Below, one piece after another: positions 1 to 64,000 of a stretch of DNA of 64,000 bases. Within the stretch, counting starts at the first letter, position 1, and every line of letters starts with the position of its first letter. This DNA comes from Turnera subulata (taxonomy: Eukaryota; Streptophyta; Magnoliopsida; Malpighiales; Passifloraceae), in the NCBI GenBank assembly GCA_028386065.3, contig JAKUCV010007279.1, positions 19,980 through 83,979 on the forward strand, read 5' to 3'. A model generated the notes under the pieces. The model ran no database searches, was not told the origin of the DNA, and was given only the letters and a program-made list of their open reading frames with translations. A program made the position numbers and the translations under genes.

Positions 1-689
1 CTAGACTTGAGTTCTCCGTAAAATTGAATCAAGTCTTGCTTACAAGCTATCCTTTCAATAGATTTGAATGAAACAATGAAACCAAATCAGAAACCACAGG
101 TGTAAACTCAAATTTCAAGCTCAGATTTTCTCAAATGTCTGGGGATAATCTTCAGAGGTGTTTTGAACCCTCTTATATAACTCTGAGTTTTGGGAGAGAA
201 GTCTTCCAACGGATCTTTGTGTCTCATAGTTGACTTCAGCTTGCTTTCAATTCGGATTGGAACTATCTACTCCTTGATTACAAAGTATTACCAAATATAG
301 AAAGTTTAGGCCACCAAGAGGACCACCTTTATTAAGTGAAGTGGTAGTTGAGAGAGAAAGTCTAATGCACTTTTCTGAGCCTTTTCTCTTGTTCTCCATT
401 CTTGGCCGTTTGGAGTAGAGTTTTAATGCACGGGAGGACCACGCACAAGTTGCAGAAAAAGGTGATAGTGACAGCTCGGCTCGTGTGGTTCCTTCAAAAC
501 CATCCAGCATACACGTATGGTTTCCTTTGAAACCATGCATCCTCCTGCATACTTAATCAACACAAAGTATATTTAAAGCATTTTTTCAAGTAGTTTGTTA
601 ATCATCAAAATTAAATTTTAACTATTACTAAACATAGTTACTTCACTAATTAAGCTTAAGAGAATAATTAGTCCATGTTAAGGCGAACA
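1..689 (-). mobile_element. 3' LTR of a SIRE-like copia element (cut by window edge)
   Basis: Read on the minus strand, a purine run (AAAAAAGGGAGAG, about 691-703) is followed by an LTR-like start, TGTTCGCCTTAACATGG, at about 689. This PPT-LTR junction style is typical of SIRE/Maximus copia elements. A TATA-like TATATAAGAGGG on the minus strand near 170-180 would be the U3 promoter. The LTR runs off the left edge, so its length and other end are unknown. The clade is an inference from the PPT style only. Confidence 0.45.
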
Positions 690-1084
690 ATCTCTCCCTT
701 TTTTATGATGACAAACACGTGTTGATTTCTGCCAAAACAAGGGTTAGAAAACATTTATAAATCATTTACTAAGCTCTCCCTATTTTGTTGCTCCCCTTCT
801 TCAAAGTAATTTTATAATCCGTCAGGGATAAACAAATTTAAGCTCATAAACGTATTTGACTTTCTTAGCCAAAAACTCCACCTGTAATTTTTAATTCCTA
901 CATGAGATACTCAATAGATATATAAGTAGCACAACAATAATCTCAAGTGTGGTTTCAATAAAACCACAACCATATCAAAATTCATGCATGATTAATCAAT
1001 CAACCAATTTCCTTCCCCTTTTAGCATCAACAAACAAGGGATAATCATCAAATATCATAACAAATAAGAGCATAATATCCATCA
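690..1084 (-). other. Internal non-coding flank of the SIRE-like element
   Basis: This AT-rich sequence lies on the internal side of the PPT, read on the minus strand. It has no credible ORF. It contains C/T-rich tracts resembling the untranslated 3' region of SIRE-like elements. Nothing else is recognisable. Confidence 0.3.
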
Positions 1085-1283
1085 TGTAGGCCCAAAAGTG
1101 CCTAAGAGGAGAGGGGTGAATTAGGCTTTGAAACTTTTTCGAGTTTAGCAAGATCTAGTTTTTGTGAAACCAGATACGGGTAAGGCTTGATGAGTGTTTA
1201 AGGCAAGAATACGAATGAGGTAAGGAATGAAAAGCAAACACAAGTGATATAGAGTGGTTCTCCCTCACCAGGTACCTCCACTA
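1085..1283 (+). repeat. Start of an older LTR, continued at 17576-17755
   Basis: TGTAGGCCCAAAAGTGCC at 1085 looks like an LTR start. The sequence reads sensibly across the 1284-17575 insertion into 17576-17755 (AG/CT-rich, recurrent 'ggctaagctc' phrases), where it is cut by the Ogre-like LTR at 17756. It is probably the oldest layer here, a broken copia-type LTR. No far end was found. Confidence 0.3.
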
Positions 1284-1729
1284 TGTAACGACCAGGGTAA
1301 AATTTTTGTAAATTTTACCGAGTCGTTTGACCTTTACAGTGGATAATAAAGTTTTGCCGTTGTTAAACAAGGATTTACCGAGAATTTTACCGGGAGTAAC
1401 CGAGCTTCGTCTTGATCACTGAGGACACGCGACATTCTGGAGTTTCTTTCGATAATCGAGCCTCGAAATTATTTTCCGAGGGTTACTCGGGATTTCTGAG
1501 CCTCCTCCAAGGCTTACCGAGCCTCGGTTTACAAATCCGAGACTGGTACGACGCTCAGAGGAATTAATCGGATTTTCTGAGCCTAAGTTGTATTTTCGGA
1601 ACCGGGACGAATTTCGGAAAGACAAAAACGCCCCTGTGGCGTAAACGGACTAAAGAATGAACGTGAGGGTATTTTGGTCTTTTCCCGGACCAATAATGCT
1701 GCCGACACCGAGCCGTAATTTTCTCTCTC

Positions 1730-2480
1730 CCGGGCTACCTCTTCCTTTGTCTTTTTCTCCTTTTTTTCTCTTTTTCCCCATTTTCTTTCTTCTTTTCCAT
1801 TTTCTTTTTCTTTATCTTCTTTTCCTATTTCTTTTTCTCTTCCCGTTTTTCTTTTCTTTTTCTTCTTCTTCTTCACTCTTCTCTTCTTCCTTCCCCTTCA
1901 CTTTTCTTTTCTCCCCCGATCTTCCTTCTTCTTCCCAATCACTCAACCTCCCAGATATTTCTCTTCCTTGTCTTCTTCCTCTTCCTCTCCTCTAAATTCC
2001 CTTTCCCCCCTTGCTGCCGACACCACCATCTTCCACTGCCTCTCTTCCATTTTTCTCTTCCTCCTCTGCGTTTCACCGCCGCCCTCATCCTCCCCTTCGC
2101 CTCTGCCTCTTTCTCCCTCTGCCCCTACTCACACCCGCTGCCGCCAGTCGTACGTCATCGGGGCTGTCTCCCCTCTGTTACCACCGTCGCAGCCGGATCC
2201 TTTTCTGCAGCTGCTCCCAACCGCCGCCGCCTTGGATCGTCCTTCTTCCCCTGTTCTCGCGCCGCCTGCGTCTGTACCCATCCCTAAACCGCCGCTGCTC
2301 CTCTTCATCGCGTCGCCTCAGGTAGTGCCGCCCTACCTCTTCTCTTCCTCTGCAACTCACGCCGGAGCCGTGACCGCCGCCCTGCTGCTCGAGTCGACCC
2401 TGTCATGTGGTGAGCCAACCGAAACCCATTCTTCTCTCTTTTACCTTTCGCTTTACTCCGGTTGATTGAACGGTCTGAGA
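1730..2480 (+). repeat. Low-complexity C/T-rich then GC-rich LTR segment
   Basis: A pyrimidine tract (about 1735-2000) is followed by a GC-rich block with a GTGAG at about 2410. It corresponds to the A/G-rich tract plus GC-rich block of the young LTR at 9066-9720, although the strand bias is opposite. Long open frames here are compositional artefacts (Ser/Phe/Leu/Pro runs). Confidence 0.5.
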
Positions 2481-3549
2481 CCGATTGAGTTTAAGGTTGA
2501 GTTGTGTGTTTGTGAATTTTGTGGTAGAGACAGACGATGATGCCGATGTTGGTGTTACTGTGGACATGGGTTGCAGTGTTTTGGGTGGTTGACGTGGTGG
2601 TTTGGTGGCAATCCGGCAGCCTCGGGTAATTTTCCAGCGAGGTCTCGGGTATTTTCCAATGAACCCGGACTTGGACTTTGGGTAATAATCGGACCTTTGG
2701 ACATTTCATGAACATTAACGGACTCGGACTTTTATAACGGCGTTAATAAACGAACGTTTAATTTATTTAAGCTAATATTAATTTTATGGATTATGATTTA
2801 ATTTCATTTATGCCTTTTATTTATGCCTTTAATTTGTTTTTTGATTGGGCTAAAAAGAAGGCCCATGGTATTATTTATTTTTCGGATTATCGAATTTACG
2901 CTTTACTCGGGCTAATAACGATAAAAGGCCTAGACATATATAATTATTCTATTTTACATTTAATAACTAGAATGGTATTGGCTATATATATAGTTATACT
3001 TTTATAACGTTATTTATATTTTCTTTGGATAAAAATAATATTGGAACTATACCTTATCTTAATTATTGATCTATTACAAGTATATGAATATATCGTATAA
3101 TGAATTGCAGCTATTCTCACCCGCTTTGATATTGCTAAACTATATCCTTACTTAACAATTATAGTTTTATGTAAACATGTACTTATGATTATATATGTAG
3201 ATATTTAATTATAAATAATACAACTACAAATTCGCACAAATATTTTATGCTATACATTGGCTACGTTAATTTCATACCGTTGGAGATAATCTCCATTAAA
3301 CGAGTTATTATAGTATATACTATTTAAATAATATTTCAACATAATTATCGTTTCCAATATTATGTAATTATCGTACATAAAACATATAAGTATTTAGTAT
3401 ATAATCGGGAATAATATTATTTACGTCATATGGACTATGAGTATTTAACGGGTCGTGACTTGATTTATTTACAAATGTATTTTCTTAAATATACATTACA
3501 TACAAGTGTACGACTCAAGAGAACGAGCGAGTTCCCTATGCATGATTGA
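2481..3549 (+). other. AT-rich part of the Tekay-like solo LTR
   Basis: This stretch becomes very AT-rich from about 2740. It matches in position the AT-rich block (about 9850-10400) of the young LTR. No gene is visible. The boundary with the pararetrovirus-like segment lies near 3550 and is not sharp. Confidence 0.4.
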
Positions 3550-3651
3550 TGCTGAGATTAAGGTTGAATTGTTATACCTGAGGGTGTCTCTGAATTTGCT
3601 GCTTACTGACTGCTTCTGTTGCTTGTGATTTGAATATTTTCTTTCTTTTGT

Positions 3652-3702
3652 GTTTCGTGTTTGTGTTTCGTGTTTGTGTTTCGTGTTTGTGTTTCGTGTT
3701 TT
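3652..3702. repeat. About four tandem 14-bp repeats
   Basis: TTTGTGTTTCGTGT is repeated about four times. On the minus strand it lies downstream of the TATATAAGG site, that is in the presumed leader of the pregenomic transcript. Confidence 0.8.
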
Positions 3703-3815
3703 TAGGAGTTTAGCTCCAGGACATGAAGTCCAACTAGGTTCCTAAAGACCTAAGAGAAAATATTTCTCTTATACTGAACCGTGTTCAATATGCAATGCTT
3801 CAATGTTTCAATGTA

Positions 3816-3846
3816 TTTATTCCATGAGGAGTGAACTCCTTATATA
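3816..3846 (-). promoter_or_regulatory. Pararetrovirus-like TATA box with nearby AATAAA
   Basis: The minus strand reads TATATAAGG at 3846-3838, followed about 20 bases downstream by AATAAA at 3821-3816. A TATATAAGG core is typical of caulimovirid pregenomic promoters, and their RNA carries the poly(A) signal near the 5' end because of terminal redundancy. It lies after the last ORF of the segment, the expected place in a circular genome opened at this point. Function is inferred, and decay of the copy could have inactivated it. Confidence 0.5.
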
Positions 3847-4048
3847 CAAAAATAAAAGTGGCTCAGGACATGTCCCCTGGCCGTCCTAGTGGCCTAGTGG
3901 CCTTACATTATTGGTGGCTCAGTGGCCTTACATTATCAAAAGCAGATGGCCTAGTTCTCTTAATTGTTCTTCTTTACCATCTAAATAATCTAATGTGAAT
4001 TCATATCTATATATATATTTTATTAATTTCTTTTGTTCTTTTTGTATT

Positions 4049-4327
4049 TTATTTCTCATTTTTAAACTTCTTGATCATTTCCATGAATAGAATGAAAAAA
4101 TGTTCCTTTTTATAGAATTCTTCACAATTGCAAACTACTATATCGGGCTCTAGTATTATCTCATGTGATTCTTTATGTTGTTCATGATTTTGGTCAATCG
4201 CGTCTACGATTTCATTTTGTAAATAATCTATTGCTTTTGGATTACTAAAATCAATGCAACTTAATTTTTGTACTGCCTTTTCTATATCTGTTTTTTCATA
4301 ATTGTATAGTTGTGGGTGATCATCCAT
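4049..4327 (-). CDS. Unrecognised 92-aa ORF of the pararetrovirus-like segment
   Basis: It starts at an ATG (4327) and encodes an acidic protein, rich in Asp/Glu/Ile/Asn, with a short C-terminal aromatic/basic end and a VVCNCEEF motif with two cysteines around residue 70. It is the last ORF before the TATA-like site, about 170 bp downstream of the 59-aa ORF. Its AT-rich codon use matches the other four ORFs. No family is recognised. It may be the broken N-terminus of a longer coat or accessory protein. Confidence 0.4.
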   Translation of the reverse strand: MDDHPQLYNYEKTDIEKAVQKLSCIDFSNPKAIDYLQNEIVDAIDQNHEQHKESHEIILEPDIVVCNCEEFYKKEHFFILFMEMIKKFKNEK

Positions 4328-4446
4328 TAGTGATATCTTCCTAAACTTCGTTGGTGCTCTATCATCATTAGTTTATTCTCAGAGCAGGTTATTTGTCGTG
4401 GAATTTCCTCGAGTATTAATATATAGTGGAATGGGAAAAGGAAGGC

Positions 4447-4484
4447 TAGACAGGCTTGCTAGTTGTAGACAGGCTTGCTAGTTG
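4447..4484. repeat. Two tandem 19-bp repeats
   Basis: TAGACAGGCTTGCTAGTTG occurs twice head to tail (4447-4465 and 4466-4484), just after the stop of the 59-aa ORF. It looks like a local duplication within the pararetrovirus-like segment. Confidence 0.85.
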
Positions 4485-4497
4485 CTCGCGGATTAAT

Positions 4498-4677
4498 TCA
4501 AAATAATTTTCTTGGTGGAGTAATTAGCCATTCATTGTGAGGATTCTTTATTAATGATTGTTCTTGTATTCTTTTTTCTAGATCTTCTATTTTCCTAATT
4601 ATTTCGGATAGTTTATCAAATATTTTTTCCATCTTATCTTGTATTTCTTGAATATCTTCGGTGAGTTTTCCAGTCAT
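4498..4677 (-). CDS. 59-aa coiled-coil ORF, virion-associated-protein-like
   Basis: This small ORF begins with the ATG inside ATGA, where the A that completes the TGA stop of the movement-protein ORF is shared (4677-4674). It stops at 4500-4498. Residues about 5-42 form a charged heptad-like stretch (repeated I/L at a/d positions with K/E between), and the tail reads ITPPRKLF. In caulimovirids a short coiled-coil virion-associated protein often lies just downstream of the movement protein, so position and shape fit that role. The match is by architecture, not by sequence identity. The ATGA overlap suggests coupled translation. Confidence 0.45.
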   Translation of the reverse strand: MTGKLTEDIQEIQDKMEKIFDKLSEIIRKIEDLEKRIQEQSLIKNPHNEWLITPPRKLF

Positions 4678-5618
4678 AATTGATCTCGTATTTCTTGGGA
4701 AATTTTAGTTAATTCCGCTAATTGTTTGCTTAATCTTGTATTTTCAGTTGGATGTATATTTACTGGTTGGTCAATTCCAGTTGGATGTATATTTACTGGT
4801 TGGTCAATTCCTTCAATTTTTATCTTACTAGTCTCAGCTTCTTCTTGATATGTTGTATCTTTTAGTAAAGGTCTTGGATTCGTTTGTTCTATTAATGCAG
4901 TTGGTATAAAGTGAATTCCATTTCTTTCAAAAATTTCATCTATAGTTATTTTCTCACTTTCTCTAAATTGAATACTATGGTGTGAGTTGCTTAACGCATA
5001 TCCTACTGCATATGTTATTGTGAATGGATAGTCATCCTGATTCATTAAGTTTTTCCTTTCAAAGTTAAAGATTAATCCTATACTATTTTTGAGATAATTA
5101 CTTGTAATAGGTATTCCATAATGTAAACTGATATCAAATTTAATTACTGTTATTTTTAAGTTTCCTGTGATTTTGCCAATGATTCTTTCCTTTACTGGTA
5201 AAATTCTATTATCAACAATAGTTATTTCGATTGGTGAATCAATTCCCTGAAAATATGTACTTTTTAAAATTATTTGAATTCTTCCGAAATGAATATAACT
5301 TATTTTTTTCTTGTCTTCTGACTTAACTCCTTTGAGCCTATTCTCAATTTCATTAGTGGTTACTAGTGGTAATACATAATTGTTATTGGCTTCTTTTATT
5401 TGAATAGGATATTCTTTCTGAAATTTTCCCAAATATAAGACGTTCTTTCTGCCTAGAAACTTCTTAATTGTTTCTGGTAATTTACTTGGTATTTGAATAT
5501 CATGTCCTTGTTTAATTGTTATTTCACCTTGCTTAGCTATTTCTCTGTAATTGAGTAAAATATCTTGACTGAATTCAAAATTATCTTCTTGTTCATGTAA
5601 TACCTGTATTCCTTCCAT
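4674..5618 (-). CDS. Movement-protein-like ORF (30K superfamily)
   Basis: This 314-aa ORF from an ATG at 5618 resembles viral movement proteins of the 30K superfamily, as in Caulimoviridae. These proteins enlarge plasmodesmata for cell-to-cell spread. Visible features are a central beta-rich core with YIHFGRIQIILKST, an Asp-containing VDNRILPVKERIIGKITGNL stretch, and YALSNSHHS near residue 210. The C-terminus has an exact in-frame duplication of an 11-residue unit (GIDQPVNIHPT, 33 bp, within about 4747-4812) and a short coiled-coil end. It lacks internal stops, which is notable for an endogenous copy. The preceding ORF ends about 190 bp upstream, and the next ORF overlaps its stop by 4 bases. 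Confidence 0.6.
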   Translation of the reverse strand: MEGIQVLHEQEDNFEFSQDILLNYREIAKQGEITIKQGHDIQIPSKLPETIKKFLGRKNVLYLGKFQKEYPIQIKEANNNYVLPLVTTNEIENRLKGVKSEDKKKISYIHFGRIQIILKSTYFQGIDSPIEITIVDNRILPVKERIIGKITGNLKITVIKFDISLHYGIPITSNYLKNSIGLIFNFERKNLMNQDDYPFTITYAVGYALSNSHHSIQFRESEKITIDEIFERNGIHFIPTALIEQTNPRPLLKDTTYQEEAETSKIKIEGIDQPVNIHPTGIDQPVNIHPTENTRLSKQLAELTKISQEIRDQL

Positions 5619-5805
5619 TTTAAATTCCTATATGCTTCTTAAACAGTACTTGGCGTCGTCTGCTCCCGGATCACAGTGACCATCTCAAGGAGATCCACTG
5701 TTTTTGCCATTAAAGGCTACACCGAGGATTTTCCAGCCGTTCGTGTTGCTATTAATTCTATATGCAGTATGCCTATCCTTTACAGAATTGAGTTGCTCAG
5801 ATTTG
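5619..5805 (-). other. Intergenic spacer in the pararetrovirus-like segment
   Basis: This is 187 bp between two ORFs. It is less AT-rich than the neighbouring ORFs. No promoter or primer site was recognised. Confidence 0.3.
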
Positions 5806-6408
5806 TTAGTCTGTTCGCGGATCATAGTTTAGAAAAAATGTATATACGTTTCCCTTTGTTTTATATCTGAGGTAGTTATAATAGTCTTTTCGTGGAAGAT
5901 TCTTTAATTCTTCAATTGTCTGAAGAGACAATAAATGCCTACTTACCCATTCGTCAATTAGCTCTGTTCTGTTTGATGCACAATCTAAGTCTAGAATTCC
6001 TTGATATCCTAATTCTTTATTAATTGGAGTAAATTCGAATAAATCTGGTTGCCTTAATATCTGAGTTTTTGACTTGTAAAATCCTTTTTGGTAGATTTTA
6101 GGTTCATAAGTGTCTTGCCATTTGAATGATTCTTCATGCTTACGTTTTTTATTTTCATCTTGTGTTTGATCAAAAGGTTTTCTTTCACTAGTTTCTCCTT
6201 GTTCCATAAAGCCTTGTTCTTCATCGCTACTCGAATATCCAAATATTAATTCTTCATTTTCATTTGGTTCAGATATTGTGATTCCTTTTTGTTTTTTGTG
6301 TGTTATCTCATATAATGGTTTGCTGTTAATTTCAAAATCCTGATTTTCTATTTTAAGTGCTTCCAATTGTTTAATCAGGCTTTCGATTAAATCTATCTTA
6401 TCTTCCAT
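5806..6408 (-). CDS. Possible coat-protein N-terminal-like ORF
   Basis: The open frame extends upstream to 6468, but only from a TTG. The first ATG is at 6408, inside the end of the preceding ORF, so that ATGGAAGATAA contains both its start and the upstream TAA stop. From there it encodes about 200 aa: a Leu/Ile/Lys-rich N-terminal coiled coil, an acidic Ser/Glu-rich middle, and a C-terminal Trp-containing region (ELIDEWVSRHLLSLQT) followed by YYNYLRYKTKGNVYTFF. That 'W...Y..YK..G.V' pattern recalls caulimovirid coat proteins. The resemblance is weak and no zinc knuckle follows, so the protein would be truncated. Confidence 0.4.
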   Translation of the reverse strand: MEDKIDLIESLIKQLEALKIENQDFEINSKPLYEITHKKQKGITISEPNENEELIFGYSSSDEEQGFMEQGETSERKPFDQTQDENKKRKHEESFKWQDTYEPKIYQKGFYKSKTQILRQPDLFEFTPINKELGYQGILDLDCASNRTELIDEWVSRHLLSLQTIEELKNLPRKDYYNYLRYKTKGNVYTFFLNYDPRTD

Positions 6409-7132
6409 TATTGGAATATATTTGCCTTTTGAACTGTAAGTGCATAAGTCTGTTTCTTTTTCTGTCAAGTTTTTGTTGTAATATTTTTTGTTTCATGAAT
6501 ATCATCCTTAGTTCCTTTTCCCATTTCCCTGTTCTTGCCTTTCCTTTTTCTGCTGTCTGTATGCAGAGTGGACACAAGTACTGGTGTGACTCGTGAATCT
6601 GCTTTATTAGTGGGCACAGTTCTTGCTTTTCTGTTTCGTAAGCTAGAGCCAGGCTCACTATCGGTTCTTCCCACTGAAAAATTAATTCTTTATGCTTTTG
6701 CTCCATTGTCTTTTTTAATTCTGCTGAGATAATTAGTATATCATTATTGATATAACTAATTCTATATTTATCAGTTATTTTTTCAATTTGTGCGGTTAAC
6801 CGATAATAATTGCCAATCCGTTTCTCCTTTTCCGTGACTTGGATTCCTTTCATCAGCTGCGGATAATTACCGTTTGAGATTCCTAGCTGCATGAGAGCTT
6901 TGACCTTCACAATTTTGCCTTCTTGGATAATTGGATAGAGATTATATACCCGGATGTACATTTCTCGATCCTTGACTACTTTCTCTTGGAAATTCTTCAG
7001 TGCCTTTTGAATTCCTGCAGGGAACCATGCCATTTGGTGCCCTAGTGTATGCTTCTTAATATAAATTGTGTCAATTAAACCTGCGTAAAACAAGTCGTTA
7101 ATTATTGAGGTGTATATATGCTTTCTTGTCAT
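6398..7132 (-). CDS. Unrecognised 244-aa ORF, first of the pararetrovirus-like cluster
   Basis: It starts at an ATG (7132). The N-terminal half is hydrophobic/aromatic (IYTSIINDLFYAGLIDTIYI, then W-F-P and a charged helix). A later Cys cluster, CPL...CPLCIQ around residues 170-190, could bind a metal. The C-terminus is strongly basic (KQKILQQKLDRKRNRL). It overlaps the next ORF by a few codons and shares its AT-rich codon use, so the two were probably co-translated. No family is recognised. By position it precedes the movement-protein ORF, where caulimovirids usually have nothing or a transactivator. Confidence 0.4.
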   Translation of the reverse strand: MTRKHIYTSIINDLFYAGLIDTIYIKKHTLGHQMAWFPAGIQKALKNFQEKVVKDREMYIRVYNLYPIIQEGKIVKVKALMQLGISNGNYPQLMKGIQVTEKEKRIGNYYRLTAQIEKITDKYRISYINNDILIISAELKKTMEQKHKELIFQWEEPIVSLALAYETEKQELCPLIKQIHESHQYLCPLCIQTAEKGKARTGKWEKELRMIFMKQKILQQKLDRKRNRLMHLQFKRQIYSNNGR

Positions 7133-7199
7133 AAGCAGCCTAAGGGCCGAGATGTCGGCTTGGCCGCTCAGTTTTGGTTTTGACTTATGTTGGACATGA

Positions 7200-8709
7200 T
7201 TGGTATATCAGATGAAAAATAGATTATTAATAACCTCCACATAAATGGATAAGAGAACTATGGAAATAATAAAAGAACTGATAAGCCGTCTAATAACTGT
7301 TAACCGACATCATGCATAATCATCTTGTTTGTGCATTATAAATGATTATTGTTGTTATATTATAGGAATATCAAAGGCTTAATCGGATACCAGCTTCCGA
7401 GGAGTATCAGGTGAGGTTGCATATACGTCATTCCACCCGTGATAGCCGGGATGGTTGGTCTTGGAACTACATAAGTTCTATTGCATCTTATGGTTATTGT
7501 TGTTAATAACTTTGTGATATTTGCTGATATTTGTTGTGAGGATGGATAACCTTTGATATGTTGCACATGATACTGTGTTTGCCTTTCTGTGAATAATTTG
7601 CCTGATTGAACTGCTGAGCCAATTGAGTTTGTTTGTGGTATTATTGCTGTTGTTGTTGATTTATTGATTGTGGATTTATTGAGATGATGAGATAATTGGA
7701 TAATTGGAAATTGTGTTGACAACTTTAATGTCACTTGGAAAGTAGTGGTCTGACTCGATGGGTAAAGACTGTTTTGTGGTGGCCTTGACCTGGGTTCTTG
7801 AGGAAGCATGTCTATGCTTGGGATGTCTATCCCGTTGATTTATTTGAGATGTCTATCCCGTTGATTTATTTGGGATGTCTATCCTGTTGATATATTTGGG
7901 ATGTCTATCCCTGGGTTACTATTTTGGGATGTCGATCCCTGGGTTCTCTTGATTTTGGTCTGGCACCCGAAATATGTTGATATCCAGGTCTGATCCCTAG
8001 CTTGTCCAGTGACAGGGCCCCGAAAGATAAAAATTGGTAATAATAAGCATTCTTTTGGCCTTGGCTCAGTCTTGTTTGAAATGTGTTTTTGCTTTGTTGG
8101 GCTGTGATGTGTTATGTTCATATACACGTTGTCTCATGATCATACCTTGGGAGGTTGTCAGTATAGTCGGTTGACCGTGGTCGGCATAGGTTGCCGGTTC
8201 ACAGGTGTTGTTGTTGTCGTTGGTCGTGAGTAGTCTATCGTGGTTGGCAATGGTTGTCGGTTATCCTTTGTTAGTTGTCAAATTCTTTTGAAAATGGTCA
8301 GATGAGTATCATTTGTCGGTTTGATAGGATAATGAGATATGTTGGTTGTCGGCTGTGGTCGACGGTTGGGTGATTGTTATTTCTAAGGGTATGTCGATAC
8401 CCAGAGGTTGAGCTTAATGAGAAATGTTGTTGACGTGGTTACGAGTTGTTGTGATGACTACTGTTGCTGTTGCTGTGTTGTGATTCTACTTGGGGATCGG
8501 TTTGTGATGTTGATTGGGTATGGTCCGTGCAGGTTGCCGGCTACCCGGTGAGCGAGGCTCACGTGATTTGAGATTGTTTTGGTACCAGGTTAAATGATCG
8601 GCAAGTACAGTATCAGTGTGTTATCATATGATGAGGAACCTCTGTTCAGTATAGTCTGTTAGGACTAGTGTGTGTGTTGTATAGTCTGTTGAGACTGGGT
8701 CGGTTACCC
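7200..8709 (+). other. 3' half of the Tekay-like solo LTR, first part
   Basis: This holds the 'tataggaatatc...ttccgaggag' landmark (about 7360-7400) and six short inverted repeats of the GGGAT-GTCT-ATCCC type between 7804 and 7939, plus GGGTAT-GTCG-ATACCC at 8387-8402. A GT-rich stretch (8150-8560) with recurrent 'ggttgtcgg' follows. No protein-coding gene is supported. Confidence 0.5.
7804..7939. repeat. Cluster of AT-GTCT-AT-centred hairpin motifs
   Basis: Six successive inverted repeats share a 4-base loop. They are AAGCAT/ATGCTT (7804-7819), GGGAT/ATCCC (7820-7833), GAGAT/ATCCC (7846-7859, imperfect), GGGAT/ATCCT (7872-7885), GGGAT/ATCCC (7898-7911) and GGGAT/ATCCC (7926-7939). The loop is GTCT, or GTCG in the last. 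Confidence 0.85.
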
Positions 8710-9065
8710 TGTAACAGCCCGGGTAAAAATTTTGGATTTTTACCGGACTGTAAAAGTCTATTTACCGTGATTTACTGTTGAATTAATTTTGGGTAATTAA
8801 TTCAAGGTAAATCGGGAGTCGTTTTTTTGAATCCGAGTGTTTTCCCGCGCTCGTGATTTTCCCGTGGATTTTTCGGAACTAAGTTGGTATTTTTCGGGTT
8901 TCGGAATTTCTCGGAAAATCACACCGGAAAATAACTAAGGAGGTATCGGTTATTTTCTAGTCCGAATCGGACTCGCCCGTAATACGGACGAATCGTATTA
9001 TTGATATTCACATGCCAAATAGTAAATTTAAAGTTATAAAGAGGAGGAGGCAGCCGAAACCGGGT

Positions 9066-9357
9066 GAGAAAGGAGAAGAAAAAAAAGAAAGAGAGAAAAA
9101 GAAAAGGAGAGGAAAAAGAAAAGAGAGAAAAAAAAAGAGAAAAGAAAAAAAAAGAGAGAAAAAGGAAAAAGAGAAAAAGAAAAAAAAAGAAAAAGAAAAA
9201 TCGGGAGAAGGAAGAAACAGAGAGAAAAAAAAGAGAAAAAAAATAATACAGAAAATGAAAAAAAGAGAAGGAAAATCAGAAAAATCAAGAAAATGAAAAG
9301 AAAAGAAAATCAGGAAAATAAGGAAATGAAAGGAAAAAAAAAAAGAAGAAGAAGAGT
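9066..9357. repeat. A/G-rich low-complexity tract in the LTR
   Basis: A purine tract of about 290 bp (GAAAAAGAAAAGGAGAGG-like). Lys/Glu/Arg-rich frames on the plus strand and Phe/Ser/Leu-rich frames on the minus strand are artefacts of this composition. Confidence 0.9.
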
Positions 9358-10670
9358 GAACAGTAGTCACCCTCCCGCGCCTCCATCACTGTACACCGAG
9401 TGGAGTTCCGGCCGTCGTCTCGACACACCGCCACAGCCAGGGGAGTTGCCGCGCCGCCGCGACCCCGGAACCGCCTTCCCCGACTGATGCCGTTGCCGGA
9501 CGCGCGAGCAGGAAGAGCTGACCCGCTGCGAAACCCGGCGGATCCGGCTTCCTCCCGCGTCTGCACCTGCTCCAGCGCCGCCGTGCCTAGTTTTCCGCCG
9601 CCCCCGCGCCGCTCGTGCCGCCCAGATGTCGAGGTGGTGCTCGCGTCCTCCCTCGCGCCGTCGCTCGCCGTGCCGCCAGCCTCCTACCCGGCACCACGAC
9701 CCGCATCCGCCAGGTGAGTATCCGACTCCCAACGGGTTGGAGCTGCTGACGGGCAGGGTTGTTTGGGCTGTGGAACTGGGCTTGCAGTCTTGGCCGGGCC
9801 CTTGTACTTGGGCTTGGTCATGGGCTGCATAGTTCAGCCCAGTCCGCTTTATTATAAAAAAAAACAATATGTATATATATAGGTATTTATTTAATATTCT
9901 AGTATTTATTTTTGGAAAAAAAATTATATATTTATTTTTAGAAAAGTATGGGCAATTTAAATCTGGTATTTTTATTTTATTATAAATATATTTACTTTGA
10001 TAAATAATTAAGTTTTGTTTTGGAAACTATTATTAAATCGGAAAAAAAGAATATATATGTAACTTGAAATAAATTCTGGAAATTTAATATGTATATTATT
10101 TTCGTCTGGGAAATTGTGATTGTGGTTTATGTAAATAAATATGTAGTTTGTAAATTAAAGTTAATTATATTTTGTGTTGGAAATATTATTACTATATATA
10201 TTTAGAAAAGATAAATACTATATATATTTTTTGAAAATTATAAATAGGTTATTATTTTTCTGAAAAATTATAGTAATTATTATTTTGGATAATTATAGTT
10301 ATTTTATGAAAGTATTTTGAAAAGAATTTTAATTAAAATATAGTACCGAAATTATATTCGGATATACGTATGGTTAAATATTTTCGATAAATGATAATAA
10401 TAAGGGATAAGTAACCGGGATGGGTAATTACGTAGTATTGGCATCATTGCATACCGAATATGTGCATTTATGTGTATGTATGATTTTGTTGTATAGGTTC
10501 GGATATCGGGCAGTTTCCCGAGGAGCCGGCGTCGTACCGATCATTGTTTTCCGAAGTTGAGTAATCGACCAAGGTGAGGATGGATTTCCTTCAATATGTG
10601 CCTTATTACTCGGTTATTATGTTTTGATGATTATTGCATGGTTGGATGTTGTATTTGCTGTGTTTTGGTT

Positions 10671-10986
10671 CGGGATGTTTATCCCGGTGCTGGGTTCGTA
10701 TTTTTGGGATGTTTGTCCCGTGTTGATTTTCTGTGTTTTCTTTTGGATTAAGTATAAAAGATTACTTAATGAATTGTGATGAGGATGTCGATCCTCGGGA
10801 TTTTGGTTAGGTATGTCGATCCCTACGGTTTGTTTTTAATGACGGTATTATAATTGTCACGTGGTAAGTAGAGGTACGACCGGATGGTTAGAGACTATTT
10901 GTGGTGGCCATGATCTGGGTTACTTGATAAGCATGTCTATGCTTGGGATGTCTATCCCGGTTTGTTTTTTTTGGGATGTCTATCCC
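10671..10986. repeat. Second cluster of AT-GTNN-AT hairpin motifs (5' LTR)
   Basis: Inverted repeats around a 4-base loop: CGGGAT/ATCCCG (10671-10686), GGGAT/GTCCC (10706-10719), GAGGAT/ATCCTC (10781-10796), AAGCAT/ATGCTT (10929-10944), GGGAT/ATCCC (10945-10958) and GGGAT/ATCCC (10973-10986). The loop is GTTT, GTCG or GTCT. The 3' LTR repeats the set and has an extra perfect AGGGAT/ATCCCT (16298-16313), where the 5' LTR copy is mutated. Confidence 0.85.
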
Positions 10987-11536
10987 TGGGTTCTATTTTG
11001 ATCTAGCACCAGGAACAGGTTGATAACCTTGTACGACCCTAGCTTATTCGTGACGGGGCCCGGTAAAGATAAAATTGGTAATTGGTTTTTATTTGAGTCT
11101 TTTGGTTGGGCTGTTTAGCCTGTGTTTTTGGACTTGAGTAATTTTTAGTGTCCATATTGATCGTCTTTCCATTGTCGTGAGCACTTCGGACTCACCCCTC
11201 ACCTGCGGGCTTTCATCCCGTAGGATGAGTTGTTTGTTGTACAGGCTTGGTGCATTCCAGACAGGCTGCGGCGTTATCCCTTGGACAGGGCTCGGATCCA
11301 TAGGTTGCATCTATAACGCATACAGTGTTAGTGAGTCTTTAAGTCTTCCGCTGTGCATGTTTTTATTATTATTGGGCCATTGGGCCGGACGAGTTTCTAT
11401 TGTTGATTTTACTTTGGGCTGTTGAGCCCGTGTTCTTGTTGTATACACTGTATGCTGGTTTCATTTTGGGTTGGGTTGTCACAGTTCTGGCACGTGTTTA
11501 CTGTGTACGGTAAATACGGGTCGGGGCGTTTCATTT

Positions 11537-11548
11537 TGGTAGCGGAGC
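11537..11548 (+). promoter_or_regulatory. Primer binding site candidate
   Basis: TGGTAGCGGAGC lies 3 bases after the 5' LTR end. It resembles the initiator tRNA-Met site TGGTATCAGAGC, with three differences. The same 12-mer follows the 5' LTR of the unrelated copia element at 23629. Confidence 0.6.
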
Positions 11549-11848
11549 GGGCGTTAGGTTTTGTCGGGCAGTCTGTATGTGTTGTTGTCTTGTTTGCATA
11601 GTTCGCTCCAGTTGTTTATTATTTTACATCATTTTAGTTAGTGCATTATGGATCCAGTCAAGGGACGCCAGCTGTCGCGGAACATACACATAATAGGTAA
11701 TGATGCCATAATATGCGAAAATACAAATATTATAAATATTGCTAATATTTTGATTGCAAAGGGAAATAGTACATTGATATTTTATATTTTATAAAAAGGG
11801 AAATATTACATGGATTTTTGATATTTTATAAAATAAAGAAAAATACAT

Positions 11849-12532
11849 TTAACGATTCGGAGTGACGTTGACACGGAAGCTGTTCGGTTCGCTGTTGATG
11901 TTGACCGTGACCCTATCGCTCCACGAGAACCACATGCCGCCTCTGTCGTGTTGGCCAGGAATCTCGAACCGGTTTGCTTGAGGGAACTGGAGTGGGATGA
12001 GACCGTGATCGTCCCGTGGTTGCCACTGCGTCTCCGTCAGAAGAACCATATTGGGCTTGTATTGGTTCTTCAAGTCCCTCAGGGTTTGCGAGAACTCCTG
12101 TGCACGCCTTGCAACTCCTCTGCAGTTCCACACTAGTAGCCGTACCTTTGGCCAGGTTGGAGGTAGCCGAGTCATTCTGGGTATGCTCTGGGCTGTCATT
12201 GCGAGCTGGTAGTAAGCGCCTTGCTCCACAGTTTGGCAAGTGGACTCCAGGTTGAACTCTTGAAGCCTATCCGAGATGAAGAACATCACGGAGTTTGCTG
12301 AGCCGAAGTAGGAAGTCCTCAGTGTCCCATGGTCCTCTAGGAAGAACACCTCTTCCATGGGAGTGACGAAGAATCTTGAGGAGTAGAGCTCGTCGACGAA
12401 AACTAGACGTGGCATTCTGCCGAGTTCGTTCGGTAGCTCTTCAGCACGCTCATTGACCATGCTGTAGGCTAGACGATTCCTTCTGCCGAGGTTGGCACCT
12501 TCGACGAAGAAAACTGATGAGGGAGCAGGCAT
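11849..12532 (-). CDS. Antisense ORF in the Tekay-like element with a LINE endonuclease N-terminus
   Basis: 227 aa from an ATG at 12532, antisense to the host element. Residues about 1-125 are an unrecognised domain. From about residue 130 the sequence VRLLVWNCRGVARRAQEF, then KPNMVLLTET and GGMWFSWSDRV, matches the start of the AP-endonuclease-like domain of plant LINE ORF2 (the N of WNCRG and the E of TET are metal/catalytic-site residues). The domain is cut before its catalytic His/Asp part, so it cannot be an active nuclease. TATAAAAG lies at 12646-12639 on the minus strand, about 107 bp upstream. The ORF is GC-richer than its surroundings. It is probably a captured fusion, open but of unknown function. 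Confidence 0.55.
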   Translation of the reverse strand: MPAPSSVFFVEGANLGRRNRLAYSMVNERAEELPNELGRMPRLVFVDELYSSRFFVTPMEEVFFLEDHGTLRTSYFGSANSVMFFISDRLQEFNLESTCQTVEQGAYYQLAMTAQSIPRMTRLPPTWPKVRLLVWNCRGVARRAQEFSQTLRDLKNQYKPNMVLLTETQWQPRDDHGLIPLQFPQANRFEIPGQHDRGGMWFSWSDRVTVNINSEPNSFRVNVTPNR

Positions 12533-12638
12533 CTTGATTGGAACGTGTGGGATTATGTTTTTGGAGCGTTGCGTTTTTGTTTTTCAGAATGGTTTTGTTG
12601 CGTTAATGCTTTTGATAATTTACACATCACCGCTCCTT

Positions 12639-12646
12639 CTTTTATA
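12639..12646 (-). promoter_or_regulatory. TATA box for the antisense endonuclease-like ORF
   Basis: TATAAAAG on the minus strand, about 107 bp upstream of the ATG at 12532. This is a reasonable distance for a plant promoter with a 70-80 base leader. Function is inferred. Confidence 0.35.
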
Positions 12647-13364
12647 CACCTATGGGGAGCGTGTTTATTGTTTTTGATTTTCAAGATTTGCTTTTTGAAT
12701 TTTACCGTTGCTTGCATTTATTGCTTTACGCGTTTTTCGGACCCATGCCAGAGTTTTTCAGTCTTTTTCCATCTCTTGATTTTATTTCTCTTTGGCTACT
12801 TTATCCTTTCTTTTATGGCCTTTCTATGTTTTTCTTGCATCTTTTATCACATGCATTCGTGACCGTTGAGGCTAGACGGATGGGACCACACCTTGAGTAG
12901 AGTGCATGTGCGACAAGTTCACAGCTGTTCGGACATCGTGGAGAGATACGAGCCTCGACAGACGTTTTGGCTTATGCGGAATTGTGAACAAGTGGGTAAT
13001 GTGTCTTTCGAGGGACACAGGACGTGCTCGTGATCATCGCCTTCCGAGTTGACGGGTATCTTTTTCACGAGGTTAACAGACGTCACCGTTAGTTTTACGT
13101 TACGTTTCTTGGATTCGTGGATGTTTACGTCCGATACGAGCACCGTTCATGAAAATATATTTTGTTTTAATTTCTTTTTGTTTTGATTTTGTTAAACGAG
13201 TTTTATTTTTGATTCCTTTATGTTGGATTTTATTTTCCTTTTTGATGGTTTTGTTTTGCTTTAAATATTTTACTTTTCTGTTAAACATGATTTTTCATAT
13301 CTTAATAAAAGATTTTATAACATAAGAGAGTTTTGATTTTAAAAGGAAATTTATTTTATTAAAA
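12647..13364 (-). other. Non-coding internal region between the two antisense ORFs
   Basis: This stretch is T-rich on the plus strand. Short frames here are not supported. On the minus strand it would be the 3' UTR of the first antisense ORF and the upstream region of the second, or an intron joining them. No clear splice pair could be assigned by eye. Confidence 0.3.
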
Positions 13365-13775
13365 TCATAACAGTTTTACAATAGGAGAAGAGTACTCTAC
13401 GGAGCTACTTGCTTCTCTAGATCTTTTACAATTTTTTTTGACATTTTCCATGTGCGGGAAGAGCTCCAAGCACGCTAGTTCGATCTGCGCCACCGCCAAG
13501 CTGATCTTCTTCAGCGAGAAGTTCAGTTACGTCATCTTTTGCTGCGGTGTGCTACTCTCAGCGATCGCCTTGCCCTTGCGATCTTCAGTTTTCTTAGGAG
13601 CTCGCTTCTTCCGTCGTTTTGGGGAAACGACCATGTGCTCCTGCAGGCCGACGATGTTGGTTTTGAACCGCTTCTTGGGAGGTTCATCATCGGAGCTTGT
13701 TGGGAAAGCTGTGCCGCCGATGTAGCTGTTGTTCTCGGAGTCTGAGGTCGTTCGAGAACGGAGTGGAGAGTCCAT
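13365..13775 (-). pseudogene. Antisense ORF encoding a basic, NLS-like protein, interrupted by one stop
   Basis: It starts at the ATG at 13775 in good context (gccATGG). 82 codons run to a TAA, and the same frame then stays open for another 50 or so codons to a TGA at 13367-13365. The N-terminal part is Ser-rich and acidic, followed by two basic clusters, PPKKRFK and SPKRRKKRAPKK, which look like nuclear localisation signals. No domain is recognised. The continuation after the single stop has a Leu/Cys-containing helix and a basic end, and looks coding. Either the stop is a recent null mutation or the 82-aa product is the real one. Confidence 0.45.
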
Positions 13776-13810
13776 GGCTGAGAGTGAGTGTCTCAGCTAC
13801 GAGGTTTGGT

Positions 13811-13817
13811 ATTTATA
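13811..13817 (-). promoter_or_regulatory. TATA box for the basic antisense ORF
   Basis: The minus strand reads TATAAAT about 36 bases upstream of the ATG at 13775. The predicted transcript would have a very short leader. The region upstream, toward 13960, would be the promoter. Confidence 0.4.
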
Positions 13818-13929
13818 AGCGGATGAGATGTCGCTTAAGGGTATAAGCGGTATCTCATGTTGAGGTTGGACACCTGGCAGAGTGTGCCAGAATCTTATCG
13901 TGGTAGGACCCACGGATAAGACGGAATTT

Positions 13930-13961
13930 CGGGGACGAAATTCTTTTCAAGGTGGGTAGTC
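13930..13961 (+). promoter_or_regulatory. Chromovirus-type pre-LTR sequence and polypurine tract
   Basis: GGGGACGAAATTCTTTTCAA followed by GGTGGGTAG just before the 3' LTR. This arrangement is characteristic of Tekay/Del chromoviruses. GGTGGGTAG is the likely plus-strand primer. Confidence 0.7.
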
Positions 13962-16900
13962 TGTAACAGCCCGGGTAAAAATTTTGGATTTTTACCGGAC
14001 TGTAAAAGTCTATTTACCGTGATTTACTGTTGAATTAATCTTGGGTAATTAATTCAAAGTAAATCGGGAGTCATTTTTCGAATCCGAGTGTTTTCCCGCG
14101 CTTGTGATTTTCCCGTGGATTTTTTGGAACTAAGTTGGTATTTTTCGGGTTTCGGAATTTCTCGGAAAATCACACCGGAAAATAACTAAGGAGGTATCGG
14201 TTATTTTCTGGTCCGAATCGGACTCGCCCGTAATACGGACGAATCGTATTATTGATATTCACATGCCAAATAGTAAATTTAAAGTTATAAAGAGGAGGAG
14301 GCAGCCGGAACCGGGTGAGAAAGGAGAAGAAAAAAAAGAAAGAGAGAAAAAGAAAAGGAGAGGAAAAAGAAAAGGGAGAAAAAAAAAAGAGAAAAGAAAA
14401 AAAAGAGAGAAAAAGGAAAAAGAGAAAAAGAAAAAAAAAAGAAAAAGAAAAATCGGGAGAAGGAAGAAACTGAGAGAAAAAAAAAGAGAGAAAAAAAATA
14501 AAACAGAAAATGAAAAAAAAGAGAAGGAAAATCAGAAAAATCAAAGGAAAAGNTGAGAAAGGAGAAGAAAAAAAAGAAAGAGAGAAAAAGAAAAGGAGAG
14601 GAAAAAGAAAAGGGAGAAAAAAAAAAGAGAAAAGAAAAAAAAGAGAGAAAAAGGAAAAAGAGAAAAAGAAAAAAAAAAGAAAAAGAAAAATCGGGAGAAG
14701 GAAGAAACTGAGAGAAAAAAAAAAGAGAAAAAAAATAATACAGAAAATGAAAAAAAAGAGAAGGAAAATCAGAAAAATCAAGAAAATGAAAAGAAAAGAA
14801 AATCAGGAAAATAAGGAAATGAAAGGAAAAAAAAAAGAAGAAGAAGAGTGAACAGTAGTCACCCTCCCGCGCCTCCATCACTGTACACCGAGTGGAGTTC
14901 CGGCCGTCGTCTCGACACACCGCCACAGCCAGGGGAGTCGCCGCGCCGCCGCGACCCCGGAACCGCCTTCCCCGACTAATGCCGTTGCCGGACGCGCGAG
15001 CAGGAAGAGCTGACCCGCTGCGAAACCCGGCGGATCCGGCTTCCTCCCGCGTCTGCACCTGCTCCAGCACCGCCGTGCCTAGTTTTCCGCCGCCCCGCGC
15101 CGCTCGTGCCGCCCAGATGTCGAGGTGGTGCTCGCGTCCTCCCTCGCGCCGTCGCTCGCCGTGCCGCCAGCCTCCTACCCGGCACCACGACCCGCATCCG
15201 CCAGGTGAGTATCCGACTCCCAACGGGTTGGAGCTGCTGACAGGCTGGGTTGTATGGGCTGTGGAACTGGGCTTGCAGTCTTGGCCGGGCCCTTGTACTT
15301 GGGCTTGGTCATGGGCTGCATAGTTCAGCCCAGTCCGCTTTATTTAAAAAAAAACAATATGTATATATATAGGTATTTATTTAATATCCTAGTATTTATT
15401 TTTGGAAAAAAATTATATATTTATTTTTAGAAAAGTATGGGCAATTTAAATCTGGTATTTTTATTTTATTATAAATATATTTACTTTGATAAATAATTAA
15501 GTTTTGTTTTGGAAACTATTATTAAATCGGAAAAAAAGAATATATATATAACTTGAAATAAATTCTGGAAATTTAATATGTATATTATTTTCGTCTGGGA
15601 AATTGTGATTGTGGTTTATGTAAATAAATATGTATTTTGTAAATTAAAGTTAATTATATTTTGTGTTGGAAATATTATTACTATATATATTTAGAAAAGA
15701 TAAATACTATATATATTTTCTGAAAATTATAAATAGGTTATTATTTTTCTGAAAAATTATAGTAATTATTATTTTGGATAATTATAGTTATTTTATGAAA
15801 GTATTTTGAAAAGAATTTTAATTAAAATATAGTACCGAAATTATATTCGGCTATACGTATGGTTAAATATTTTCGATAAATGATAATAATAAGGGATAAG
15901 TAACCGGGATGGGTAATTACGTAGTATTGGCATCATTGCATACCGAATATGTGCATTTATGTGTATGTATGATTTTGTTGTATAGGTTCGGATATCGGGC
16001 AGTTTCCCGAGGAGCCGGCGTCGTACCGGTCATTGTTTTCCGAAGTTGAGTAATCGGCCAAGGTGAGGATGGATTTCCTTCAATATGTGCCTTATTACTC
16101 GGTTATTATGTTTTGATGATTATTGCATGGTTGGATGTTGTATTTGCTGTGTTTTGGTTCGGGATGTTTATCCCGGTGCTGGGTTCGTATTTTTGGGATG
16201 TTTGTCCCGTGTTGATTTTCTGTGTTTTCTTTTGGATTAAGTATAAAGGATTACTTAATGAATTGTGATGAGGATGTCGATCCTCGGGATTTTGGTTAGG
16301 GATGTCGATCCCTACGGTTTGTTTTTAATGACGGTATTATAATTGTCACGTGGTAAGTAGAGGTACGACCGGATGGTTAGAGACTGTTTGTGGTGGCCAT
16401 GATCTGGGTTACTTGATAAGCATGTCTATGCTTGGGATGTCTATCCCGGTTTGTTTTTTTGGGATGTCTATCCCTGGGTTCTATTTTGATCTGGCACCAG
16501 GAACAGGTTGATAACCTGGTACGACCCTAGCTTATTCGTGACGGGGCCCGGTAAAGATAAAATTGGTAACTGGTTTTTATTTGAGTCTTTTGGTTGGGCT
16601 GTTTAGCCTGTGTTTTTGGACTTGAGTAATTTTTAATGTCCATATTGATCGTCTTTCCATTGTCGTGAGCACTTCGGACTCACCCCTCACCTGCGGGCTT
16701 TCATCCCGTAGGATGAGTTGTTTGTTGTACAGGCTTGGTGCATTCCAGACAGGCTGCGGCGTTATCCCTTGGACAGGGCTCGGATCCATAGGTTGCATCT
16801 ATTACGCATACAGTGTTAGTGAGTCTTTAAGTCTTCCGCTGTGCATGTTTTTATTATTATTGGGCCATTGGGCCGGACGAGTTTCTATTGTTGATTTTAC

Positions 16901-17021
16901 TTTGGGTTGTTGAGCCCGTGTTCTTGTTGTATACACTGTATGCTGGTTTCATTTTGGGTTGGGTTGTCATAGTTCCGGCACGTGTTTACTGTGTACGGTA
17001 AATACGGGTTGGGGCGTTTCA
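13962..17021 (+). repeat. 3' LTR of the young Tekay-like element
   Basis: It matches the 5' LTR almost base for base but is 236 bp longer. The extra length comes from a second copy of the A/G-rich tract, joined at an N (14553). The duplication around the N may be an assembly artefact. It ends at 17021, followed by the TACCC target duplication. Confidence 0.85.
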
Positions 17022-17026
17022 TACCC

Positions 17027-17575
17027 AACATATAGTTGAGTTGAGGTGTCCTGGTCGGGCACTAGCGTATGGTACAGTCAGTATTAGGTTGTCAGTGCAT
17101 TGCATAATCGATGGGGTGGACATGTGCATAGTCCGCATTAATTTTTGTGAGTGTATTGGTCATGTGTTTCGTACACTACTCGTATGCCGTATTGTTGTGC
17201 TCTTGACTGTTAAGTATATGCTATGTTGTTCATCATGGGTTATGTGTCGGTGAGGTTATGGAGAATCTCACCCCTCACCTGCCCCATCGGCAGGCTTCGT
17301 TGTTCTTTATGCAGGTATGCATCATGGCAGGCTGCGGCATCTCCTCTGACGGATCAGGATCCATAGTTGCATTGAGTTGATTCATACTATTGCTATACTA
17401 ATTAAAATTGCTTCCGCTGTGCCTTTGATACCTTGTACCCGTGGTCGGGTGACATGATATTTTCTTTGGGCCGTTGGGCCCGATTTTCGTGTGGTACCTC
17501 GTGTCTGTGCCACGTGTCGGCACTGTTTGTTCGGTAAACACTGTGTATGGGGTAAATAGTAGTCGGGGTGTTTCA
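17027..17575 (+). repeat. Terminal part of the old Tekay-like solo LTR
   Basis: It continues the LTR interrupted at 8709. It has TCACCCCTCACCTGCC, 'caggctgcggc', 'ggatcaggatccata' and the GGGGTGTTTCA end, all matching landmarks in the young LTR at lower similarity. Confidence 0.6.
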
Positions 17576-17755
17576 CACTGTCTAAAGGTTCCTTCCTCTA
17601 TGATTTCAAACACTCACTATACTCAGGTTTTTTAGGGTTCAACCTTAACCTTTACAAACACAAGCTTTTCTAGGCTAAGCTCAAACCTTTACAAGTTTTT
17701 CACAGGCTAAGCTCTAACCTACCTTCAAATCTAATCATAAATTTGAGTACCCAGT
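17576..17755 (+). repeat. Continuation of the older LTR fragment from 1085-1283
   Basis: The sequence resumes after the target duplication and ends where the Ogre-like LTR starts. No gene is present. Confidence 0.3.
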
Positions 17756-18441
17756 TGTGAACACTCCAAATTTGACCCACTAATATTTCATTTTATTGAA
17801 TTATAAATGTACCTTTGTCTGTGGATTAATGTGATGATTTGATCCTAGGATGAAATGTATTTATAATTTAATTTATTCAATTATAAATATTTTTATTATT
17901 TTTGGATTTTTATGTATTTAGCTTGGAATTATTGAGATGATTTAATTCTGAGTTTAAGTATATTTAAATTCTGGATTTAATGAAAATATGGGTATTTTAT
18001 TGTTTTAGGATTTTATTTTTATTTTTAGATCCATTTAAGATGATTTTGGGTTTAAAATAAATTAGGAGCCTGGACCAATAAAATATGGAACCTCCAGCAT
18101 TTCTGGACCATCAAAAGCACTGAACCTAGAGGCCTTTTAGTTTGAATTTTCATCTAGAATTCAGATTAAATTATTTCTTTAATGGTTTTTGGTATTTATG
18201 GTATTTAGAGTGGAGTAGGGAGAAAGTAAGGAAAAATAGGAAAAAGATAAGGGTAGACTACAAGTTAGGAGGTTCTCTGGAGTTTAAAACAGGCAAAATT
18301 CCAATTAAGAAGGGCGTGGGAATCAAGTTGGACTGGAATAATGAGGTCAAAACCAGAAAGGAAAGAACAAAATTGGAAACAAGTGCCAGCGGACATGGCG
18401 ACATGACCGCCAGCACCTGGCGAGCTTTGAGAGATGACAGC

Positions 18442-20177
18442 TGTGAATACCCGACCCAAAATCACTTGGGCCTATTCACCTTCTTCCTCAGGTCAATCCC
18501 ATGACATTGAAGTCGCCACCCAAATTTTATTAAGGACAAAACTTGGGAAAAACCTTCATGTGACTCCTTTAGGCTACATGGTCATGGCGAAACAAAGTCA
18601 TGGGATCGGGGGTTCGTCACAGATGGGAAGGAGTTAGGCACCCATCCATATTGGGTCGAGACTATGTGCAATTGTAAAATGCAAGTGTGCCTGGTGCGAG
18701 TGTGCATGTGTGGAAAATAAAGAGAAGGGGAGAAGAAGAAGATTTGGCTTGCATCTCATTGGCAACTAGAGACTACCTACGTACCCGAGTGACTGGGGTC
18801 AAAGCCACGTAGTTCTAAGGGTTCATCACCATAAATCACATCATCGTATCAGCAGTAGACATCTCAGCAACATCAAATCATCAAATCATCAGCAATCAAT
18901 GAGATTCACAATCAAAAAAGGGATTAGAGTACTTACCTTGGTTGTTGGATAGAATCTATAGGTCGTCTTCGACTGGATTTTAGACAATGAAACTGGCCAA
19001 TTCAGCTTCTGGGCTCAACAGCGAAGTTGTAGATCTCCCTTTTTTCTTTCCATAGAGTCTAAGATTGTAGCAATCCGACTTCTAGAACTCGAGATATGAA
19101 TTATTTTCTGAGACTGCATGCATCATGAACCTCCACTCGGGTTCTTCATGTTCTTGGCTTCCTGATGGCCTTTGATTGCTTTTCTCCTCTTTGATCAGCT
19201 GCTACACTTCAACCTTGATGCCCTATAATGCAAAAATCCACGGGATTCTTCCAGAATAACAATAAAGAGAGTGTTTTTTGGGGTTTAGAGAAGTAGAGTT
19301 TCTCCAAGCCTTTCTAAGCTTATGGGTGTGTGTGTCTAGATGATTATCTCTTTTGGATGTGAATGGAAGGCCTTATTTATAGAGTTTAAGGAGTACAGGG
19401 TTCATAGACCTCATAATGAGTGGGATTCTTGCTAAAAATCCGACTAACAATCGTGTGGAATCAAATTAACAGTCGAAAATCGCGTAACATGAATGGTAGG
19501 TACCCGGCGGTCATGTCGGCATGGCAGCCACGCCTGGTGGTCATGTCCGGATGACCGCCAGGCAATTTTGGATGACCTCCAAGCACTTTTGAATGACCGT
19601 CAAGCACATTTAGATGACCGCCAAGCCATTAGATGACCGCCAAGCATTGTTACTCTTTCCTTTTGGATCCCAATCACCATTAATTCCGGGTCTGATTGAT
19701 TTTAAGCGTGGAATTAAAGTTGTTAGACTAAGAATCACTCCATTCTTGCTGGTCACTCCTATCAATCACTCCAATTAATATTAAAATACCCTATTTATCT
19801 CTAGTTAGCTCCAAATCAACTCTCTTTTACCAAAAACATACTTTCTATAAGAAAAATAAATTTAATTCTGATTTTGCACGAAAATCAGAGCTAAATTTGA
19901 GCTGTTAGAAAAGTATTTTTTTGGCCAATAAATTCTGGAGGATCCAAGCTTTATTTACCTAAGCCTCTAAATCAAATTTTAACCCAAAGTTAAATCATCT
20001 CAATAACCCTTGGACTCCAACACGTACAAGGTTCAATTTATAAAATATGCACATTCATTAAAATAAATTCTAAATATATTCTAGCCAAATACTAAATCAT
20101 CTCATTAATCTTATGGTTTGGATGCATCTAGAACCTAAGTTAATAAAATGTTCGTGGGTCAAATTTGGGTGTTCACA
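18442..20177 (-). mobile_element. Reversed Ogre-like solo LTR nested in another Ogre-like LTR
   Basis: On the plus strand it runs TGTGAATACCCGACCC to GGGTGTTCACA (1736 bp), which is the reverse of the LTR orientation around it. Perfect ACAGC duplications flank it (18437-18441 and 20178-20182). A TATA box reads CTATAAATAAGG on the minus strand near 19380. There is no internal region, so it is solo. Confidence 0.8.
19552..19650. repeat. About five tandem copies of a 21-bp GATGACCGCCAAGCA-type unit
   Basis: Units of about 21 bp starting GATGACC.CCA.GCA are arrayed head to tail with small changes. They lie about 170-270 bp upstream of the TATA box of the reversed LTR. Confidence 0.75.
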
Positions 20178-20348
20178 ACAGCCAGCACCTAGCGGTCGTC
20201 GTGAGAGGACCGTCGGCGCTTGGCGGACATCGGTCCTGGTTTTGGCAGTTTTCCAGATTTTTGTGTTTTCTTGATTCTGGGTATCTACCGTTGGATCTAG
20301 GAATTCAATCCTGACTCATAAATCAACACCATGTCCAGACCCCCTGAA

Positions 20349-20362
20349 CACTATAAATAGGA
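20349..20362 (+). promoter_or_regulatory. LTR TATA box (forward Ogre-like LTR)
   Basis: CTATAAATAGGACC is followed by a pyrimidine-rich start region. Equivalent boxes occur near 19380 (minus), 35060 (minus) and 41544 (plus, CTGTAAATAAAG) in the other LTR copies. Confidence 0.6.
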
Positions 20363-21277
20363 CCCCCTCATTCACCCCCATTCACACACAATTTCTCTCT
20401 TCCCCATACACACATAAGCTTAGGTGCTTGGAATAATTCTCTAATTCCAAGCTTAGGAACCCTTTTAAGGGTTGAAATTCTAGAGGAGTTTTGTGGAAAA
20501 GAGTAGCAAGAAGGCAGTAATGAGAGGAGAGCAAGAGAAGTAGAGGAAGGAGGCAGATCAAGGCAAATCGGTGGAGGAAAGCTTCAAACCCGAGTAGAGG
20601 ATTCCTATGCAGGCAGTCCCGGAAGAATCAACATATTTAGAGCTGTAGATGTCAGTTTGCTGCTTTCTTGGAGTCTCTAGAAAGCTGAAAAGTAGATTTA
20701 CAACTTTGCTATTGACACCAGACACCAGTTCGGCCTCCTTCCACACTAAATTACCCGTTTAAGTCCTACCAAAATTCTGCTAAGGAGTGATAAGCAAGTA
20801 GGAGCAAGAGGAGGGCTTCAAGAGGTAACTCGTTCTAATTCTCTTGATTGATTGCTGCTGTGACGTGATGATGTTGCTGCTGTGATTGTTATGTGATGCA
20901 TGTTAAGAACTACGTGAGCTTTGAACCCATGATAGGGGGTACTTAGGTAGTCTCTAGTGGTTTGAAATGCAAGCCCAATCTTTATTTATTTTCTGTTTTG
21001 TCTTTGTTTTGTTTTTTTTTTATTTGTGTTGTTGTGCATGACATATGTTGGTCTTTAGCACATGATCTCGCCCCAACATAGATGGGTGCCTAACACCTTC
21101 CCATCTGTGATAAATCCCCAGATCCACATCTTTGGTTCGCTTATCGGTTGCCTAAGGAAGGTTTTCCCCAGATTTTGCCCTATAATAAAATTCGGGTGGC
21201 GACTCCAAAGATGTGGATGACGGCTAAGAAGAAGGTGGTGAATAAGCCCAATGAATTTTGGGTCGGGTGCTCACAGT

Positions 21278-21295
21278 TGGCGACTCCACTGGGGA
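21278..21295 (+). promoter_or_regulatory. Ogre-type primer binding site
   Basis: TGGCGACTCCACTGGGGA lies 2 bases after the LTR end. Ogre/Tat elements are known for this kind of site (tRNA-Arg primed). The reverse copy AGTGGAGTCGCCA lies at 34246-34258, beside the reversed LTR at 34261. Confidence 0.7.
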
Positions 21296-21690
21296 CGTAG
21301 AGGGTTTAAAAGATTATGTACAATCATTGATTAATGAATGCCTTGTGTTTGTCATGTACGTGCTTTGCATTCATGTATTATATTGTGAAGCTTCTACCAT
21401 AAGAGGCTGAGGGGATCCTGGTCCAGCACATACCGTCCTACAGGGTTATCGGCCAGAGTGAACCCATTCTCGCTATTTATCAATGATGGGGACTAATAGG
21501 CCAGCGACCTCACTCGACTTCCTACGTCACATGTGAGTAGGCCAAGTTATCCTTAGCGACGGTTCTTTGGCCCCTAACCAGCTGCATACCCGAGCATCTC
21601 ATGCATAAGAAACCAATGTGTGGTATTTAGTGTGTGTTTATGTGCTCGATTTCATTCTTGTCCTAAAGAATCTCACCTTAGAGCTATAAA
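21296..21690 (+). other. 5' leader of an Ogre-like element, truncated
   Basis: Non-coding. It shares the phrases 'gccttg...cattcatg' and 'gaagc.tctacc.taagagg' with the reversed leader at 34070-34200. It ends abruptly where copia RNase H sequence begins, so the rest of the Ogre-like element is missing. Confidence 0.55.
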
Positions 21691-22224
21691 AACGCATATG
21701 TAAGTATCTAAAAGGTACACCCTTTTTAGGTCTATGGTATCCCAAAGTCGATGCTTTTACTTTAACAAGCTACTCAGATGCTGACTTTGCAGGATGCACA
21801 TTCGACAAGAAAAGCAGGGACTTGTCAATTGCTTGGACAATCTATTGTGTCTTGTTCAAGTAAGAAACAAAATTCGGTTGCAACATCAACCACAGAAGCT
21901 GAATATGTTGTGGCTGGAGCATATTGTGCTCAAGTCCTTTGGATGAAGCAAACCTTATCTGATTATGGACTAACATTTAACTGTTTGCTTATCTATTGTG
22001 ACAATTGTAGTGCAATTAACTTGACCAAGAATCCTGCGCAACATTCTCGGACGAAGCATATTGAAGTGAGACATCATTTTATCCGAGATCATATACTGAA
22101 GAAAGATGTGGCAATTAAGTTTGTAAAGACTAAGAATCAACTTGTTGACATCCTTACCAAGCCACTTAAAGAGGATCAATTCACAAAAATCAAACTTGAA
22201 CTCAGCATGTGCAACTTACCCTAA
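21690..22224 (+). pseudogene. SIRE-like copia RNase H fragment, frameshifted
   Basis: The frame beginning around 21698 reads KYLKGTPFLGLWYPK and YSDADFAGC (first catalytic Asp). It shifts by one near 21815, then runs to 22224 with SKKQNSVATSTTEAEYV (catalytic Glu), IYCDNCSAINLTKNP (third Asp) and the H-S-R-T-K-H-I-E-V-RHHF end. This is the RNase H that completes copia Pol. Sequence and the following env-like region suggest SIRE. The 5' part of Pol is absent. Confidence 0.75.
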
Positions 22225-22433
22225 ACTTGTGTATTTTATTTGATTGCTACATAAACCATGTTTGCATATTTGTGTTCATGCATTCTCGTATATCAGTATA
22301 GGGCAATCATAACACTTACACACGAACACTAAGCAAATAAGTAGATGAGGACATGTTCAAGAGGAGTTTAGATCATCAGAAAGGTTAAAAGGAAAGTATG
22401 GAGAAAATCTAGTTTCAAGAGAGACCATCTATC
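22225..22433 (+). other. Spacer after the SIRE-like RNase H
   Basis: Non-coding remnant between the RNase H and the copia insertion; it resumes at 29371. It carries the CTATC duplicated on insertion (22429-22433). Confidence 0.5.
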
Positions 22434-23627
22434 TGTTAGTAATATGCCCAAAAGCCAATCAATGGATGATCGTATATAGTCGTGTATATACATTAAGGTT
22501 ATTCCAATAAATATGATTATGAGATAATCGCTTGCACATATTTATAACCCTAGAATATATATTTGATATATTCTTAAATGTCCCTAGTCGATTATTATTA
22601 TGGATGGGTTATAATAATAAATTAAGACTAGNNNNNGGATTATGATATGGTGATATCATTGGTATCCGTTTTACACAGTTAACTCGAGGATCAAGAAACC
22701 GAGATTAAACATATACGAGATTGACATATTCCATGTCTCGGTTTAATCTTGATAATGGGACGAAGGGACGATGACATGTTTCGAGGCATTTAGAATCAGT
22801 ACTGATCTTGTCGTTCGGGTAGCAATGATGTGTTGCTAGACGCCGCTCTTTGCTTATAATTGTAAAATGAGATTTTACAATTATTGTCGGATGTTACAAG
22901 TGCCTACAGGGTCACACACATAGAACCGTTGATTCGAGCAGGTGGTTGAACCGTGGTTGGACCATGGTTAGACCGGTTTGTGGTTGGACCGCAGTTGGAC
23001 CGTGGTTAGACCAGGGTCATTTTTGGGCTGACTTGGTTCACTAATTGACAAAATTATTGAACCAAATTAGGTGCATGTGATGTGTATGCCATTAGTGTTA
23101 AAGTGGTAGACAAGATAATGAGATTCCTAATCATAATGGATGGTCCATTATGTTGGCCATCATGTTGGCCATTATCTTGACCACTTAGTACACTAGTTAG
23201 GTTTGAGTGATCAGATTATTCTTCACCTCACTTGCAATTTTCAGAGCTCTTCAAGTCTTGAGAGAGAGTCCTTCAAGTTTTGAGAGTACACACACTTCCC
23301 TTCTTTGAGAAAGAAAGGATAAACACCACAAACTCAAGCTCCCGGAAATCTGCTGCTAGCACACCAGTTCGGGAGAGCTCGAAGTTGGAGATCGTGTGAC
23401 GATTCCGGCTTGATCACGGTTCGTGTGGATACCGTAGAGGGGCGGGATACCTTGTCTTGCTCTTGCTGATTCCGGCACTTCAGTTAGGTGGAAGATCCTA
23501 ACCGTGTAAGGTACGAAAAATTGTTATTCGGTTTATATGCTTCACATGTGTTCCTTTGTTGTTTCCGGAAATTCCGCTGCATGTCTTTCTTGTATATGAG
23601 TGTCATATAGCATACCGGAAACTTACA
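22434..23627 (+). repeat. 5' LTR of the copia element
   Basis: 1194 bp including NNNNN at 22633-22637. It contains a strong hairpin (AATTGTAAAAT-GAG-ATTTTACAATT, about 22858-22882) and a short tandem array of TGGTTGGACCG-type units (about 22940-23015) with one unit more than the 3' LTR. Confidence 0.85.
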
Positions 23628-23628
23628 G

Positions 23629-23640
23629 TGGTAGCGGAGC
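23629..23640 (+). promoter_or_regulatory. Primer binding site candidate
   Basis: TGGTAGCGGAGC lies one base after the LTR. It is the same 12-mer as in the Tekay-like element at 11537. Confidence 0.65.
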
Positions 23641-24074
23641 CTCTTGTGAAGCTCTAAACTGAATTCATGTTCATATGTTACATGTGATGTAACTTGAACT
23701 TGTTTAGGAATATGTGATATGCTGGAATTCTTTTTAGTATATGAGATATGCTTGCATATGTGTGATATGCTGAATTTGTTTTGGTATATGTGATTTGCCA
23801 TGCAAATATATGCATATGTTTGATATGTTTTTGGTATATATACATGATATGTTCTATGTGATAAAGCATGATCATGTTATATTGTATTCAATTGTGTATA
23901 TGTGATATATATGTTGCTGAGGTTGATTTGTCAAAAATGTTTTGATAACAAGCACTTGATTGGTATGAGATTTCAATCAAGATTTTCATGGCAGTAAGTC
24001 GAAGAGTTCGACTAAGAAAAATCGAGTGTCGGTTTGTGTATCGAACGATTGTTGTTCTAGTACATCTAGGCCAC

Positions 24075-25085
24075 AACATCGATGTTAGTGTGACCAACAT
24101 CGATGTTGGCATGAGTTTAGCTTTGGCCAAACCTTCATAACATCGATGTTGTGTGACAAACATCGATGTTCTGATGAAGTGTAGCCTAGGCCGAATCTTC
24201 ACAACATCGATGTTGTGTGACCAACATCGATGTTGTCATGCAAACACTCAACAACATCGATGTTAAGAGTTACAACATCGATGTTATTTGAGCTCGGCCA
24301 AATTGGTTTGAAGTTCCAGAATTCAAATAATATCGATGTTCAAGTTCCAACATCGATGTTATTGAGTTCCAGAAGTTCAAACATCGATGTTAGTGTGACC
24401 AACATCGATGTTATCATGCTACTGCCAAAATCTTGAACTTTCAAGTACTCAAAACATCGATGTTTAAGTGTTCAACATCGATGTTCTTGAGCTACTACCA
24501 AATAGTTTGGAGTTCAAGTACTCAAACATCGATGTTTAAGTGTTAACATAAATGTTCTATGCGTTCGGCAACCTCCAACATCGATGTTTGATGGTCAACA
24601 TCGATGTTTTGAGGGTTCGGCAACCTGCAACATCGATGTTTCATGGTCAATATCAATGTTTTGAGGGTTCGGCAACCTCCAACATCGATGTTTGATGGTC
24701 AACATCGATGTTTTAAGGGTTCGGCAACCTCCAACATCGATGTTTGAGTGTCAACAGCGATGTTTTGCAGATTCGCAAACTCCAAACATCGATGTTGAAG
24801 GGTTCAACATCGATGTTGTGGAACCCAGTAACTTCAACTGCGAATTCGGGGCAGAAGGAGGCCGAATTGATGTCTGGCCTGAATAGAAAAGTTGTGGCCC
24901 TACTTCTTAGGTTTCCAGGGACACCAAGTTTGCACAAATCCGAGCTCTACAGCTCTGGATATGGCCGAAATACTAAGTGCTGCCAAGTAGTTGGGAGAAT
25001 CAGATTCTCAAAACATCGATGTTCAAAGTTAGACATCGATGTTCACATGTATTTTTGGTTTCCAAACTTACATAACATCAATGTA
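24075..25085. repeat. Array of 14 paired 12-bp palindromes AACATCGATGTT
   Basis: 23 perfect AACATCGATGTT sites plus six near-matches. They fall into 14 pairs in which the second site starts 20 or 21 bp after the first, plus one lone variant at 25074-25085. Pair starts: 24075, 24139, 24203, 24253, 24329, 24380, 24453, 24525, 24577, 24629, 24681, 24733, 24785 and 25012. From 24577 to 24785 the pairs repeat at exactly 52 bp; the first three are 64 bp apart. It lies in the leader between primer site and gag. Open frames across it (repeating N-I-D-V or T-S-M-L) are by-products of the motif. Confidence 0.95.
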
Positions 25086-25602
25086 TGATTTTTTGATTAT
25101 ATGCATGTGATGTATGAGCATATGTTGATGAAATATTAAGTTCTTAGTTGCCTTCCATGATAAGCACTCATCATTGCTTAGATCAACACTAGGTAGGTTT
25201 TGCCAAAACAAGGTGCCTATGTTTATCCTAGCAAGGTGAGAGTGGATAATTGTAATATCTCGACTGCTTATTGTGGGTTTGGACTTAACTAAGTCATCTT
25301 AATAGGATTAAGGACTTAGAGGCAAGGGTTGAGTAATGTCTATGAGACAGATATGGACAAAGTGTTGTTCATTCAACTATCCAAGAGTTACATGAGATGT
25401 AATTGACAAGAGTTGTCTACCTAAATAGCTATGATGTAAGTGATCAGCCAAAGCTGACTTATACTGTGGTGAAATATGGATCTTGGCCTACTTATTATTA
25501 TTTTGATTCATAGTAGGAGTATCATTTAATAGAATTCCTTGTTAAATGATTTTGTATACATGACTATTATTTGTGTGAGTTGATCATTGTTGTAGAGTTA
25601 CC

Positions 25603-26280
25603 ATGGCACAAAACACTAGCACATTATCATTGCGATCGGTCCTTGAGAAGGACAAGATGAATTGGAATAGTTTCCTAGAGTGGAAACACATTTTGAGGAT
25701 AGTCCTCAAACAAGAAAAGAAATTGTATGTCCTTGAATGGCCTGTTCCTAATGAACCGGCGCCTAATGCTCTTAGGGCAGAATGAGATGCTTATAAGAAG
25801 CATGTTGATGATGCATTGGATGATTGCATGCCTTATGCTAATTACCATGGACTCTGAGCTTCAGAAGCAATATGAGAACATGGGGGCGTTCGATATGATC
25901 GAACATCTGAAAATGCTCTGTGTAGAGCAAGCAAGGCATGAGAGGTACGAGACCTCTAAGGCATTGTTCCAATGCAAGATGGCCGAGTCATCACCCGTGA
26001 GACCTCATGTGCTCAAGATGATTAGATACAATGAGAGCCTTGAGGGTCTTGGTTTCCTTGGCAAAGGAAAGGGTAAAGCAAAGTTTGACAAGAAGAAGAA
26101 ATGTACCAAATGGTTTGGTGCATGTACATCTTCTTGTTCTCATGTGCTGAATCCCATGGGTGGTGTTACAAAGGTAGGAAATTGTTTCCGTTACAACAAA
26201 CCAGGCCATTAGAAGTGCAACTGCCCTGTTTACCATGAAAAGGTAAAGAAGCAGAAGGGAAGCGAGACTTCTGCTTCAGG
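25603..26280 (+). pseudogene. Copia gag remnant
   Basis: Starts at an ATG (25603) after a GAGTTACC context. A stop follows 60 codons. The reading continues in other frames with a gag-like helix-rich region (QYENMGAFDMIEHLKMLC) and a nucleic-acid-binding knuckle reading CFRYNKPGH. In the knuckle the second Cys is replaced and the residue after the His is a stop. Gag forms the virus-like particle; this copy cannot make an intact one. Confidence 0.65.
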
Positions 26281-28150
26281 TATTTTGTTATAGAGGCTAA
26301 TATCTCTACCTCAGCATCATGGGTATTAGATACCAGATGTGGTTCTCACATTTGTGGAAATGTGAAGGAACTGAGAAAGAGTAGGAGATTGGCTAAGGGT
26401 GAGTTAGACCTACGCTTCGGAATTGGAGCAAGAGTTGCTACATTATTCGTAGGGACTCTTTATCTATCCTTCCCTATTGTTTTGGTTTCAAAACTAGACA
26501 ATTGTTATTATGTACCTACCATAAGCAGGAATTTGATTTCTGTGTCTTGTATGGACAAGAAAGGTTTTTCATTGATAATAAAGAACAATTGTTGTTCTAT
26601 TTATTTCAATGAAGATTTATTATGGTGGTGCATTTTAAACAATGGTTTGTATGTTCTAAACCAAGAAACGCCTGTCTATAACGTTAATACGAAGAAGGTT
26701 AGAATGAATGATTCTAGTGAAACCTATCTTTGGCATAGTCGTTTGGGCCATATAAACGAGACTCGTATTTCTAAACTCCATAAGGATGGAATTTTAGACT
26801 CATTTTATTTTGAATCATTTGAGACATGTGAGTCATGTTTATTAGGCAAAATGACGAAGGCTCCTTTTATCGGTAAAGGTGAAAGAGCTTCGGACTTGTT
26901 AGGCCTTATACATACTGATGTATGGGAACCTATGTCGACACAAGCTAGAGGTGGATTTCAATACTTCATTTCATTTACTGATGATTTCAATAGATATGGC
27001 TATGTGTACCTTATGAGACACAAGTCATAATCCTTTGAAAAGTTCAAAGAATTCAAGAATGAAGTACAAAATCAACTCGGAAAAGTATTAAGATGCTTCG
27101 ATCAGATCGAGGCGGTAATATTTAGACCGAGAGTTTCTTGATCATCTAAAGGGTTGCGGTATAGTATCACAACTTACTCCACCGGGTACGCCTCAATGGA
27201 ATGGTGTATCCGATAGGAGGAACAGAACCTTGTTAGACATGGTTCGTTCTATGATGAGTCAAGCTGATTTTCCTTCTCCATTTTGAGGACATGCATTATT
27301 GAGTGCTGCATTTACACTTAACCGTGTTCCATCTAAATCGGTCAAAAAGACACCATATGAGATATGGACTGGGAAGCGTCCCAATTTGTCTTTTATTAGG
27401 ATTTGGGGTTGTGAGGCTTACGTAAGACGTGAAGCATCAGATAAACTCGGCCCTAAATCCGACAAGTGCCTTTTATATGATACCTTAAAGGGTATTAAGG
27501 TAAATACTTGGTTAGGGAAGAATTTATCGATGAAGGACTTAGGAGGAGCTGCCTAAATGTTAGGTATAATGATCTATAGAGATAGATCCAAAAGGCTTCT
27601 TGGGCTAAGTCAGAGTACGTATATTGACAAGGTGCTAAAGAGGTTTAGCATGCAAGATTCCAAGAAGGGTTTCTTGCCCATGTCACATGGCATATCTCTC
27701 TCAAAGAATCAAGGTCCTAATACGACTAAGGAGAGAGAGCAGATGAGTAAGATCCCTTATGCTTCTGCAATAGGATTTGTCAGGTATGCCATGCTATGTA
27801 CTAGACCGGTTATCGCTTATGCTTTGAGTGTCACAAGCAGATGCCAATCTGATCCCAGTGAAAGTCACTGGACAGCAGTTAAGAATATCCTTAAGTACTT
27901 GAGAAGCAATAAGGATGCTAGCTTCTCAAACTGTCAGGGATGATTTTAGATCGCAATCAGGTTATGTGTTTTTGTCTTGGAGGTGGCACTATTTGCTGCA
28001 AGAGTTCCAAGCAAGAAACAGTTGCCGACCCTACAACTGAGGCTGGACTAAGTTCTGTTTGAGAACTATGTAGCAGATCTTTTGACTGAGCCTCTCACAC
28101 AGCGGAAGCATGATGGTCATGCTACATCCATTTATATTAGATACATGGAT
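26281..28150 (+). pseudogene. Copia pol remnant (protease, integrase, RT tail, RNase H pieces)
   Basis: In order: a protease-like DTRCGSH (active-site Gly of D-T/S-G replaced by Arg), a GAG-pre-integrase segment with HSRLGH...CESCLLGK (integrase zinc-binding H and C residues), IHTDVWEPM and SFTDDF (integrase core), an integrase C-terminal piece (27299-27480), then a jump directly to the RT C-terminal LGIMIYRDRSKRLLGLSQ (27557). The RT palm with its YVDD is missing. RNase H is in fragments up to 28110. Multiple stops and shifts make it non-functional. Confidence 0.75.
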
Positions 28151-28176
28151 GATTGGCTTTAGTGTAAGTGGGAGAT

Positions 28177-29365
28177 TGTTAGTAATATGCCCAAAAGCCA
28201 ATCAATGGATGATCGTATATAGTCGTGTATATACATTAAGATTATTCCAATAAATATGATTATGAGATAATCGCTTGCACATATTTATAACCCTAGAATA
28301 TATATTTGATATATTCTTAAATGTCCCTAGTCGATTATTATTATGGATGGGTTATAATAATAAATTAAGACTAGCGTATGTTGAGAATTTATATGTGATA
28401 TGAATTCTACATACGGGTACAAGTTGGAGAACTTGTGGACAAAGAAACCGAGATTAAACATATACGAGATTGACATATTCCATGTCTCGGTTTAATCTTG
28501 ATAATGGGACGAAGGGACGATGACATGTTTCGAGGCATTTAGAATCAGTACTGATCTTGTCGTTCGGGTAGCAATGATGTGTTGCTAGACGCCGCTCTTT
28601 GCTTATAATTGTAAAATGAGATTTTACAATTATTGTCGGACGTTACAAGTTCCTACAGGGTCACACACATAGAACCGTTGATTCGAGCAGGTGGTTGAAC
28701 TGTGGTTGGACCATGGTTGGACCGGTTTGTGGTTGGACCGTGGTTAGATCAGGGTCGTTTTTGGGCTGACTTGGTTCACTAATTGACAAAATTATTGAAC
28801 CAAATCAGGTGCATGTGATGTGTATGCCATTAGTGTTAAAGTGGTAGACAAGATAATGAGATTCCTAATCATAATGGATGGTCCATTATGTTGGCCATCA
28901 TGTTGGCCATTATCTTGACCACTTAGTACACTAGTTAGGTTTGAGTGATCAGATTATTCTTCACCTCACTTGCAATTTTCAGAGCTCTTCAAGTCTTGAG
29001 AGAGAGTCCTTCAAGTTTTGAGAGTACACACACTTCCCTTCTTTGAGAAAGAAAGGATAAACACCACAAACTCAAGCTCCCGGAAATCTGCTGCTAGCAC
29101 ACCAGTTCGGGAGAGCTCGAAGTTGGAGATCGTGTGACAATTCTGGCTTGATCACGGTTCGTGTGGATACCGTAGAGGGGCGGGATACCTTGTCTTGCTC
29201 TTGCTGATTCCGGCACTTCAGTTAGGTGGAAGATCCTAACCGTGTAAGGTACGAAAAATTGTTATTCGGTTTATATGCTTCACATGTGTTCCTTTGTTGT
29301 TTTCGGAAATTCCGCTGCATGTCTTTCTTGTATATGAGTGTCATATAGCATACCGGAAACTTACA
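28177..29365 (+). repeat. 3' LTR of the copia element
   Basis: 1189 bp, nearly identical to the 5' LTR except for a block of about 70 bp at 28374-28440 that is unrelated to the matching part of the 5' LTR (about 22633-22697). Confidence 0.85.
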
Positions 29366-29370
29366 CTATC

Positions 29371-31070
29371 TATATCCGGGAGCCATCAAAACAAAGAGGA
29401 TATGGTTTTGGAAAAACCATCTGCCAGCACTTAGCGGTTATTGTCTAATGGTTACTGAAAATGTGGAAACAGGGCAGTTTGTGTTCTGAAAAAGAAAGTG
29501 CTTTTGAACTACCCATGTCTAACAAAGAGCATAAAAGGAGGGAGTGGAATCAATAGCATTAAACCATTCCTTTAAACCCATAAACTCTCTTTAGCAATCT
29601 CCTTCCTTCATTATTTGTGTTTCCCCATTAAAATAAAGCCTTACTCGATTTTATCTCTCTCTTCTTCACAAAATACTCTTAAATCTTAAATACTCACAAA
29701 ATCCTTCTACAACATAAACCATAACTCCTTCACCTTGAAAACTTATTCTGGTAAAGGAAATCTGGCCAAAGAAACAAAATCCTCAAAATCAAAGAAAGTC
29801 ACCAAGAAAACCCCTCCTCAAACACCCAAAACTGGTACAACTTCAAAAGCAAAGGCAAAACTAATGCTCAAGCCACAAAAGGGATAACGAAAGAAGAAAA
29901 GGGCAAGGGTATTGGCTCAAAGACAAGTCCGGATTTGACCTCCAGCAAAAGGAATGCTACAAAGGACTTGAGAAGTTCAAGGCGGATGAACTCATGAAGA
30001 AAGCTGCAGAGAAGGAGAAAGGTCTGAAGGAACCCGAGATGGAGGCTAATGTTGAGAACACTACACTCAATCCTCTCTTGGAATGCAATCCACCGGGTAG
30101 AATTTTTTATTCAAGAACTTTTACTGAGCTACCTTTAGATCCACAAACACACAGCACCGTGGTTGATACACAAACCTTACCTACTTGTGTAAAACTTATG
30201 AGTACTATCGAAAGTGGGCTTTAGACCAAAGCTTTGGTGCTAGCAACCCTAGTTTAGAGCATAAAAAGTCTAATGATGATGTGTTTTATATGGATACGGC
30301 TATTAAGAGTATTCTTAGTAAGATTAAAGTGCAAACCAGGCAAGATACTAGGAAATTGTTTGAAGAAAAAAATGGGGAGTTTGTTTTCCAAGCTGTTGGT
30401 TGATGAGTCAAGACCATTTGTGGACGATGATGATGTACTAGTTGAGAAGGAAAAGGAAGTAGAGGCTGAGTTGGAGAAAATCAATAATGAAGCACAAAAA
30501 TTGAAAGATCTGGTTGCTCGTGAAACCAGGTCTGTGGATAAAGAGGCAGCAGATGATGTTGATGTGGTTCCTGAAGAAACCACACAATCTGTGCAAAAGA
30601 GCTTGAACAGAACCAGTCCGAGAAGGAGTAGACCACTTTGGAAGATCTTTCGAACCTGAATATTGTCCCGGCCGAGGGATCCAAAAACACCAGCCGTGAT
30701 GGTCTCACCTCAACCGAGATATTTAAGATTGTTGCAGAAGCTGAGGCAAATGCCAAGCAGCGACAAGTTTATGTGGTTGAAAAAGAACTAGAAGGTGAGA
30801 AGCAGCATAAAGATAAAGAAATTGAAGGAGAACCTGGGTCTGATAATTGAAAAGAATTTGAGAAGTAGAAGGATGAAGAACAACAATAATCAGTTTCTGT
30901 CCAGCAGCCAGAGAAGGCTAAGAAAAAGAAGAAACATGTGGTTTATGCAAAAACCACACAACTCATCTTGAGGAAACCGAGTACCCATTCCCAATTCAAG
31001 ATGGTGAGCAAGAAAAGTGGCAAGAAAAGGTCATTTAAGTTAATCTTGAAGACTCTAATGATGATACTTG
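29371..31070 (+). pseudogene. Env-like/coiled-coil region of the SIRE-like copia element
   Basis: It continues the element interrupted at 22433. From about 29770 a basic Lys/Ser/Pro-rich stretch appears (SSKSKKVTKKTPPQTPKT-like). Frames at 29994-30224, 30185-30403, 30273-30659 and 30638-30850 follow, together forming a charged, coiled-coil-rich protein interrupted by shifts and stops. SIRE/Maximus elements carry an env-like ORF of this style downstream of RNase H. No membrane segment is seen. Function in living elements is unknown. Confidence 0.5.
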
Positions 31071-31630
31071 TGGACACCCAAATTTGACCCATGATTTATT
31101 CTATTATTTTGAATTATGAGTGTGTTTATGTCTTTGGTTGATGAGACGATTTATTGATGATATGAATGTATTTGTGATTTGATGTGGTAGAATAAGGATA
31201 TTTTACTTGCTTATTTCTTTTTATTTGTTTTTCCCTTTGTTATTTATTTAATTTTGGGTTAGAAATAAATATTAAGTTTGGGCTAATATAATATGGATTC
31301 TCCAGTAGTAGCAGTCCATTTAAATACATTGTCTGCAGCCCAATTTAATTCTAATTTTTGTGAAAATTTAGGATTAAATATGTATTTTGCCTACTTTGAG
31401 TTAGTTTTATTAGAAAAGACGAATAATTAGAAGTGAGGTTGATAAAAAGGAAAAGTATTGGAGTCGCATACAAGTTTAGGATATTTTCTGGGTCGGGGAA
31501 TATTCTAAAGGGCGTGGAAACCAACTAGGAATCGTATTGGAGGAGAAAAAGTAAGAAAAAAGGAAAAACTGCTCAGTCGGGGGCGGTCATGTCTCCATGA
31601 CCGCCACGACCGAGGTTCAGCGGGTTTGAT
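31071..31630 (+). repeat. 5' part of an Ogre-like LTR
   Basis: TGTGGACACCCAAATTTGACCC at 31071 and the following 0.55 kb match the start of the LTRs at 17756 and 40799. It includes the GGCGGTCATG...CATGACCGCC block (about 31585-31612). Similarity is lost afterwards, so it is truncated. Confidence 0.6.
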
Positions 31631-33948
31631 TCATCGCTACCGTCGTGTTCGTGTAAGTCGCCGCTCTTCCTTCTTTCCTCTCCTTTTTCTTTGTACTTCA
31701 TTACCCAGATTAATCCGGGGCTATTGTATCTTAAATTTAACCAGAATTGGGTGCCTTTTTTTGTTGATGTTTGGGTTTTGGATCGGTGGCGGGTTTGTGT
31801 TCGTCGGCTGTGGTATTGTTGGTAGATTGGTGTTGGGGATACGGTGGTCTGGACGGGTTGTTTCCAGCAGAGGGTTGCTGTGTTTGATGGATCCGAGGCT
31901 GGGGTGAGTAGATCTGCTCCAGCATTGAGTTCTTGTGGTCGGTTTTGGGTTGTTTTCAGTAAGCTTCCAACCCTCAAACTTTTTCAAGCACTTGAAACTC
32001 GTTCTTTTTCTAATGAATGCTTTGTTGTTGTTATTTTGTTGATTTGGGTGTTGGTGGATGGTTTTCGGAATAGGCAGTTGTGGTTGCCGTGTTTCGGATT
32101 ACTGTGTTGTTTCTTGCGGCGAGCTTGGGTGCTGTTCCAGCGAGGTTTTATCGAAATTTGGCGAGCACGGTTCCTGTTTCGACGAGCGGGTACTATTCCG
32201 TGAGACAAAATCTTCTTCGGATTTTCACAGTACCTGCTCTGATGATGTTATGTATTTAATTTTCATACATGGCATGTAATTAATTAAACAAATATATCTT
32301 TTCGATGTATCGGAAATAATCAGGTTAGTGGAGACCGTGTGTGGAAAAACGAGTGGCGTGGCCGGAATGTGTCCGATGTGAGTAGAAATTCTAGGACGGT
32401 AAACCTTTGGCTCGGGTACAACCTTAGAGTGGGAAGTAGGGAAACCGGGCCCAAGCCCATTGATGACACGCTTGAACCCTAAATATGTTTTGGACAATTT
32501 AAGCGTGAGCTTTATGCCCAAGATCAATTTGGGCAAAGTAATGGATTTTAATGATATGGGTTTTAGACCTAGATGTGCATTTGGATTTGATTGGGCTTTT
32601 AGGCCCGGATAAAGGATTTGGACATAGTTGGGCTTTAGGCCAATAAACCTTAGGCCCATGTCACTTGGGAATGAGGATGGTGAGTAAGAATGAACCCTTG
32701 GGCTTTGACCTTGAACTCTTTAAATAATATGTTAGTTTGGGCTGGGTTTAGCAATCGGTTGCATTTTATGAGCATGCACAGTTTATTCTGTACATTTGTG
32801 TGATATTGGTGTCTATATGTTTAGGCACGGGTCGTACCTCGAGAGCAGCAGGATCTAGTGCTGGAAAAGCCGAGCGACATCATATCTGAGGTGACTCTAT
32901 AAGACCTATATGCTTGTATGCGAATACTTTCTGTTATGGTTAGATAGTGCTACTTGCTGTGTATGTTGCATGTTGTTGACTATATTGTGTACCTGACTGT
33001 ATATGTGCTTTGATGCCTGCCAAGTTAATAATTTATAAGCTGATAATACCATGTTTAGAGATATGTGCTGATTTGCGATATCATGTATATCTGTGAGCCA
33101 TGGGCTCGGTTTAGAGAATCTATGTGTTTGTTCATAACCTGTATGCGTAATCTAAGAATCACCTATACTGAAAGTATAATTGGTAAATAATGAACCTGGA
33201 TAATATTAATTCTACTGTGGGGCTATTGACCGGTAGCACCGAGTGGGAGAGTGGGTAACCTTCGGGAGTTGTGATGCTAAAAAGAGTTTTAGAGACGGTG
33301 CCTTGGGAATTAGATGGATGCGCCCCTTCGTTAGATTAGTTACTGAGAGCATCCCTCAAAGAGGCGTCGCGTTGGGGAAGGTGGGTGTACCCCTTGGTTA
33401 TTTTATACTTGGTCTTAGTTTGTACTGAGTGCACCCCTTAGAGAGCCATCAGCCACTTGAGGTGTTTTAGTGGTTAATTCTTATTTCGGATCTTACCCCT
33501 TCCGATGTATTAGTGTTTTGGGTTTGAGCCTTGTACTGGCCAGTCGCTACTAAGCTTGACGCACAAAGTAGAGGGCCCTAATGATAATACGAAAGATTAT
33601 ATACAAATAATTCATAAAACACTTATATCTGTGGCATTTGACGCGTGTTGATCATGTGTGTGTGTACATATGCTCGTGGACTACTCACGCTACGAGCCTG
33701 TCTTCACCTGCCTGTATATTTGTCTTGTATTGTTCATTGAGTAGGCGACTTATATAATCGTCACCGCAGTTTTACAGATCCTTAGTAGCTTGCTGACAAT
33801 TTCTTTCCTCACTGCGCTTCAGACTTTCCCAACTCAACAGGTACTATGCTTTCCTTAGTGGACATATCTATAGTTTGACACTACATATGTTTGCACTTAT
33901 CTTTTGATTTATTATTTAATTCCGCTGCATATTTTATCGGGATGCTGT
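31631..33948. other. Unassigned, repeat-like stretch
   Basis: 2.3 kb with no convincing gene. It has LTR-like phrasing: runs of GGGCTT/GGCCCA (32440-32660), a tract with 'gcaccgagtgggagag' (33238) and a pyrimidine-rich end. It may be part of a Ty3-gypsy LTR whose ends are lost. Open frames here are short and unsupported. Confidence 0.3.
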
Positions 33949-34260
33949 TTGTGAGCACCTGGGCCAAAGTCAATTTGACCTCCTCACCTTATTCCTTACA
34001 CCTTCTTCTTAACCAACAAAACGAGTCAAATTAACCAACAAAGTTAATTGACCCGGCCCAAAACAATGGGTTCACTCAAGCCACTATCACTTCAGGAAAG
34101 TATGTAGCGGACTTGGATTCCCTCGTCCTCTTACGGTAGAGGCTTCATATCAATCATCATGAATGCAAGGCACGTATGATGGCACATAAAAAAGGAATAT
34201 AAAAAATTCAACGATTGCACAAAATTTTAAACCCACTACTTCCTTAGTGGAGTCGCCAGC
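33949..34260 (-). other. Reversed Ogre-like LTR end plus leader
   Basis: 33949 starts TGTGAGCACCTGGGCC, the reverse of an Ogre-like LTR end, for about 80 bp. Then about 34070-34245 is the reverse of an Ogre-like leader, homologous to 21330-21430. The primer site AGTGGAGTCGCCA (34246-34258) abuts the next LTR. Confidence 0.5.
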
Positions 34261-35812
34261 TGTGAGGACCCGGGCCAAAGTTAATTTCATCTTCTCACCT
34301 TATTCCTTATACCTTCTTCTTAACCAACAATCCAACATCAACTAGAGTCGCCACCTTGATTTTATTTTGGAAAAATCAAGAGAAACCCTATATTCCTTAT
34401 TAGACAAAAAAGTATTCCTCTTTCATAGGCAAGAATAGAAGGGACTCATCTTTAGCGAACCAGAGATGTTGGATTTGAGGATTCATCATGGATGGGAAGG
34501 TGTTAGACACCCATCCATATTGGGGAGAAAATTTGTGCAATTAAAGAATAAAATTGTATACCTTGTGAGTGTGTGCATAGTGGAAACAAATCACAAAAAA
34601 AAAACAAAATAAGATTGAAACAAAAAGAAATTAAAACATTATTGGGCTTGAGTTTCCACCACTAGAAACCACCTACGTACTCCGGCAACCGGGTTCAAAG
34701 CCCACGTAGTTTTACATGGCATCATATAATAATTACATCACCAACAACATATTAGCATTAGTTCATCATCAGCAACAACAAATAAAAAAGAATAGGATTA
34801 CCTCTTGTAGTCCTCCTCTAGCTCCAAAATTTGGGTTGTCTTCTATACCCACTCTTTTGCCACTTCTAAGCTCTATCTTTGACTCATCTTGATCTAGTCT
34901 TACTGCTTCTTCCTTGATACTAGACACCACTTGATTCCTCCAGAGTTTCTGCCTCTAAAATTATTTCTAGGCTTGGAGAGTTAGAGTTTCTCCAAGCACT
35001 TAAACTTTTAAGAGGTGTGTAAAGAGAATTCTTGGCCCCTTCGATGTGAATGGGAGGCTTTATTTATAGAGTTTTGGGGCTAAAAAGATCATGCACCTTT
35101 TAATAGACAAGATTCTAGCCAGAAATTTGGGCAAAAACCGAGTAGAATCAAAATTAATGCCAAAAATCGAGGAAAAGTCCATCAAGGGGTAACATGGCCA
35201 CCATGGCGGGCAGTGATGTCGTGATGGCCGCCACGCCTGGCGGTCTTCTTTGCTTGACCATTCGAGCCCATCGGTCATGCTGAGATGACCGCCCGGACTG
35301 GCGGGTTTGGTCTGTTCTTGCCTTTTTTTATCTCTGATCTCTCCTAATTCCGGCCTGACTAGATTTGACGCGTAATTAACATGTTGTTAGACCAGATATC
35401 ACTCTTTTCTTGATTATGACTCCTACTAAACTTGCCATATATTATTAACACACTTAAAACCCAACTTTTTATGCACATATTTACCAAAAACACATTTAGC
35501 ATAAAAAGGATCAACAAAATAAGAGCTAAAATTAGGCTATCATTAAATGTGTTTATGGGCCAATTATTCCTAGAGAATCTACAATTTATTAGATTAAACT
35601 CTACATGCATCTTAGCCCAAAATTAAATCATCTCAATTACATTGGGTCTAAACACAAATAAAGTCCAAATTAATAAAATGTTATATTTTATTTATCCAAA
35701 CTCTAAACATATTTCTAACCCAAAATTAAATCATCTCATTAACCTTGCGTTTAAAAATATATCAAAATTCTAAATTAATAAAATACGAGCGGTCCAAATT
35801 TGGATGTTCACA
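34261..35812 (-). mobile_element. Reversed Ogre-like 5' LTR
   Basis: On the plus strand it runs TGTGAGGACCCGGGCC to GGATGTTCACA, 1552 bp. Its primer site and leader lie on the left, so it is the 5' LTR of a minus-strand element whose body is lost. A TATA-like box, CTATAAATAAAG on the minus strand, lies near 35060, with the GACCGCC/GGCGGTC block at 35190-35305. Confidence 0.7.
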
Positions 35813-36030
35813 CTGTTTTGTTTTACTTTGATTTTGGTCACTTGTTATTCTGGTTGGTTTGCTAGTGGTTACCCTGGCTTGTTAAGTCTGATTTATACTA
35901 TGAACCCTTAGCATCCCTGTATTTATTTTGTCATTTTGGGATACTGTTGTGATATTTTACATAGAGTTTTGGCATCTTGGGACTCAAGGACATTTTAGTC
36001 TTTTCATTATTATTTATATTTTGTATATTT
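35813..36030. other. Short unassigned T-rich segment
   Basis: No gene or repeat unit was recognised. It separates two reversed Ogre-like LTR pieces. Confidence 0.3.
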
Positions 36031-36514
36031 GCTCTTGGGATGCGGTCATTTCAGTCGTGGCGGTCATCACGAGATGACCTCCCGCCGCTTGCTACAATAA
36101 CGCATTCTTGCCTTTTTAGCTCCCGATTCTCATTAATCCGAGGTCTTATTGATTTTTCGCGTGAAATTAAGGATGTCCGACCAGGAAACACACCAGTACT
36201 TGTTGGCTACTCTTATCAATCACTCCAATTAACATTAATACTCCCTAATTAGCTCAAAATCAACTCTCTTTTACCATTTTATCACATTCATAAAAAAAGT
36301 AATTTTAATTCTGATTTTGCACGAAAATCAAAACCGAATGGGCTATAAAAAATGTGTTCCTAATGGGCTAAACCTCTGTGGATATCCATATTTCATTAAC
36401 TAAACCCATAAAATATTCTAAGTCCAAAATTAAACCATCTAATTAACTTTGGAATTAAAACATCTTAAGAGCCCAAATTAACAAAATATGAAAGTCCGAA
36501 TTTGGTTGTTCACA
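36031..36514 (-). repeat. Truncated reversed Ogre-like LTR
   Basis: The last 0.48 kb of a reversed LTR, including the GCGGTCAT block (36045-36090), ending GGTTGTTCACA at 36514. It truncates the 5' end of the next copia element. Confidence 0.6.
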
Positions 36515-36892
36515 GCTTATGCTCCATTGCCTGAAGCGAATGTGACGTTACATAATAATTTTGGTCGTGGCTGTGGACAAGGCAATGGTTGCGAAAGTGG
36601 TAGTGGACGGGGGCATGGATGTGGAAGAGACCATTTTAATTATCGTCACCGCTACGATTACAACAACGCAAGGCTAAGGGAAAACGTGTCAATCACGTGA
36701 ATGAAAGAAAAAAATTATGATAAGAAAAATTCTGAATGTGCCTGCTATCATTGTGGCGTGACAAGTCATTGGTTATGGACATACTGTACAGTAAAGCACC
36801 TGGTGGAGCTTTATCAAGCATCTGTGAAAGGCAAAAATAAGGTTGTTGAAACCAATTTTGCTCAAGATGATGGCCACAATGCTACCTTTTAG
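36515..36892 (+). pseudogene. Copia gag C-terminal remnant with CCHC knuckle
   Basis: A Gly/Arg-rich stretch (FGRGCGQGNGCESGSGRGHG) is followed, after one stop, by CYHCGVTSHWLWTYC, a complete CX2CX4HX4C zinc knuckle, then KHLVELYQAS. The knuckle binds element RNA in copia Gag. This piece is the 3' end only. Confidence 0.7.
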
Positions 36893-37129
36893 ACTGATTC
36901 ATATATAGATATTGATGATTATCTTGCTTATCCAGAAGAAGCAAGTAACAAAATGAAACAAGAATAAATATGTTATCAATTTCTTTGTTTTCCCATTGAT
37001 GTTCTTGTAATATGTTGTTAACTTTCTTGTTTTATTAATGTTCTTACTTTATTTTTTTGCACTTAATTTAATATATTGGAGTGTTTTCTAGATTAGTATT
37101 ATTTTCTTATACATATATTTTTTTCATGA

Positions 37130-39894
37130 AGATATGGACATTCAGCTATATGGTTTCAAGAACAATGACTCAGATATATGTCTAGAAGACAGTGCAACTA
37201 CTCATTTTGTATTTAATAAACGAAAATATTTCCTTTTTTTTTGAAATTTGAAAAGGCATACGTTAGTATAATCTCTGGTAGTACAAAAATAATTGAAGGC
37301 TCCGGAATAGCTAAAATTTTACTACCAAAGAGATCAAGGATAATTATTGAAAATACATTATTCTCTTCAAAGTCTCAAAGAAATTTGTTGAGTTTTGAGG
37401 ATATCCGTTTAAATGGATATCATATTGAGATAATGATTGAAAGAAATGTTGAATATCTCAACATTACAAAAGTTACCATCACAGATAACAAACAAGCTGT
37501 GAAAAAATTACATGTATTATCCTCTGGAATTACTACATATATATTCGAGTTATTATACCCAACTAGAAGCTGGCACCAACCAGAAGCTGACTATTGAATT
37601 ACAAATTTGACATGACCGGTTGGGCCATCCCGGATCAATAATGATGTGAAAATTATTGAAAATTCATTTGGTCATCGATTGAAAAATCAAAAGATTTTTC
37701 ATTCTAATGAATTTTCATGTGTTGCTTGTCCACAAAGAATTAATTATTCGGCCTTCATATGATAAATTTGGCTCAGAATCACCAGCATTTTTGGAAAGAA
37801 TTCAGGGAGATATTGTAGACCTATGCATCCACCGTGTGGACCATTCATATATTTTATAGTTTTAATCGATGCACCAACCATGTGGTCCAATAAGTGTTTG
37901 TTGTCCTTACGCAATTTGGCATTTGCACACTTATTATCGCAATTAATCAAATTGCGGGCACACTTCCTTGATCATGCAATTATATATCTTGATAATACTG
38001 CTAGACTTCTCCTCTAAGGCGTTTAATGACTATTGTATTATAATTGGAATTATGGTTGAACATTTTATAGCTCATGTTCATATCCAAAATGGTGTAGCAG
38101 AATCGTTAATTAAACACCTCCAATTGATAAGTTTTCTGTTACTGTTGGGGACATGTTATTTTGCATGCAGCAACACTTGTGTGCATTAGGCCAACAAATT
38201 ATCATAAACTCTCCCACATTCAATTGGTTCATGGTCACGAACCTAATATCTCCCTTCTTCGGATTTTTGGTTGTGCAATATATGTGCCAATTGCTCCACC
38301 ACAATGTACTAAAATGGGTCCTCAAAGAATTTTGGGAATATATGTTGGATACGAATCTCCACAATTATAAAATATTTGGAACCATCAACTACAGATTTAT
38401 TTACAGCAAGGTTTGCTGATTGTCATTTTGATGAAAATATTTTTCCAAACAATAGGGGGAGAAAATAAGCAGCTGGATAAAGAGATTAAATGGAATCTTA
38501 TATCATTATCAAGCCTTGATCCTAGAATAAATCAGTGTGAATTTGAAGTTCAAAAGATGATTCATTTGCAAAATATAGCAAATCAATTGCCAGACGCATT
38601 TACTGGTGTCAATAGAGTGACCAAATCTCATATACCAACTACAAATGCTCCTGTTAGAATTGATGTTCCCAAAGGACAATGAAAGAATGCAAATGAAGCC
38701 AAAGCATGCCAGAGGCGTGGTAGACCACTCGGTTCCAAGGATAAAAATCCTCGACAGAGAAAAGGAGCAAAGATACAAGATAGCCCCAATGGGGTAATAA
38801 AACCTCTAGTAGAGATACAAAAAATTGAAAATCCTCAAGAAAAGGACAATCCTCCAGAAGAGGTTCCTGACATAAATCGTAACATTCCAGAAGTAACTTA
38901 GATACCTGAAATAAGTCAAAATGATGAGATCTCAATCAACTATATTATGTCAGGAACAAGATGGAACTGACGTGAAACAACCATCGACGGAATTTTTGCA
39001 TATAATATAGCACTAAATATTATGGAAGGAAACAAGGATTATTAGCCCAAATCGATAGATGAATGCCGATGTAGAAATGAATGACCAAAATGGAGAGATG
39101 CAATTAAAGCTGAGTTAGACTCCCTCATAAAGCAAGAAGTTTTTGGGCCGGGAGTCCCAACACCTGATGGTGTGAAACCGGTCGGTTACAAATGGATATT
39201 TGCGCGAAAAAGAAACAAAAAAATAAAATAGTGAGATATAAAGCACGACTTTTTGCACAAGAGTTTACCCAACGGCTTGGTATTTGATTATGAGGAGACA
39301 TACTCCCCTGTGGTAGATGCAACTACTTTTTGGTATCTGATTAGTTTGGCAATATATGAAAAATTAGAAATGCATCTAATGGATGTTGTTACTGCCTATC
39401 TCTATGGACCAATAAATCATGTTATCTACATGAGAGTCCCTGAAGGATTCAAGTTCCTCGAAGCAACTAATTCCCGAGATATATACTCAATCAAATTGAA
39501 AAGATACTTATATTGCTTGAAGCAATCTAGACGTATCTGGTATAATCGACTTAGTGAATATTTGATAAAATAAGGCTACAAAAATGGTTCCATATCTCTA
39601 TGTGTTTTTATTAAAAAGTCCATGTGTGAATATGCCATCATTACTGTTTATATTGATGATTTAAATATTATTGAAACTAAAGAAGAAATTTTCGAAGGCG
39701 TGCATTGTTTGAAGAAAGAATTAGAGATGAAAGACCTGAGAAAGACAAAACTCTATCTAGGTCTTCAAATTACACATTTAGAAAAAGGAACTTTTGTCCA
39801 TCAGACACATTATACTGAAAAGGTTTTGAAAAGATTTTATATGGACAAAGCGAATGCATTAAGTACCGGGTTAATACATAAAAATATCTCTTAA
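37130..39894 (+). pseudogene. Copia pol remnant: protease, integrase, RT
   Basis: CLEDSATTHF (37185-37215) is the protease active site. 37241-37597 is the region after the protease. 37600-38400 holds integrase pieces with stops and shifts. 39110-39570 holds the RT N-terminus (VGYKWIFARK, DYEETYSPVV, MDVVTAYLYG). 39622-39894 has VYIDDLNII, the YVDD-box equivalent, then LYLGLQI. Several stops and frame changes make it inactive. Confidence 0.75.
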
Positions 39895-40560
39895 CTTTTT
39901 TATTTTCACCACTGTTGTCCCTAAAAAAAGTATTGGGTAATTTATATCCCTCAACTTGTGCCTAACCGAGTAGAGTTGCCCAATTACCTGCAGTAACAGG
40001 TTTTAGATGTGGGACCTACCTGCTATTGAATAAAAAATTATTTTTGTACTGTAGTTGTTTTCCACGTCAGATTGGCTTTGGTTTTTTTATTTTTTAAAAA
40101 AATAAAAAAAGATTGTAATTACAAAAATTGTGTGGGTCCTATATGCAATCATCTGATTTAAAAAAATAAACATATATATATTTTTTCCCGAAATCCAAGT
40201 TAGATTCGTAATAAAAAAATATTATTCTAATAAAAAAATATTATAAAAGAATAAGGAAATCAAAAAAATTCGCAATTTAAAATTTATTAGGACCCCACAT
40301 CCTTAATCTGTAAAATTAAAAATTAGTAAAATTGAAAATTCAAAAAATAAATTGCAATTTAAAATTTACGAGGGCCCCACATCAAGAATTCACAATCCGT
40401 TAAATTTAAAATTTTCCAACATTTTTCCCCAATTATTTTTAAAAAATAAATTTTTTATAAATTAGAATATTAGGGTGGGACCCACGATTTTTTTAGTTAC
40501 TAATCTGACGTGGAATCCAAAAAGTAGGAAAAATAATTTTTTATTTAATTTTTTACATAA
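39880..40560. mobile_element. AT-rich insert in the copia RNase H region (MITE-like, unclassified)
   Basis: Copia coding stops at about 39880 and resumes at about 40563 (ARSQTNYLFTYGGTAISW). The sequence between starts GGGTTAATACATAAAAATATC, contains 'atccctcaacttgtgcc' phrases typical of plant non-autonomous DNA elements, and is otherwise AT-rich. No terminal inverted repeat or target duplication was confirmed, and about 100 codons of Pol are missing, so insertion with deletion is likely. Confidence 0.35.
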
Positions 40561-40562
40561 GG

Positions 40563-40798
40563 CTCGGTCGCAAACAAACTACTTGTTTACCTATGGAGGA
40601 ACCGCTATTTCATGGCGATCCACAAAGCAAAGCATTGTTGCCACCTCTTCAAATAATGCAGAAATTGTGGCTATACATGAAGCTAGTTGAAAATGTGTTT
40701 AATTGAGATCGATGACTCAACATATTCGAGATTCATATGGATTAGATAGTGAGAGAGACATTCCAACAACGATTTATGAAGATAATGCAGCTTACATT
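40563..40798 (+). pseudogene. Copia RNase H remnant, first part
   Basis: TYGGTAISWRSTKQSIVATS with NNAEIVAIHEAS (the catalytic Glu region), then a stop, then TTIYEDNAAYI (third catalytic Asp). It is interrupted by the solo LTR within the codons after DNAAYI. Confidence 0.7.
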
Positions 40799-42341
40799 TG
40801 TGAACACCCAAATTTAGACCACTCATATTTTATTAATTTAGGCTTTTGATGTGTTTTAAACACAAGGTTAATTAAATGATTTAATTCTGGGCTAGAAATA
40901 TATTTGGGGTTTAGATTAATAGAGTATGATATTTTATTAATTTGGACTTTATGTGTGTTTTGACCCAATTTTATTAAAATGAGTTAATCTTGGGCTAAAA
41001 TATGCTTAGAGTTTAAGTTAGTAAAATATGGACTCTCCAGCGATGATTAACCCATAAAACACATTTCTTGCAGCTCAATTTTAGCTCTGATTTTCATAGA
41101 AAATCAAAATTAAATTTACCTTTTTGATAGAAAGTGTTTTTATGGTAAAAAGTGTATGGAAATTGAGTAATTAGGGTGTATTAATGATACATGGAAAGTT
41201 TAGAAAGGAGTAATAATCAAGAAAATGGTACTTTCTAGTCTATTAAGATGTTAATTGTGTGTGAGAATCAAGTCAAATCGGATTTAATGAGAATCGAGAC
41301 TAAAAAGGGTAAGAACGACAATTGTGAAAAGTGTCGGGCAGTCATCACGGCATTTGGCGATCTTGTCGCCATGACCGCCGGCGCCTGACAGTCTTGTCGC
41401 CATGACCGCCGGCGCTTGGCGATCATATATCCTCTGATTCGTCGATTTTCCTAAATTTTTGCCATTAATTCAATTCCAGCTGATTTTTAGCTAGAATCTC
41501 GCCCATTATGAGGTCCACGATCTTTATATCTCCAGAACTCTGTAAATAAAGCCCCCCTATTCACTTCTAAGAGGTCACAAGCTCTTTTCCACCCACACCC
41601 TATAAGCTTGAGTGCTTGGAGAAACCCTACTTCTCTAAGCCTAGAAACACTTTTACAGGCAGAAATTCTGAAAGATTTTCGTGATGAAGAGCATCAATAA
41701 GAGGCCAATAAGAGTAAATCAAGAGGAGATCAAAGATAGAACTTAGAAGTGGCAAGAGATTGAGTGGAGAAAACATCCCAAAACAAGGAGGTAGGTAATA
41801 CTAAATCTCTTTTTGATTTGTTTTTTGTTGTTGATTACTGATGATATGATGCTATTGATGATGATGTAATTGTTGTGTGATGCCATGTAAGAACCATGTG
41901 AGCTTTGAACCCGGTCGCTGGGGTACGTAAGTGGTTTTTAGTGGTGGAAACTGAAGCTCAATTATGTTTTATTTTCCTTTTTCTTTCAGATTTATTTTAA
42001 TTATTTTGTTGCTGTGATTTTGCTTCCACACTTGCACACTTACACAAGGCATACAATTTTATTCTTCAATTGCACAAAGTTTCACCCTAGCACGGATGGG
42101 TGCCTAACACCTTCGCATCTGTGATGAACCCACGAATCCAATAATCTCTGGTTTGCTAAAGATCATTCACTTATGTTGTTGCCTAAGAAAGAGGATAATG
42201 CTTAATGGTTTTTTCCCGGATTTTTTTAAGAAATAAAATTAGGATGGCGACTCCATTGATTGTTGGATTATTGGGTTAAGAAGAAGGTGTAAGGCATAAG
42301 GTGAGGAGGCCAAAGTGATTGATTTGGCTCGGGTTCTCACA
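40799..42341 (+). mobile_element. Ogre-like solo LTR in copia RNase H
   Basis: TGTGAACACCCAAATTTAG to CTCGGGTTCTCACA, 1543 bp, with ACATT on both sides (40794-40798 and 42342-42346). It is the cleanest complete copy of this LTR in the window. GACCGCC/GGCGATC block at 41336-41425. TATA-like CTGTAAATAAAG at about 41544. Confidence 0.85.
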
Positions 42342-42640
42342 ACATTGCCCAATTGAAGGAAGGATATATTAAAGGTGATCGAATAAAGCATACATTACCA
42401 AAGTTCTTTTTCACTCAATATCTTCAAAAGAATTGTGATATTTGTGGCCAACAGATTCGTTCAAGCGACAACCTGACAAACTTATTCACGAAATCGCTTC
42501 CTACTTCAACTTTTGAAAAGTTGATAAAGAAGATTGGCATGCGACGATTTCGAGACATCAAGGGAGGCCAAAATGAGGGGGAGCAGAATACGCATTACAC
42601 TCTTTTTTCCTTTACCAAGTTTCTATCCCACTAGGTTTTT
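42342..42640 (+). pseudogene. Copia RNase H remnant, last part
   Basis: It resumes after the solo LTR with QLKEGYIKGDRIKH, then CGQQIRSSDNLTNLFTKSLP and FEKLIKKIGMRRFRDI, the usual C-terminal end of copia Pol. Shifted or interrupted frames. Confidence 0.7.
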
Positions 42641-42714
42641 CTTAGTAAGGTTTTTAACGAGGTAGTTCTTTTTTAGCGTATTTTATCCAGACTACAATGA
42701 CATTCAAGGGGAAG

Positions 42715-43142
42715 TATTATGAATAAATAAGTGAATGTCATTTTTACAACACAGTAAAATCATTTTTACTATACTTGTATTTACCTATGGTAAAATATTT
42801 TACCATATACCTAACTTTCACATGGATTTTTCTATCTACCTATCTACCTTCCATTGTCTTCATTTTTATTAGCTAAATCCATGTGATTTATTCTTATAAT
42901 CCAACCTAAATTATTTATTTTTATCCGGCCATTTTCACCTATAAATACCTCCTTTATTCATACACATTTTTACATTTGATCTTACAATATAAACTCCTCT
43001 TTCTCATTACTACATACCTCCCTTCCCTCCATGTTTGTTTAATTTATATTATTTGTCCATTATCAATATTGCCATCAAAGTTGCAGATATTATTATCATA
43101 AAGTTAATATTTCTACCTTAATATTTTGTCAATTTCATAACA
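42715..43142 (+). repeat. 3' LTR of the degenerate copia element
   Basis: Begins TATTATGAATAAATAAG after the purine tract (the expected TG is TA here) and ends TTTCATAACA. Contains TATAAATACCTCC near 42940. Confidence 0.55.
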
Positions 43143-43282
43143 ACTAAGATAATTAAGAGGGTAAAAAGTGAAGGAAAAGAAGGAATGGCCACTGTATGTG
43201 GCTGGTTTGGTTGTGGCGGACTAAGTAAGCGGCAAAAACAGAAAAGGCAGCCAACCAAACCAACAATTTACTACTACTAAAG
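43143..43282 (+). promoter_or_regulatory. Distal KEG upstream sequence
   Basis: Unique-looking sequence between the copia LTR and the LINE. Before the LINE landed it was about 0.65-0.8 kb upstream of the KEG ATG. No specific site is recognised. Confidence 0.3.
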
Positions 43283-43618
43283 CATTATTGCATTTTAAAA
43301 AAAAAAAGCTTGCATCAGAATTAAGCTTAATTAGAATCTCGTGCTACAGTGATAGAAACAGGAAAAAAACTCCACAACCATTTCCCGGTTAGATCCCGAC
43401 TTACTCCGGCGAGGCCATGCTCGATTGGAGGAGCTCGCCCTCTCCCTGAGTGCAGCCTCAGTACCAGACGCTTCCACCCAGCCTTGCCAGAGACGATCTT
43501 GTAGCAGCAGCGGAACCTTGAAGACGGCTGCACCCCCACGCGCCGCGCCTGTGGTGCGCGTGCCGGCCCTTGTTCCCAGCTCTCCGGTCACCGCGGCCCT
43601 GAGCATGCCGCCGAGGGC

Positions 43619-44998
43619 ATGGAGACAGCTATCGATGTCAACTCCTTCACAGACCGCCACCTGCTCCCTCACCGCAGCCCTGTCAACAGACGTAGATCCC
43701 ATTCGTGCGACCGTGGCTCCGCTCCGCCCACCTCCGGCGACCGATGGCAACCATCTCCCTCTCCTCCTCGGTCGTCGATGCAGCAGTCAATAGCCTCCAT
43801 GGAAGTTTCCAACCTCTTCAACGCCACCCCCGCACCAGGAGGCGAGCATACTACCTCCAACTTGGAAGGTGCGGCTCGAGCTTCACCGGCACAAGAGATG
43901 GTGCCACCTCCTTCCACTGTGGCGGCCGTACAAGATGTCACCAGCATACCCCCTCCACTCCCGTCGGTCGACCATAGTCCCGGTGATGCAAATACCGATG
44001 TTCCCATGGAGGCTGACCGTCCCTCTTATCGAGACTCACTATTTGCTGGGTCAAATCCGCCATTCCAAGCGGATCCCTGGGAAGTCGAAGGCGAAGCAGA
44101 ATTTGAGGAAGGAGATTTGTTCGTTTCTCACACGAACGGAGTGGCTAATCTAGAGTTATCGGATCCATTCAAAGCTCGTCTGGATAAGCCGTGGGAAAAT
44201 GCTGTGATTCTTAAACTGTTCGGCCGCCCGATTGGTTTCACGGCGCTGCATACTAAACTGCAGACTCTTTGGAAACCAACTGGCCCGTTCAAGATCGTCG
44301 ACCTCGAAAACAACTTTTATGTGGTACGGTTCTGGGATGGCAAGGATTACATCCACGCCTTGACCGACGGACCCTGGCTCATATATGGTAGTGTACTCAG
44401 TGTGCAACCCTGGACACCCAACTTCCGTGCATCCACCGGCAGGATTGATTCGATAGTGACATGGATCCAATTTCCTGACTTCCCTACCAATCGCTACCAT
44501 TCCAGGATTCTTCGACAACTCGGCAACATGGTTGGGCGAATAATCAAACTCGACGGTAACTCCTCTAATCCCAGTAGAGCAAAATTTGCTAGAATTGCTG
44601 TCTGTCTTGACTTGACAAAGCCATTGCCGGGTTCAGTACACCTTGAAGGGGAACCTTTAAAGGTCAGCTATGTAGGCTTGCCAAATATCTGCTATGTGTG
44701 TGGAAAACTTGATCATAATGTTTTAGTTTGCCCACATGCCCCGCATCCACCGCATGAGGCTGCAGCGCCGCCACCTACAACTTCGATGACAAATGAGCGG
44801 GAGCGGGTGGTTGTCACGCCCGGCGAAGGACGGGGTGAGTGGATGAATGCGCCAAGATTTTCGAGGCGTCCACCCCGACGTCAAGTTCCTAGCACTCAGG
44901 CTCCCCCTTTGCCCCATAACCCTAGCCGTCCATCCTCCCCACCCCTCTTGCCCCGCCCCTATCTACATCCACCTCACATAATGTCCTGCCAGCGGTGA
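43619..44998 (+). CDS. LINE ORF1 protein with DUF4283 and zinc knuckle
   Basis: 459 codons from an ATG at 43619, the first good in-frame start. Residues 1-165 are Pro/Ser-rich and low complexity. About 175-335 is a DUF4283 domain (DKPWENAVILKLFGRPIGF, then YVVRFWDGKDY and the WIQFPDFP motif). A CX2CX4HX4C knuckle reads CYVCGKLDHNVLVC around residue 360. The C-terminus is Pro-rich. This is the nucleic-acid-binding ORF1 of plant L1-like LINEs. A frame change near 44995 separates a further 142 codons (44995-45423), likely the original C-terminus. The open frame suggests a fairly young copy. Confidence 0.7.
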   Translation: METAIDVNSFTDRHLLPHRSPVNRRRSHSCDRGSAPPTSGDRWQPSPSPPRSSMQQSIASMEVSNLFNATPAPGGEHTTSNLEGAARASPAQEMVPPPSTVAAVQDVTSIPPPLPSVDHSPGDANTDVPMEADRPSYRDSLFAGSNPPFQADPWEVEGEAEFEEGDLFVSHTNGVANLELSDPFKARLDKPWENAVILKLFGRPIGFTALHTKLQTLWKPTGPFKIVDLENNFYVVRFWDGKDYIHALTDGPWLIYGSVLSVQPWTPNFRASTGRIDSIVTWIQFPDFPTNRYHSRILRQLGNMVGRIIKLDGNSSNPSRAKFARIAVCLDLTKPLPGSVHLEGEPLKVSYVGLPNICYVCGKLDHNVLVCPHAPHPPHEAAAPPPTTSMTNERERVVVTPGEGRGEWMNAPRFSRRPPRRQVPSTQAPPLPHNPSRPSSPPLLPRPYLHPPHIMSCQR

Positions 44999-45423
44999 TT
45001 CCAGTCCCGGATCCTCCCCCACTACCACCACAGTCCATTGAGACCCAACCCCCTACTGAACAAACCCCTGTCTTACCTACTCTTCTAGACTTCCTCGGGG
45101 AGGGATCCATTAGGAAATCTAAAAGTAAACTTCACAACCGAATCAAAAAACAATCCACGAAAAAATCCCAACCGGTAAAAATTTCCAAACTCACCAAGGA
45201 AAACCCCAAACGACAAACCCTTAGGGATGTATCCAATGCCCAACCCCACTCGCATAATCCTGAGATTTCCCTGACTCTCACTGGCCCTAACCCACCTCCA
45301 GCTATTGCCTCAGCCGTCTATCCAGTCGTTTCCTCAAATTTCAACCAATCCGCCCCCCTCCCCGGCCCCGCAAACCCCAAAACCATACAGCGGTGGTCCT
45401 GGGAGAAGAATGCCACAGCATGA
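44995..45423 (+). pseudogene. Frameshifted C-terminal part of LINE ORF1
   Basis: 142 codons in the next frame, Pro/Lys/Ser-rich, following the 459-codon frame without a gap. It is best read as the original continuation of ORF1 after a frameshift. Confidence 0.4.
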
Positions 45424-45722
45424 TTTTCTCTCCAGGAGCGTTCAGCTCCAGTATGGACGTGGATCGGCGGACGGTGCCTCCCCACCCTCATTGACCGATC
45501 TTTACTCCCGGCCTTGGTTGTTTCCACCTCGGCCAATTCCTGAGCCTGTTTCAATTTATTATATGTTTGGAATTTTGATTCCTTGTCATGTAGTGTCCTA
45601 TTATGGTTATCATGTTTTCTTGTATATTATAGAAGTCGAATTGAGCTATCGACTTCTAAACAAGCTCACGTATATTTTTAATATACTTCCCGATTTCGAC
45701 AAAAAAAGCCATTATTGCATTT

Positions 45723-46130
45723 GCATCAACAAAACAAGGTTGCTCGCTCGCTCTCTCTCTGGCGACACCGAGACCACGCTAAAAGGTTGTTTTGAAAGAG
45801 AGAGGAAAAAAAAAAAGAGGAGAAATAAATTAAAAAAAGAAAAAGAAAAAAGAAAAGCGAAACGAAGAAGAAGAGGAAGAGGAAGAGGAAGAGGAGGCGC
45901 TCCACCATATCTAGCTATCTATCTATCTTAGCTAGTAGCTTAGCTTTCCATAAACCCTTTTTACTCGCATAAAAATCTTTCTTCCTTTCTTTCTTTCGCT
46001 GTCATCGCCGCCGCCGCCGCCGCCACCACCACCGGGAGGAGGAGAATAATTGAAATAGGAAAAAAAAAAAGGAACAAAGAGAGAGAGAGAGGGATTAGAT
46101 TAAATAAATATAAGGGAGGGAGAGAGGGAT

Positions 46131-46161
<31 letters not shown>

Positions 46162-46354
46162 TTGTCTCGGGCAGGGGACGACAGGGTGGTGGAAGGAATG
46201 GATCTACGCACGGCTCTCTAACTTAAAGGCAAATCGGAAGCCCGAAGGAGTGAGTGTGTTTATTCGAGTGAGTGAGTGAGTTAGGTTAAGTTTAGGTATA
46301 GGTTAAGTTAAAGGTGTAGGTTAGGTTATAGAGGTGTGGGTGTGGGGGGGCGAA
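45723..46354 (+). promoter_or_regulatory. KEG proximal promoter and 5' UTR with microsatellites
   Basis: Contains an A/G-rich tract (45798-45895), GCC/ACC repeats (46006-46032), a GA run (46078-46092) and a CTT run of about ten units (46131-46161). GAGA/CTT tracts in plant 5' UTRs often affect expression. The TATA box and transcription start are not clear. No upstream ATG in frame with KEG was found, only a GTG at 46334. Confidence 0.5.
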
Positions 46355-49300
46355 ATGAAGGTGCCGTGCTGCTCGGTGTGCCAGACCAGGTACAACGAGG
46401 AGGAGAGGGTTCCGTTGCTCCTCCAATGCGGCCACGGCTTCTGCAAGGACTGCCTCTCCCGCATGTTCTCCGCTTCTCCCGACACCTCCCTCGTCTGCCC
46501 CCGCTGCCGCCACCCCTCCCTCGTCGGCAACTCCGTCCTCGCCCTCCGCAAGAACTTCGCCGTCCTCTCCCTCCTCCACCACCACCATCACTCCTCCCCT
46601 GCCCCCAATTTCGACTGCGATTACACCGACGACGACGACGATGACGATGACCGCGGCCGCGAAGACGACCCCGACGACCTCTACCACGACAGGTGCAGCC
46701 GCGGCTCCCACGCCTCCAGCTCCACCGCCTGCGGGGACGCCATCGACCTCGGCGCCCACCAGCAGGTCAAGCTGCTCAGGAAGTTGGGGGAGGGCGGGAG
46801 GACCAGGGTGGAGACCTGGGCCGGTCTTGTGGTTGGCGGCGGAGCCAAGTGCAGGCACCGTGTGGCCGTCAAGAAGGTGGAGGTCGGGGAGGAGATGGAG
46901 GTCGACTGGATTCAGGCTCAGCTTGAGACCCTGCGTCGCGCCGCCATGTGGTGTAGGAATGTTTGCACTTTCCATGGTGTTGTTAAGATGGAAACCTGCT
47001 TGGGCCTCGTTATGGATAGGTGCTTCGGCTCCGTTCAATCTGAAATGCTGCGAAACGAAGGCCGCCTTACCCTTGAACAGATTCTCAGGTTTGGTTTGCC
47101 CTACTCTCTCTCTCTCTCTCTCTCTCTTTATCTTTCGCTTTTCTTTGTAAATTCATAATGTCATAGGATTGTATTTGCATTTGATCCTCATTTAGTTGGT
47201 AACTTGTGCTGGATAAGTGGATGACAATTTTGTGGATATATGGGGCGTATGGTATGGTATTGGGAATCAGGCCGGAGTAAATCTGATATCTTGTTAGCTG
47301 CTTTTAACTTTTGAGTGCTAACCTTAAGGTGAATGATGATGACAGTGATTATTTAGAATTATAAAGTCTCATCGTCCTGGATGTTCACAGTTGAATGTTA
47401 GTTTTAGAGCTCTGGAGATCAATCTAAGGATGTAAATCAAGTTTCTTCTTTAATATCAGAAGCTTAAACTAATGTCTTGATCACTTCATTTCCAAACCTT
47501 CTCTTTAGAATTATTAGCTGGGTTAAGATTCTTGTATCATTGTAGTCGGCTTCTGACATCTGCAGATATGGAGCTGATGTTGCAAGAGGAGTGGCTGAAC
47601 TCCATGCAGCAGGTGTTGTCTGCATGAACTTAAAACCTTCAAATCTTCTTTTGGATTCAAATGGTCGTGCAGTGGTTTCTGACTACGGACTTGCTGCAAT
47701 TTTAAAGAAACCTGCCTGTCGGAAAGCTCGACCTGAGTGTGATTCTGCAAAAATCCATTCGTGCATGGACTGTGCAATGCTGAGCCCACACTATGCTGCT
47801 CCAGAGGTGTGGGAGCCTGTCAAGAAATCATTAAATCTTTTCTGGGATGATGCAATAGGTATATCTGCAGAGTCAGATGCCTGGAGTTTTGGTTGTGCCC
47901 TGGTCGAGATGTGCACGGGTTCCACCCCGTATGTAGAGTAACTTACCATTTATTGTAGCTTCTACTTCCCTTTTTCTTTAACTTTTTTTCCCTATTTAGT
48001 GCGCAATGCTTTCTTAGGTGCTGAAACTTGCATTCGTTCTGCAGGTGGGCTGGTTTAAGTGCAGAGGAAATTTATCGAGCTGTTGTCAAGGCTCGGAAGT
48101 TGCCTCCACAGTATGCAAGTGTTGTAGGTGTTGGACTGCCAAGAGAATTATGGAAGATGATTGGGGAGTGCCTGCAATTCAAGGCATCAAAACGACCCAC
48201 TTTTAGTGCAATGTTAGCAATATTCCTCCGCCATTTACAAGAGCTGCCACGGAGCCCTCCTGCCAGTCCTGATAAGTAAGAGGTTCAATATTATTATTTT
48301 AGAATGTTTTTTCTTGCATAATTTCAGGTTTCCTTTGTTGATGCCAAGGGTTCTGTTAGAGCCGATTTATTTATTTATTTTTTGGTGAGAGTTTTGAGTT
48401 TTATTTGCTGAGAAAAGTTATACCATAATTGTAGTAGCTTTGCAAAGTATCCTGTATCAAACCAAACGGAACCCACCCCACCACCTGATTTGGAGGTTTT
48501 TCAAGACAACCCTAGTCATCTCCACCGATTAGTATCTGAAGGTGATGTCTGTGGTGTCAGGTTCGTTTGCTCCATTGTGGACTGCTTGGTGCTCTCTTTG
48601 TAAGGGACCTTCCACCTTCATTATATTAAACCTTTTTTTCTTATGCTGCAGACATCTGCTTGCAAAAGTTGCATCAGGTAATAGTGGAAGCTCTTTATCT
48701 ACTCTGTTGGAAGCACAAAATGCTGATGGCCAAACAGCTCTTCACCTGGCTTGTAGACGCGGTAGTGCAGACCTTGTTGAGTCGATACTGGAGTGCAGGC
48801 AGGCAAATGTGGATGTGCTGGACAAAGATGGTGATCCTCCACTTGTTTTTGCTCTAGCTGCTGGTTCCCCTGGTTGTGTTCGTGCCCTTATCACAAGAGG
48901 AGCTAATGTTAGATCTAGGTTGAGGGAAGGTTTTGGCCCATCTGTTGCTCATGTTTGTGCATATCATGGCCAACCTGATTGCATGCGTGTACGTCTTTAA
49001 GTCCCTAAGTTTCATAATGAGATTGTTCTCTTCTGCTTCTTGTTGAAACTAGTATAAACCCATGACAGGAACTACTGTTGGCTGGTGCTGACCCCAATGC
49101 TGTGGATGATGAAGGGGAGTCTGTGTTGCATAGAGCTGTTGCCAAGAAATATACAGATTGTGCTATTGTCATATTGGATAATGGAGGCTGTAGATCAATG
49201 GCTGTTCCGAACTCAAAAAATTTGACGTAAGTGTGGATTACTTTGTTTTTTATCTTTCTTTCCTCTACTTCGAGAGCATACGTGAACAATGTTACTTCTA

Positions 49301-52300
49301 TCAATAAATCAAGCTACTGGGATGTAGAGGTATGTTTTGGTAGAGAGAAAGCAATAGGAAGAAGGGAAGAGAGTGCTAAAACTAGGGGAATACTACTTCC
49401 TGACATTTTCAGAACCATTTTTCTTCATGGCTTGCAATAATTCAAACCTTATGGAGATTCATTAGGCATGCAAAAGAAAATCTTGCATATGTTCCAAGCT
49501 ACAACTCAGGTCCAGTCAAACCTTTTTTTTAGACTAGCCGGTTTCATCGATGAAGTTTAAAGAGGTAAAACAGCAAACTGGATTTCCAATGAGAATGTTT
49601 CACCTATTTCACCAAATTACAGCACCATGAGACAATTATGTGATTTTCTTCTGCAATAGGGGATAGTATCATGTCTTATTCGCTACTGTGCTAAAACAAA
49701 AAGTCTATTTGCAGATATTACATGCACCATTGGACATGACATTATTCTTTTGCTTTTACTTTTGTTTTCGGTCTTTCTATACTGCTAATTTTATTCTTCT
49801 AAACATCATAGTCCGTTGCACTTGTGTGTGGCAACCTGGAATGTGGCTGTCGTCAAAAGGTGGGTGGAAGTTGCATCCAAGGAAGAAATTGCTGAAGCAA
49901 TTGATATCCCGAGTCCCGTTGGAACTGCATTGTCTATGGCAGCTTCTCTGAAGAAGGATCATGAAATTGGTAATGCTAGTAGTTTAGACTGCCTAAGTAC
50001 GTGAATAGATGACCTAACAAAACTTGGTCAGAAATTTATTCTGTGAAGTCACTGTTTAATCTCTGCTCAACTAATTGGTGTTATTGCATTATGCATCTCA
50101 CTTTATCTCTGACCTCCCCTTGGTGTATTTCATGTTTTCTTATCAACTTTGTCAATTCTATGTAGAGGGGAGAGAACTTGTGAAGATATTACTTAATGCT
50201 GGAGCAGATCCAACTGCCCAAGATGCGCAGCATGGCCGCACAGCTTTACATACTGCTGCTATGGCTAATGATGTTGAGTTGGTCAAAGTAAGCAATTTGG
50301 TCTTCCCACTACTTTATCTAAATTTTTAATTCTTTCTTTCTCCCATCCCAAGATAATTTAAGAGGCAAAAGAAGATCCATACAATAGCATAGATAGGAAA
50401 GATCATTATTGGAAAAGAATCATGTTGGCATAGCAAAACCACTGCAGAATTTGGACTAAGCCCTCACCCTCTGGGACACTTATACGATTATGAAGCCCAT
50501 CAATAGGTGGGTTATAATAGGACTTGCAAAATGACGTCAGGTTACTCTCCTAGTTTCTTCTTCTAAGAGAGATAGTAAGAAGAGTAATACCTCAACCTTT
50601 GTCAATTTCATCCATCAGATGGATGCCTATATTGCTATCTGTGTCGTAAAATAATGCTTGAAGTTGGAGCAACTTTATAACAACAGCTGCGTATAGCAAG
50701 CAATTACCATTTATTATCGTTGGGCTCAACCCCTAGGTCCCAAAGTTTGTGTTTTTTTTCAAGGCTAGACCATCTTCCTCGACAGCCTTCTACTGCTCCA
50801 CATTCTGCCACACTTCTTTATCTGTCAACAGCTCTACCACTTCTCAAACGTATTTATTGTTTGTTTCCATCTCTGCTTTAATCTAACCGTATCTGTAAAT
50901 TGTTGACTAGATTATGCTTGATGCTGGAGTGGATGTGAATATCCGGAATGTGCAAAATACAATACCCCTTCATGTAGCCTTGGCTAGAGGAGCGAAATCA
51001 TGTGTTGGATTGTTGTTATCTTCCGGGGCAGATTGTAACCTGCAGGTTTGTTGCCATTGAACTCCTAATTCACCTTCTGAAAGCTTTTTTTTTTTCCACT
51101 TATTTGATTATTGTGTTCATTTGGTTTCTTATTTGCATGCTAGTTTCTAGCAAGGTAGCTAAAGAAAGTTTTTAGTAAGCTTAGCCATTTAACCTTTGAT
51201 GTCTATTTAAAAGTAAAGTTGCAAAAGTACAATGCGTGATTGCAGAATTTGTGGGTGCATCATAACATGGAATCTAGTTTAATGTGGTATGAGCTAATCA
51301 AGCGTGATTTAAATTGAAAGAATCAAACTCTGCAACTTGAAGATGTTAGAATACATATTCTTGATGAAAAGTTGCTTCCATCATTTATTCATGTGCACTT
51401 TTTTCATTGCTATAATTTCTGAGCATTCCTTTTGCTGACACATGAAATTCTGTTTAAAATCATGTGCATTTTGTCTTTTGATGTTATCTTCATTTTTGGT
51501 TTGTTGACAATGTTTTGCGATGTCAATTGGCTTTTGAAATGATTAGCTTTCAACTTCTCAATCAGTAATTTACTCATGATTGTTAGGATGATGAAGGCGA
51601 CAATGCTTTCCACATAGCAGCAGAAGCAGCAAAAATGATACGCGAAAATCTCGAATGGCTTATAATCATGCTTAGGAATCCTGATGCTGCTGTTGAAGTT
51701 AGAAATCACAGGTGAGTAATGGCAATATGACCATGGATCCATTTTCCAGCATTCTCATTTTTCTTTTTGACTTACTGCTTCAACTCTACATTATAATATT
51801 AAATTTTGATATACTGTGGGGCCTTCAGTTTTTTTTTTTTGTTTCTGACTGTAGAGAATATGGCATTTATGTTTTGGAGTTGACTGTGAAGTTACAAATA
51901 TGATGTGGCTTTTATGTTTTTGGAGTTAACTGTGAAGCTAAAAATATTTTTCTTTTTGACTTACTGCTTCAACTCTACATTATAATATTAAATTTTGATA
52001 TACTGTGGTGCCTTAAAGTTTTTATTGTTTCTGACTGTAGAGAATATGGCATTTATGTTTTGGAGTTGACTGTGAAGTTACAAATATGATGTGACTTGGA
52101 CTGCCAAACTCCCACATATTATTGACTTGATTTCTCTATCTTGTTCTGACAGTGGTAAGACACTGCGTGACTTTTTGGAGGCTCTTCCTCGGGAATGGAT
52201 TTCTGAAGATTTGATGGAGGCCCTTGTGAGTAGGGGAGTTCATCTGTCTCCCACTATGTGAGAAGAAATCTCTGATTCTCTGTGCTTTTCTTAGTCTTGA

Positions 52301-55300
52301 ATGTTAATGATGCATACTTTAAATGGTCGATTTTGTAGCATCTGAGGGAAGTCTTACATATAATGACAAACACATAGTAAGGTTTAATTGCAAAAGCAAA
52401 CCTGTAGCCTGTGAATTTCATGAGTATGAAGAGCCCAAATATGGCTGTTTTAAACTTGATTGGACTCCATAGTAACTCAATAGTCCGGAAAACCTAACGT
52501 GGTAAAGGAGCCCATAACCTCTCCACCTTTTCAAAAAGAGTACGCATCGTTCATGGTTCTTCTTGGAAAAAATGGCGTTCTTTTAGCCAGCCACACATAG
52601 TGGATGCTTATGTTGTATTGCTGGCTATTGTTATACTCCTGGTCGCTGTAAATACTTGGTGATCCTAAACATTGAGCACCTTTTGGAAGGAAGCGCTGGA
52701 GACTTTGGAATCGTTCTCCCTAAATTTTTAGCTCATCATACTTAGAAAGCTTTTGTTATGCATAACACTTCATGATTCTAATTGTTGACCTCTTTGTAGA
52801 GAGAAGATCAGGAGACTTAAGCTCGTCTCTCTAAATTATATCCCCATATATGTATAAGGCATTAGTTCTATGCGATGTTCCCGCATCTCTATAGATTAAT
52901 AACCATTATTTATGCATGGATAACATGCCTTATCATCAGAAAAATGTTTTATGATACGATTTTTTTAAATGCCAATCAGATATGATGTGGGTGACTGGGT
53001 AAAGTTCAATAGGAGTGTTAGCACTCCCACATATGGGTGGCAAGGTGCAAAACATAAAAGCGTGGGTTTTGTGCAAACTATTGTGGATAAGGACAATCTT
53101 GTGGTGTCATTCTGCACCGGGGAGGCTCGCGTGTTAGCCAATGAAGTGCTGAAGGTTATTCCCCTGGATAGGGGGCAGCATGTCCAGCTTAAGCAAGATG
53201 TCAAGGAGCCGAGGTATGGATTTGCGTCGTTACTAGTTTGAAAAATATTAGACATAAATTTGTCAGTTTGCTTTAAGAACTGCAATGATTAACAGTGTCC
53301 ATCCCTCTTCTGTGTACTCCTGTCACAAGACTTTTTTTGGGCATTTTTGTCAATATAGAAATGCTATTTTTCTATTTTTTTGTTTTCACAATCCTGGCTC
53401 CTCCATCTTGTAGGGACTGATTTGGAAAATCCTCTACCACATAGTGATATATTGGCACAAGAAAAAACTACTGCCAAATTTGTACTTTTGATACTCTTGG
53501 CATGGGGACGTAATACAAACACATGAATTCAATATATGCACATCGTCATTGTGTTCTGCAGCACATAGACTTATTCCATAAACCCTCCATGATAACAAAT
53601 ACAATGGGAAGTTTTTATTAAACTGGGAAAAGAGATTTTCTTTAGCTTATGGAATTCCATAAGTATAATATAAAAAGAGCTTTGTTGTGTAGGTTAACAG
53701 GGATTCCCAAGTAGATTTGTTCAGTGCGCAGATTGAGTACTCCCTGTCATAGCAAAATATTTACGGTGCTGCCTATTATGTAGATATCTCAATGAAAAAC
53801 AAAAATAAATTCTGTTAATAGGCTCGAGAGATAAATTTTATATGATGTTCTGACAAAAAAAAGTAAGAGGGATAAATTTTATAGGTATTCATCCAAGCAT
53901 TGGACATAGAACTGGATGGAGATGAACAGTGTCATTGTGTTTGATGGTTATGGTATATGATAAGAATGGTCCAAGTAGTAAATTAGTTGCTGCTATTCTG
54001 TGAGACTATGATGGCGCCCATGAGGTACTTGGGGCAAGATTGTCCTAAAAATTTTGCTTCTATATTTGCTCTTTTATTGTGGAATGGGTAGTACTGAAGT
54101 TGTGTAAGGCAAACTGTTGTCAGCTTCCATTACATACCTTCTATAATTTGCAGAAATATGGCTCTAAAATTTGATCTGATCGTCCTCTTATCAGGTTTGG
54201 TTGGCGTGGTCAGTCACGTGACAGTATTGGAACTGTTTTATGTGTTGATGATGATGGGATTCTTCGTGTTGGGTTCCCTGGTGCATCTAGAGGCTGGAAA
54301 GCTGATCCTGCAGAGATGGAAAGAGTTGAAGAATTCAAGGTTGGTGACTGGGTTCGTATCCGGCCCACACTTACAACTGCCAAACATGGTTTAGGATCTG
54401 TGACACCTGGGAGCATTGGTATTGTTTATTGCATTAGACCAGATAGTAGTCTTATTCTGGAGTTGAGTTATCTCCCAAATCCTTGGCACTGTGAACCAGA
54501 AGAGGTTGAGCCTGTTGCTCCTTTCAGGGTATGACAAATTGTAATGTTTATCATGGAAGTTATCTCAGTTGTTTTTCTTTTTTTGACTACTTTACCCTAG
54601 GAAAATAATCAATCTACGATATGATTTTACAGATTGGGGACCGTGTGTGCGTGAAGCGATCTGTTGCTGAACCTAGATATGCATGGGGTGGTGAGACCCA
54701 TCATAGTGTTGGAAGGATTAGTGAGATAGAGAATGATGGCCTCCTAATAATTGAAATACCAAATCGTCCTATACCGTGGCAGGCCGATCCATCTGATATG
54801 GAAAAGGTTGAAGATTTCAAGGTAAATTGCTGTTGTAATCCCCATGATGTGGTTTTCCGTTTTCCATAGAGTTTCTGGTGTAACAGGGACTATTTGAGAT
54901 AATGTGGAACTACCAAACTTCCATGTTGGCTATTTATTGTATTTTTATAGGCGCAAGTCTCATCCTCTTTGCACAGGTTGGGGATTGGGTTAGAGTGAAG
55001 GCGTCGGTTTCTTCTCCAAAATATGGATGGGAGGATGTTACACGAAACAGTATTGGGATAATTCACAGCTTGGAGGAAGATGGGGATATGGGTGTTGCCT
55101 TCTGTTTCAGGAGCAAGCCATTCTCGTGTTCTGTGACAGATGTGGAGAAGGTGTCTCCTTTTAGAGTGGGACAAGAGATACATATTATGCCATCTGTCAC
55201 TCAGCCTCGACTTGGATGGTCAAATGAAAGTCCGGCAACTGTTGGAAAGATTGTGAGAATAGACATGGATGGTGCTTTGAACGTACGCATGCTAAGCTTT

Positions 55301-56689
55301 TTCCTTTTCTTTTGATATTTCTTTTGGGAATTATTTCTATTAGTAATTAAATCATCTTTCCACGTGGTTGTTGCTTCTTTGGATTGTTTCTTCTGCAACC
55401 TATTTGATAAAAAATCATTGCAGATTTGAAATATTTGATTTACTGTTGTTGATACTAGTAATTTTTCTGCTTAGGTGAGAGTTGCTGGGAGACACAGTTT
55501 ATGGAAAGTTTCTCCTGGAGATGCTGAAAGACTTTCAGGATTTGAAGTAGGTGATTGGGTACGTTCAAAACCAAGTTTGGGAACTAGGCCAAGCTACGAC
55601 TGGAACAGTATCGGAAAGGAAAGCTTAGCCGTGGTGCATAGCATACAAGAAACAGGTTATCTAGAGCTGGCTTGTTGTTTCCGTAAGGGACGGTGGATTA
55701 CTCATTACACAGATGTGGAAAAAGTTCCATCCTTTAATATTGGGCAGCATGTCCGGTTTCGAGATGGACTGGTTGAGCCTAGATGGGGCTGGAGAGGGGC
55801 TCATCCTGATTCCCGAGGCATAGTAACGTCTGTGCATGCTGATGGAGAAGTGAGGGTAGCTTTCTTTGGTTTGCCTGGGTTGTGGAGAGGAGATCCTGCC
55901 GATCTTGAGGTTGAGCAGATGTTTGAAGTCGGTGAGTGGGTGAGATTAAGGGAAGACACTAGTAGTTGGAAATCCATCGGGCCTGGTAGTGTTGGAATTG
56001 TACATGGTATAGGATATGATGGGGATCAATGGGATGGAAACATCTATGTGGGGTTTTGTGGGGAGCAAGAAAGATGGGCTGGACCTACTTCTCATCTTGA
56101 AAGAGCCGAAAAGCTCATGGTTGGGCAGAAGGTTAGGGTTAAACTCTCTGTGAAACAGCCAAGATTTGGGTGGTCTGGCCATAGTCATGGAAGTGTTGGC
56201 ACCGTTTCGGCAATTGATGCTGACGGAAAGCTGAGAATATATACTCCAGTAGGCTCCAAGACTTGGATGCTCGATCCATCGGAAGTGGAAGTGGTAGAGG
56301 AAGAGGAACTTCGCATTGGAGACTGGGTGAGGGTAAGGGCATCTGTTTCAACTCCTACATACCACTGGGGGGAGGTGAATCATTCAAGTGTTGGTATTGT
56401 GCATCGGATGGAAAACGGGGAACTGTGGGTTGCATTCTGCTTCATGGAAAGGCTGTGGCTTTGCAAGGCATGGGAAATGGAACGGGTGAGACCATTCCAA
56501 GTGGGTGACAAGGTGAGAATTAAAGAAGGGCTCATAGCTCCTCGGTGGGGTTGGGGAATGGAGACTCATGCAAGCAAAGGCCAGGTTGTTGGGGTTGATG
56601 CAAATGGAAAATTGAGGATTAAATTTCAGTGGAGAGAAGGGAGGGCATGGATTGGGGATCCGGCTGATATTGTGCTTGATGAGAGCTAA
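46355..56689 (+). CDS. KEG: KEG, RING-kinase-ankyrin-HERC2-like E3 ubiquitin ligase
   Basis: Sixteen exons with GT-AG introns: 46355-47088, 47566-47928, 48045-48275, 48435-48560, 48652-48988, 49069-49226, 49812-49969, 50166-50287, 50911-51045, 51587-51711, 52153-52257, 52980-53213, 54195-54528, 54633-54821, 54977-55282, 55475-56689. They sum to 4872 nt, 1623 aa, close to Arabidopsis KEG (about 1625). RING C3HC4 at residues 6-51; acidic Asp run about 88-112; kinase about 138-430, with LGEGGRTRVE loop, VAVKK lysine, CMNLKPSN in place of HRDLKPxN, and SDYG for DFG; ankyrin repeats about 485-830; 12 HERC2-like repeats (GDWV, GQHV, GDRV types) from about 865. In Arabidopsis KEG ubiquitinates ABI5 to restrain ABA signalling and works at the trans-Golgi/early endosome. 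The frame appears intact. Confidence 0.95.
51757..52092 (+). repeat. Tandem duplication of about 189 bp within KEG intron 10
   Basis: The segment starting TTCTTTTTGACTTACTGC (51761) recurs at 51950. It includes two copies of TTTCTGACTGTAG, a possible decoy splice acceptor ahead of the true one at 52152. Confidence 0.8.
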
Positions 56690-57933
56690 TCAATCAGAGT
56701 ATAGGTGTTGGTGAAACCTACCTTGGGCTGATTATTTCTGTTTGCTCCTCGTGGTATGGGGTTCCGGCCTCCTAGCCAGAGTCTGAGAAGCAACTCGAGT
56801 GGCTGCTGCAGTGGATTAATTATTGGTGGGATGATTGACTGACGGTATGTTGGTTTTCGGAACAAATGGGATTTGTTTATTGTTAATAAACAAAAGACAT
56901 ACAGAGAGACGGATATATAAGGGAGCTTGGGTTCCATTATTGGTAATCACAGAAGATAGAAAAGCGAGCGGGAAGCAGGTTGCTATAGCCATTTGTATCT
57001 CACAAACAGTGATATTAGTTGACAAAGCTTTTTGGCGTATATATTGTATAATCCTAATTTGTCATTATTTTGTACAAATTGAAACATTATTAATCTGGCA
57101 AGTTACCTTTACCCGATTTACTGTCAGAGAGGTGCACATGCACAATTAATTACTAGCGCAGTCTTTTAAGGTCCGATTTTCAGAAACTTGAATGAATGTA
57201 TCCTTGAAGCTTGGAAATGATCTCCGGCGCATGTCCGGGCATTTTGAAGTAGTCATATTATGTGACACGTTCATGTCAAAGTTTTAATTGGCTTGAGTAG
57301 TACCAAACCATTGAACCACTATGGAGCATGAGGATCACCGAAGTTTTCCCTCTTTTCTTTCATGATCATAGTGATGTGGGCAAGCCTAGCTAGCAGCACA
57401 ATCACTTGCTTTTCTATTGCTGTTGGCCCTTTTTTTTTTTTTCCTTCTAAGATGAAAGATTTCAAATTTCAAATATTGCACAAACAACAGTTTTACCGTC
57501 GAGGGCCCCTGCGCATTTGGGAATATCTTTGTTAATTCTATAGATGAATATTACACATTACGTGGGCAGATGGCATTTCCTGGAGATCTCCAACAAAAAA
57601 CAAAATAACAATCCACGGTCAAGCTGTTTAAGTAGCCTACTGCATCAAGGGACATACACAGCGGCTAGAAGATATAATTTTAGTAAAAATTTCAGGAGTA
57701 ACTCCCTGAATGAAAATACATCAGACAGTCAGTGACATTAGGACATTCTGAAACAATACAAAACGAAGGAACTATGTAAAAATCCTGAGATATTACTACT
57801 AATTTTCTTTACTTGGATGAAGAGTTAAAAAAGAAAATTGCTCCGACCGTTATTATGGGGTTTGTGAGCATGACATTTTGTTTATGCACAGGGCTAAACC
57901 AAGGTCCCAAATGGCTGGAGATTTCCCGGCAGC
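56690..57933. other. KEG 3' UTR and convergent intergenic region
   Basis: An AATAAA-like sequence (AATAAACAAAAG, about 56885) lies about 200 bp after the KEG stop and may be its poly(A) signal. The remainder to 57933 holds the 3' UTR of the convergent Nudix gene and the spacer. No other gene is supported. Confidence 0.5.
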
Positions 57934-60900
57934 TTACATCTTTTCTTCAAGCCAGAGAGAGAAGTTCTTCAGAGCCTCTTCCATCCATTTGTGTCGACAA
58001 TTCTCAACAGCTTCAGGTATAGTCAACCAACTTCTAGTCCTCCTACTCTTCTCCGGCCACGATGCTAGCTCCTCTTTCACCAACAAAGCAAACATCGCAG
58101 CTTTGCATAAACCCTCTGGGCAACATTCATCTTGTAGAGTTTTACTCTTGAAGTGATAGTCCCCAATAAAATCCTGAGACCCAGTCAAATGAACATAAAT
58201 ATTTGTAGGGCCAAATTGTTATAACATAAAAAAGGACAAAACTACAAAGTAACAGATGCTGACAAGAAACGAGAAGCTTCATCAACCCTTTTGCTTCGCC
58301 ATGATTAACAAGAGAAAGCATTAGTGATTACCAGTCCCTAGATCTGGATAACCTGTGTCTAATTTAGAGCGCATAAACATCACATATTAAACCCTACCAA
58401 GTTTCAAGGACTCGTCTCTTTTCATTTCTGGTCAGCTCGACGAGAATGAAAATCTCCTTCTAACATAACTTCATAACATCCCACACTAAACATACGAATC
58501 TAGAGGCACCAGTACGAACTTAGCTGAACAACCTTAACCGATAACACAATTTCACATCTGTCAACTTACACACTTTAACTTTTTGTGATAGTGATGGTCA
58601 AGGTAAATATAAACATTTCCATAAATGAGAGAATAACAAACATAAAACTTTATTTCGATATGGAAGAGCGTTGAACAACTGGGAGACATACTTATTCTAC
58701 ATCAGCCTAGTCAAACAGAAAGCAAACTTCACATATTCTAACATGATGAATCGACATACTTGCACTGAATTAGGAGCCCAGTCTCTGGTCAAGCATAATG
58801 TTCTGAAGGCTTCTTCATATTTGCATTAACTTTGGCAATAGCAGCTGACTAATATGATTAGCATTCTTCAGAAACCTAGTAATAATTAATATCAATAAAT
58901 GCAACTCCTTTTCCAAGATTGTTCTTCTTATATTTCATGTGATGCCTACTGACCACCAGTACATGTAAAATAATTCTAGACAAGATAATAAAAATGTAAC
59001 ACGGCCAAATTTAGAAGCAGTTCAGGTAGGGAGAAAGCCAACTGTTCAGGCTGGGGTGAAAAAATAGAAAGGTAAAATTCATAATGGGTTTCAGAACATT
59101 CCTAACAAAAGAAATGACGAAACAATCTCAGAGATAGAAGAAAACGAGAGCATGTCGTTACAAGTAAAATTTTACCATGAGATCACCTCGAACACCAGCT
59201 TCTTCAATAGCTTCCCGAAGTGCTGCCTCTTCCACAGTTTCATCATTCTCCCACCCTCCCTGTGATCAAACAAGAACATAATTACAGCAAATCCTCTTTT
59301 TTCCTTTTTAGGAAAAAAAAAAAAAGTGATTACAGATATGACCTTTTTGGCTCATCAAACAGATTTGGCATTTAATCCTATAATGAAATAATAGGGCCTG
59401 GTATATTTCAATAATCAAGGCAGGAAAATAAAATAATGAGAACAGACTGGTTCAGTGTGCAATATGAAAACATATACGGCGCCCACATGCGCAGCTCAAT
59501 TCTGAATTATGCCACCCGGAACCAAAGAAAAGAATATCTTACTATTGAGAAGCCTTGACAACACCTGCATACATTTACAGCTATATGGTGAACGTGTCAC
59601 CTTCTTACTCTCAACCCAGTAGACTCCCATATGACTCTGATGCTCCATGTTCAAGAAGAGGTGCAAGACACAGTACCGTACAGGATGTCATTATACCATG
59701 GAAAAGAAGGAATAGAATTGAAATGAAGATGATGATGCCCAAAACCACCATTTTCAACCTTGCTTAGTATGCAGGGAGCACATTTGATTCGATCCACAAT
59801 TGCCAATAAGTAGCTCAACAATTTGTTTATTTTGTGTTCTTTTTTACCAGTGACAATAGCATGAGGAGTTACAAAACATGAGTGCAATGTAGAATCTCCA
59901 ATACTTAGGAGGTGAGAACCAATAAACATAAAATTTGGATTTGAAATAAGCCTAAAAATGCATCAAAGCTGCAAGCAACATAATAGCAGAAGCAAGAAGT
60001 TGATTAAAAAAAAAAAATCTCTAGGATGGTTAGAATTTAAGAAAAATTAGGCTACATATGAATCTGGAAATAAAATGAAAACAACAGCATGTAGTATGGT
60101 AAAGAGGCAACAAACATTAAGGGATGATTAATTAACTTCTTTTAGCACTGAAACATAACTAATACATTGAATAGGGAAGGAAAAAAAAAGCCAGGGAAGC
60201 ATAAAAAACACTTTTACCTTTGGGAACAAGAGACCTGGTCCACTAGTTGAATTAATCATAAGAACCTCAACAATCTTCTCCAAATCAGCATCACCGTTTT
60301 CATTATCATTTCTATACCTAAATGGAATACACCTGTCAATAAAACATCCGGGTAAGTAACTTAAAGACAAACAGAAATGTGGAACTGGTCTGCCAGCAAG
60401 AACTATAGCAAATCAGTCATGATGTGATATTTTGTTTTGTATTTAACTCTGATCACTATTTTTCTTCACATTATACTGGAAGTTGGACAGCCCTATGACA
60501 AAGAAACAATCCCCGGTGAAGGAGTAAGAACTCATTGATGCCTAACCACAGTAGCTGAACCAAACCGCTTATTCCCATCATAGAACATAAGCAAAACCAC
60601 CTCCCTTCATGAAAATCAGTCCAAAAATCAGCAAGCAATCCCAAAAATTTTGTTTCGAGGAAAATGAACATCACACTCTCCATTAGAGGTTGCACCAAGG
60701 AAAGCAACAATGTTGTTTACTATGTAAGAGTGTAGCTCCGCAACTAGGGTACTGTAATTGCCAAATGATAGAGATAAATTAAGGCAACGCACACCCATTA
60801 TTTATGCGGATGCCATTGAAAGAGGAAGAAAATAGTTGTTTTAAAAGAAAGAAAACCAACCAAACACCACCAATTAAAAGAAAAAGAAAAGAAAAGAAAA

Positions 60901-61181
60901 GAAGAAGAGGGAAAACGACCAATACACATACAAAGTCAAAAATGAAAATGACAGGAAGTAATGTGAGAGACCTACAATCACATCAGTAAAACACATCATG
61001 CATGCGCATACATAAGCAAAACCCAAGCACATAAAGATAAAAAGCAATTTTTAAGACATAAAACAAAAAAGAGAAAAAAGAAAAGAGAAGGGTGGGGGTA
61101 TGTTTATTACCCGGCGACAAGGCGACAACCGCCCTCGTACCGCTGTTGGTGCCGACCAGTTCGCGCCACCAATTCAGCCAT
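57934..61181 (-). CDS. Nudix hydrolase, NUDT16/NUDT12-type
   Basis: Four exons on the minus strand: 61181-61111, 60332-60218, 59259-59176, 58173-57934. All introns are GT-AG and the exons sum to 510 nt, 169 aa plus stop. The protein starts MAELVARTGRHQQRYEGG (ATG at 61181). Exons 2-3 carry VEVLMINSTSGPGLLFPK and a perfect Nudix box GX5EX7REUXEEXGU (GGWENDETVEEAALREAIEE then AGV), which binds the metal and cleaves a nucleoside- or inositol-linked diphosphate. Exon 4 has FKSKTL and PEGLCKAAMFALLVKEEL, typical of the plant NUDT4/12/13/16/21 group. No mitochondrial targeting extension is seen. The exact substrate is not known. It is convergent with KEG. Confidence 0.9.
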
Positions 61182-61700
61182 TACTTCTAAACGTATGGAA
61201 TAGAAAGCCAAGGGAAAAAAAACTTTTAAGAAAGAAAAAAAAAACTTTCTGTGTTATTGTGTTTGGGTCAAAAAGCTCGCATCTTTAAGAATATCAATAA
61301 AATTGAACTCAAACCCATGAATTCTGGGGCCGTAAGGAATCTGGGGAGGGTGGCTAAGCATGCAGAGGATGATGGGTCCGGCATTGGCGGTTGGGGTGGC
61401 GGAGGAGACGGTGGGGATTGGAGCAATGTGACATGATCCAATTGGAGGTGTTGGTTGGTTTGTTGGTGTTGCTCTGGCTGTTGTGGAGGAAGTTGGAATC
61501 GTATTAGGGAAAAAAAATAAAAATTAAAAATTAAAAATTTAAAAACCCACGAAAACTAAAATAAAAAATAAAAAAATAAAAAGTAAAAGAACTTTATTTT
61601 GGTTTAGAGAGAAGAGAGAGTAGAGGGATAGGAGGGTTTGAGTTAAAATGGTAAAGCGGAGGAAACGGATCGGACGGTGGGGGTGGTCAAAGAGTCACGT
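61182..61700 (-). promoter_or_regulatory. Nudix gene 5' region and promoter
   Basis: Upstream of the ATG. A perfect G-box CACGTG (61696-61701) sits beside W-box-like GGTCAA (61685-61690; TTGACC on the minus strand), about 510 bp upstream of the ATG. A-rich low-complexity stretches occur at 61500-61590. The start site is not identified. Confidence 0.4.
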
Positions 61701-62199
61701 GGAGAAGCAGTGAGTCAATTTTTCCTATTGCTTGCTTTCTCTTTGGAATGGATGGATTCTTTAATTATATTGGCTATATTGCCTATTGTTTTTTTCCTTA
61801 CTCCTTAAACTAACTATTATTTTTTAATTTTTCATTTGATATCAAGACTAATCATGAACCTATTTAGGTCATCCACCTAATTATGGTAGATAAGTCTCCC
61901 AATAAAATTCTTTTACTTACACAAAGACTCACTTTAACTAACTATTATTGTAACTAATTATGTCAAGAGGTGAATGCTATTATCATTTCAATACACATCA
62001 TATGCATATCCACCTAATACCTATTAGAGGGATTAATATTGATATTTTTTTCTTGTTTGGTATGTGTTCATATGTGGTTTTTTGATAAATTGCATATTTT
62101 GATTCTCAAAAATATATTGATATTCTTTTAATATTTTAATAAATTTACCAATATGAGACATTAACCTTATACAATAGATTAATAATTCTCAACCTAGTG
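61701..62199. other. AT-rich intergenic sequence
   Basis: No gene, repeat unit or RNA gene was recognised. Confidence 0.4.
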
Positions 62200-62345
62200 A
62201 GAATTTTTTTTCTTCTTCTTTCCCTTCTCTCTTCCCCTCTTTCTTTTTTCTTTTGATACTAGTCGAGGAAAGTGAGACTCGAACCCGAGACCTCACCTCT
62301 CTTGCGCTTTTAACACAAGAGTGCCAATGCGCTGCAAGCCCATTG
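62200..62345 (-). mobile_element. Possible tRNA-derived SINE
   Basis: On the minus strand a tRNA-like head contains 'gcttgcagcgcattggc' (box A-like) and GGGTTCGAGTCTC (box B-like), then a purine-rich tail ending in AAGAAGAAAAAAAA at about 62200. This order fits a plant SINE. No target duplication was confirmed, and cloverleaf folding was not tested. Confidence 0.4.
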
Positions 62346-62878
62346 GTTCCCCCTCTTCTCTTTAATTTTACTATTCCAATATGAAGTTAGAAAGTTGACT
62401 TGTCGTTACATAGTCTGCTCTTTTACTTGAAGAATGCCTCTACATGCCATATGTATACCTTATCCTCCTATTTGCCAACGGGTAGTAAGAAACAACTATG
62501 CAACCGAGGAGTAAGAAACAACTGTGCAACTAACGATCCATGAAATCTAGATGGTATTGATAGAAATCTTCATTTCTTATTCCACGATAATTGAAATTAT
62601 CATCGTGGCTCCAATTGAATGGCTTATGAGGCTTTAAATACTTTACATTTATCATTCCACCGTGTTCCTATCCGTGCAAAGACTTAGAGGCAATATGCTC
62701 CTTGTGAGAGCTTATATCATGGATAGACCTTTCCAAATAGGTGACCATTTTTCAAACTGTGAATCCAAAGACTTAAGGCAATACGACTCCTTGTCTTAGA
62801 ACTATTCAAAGTAGATTTGCCACATCTTTGGTGGCACAATCCCACTTGCGCATTTCTCTCAGAATCTAGTTCAAGGTC
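62346..62878. other. Unassigned sequence
   Basis: No credible ORF. It has recurring phrases ('gcaaagacttagaggcaatatgctccttg', 'ccaaagacttaaggcaatacgactccttg') about 105 bp apart, suggesting a degenerate direct repeat, perhaps an LTR remnant. Confidence 0.3.
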
Positions 62879-63802
62879 GTGTAAGTTTCCCGTAAACTAT
62901 ATGACACTCATATACAACATCAATCATGCAGCGGAAGCACGGAAACTAACCAAGAACCACATGTGAAGCATATAAACCGTATAACAAAATTTGGTACCTT
63001 GTTCGGTTGAGGTCTTTCACCCAACTGCTGGAACCGAATCAGCTAGAGCCAGACAAAGGCCTCGCCCCTCTACGGTATCCACACGAACCGTGATCAAGGT
63101 GGTGTCGTCACACGACCCAACTTCCGAGCACTCCCGGACTGGGTGCTAGCAGCAGAAACCGGGAGCTAGAATGGTTGTGGTGTTTCTCTTGTTTCTCAAA
63201 CAAGGGTGTATGTGTGTATGCTCTCTCAAGTTCTCAAGAACTCTTCTAAAGAACAAAACCAGAGTATGCCAAGATGAAGAGGAAGTGATCTAATCACTCA
63301 AACCACACATCCAAAGCTAGTGGTCTTTGTTGGTGTTCTTTCTTCTCTCTTTTACAAAGAAGAAGAAGAGGAAGTGAGTAAGTGAACTCAAGACTCTCTT
63401 GAGCTTCTTGTGTCTGTCAAAAACGTGATGTGCAGCTCTCAAAGGGTCTGAAAAAACTGATCACAACACACACACTTCCACTAACACATGTTGGCATAAG
63501 ATAATGTGACTAATGGCAAACATGGTGGTCCAATGATAATGACATTCATTATCATTAGCCTCCACTAATCACACTAATGTATTATCACACATGACAGCAC
63601 TAATAAGGCTCAATTATGCTGACATTCAGCAAACCAAACACCCAAAAACGACCCTGGTTCAACCATGGTCCAACCACGGTCAAACCACAAACCGGTCCAA
63701 CCATGGTCCAACCACGGTTCAACCACCTGCTCAAATCAACGATTCTATGTGTGTGACCCTGTAGGCACTTGTAACGTCCGGCAATAATTGTAAAATCCCA
63801 TT
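62879..63802 (-). repeat. Truncated reversed copy of the 22.4-kb copia LTR family
   Basis: On the plus strand it starts TGTAAGTTTCCCGTAAAC and follows the reverse of the LTR at 22434-23627 (R/U5 end first), with matching 'cctctacggtatccacacgaaccgtgatca' and the GGTCCAACC-type tandem array (63650-63725). It ends in the loop of the AATTGTAAAAT hairpin and joins gypsy-like coding sequence. No primer site or internal region lies beyond its left end. Confidence 0.75.
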
Positions 63803-64000
63803 TGATACGAGCAAGCCAATTCCAAGTGGAACTCAAGATCGTGATGATGCCATTAGCTTGCCTCAAGGACCAGTCACGAGGGCTCGGTTGAAGAAGATAA
63901 AGAATCTCATGTTACATTATGCTCAAACTTGGGTCAATCGGGAGTTGCAAGAAGATAAGTTGGACAAGTTTGGAGATGAATTTAAAGAGATTCCTAAGTT
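63803..64000 (+). pseudogene. Ty3-gypsy polyprotein fragment running off the window
   Basis: An open frame from about 63804 to the end reads LPQGPVTRARLKKIKNLM followed by a charged helix. The GP.TRARxKK motif recurs in plant Ty3-gypsy polyproteins. Only about 65 codons are visible and the start is a truncated junction, so completeness cannot be judged. Confidence 0.5.

Follow-up and report, generated by a model that had tools for sequence, protein, structure and literature searches.

Arrays of a repeated palindrome are known from the Ty1/copia LTRs of Sireviruses, in which the so-called repeated motifs (RM) number from at least 8 to as many as 32 in an element, are placed either ahead of the promoter region or in the linker, and are conserved amid diverged flanks (accessible part of Bousios et al. 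2010, PMC2829016). The same part of that paper calls the RM Sirevirus-specific and reports a CGG-CCG core in all entries of its published table but Tnd-1, which carries 8 copies of ACAATCGATTGT, with an ATCGAT core; there, the words helical, phase and spacing appear in the reference list only. In maize, Sirevirus palindromes have been described as small-RNA hot spots, a property attributed to RNA secondary structure, and the palindrome occurs in Helitrons too (accessible parts of PMC10760457 and PMC5311732). The insulator of the Drosophila gypsy retrotransposon comprises, according to the accessible part of PMC2374998, a row of 12 sites at which a single host protein, Su(Hw), binds; the row lies in the 5' untranslated region. 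Among the openly available papers listed in literature searches, none describes, as judged by titles and abstract openings, the present array or palindromes phased with the helix in LTR elements of plants.

Here we describe an array of the palindrome AACATCGATGTT in a 64 kb window, by which we mean the whole stretch of DNA analysed. Allowing up to 2 mismatches, 33 matches to the palindrome were found in the window, compared to a mean of 3.66 and a largest value of 9 in 100 shuffles, and 29 of the 33 fall within positions 24075-25085. The count of 23 exact sites plus six variants, on which the original prediction was built, was reproduced, as were the arrangement into 14 pairs with intra-pair offsets of 20-21 bp, each of the 14 individual offsets (Table 1), and all 13 pair-to-pair steps (64, 64, 50, 76, 51, 73, 72, 52, 52, 52, 52, 52 and 227 bp). 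In addition, TRF detected tandem repeats within parts of the array, with units of 64, 73 and 52 bp and an 81-85% match, indicating that part of the window array grew via tandem duplication.

Table 1. Coordinates, in the window, of the retrotransposon and of the palindrome pairs in its leader
Feature	Position	Strand	Basis and remarks
5' target-site duplication CTATC	22429..22433	.	LTR border alignment
5' LTR, 1194 bp	22434..23627	+	self-BLAST, LTR alignment; includes 5 N and a garbled stretch
Primer-binding-site-like TGGTAGCGGAGC	23629..23640	+	read from sequence
Pair 1	24075..24107	+	offset 21, motif scan
Pair 2	24139..24170	+	offset 20, motif scan
Pair 3	24203..24234	+	offset 20, motif scan
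Pair 4	24253..24285	+	offset 21, motif scan
Pair 5	24329..24360	+	offset 20; 1 mismatch in first site
Pair 6	24380..24412	+	offset 21, motif scan
Pair 7	24453..24485	+	offset 21, motif scan
Pair 8	24525..24556	+	offset 20; 2 mismatches in second site
Pair 9	24577..24608	+	offset 20, motif scan
Pair 10	24629..24660	+	offset 20; 2 mismatches in second site
Pair 11	24681..24712	+	offset 20, motif scan
Pair 12	24733..24764	+	offset 20; 1 mismatch in second site
Pair 13	24785..24817	+	offset 21, motif scan
Pair 14	25012..25043	+	offset 20; 1 mismatch in second site
Lone degenerate site, unpaired	25074..25085	+	2 mismatches
Gag-pol remains with stops and frameshifts	25603..28176	+	three-frame translations, domains by eye
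3' LTR, 1189 bp	28177..29365	+	self-BLAST and alignment
3' target-site duplication CTATC	29366..29370	.	LTR border alignment

The array lies within the untranslated leader, of about 2 kb, of an LTR retrotransposon that spans positions 22434-29365 on the plus strand and displays paired LTRs, a target-site duplication and a PBS, the last of which we take to resemble the site for initiator-tRNA-Met. The 5-bp CTATC repeat on either side identifies this element as an inserted one. Specifically, the two LTRs differ by 1.0% (11 substitutions in 1102 aligned columns, the garbled stretch being excluded), and most of the reverse transcriptase was not seen in the gag-pol remains when three-frame translations were inspected by eye. 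The element appears to be of copia type and is non-autonomous. Its low LTR divergence combined with a broken coding region suggests that the copy was inserted recently, and probably mobilised in trans. In the related stretch L024, an ORF (594-2270) shows 35-49% identity with RVT_2 proteins and was assigned as the reverse transcriptase of this family by its position after the integrase stretch that matches; most of this enzyme is missing from the window copy.

Some further features of the window were recorded. Five N stand at positions 22632-22636, where the adjoining stretch of the 5' LTR has no match in the 3' LTR, and a gap-filling error is likely at this point. Related LTR fragments, 78-80% identical and followed by neither PBS nor leader, lie at 62879-63803 on the minus strand. 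A direct duplication of 2.5 kb links 9065-11534 to 14554-17022 (98.5% identical), with an N at 14553 preceding the second copy, and represents either a recent duplication or an assembly artefact. Three adjoining ORFs of 220-314 aa (4674-7132, minus strand) resemble, by eye, an endogenous caulimovirus-like element. No tRNA genes were detected in the 64 kb, nor any Rfam family at the gathering score.

The original prediction had proposed that other copies be searched for the array and had named, as outcomes that would count against it, relatives devoid of the array, random spacing, or an expansion unique to one copy; in each respect the outcome favoured the array. The window's own assembly (518,689,335 bases, 519 Mb, in 7125 contigs) contains 76,101 exact occurrences of AACATCGATGTT, compared to 63 of the reversed word. 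Exact pairs at 20/21 bp, that is with 8-9 bp between sites, number 29,517, versus 15 for the reversed pattern; 15 is also the number of exact pairs at 25/26 bp (13-14 bp between sites), half a helical turn off. Chance origin is excluded by the shuffles and by the reversed-word and reversed-pair counts, and a tandem expansion confined to one copy is ruled out by the genome-wide pairs together with the sampled arrays. A receptor-kinase ORF next to one array shares 77% identity with a Turnera subulata protein, as opposed to 56% at most with proteins from other organisms among the 120 matches listed, and a plant of the Passifloraceae in the wide sense is therefore likely.

Exact pairs were absent from viral_contigs. 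Five bacterial pair matches (L001-L005) carried 21-bp tandem repeats that, by eye, would encode 7-aa repeats; they were taken as unrelated, the pair being there probably a codon coincidence. A glucocorticoid-receptor match to the exact 12-mer belongs, as far as the accessible text of the reports goes, to the protein-structure literature, one case being a crystal oligo.

For closer inspection, an array was defined as at least 4 sites, and 20 stretches were sampled. Fourteen of the 15 taken at or beside listed matches contained arrays (L018 being the one without), as did one (L029) of the remaining 5, picked regardless of matches; with the window, the sample comprised 23 arrays, 22 of them from the sampled stretches. 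Their 229 neighbour steps fall into discrete classes, with 124 at 18-22, 13 at 30-33, 19 at 41-45 and 69 at 50-55 bp, 4 elsewhere, and none at 23-29, 34-40 or 46-49 bp. Hence 225 of the 229 steps are near 2, 3, 4 or 5 helical turns, and such spacing near whole turns means that the sites share one helical face. The best period over 1159 inter-site distances of up to 320 bp was 10.50 bp; the best periods of families A to D, taken one by one, were 10.34-10.56, and that of family E, on 15 distances, was 10.82.

The phasing extends to the gaps between pairs, 87 of 104 of which deviate by at most 2 bp from a whole turn, as opposed to 39.6 expected, a result that none of 20,000 jittered sets equalled. 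Since the arrays partly grew by tandem duplication, gaps within a family are not independent, and the analysis was therefore repeated on non-redundant gaps after removal of similar spacers: 13 of the 16 were within 2 bp of a whole turn, and again none of 20,000 jittered sets did equally well. We also analysed 14 further loci, each selected for containing an off-phase pair (14 of the 15 places with a 25/26-bp pair, C4126 being left out), and here too 62 of the 78 other gaps were within 2 bp of a whole turn. The offsets of 20, 21, 43 and 52 bp have no reading frame in common, and a coding repeat was rejected.

When the first 23 arrays and their flanks were compared with sites masked (E<1e-6), they fell into five groups: A, the window's family, with 4 arrays, B with 8, C with 7, D with 3 weakly linked arrays, and E with 1. 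After the 14 further loci had been added, clustering of 37 arrays by flanks only gave 12 arrays in A, 12 in C, 10 in B and the singles L023, L031 and L022_17, with the same outcome at E 1e-6 and 1e-10. In this clustering, the former D arrays L015 and L021_9742 join family C through L038, one flank of which matches family C and the other the flanks of those two arrays, so that L038 may be a nested insertion or a recombinant. Inclusion of the array DNA in single-linkage clustering merged A and C into one group of 24. This merger rests on a single 47-bp unit, 93.6% identical between the arrays of L033 and L010, the flanks of which come from different families; common descent, or an exchange of array pieces between lineages, is possible.

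Pfam searches identified copia-type gag, integrase and RVT_2 in families B and C, and a gypsy-type gag in L023 (PF03732, E 1.4e-6), with no Pfam match for three more ORFs between its LTRs; an ORF with PF20167 lies beside L022_17. Between A (represented by L024), B and C, the reverse transcriptases share 35-53% identity, and two members of family C are 59% identical over pol. The arrays thus occur in unrelated elements, apparently three copia lineages and one element with a gypsy-type gag, and the latter implies that not all hosts are Sireviruses. A distinct structure was observed at L012:5934-8554 (minus strand), where LTR-like repeats at 5934-6678 and 7836-8554, 95.7% identical and each carrying an array, flank an ORF of 240 aa (7039-7758) that includes a DEK C-terminal domain. 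A PBS match lies at 7833, and the structure looks like a small non-autonomous LTR element with a captured host gene.

The position of the arrays was assessed, where borders were readable, by their distance to the PBS start. The window array begins 447 bp after the PBS start, which confirms its predicted location in the leader, and those of L013 and L023 begin 317 and 107 bp after it, likewise in the leader. Four of the eight family-B arrays end 23-44 bp before the PBS, at the 3' end of the LTR, while two of the seven family-C arrays, which end 612 and 644 bp before it, are taken for LTR-borne, the partner LTR lying outside the stretch. Specifically, TATAAATA occurs 97-98 bp downstream of the array in three of the seven family-C members (L010, L014 and L021) and was not seen at about 97 bp in the other four; in those three, the array lies upstream of a TATA box. 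A PBS match was found at another location in L016 and L012_5955. In conclusion, these data show a 5' regulatory placement of the arrays with readable borders.

Ten comparisons of diverged copies within groups showed site columns to be 65-100% identical and the remaining array DNA 53-63%, the site values being somewhat inflated, as site columns were picked by motif likeness in either copy. The difference was significant in nine of the ten (p<1e-3, sites 85-100% identical), and not in that of the window with L019a (sites 65 vs rest 58%). In contrast, controls of recent divergence showed no difference between sites and spacers, with 98.6 vs 99.4% for the L012 repeats and 97.3 vs 97.3% for L021 vs L022. 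Conservation in diverged copies together with equality in recent ones assigns the constraint to the active lineage, and the sites appear to have been preserved during element activity and to drift later. The site consensus has the core ACATCGATGT, with a central CpG, and its ends are preferably A...T and otherwise mostly G...C. Three words recur in the 104 gaps that separate the pairs, namely TGCCAA in 12 gaps (families A and B; shuffles 1.0), GGCAGA in 9 gaps (A, B and C; shuffles 0.1) and CCGTTG in 12 gaps (C and E; shuffles 0.5). A second binding site is possible, and we do not claim one, because the recurrent words occur inside related arrays.

The original prediction offered both a DNA reading, with palindromic sites for a dimeric protein on one helix face, and an RNA reading, with each pair folding into a 12-bp stem-loop and the row serving packaging or dimerisation; translation or small-RNA supply could be further roles of such a row. 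Every pair of the window can indeed form a hairpin alone, and the predicted fold of the region 24060-25050 is much more stable than those of 20 shuffles (z -19.4), but strong folding is expected of any row of palindromes, and in the ensemble of 24000-25200 only 4 of the 14 local hairpins exceed a probability of 0.5. Small-RNA hot spots at the maize Sirevirus palindromes are in line with an RNA role as well (accessible parts of PMC10760457 and PMC5311732). The argument that window variants keep pairing through G-U wobble, by which the original prediction leaned towards RNA, did not hold, as 3 of 7 base changes in paired sites keep G-U and 4 break pairing. This was assessed more broadly on 252 sites and 118 pairs, among which up to 1 change in the ten-base core was admitted and related copies are not independent. 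Outer-letter variation was nearly strand-symmetric (18 A1>G and 23 T12>C), transitions keeping G-U numbered 29 and incompatible ones 35, and single changes in the 118 pairs gave 22 wobble pairs and 45 mismatches, so that 45 of 67 break pairing. Five of seven double changes restore Watson-Crick pairing, which speaks for RNA; all are at the outermost position, and two are in near-identical copies. Compensation inside a site found no support, with 79 single changes yielding 27 G-T and 52 mismatches and 2 of 4 double changes restoring symmetry. Moreover, an RNA hairpin provides no rationale for the 10.5-bp phasing between pairs, requires complementarity and not one palindrome across all pairs and families, and does not fit the three family-C arrays upstream of the TATA box. 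We consequently hold a function as RNA stem-loops to be highly improbable. The geometry of the DNA reading, on the other hand, is strongly supported by phasing at about 10.5 bp, seen within the window's family as well as among unrelated elements, by the excess of phased over half-turn pairs and by the symmetry of the variants; its dimeric protein stays conjectural. All together, phasing and strand-symmetric variation favour DNA putatively bound by a dimer over RNA stem-loops.

On this basis, we propose, with confidence evenly divided between this and all other readings, that the array is a homotypic enhancer-like row for one dimeric sequence-specific DNA-binding protein, most likely a host nuclear factor. 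Protein binding, the dimeric state, encoding by the host and activation are all points that we infer. A dimer would bind each palindrome, the high-affinity sites having the core ACATCGATGT, and two dimers would touch within a tight unit of two sites placed two turns apart (20 or 21 bp, with little slack). Successive units, mostly 3, 4 or 5 turns apart with 1-2 bp of slack, would allow cooperative occupancy along one helix face and stay in register across hundreds of base pairs, all on the same side. The row would then act as an enhancer on the promoter of the retrotransposon; in one lineage it would do so from a position 5' to the TATA box, and in others from within the transcribed 5' region. 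Several LTR retrotransposon lineages would most likely have become dependent on the host factor. A host protein is the simpler reading, given that one motif is common to copia lineages and to an element with a gypsy-type gag. Against it, the papers listed when the literature was searched for plant proteins recognising such a core offered no useful lead.

The main alternative to a host factor is a VANC-like transposon factor, named after a system of VANDAL elements, which are DNA transposons. A reader encoded by a transposable element would strip or block methylation over site-rich elements, and other lineages would have taken up the sites and benefited from its action. The density of the motif, its central CpG and the recent insertion of the broken window element, probably with trans-acting help, agree with such a scheme. 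However, a DNA-binding protein encoded by these elements was not identified, and the motif is common to copia elements and one element with a gypsy-type gag, whereas VANC targets differ among related families according to the accessible part of PMC5735166, from which the terms phase, spacing and palindrom are absent. We regard this alternative as unlikely. An insulator or boundary array as in Drosophila gypsy, where a host protein clustered within the 5' leader would shield the element from its neighbours or organise chromatin, would match the like anatomy of families A and D (3 arrays with a readable PBS). Promoter control, however, accounts at least equally for the arrays of family C, which stand upstream of the TATA box, and for those of family B at the end of the LTR, and we give the insulator a slim chance.

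If the phased motif bent DNA or positioned nucleosomes without a dedicated factor, the phasing itself would be accounted for, as would the frequent 72-74 bp of a pair plus its gap in the sampled arrays, two units of 73.5 bp making 147 bp. Such a structural signal would tolerate change, though, and the 10-bp word is nearly letter-perfect amid divergence, in sites that were admitted by likeness; this explanation is very improbable. Least probable of all is a neutral, satellite-like tandem expansion, spread by recombination and functionless. The units of 52-73 bp that TRF detected in the window and the 47-bp unit common to one family-A and one family-C array point in its direction, but neutral expansion keeps whole units alike, whereas here 212 sampled pairs contain 166 distinct spacers, with a mutual identity of 31-32%, around intact sites. 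In addition, sites and spacers are equally different after recent divergence, which ties their conservation to the active lineage.

A wider claim is that one DNA-binding protein acts as the common master regulator of a large part of the plant's LTR-retrotransposon community, with unrelated lineages having converged on, or exchanged, the palindrome and its one-face grammar; we consider this plausible, at somewhat short of an even chance. If true, it would amount to a retrotransposon-wide regulatory code that might be silenced by losing just one protein, and, if the sites are common to unrelated lineages, the control of a whole transposon community could depend on one factor. The strict grammar, with 29,517 phased pairs vs 15 half-turn pairs, would constitute an unusually clean natural record of cooperative DNA binding, and a driver of plant retrotransposon transcription becomes directly testable via array-based protein purification.

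In comparison with the known systems, each taken from the accessible parts of the reports cited, the present array would belong with the homotypic binding-site arrays of LTR retrotransposons. It resembles the gypsy insulator in its clustered sites in a 5' leader, a likeness limited to the window, L013 and L023 and not extending to families B and C; the Su(Hw) motif is different and non-palindromic, and function has been shown for Su(Hw) but is deduced for the present array (PMC2374998). The VANC target repeats of Arabidopsis VANDAL elements show motif-dense tandem growth as observed here, but their reader is encoded by the transposable element and their motif varies between families, unlike the common motif of the present arrays (PMC5735166). 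The maize Sirevirus palindromes also form clusters in copia LTR regulatory regions; they have been explained via RNA, whereas the 10.5 bp phasing of the present array points to DNA (PMC10760457, PMC5311732). As in the Sirevirus RM, many copies of one palindrome lie in the LTR or linker, with the leader used instead in families A and D, and an ATCGAT core is common to Tnd-1 and the present motif, although its core ACATCGATGT differs from the usual CGG-CCG. Unlike the RM, the present motif occurs across several lineages of copia and in one element whose gag is of gypsy type, is set in fixed two-turn pairs and also occupies leaders (PMC2829016). In conclusion, the Sirevirus RM are the nearest known system, from which the present arrays differ by their sharing among lineages, their placement in leaders and their helical grammar.
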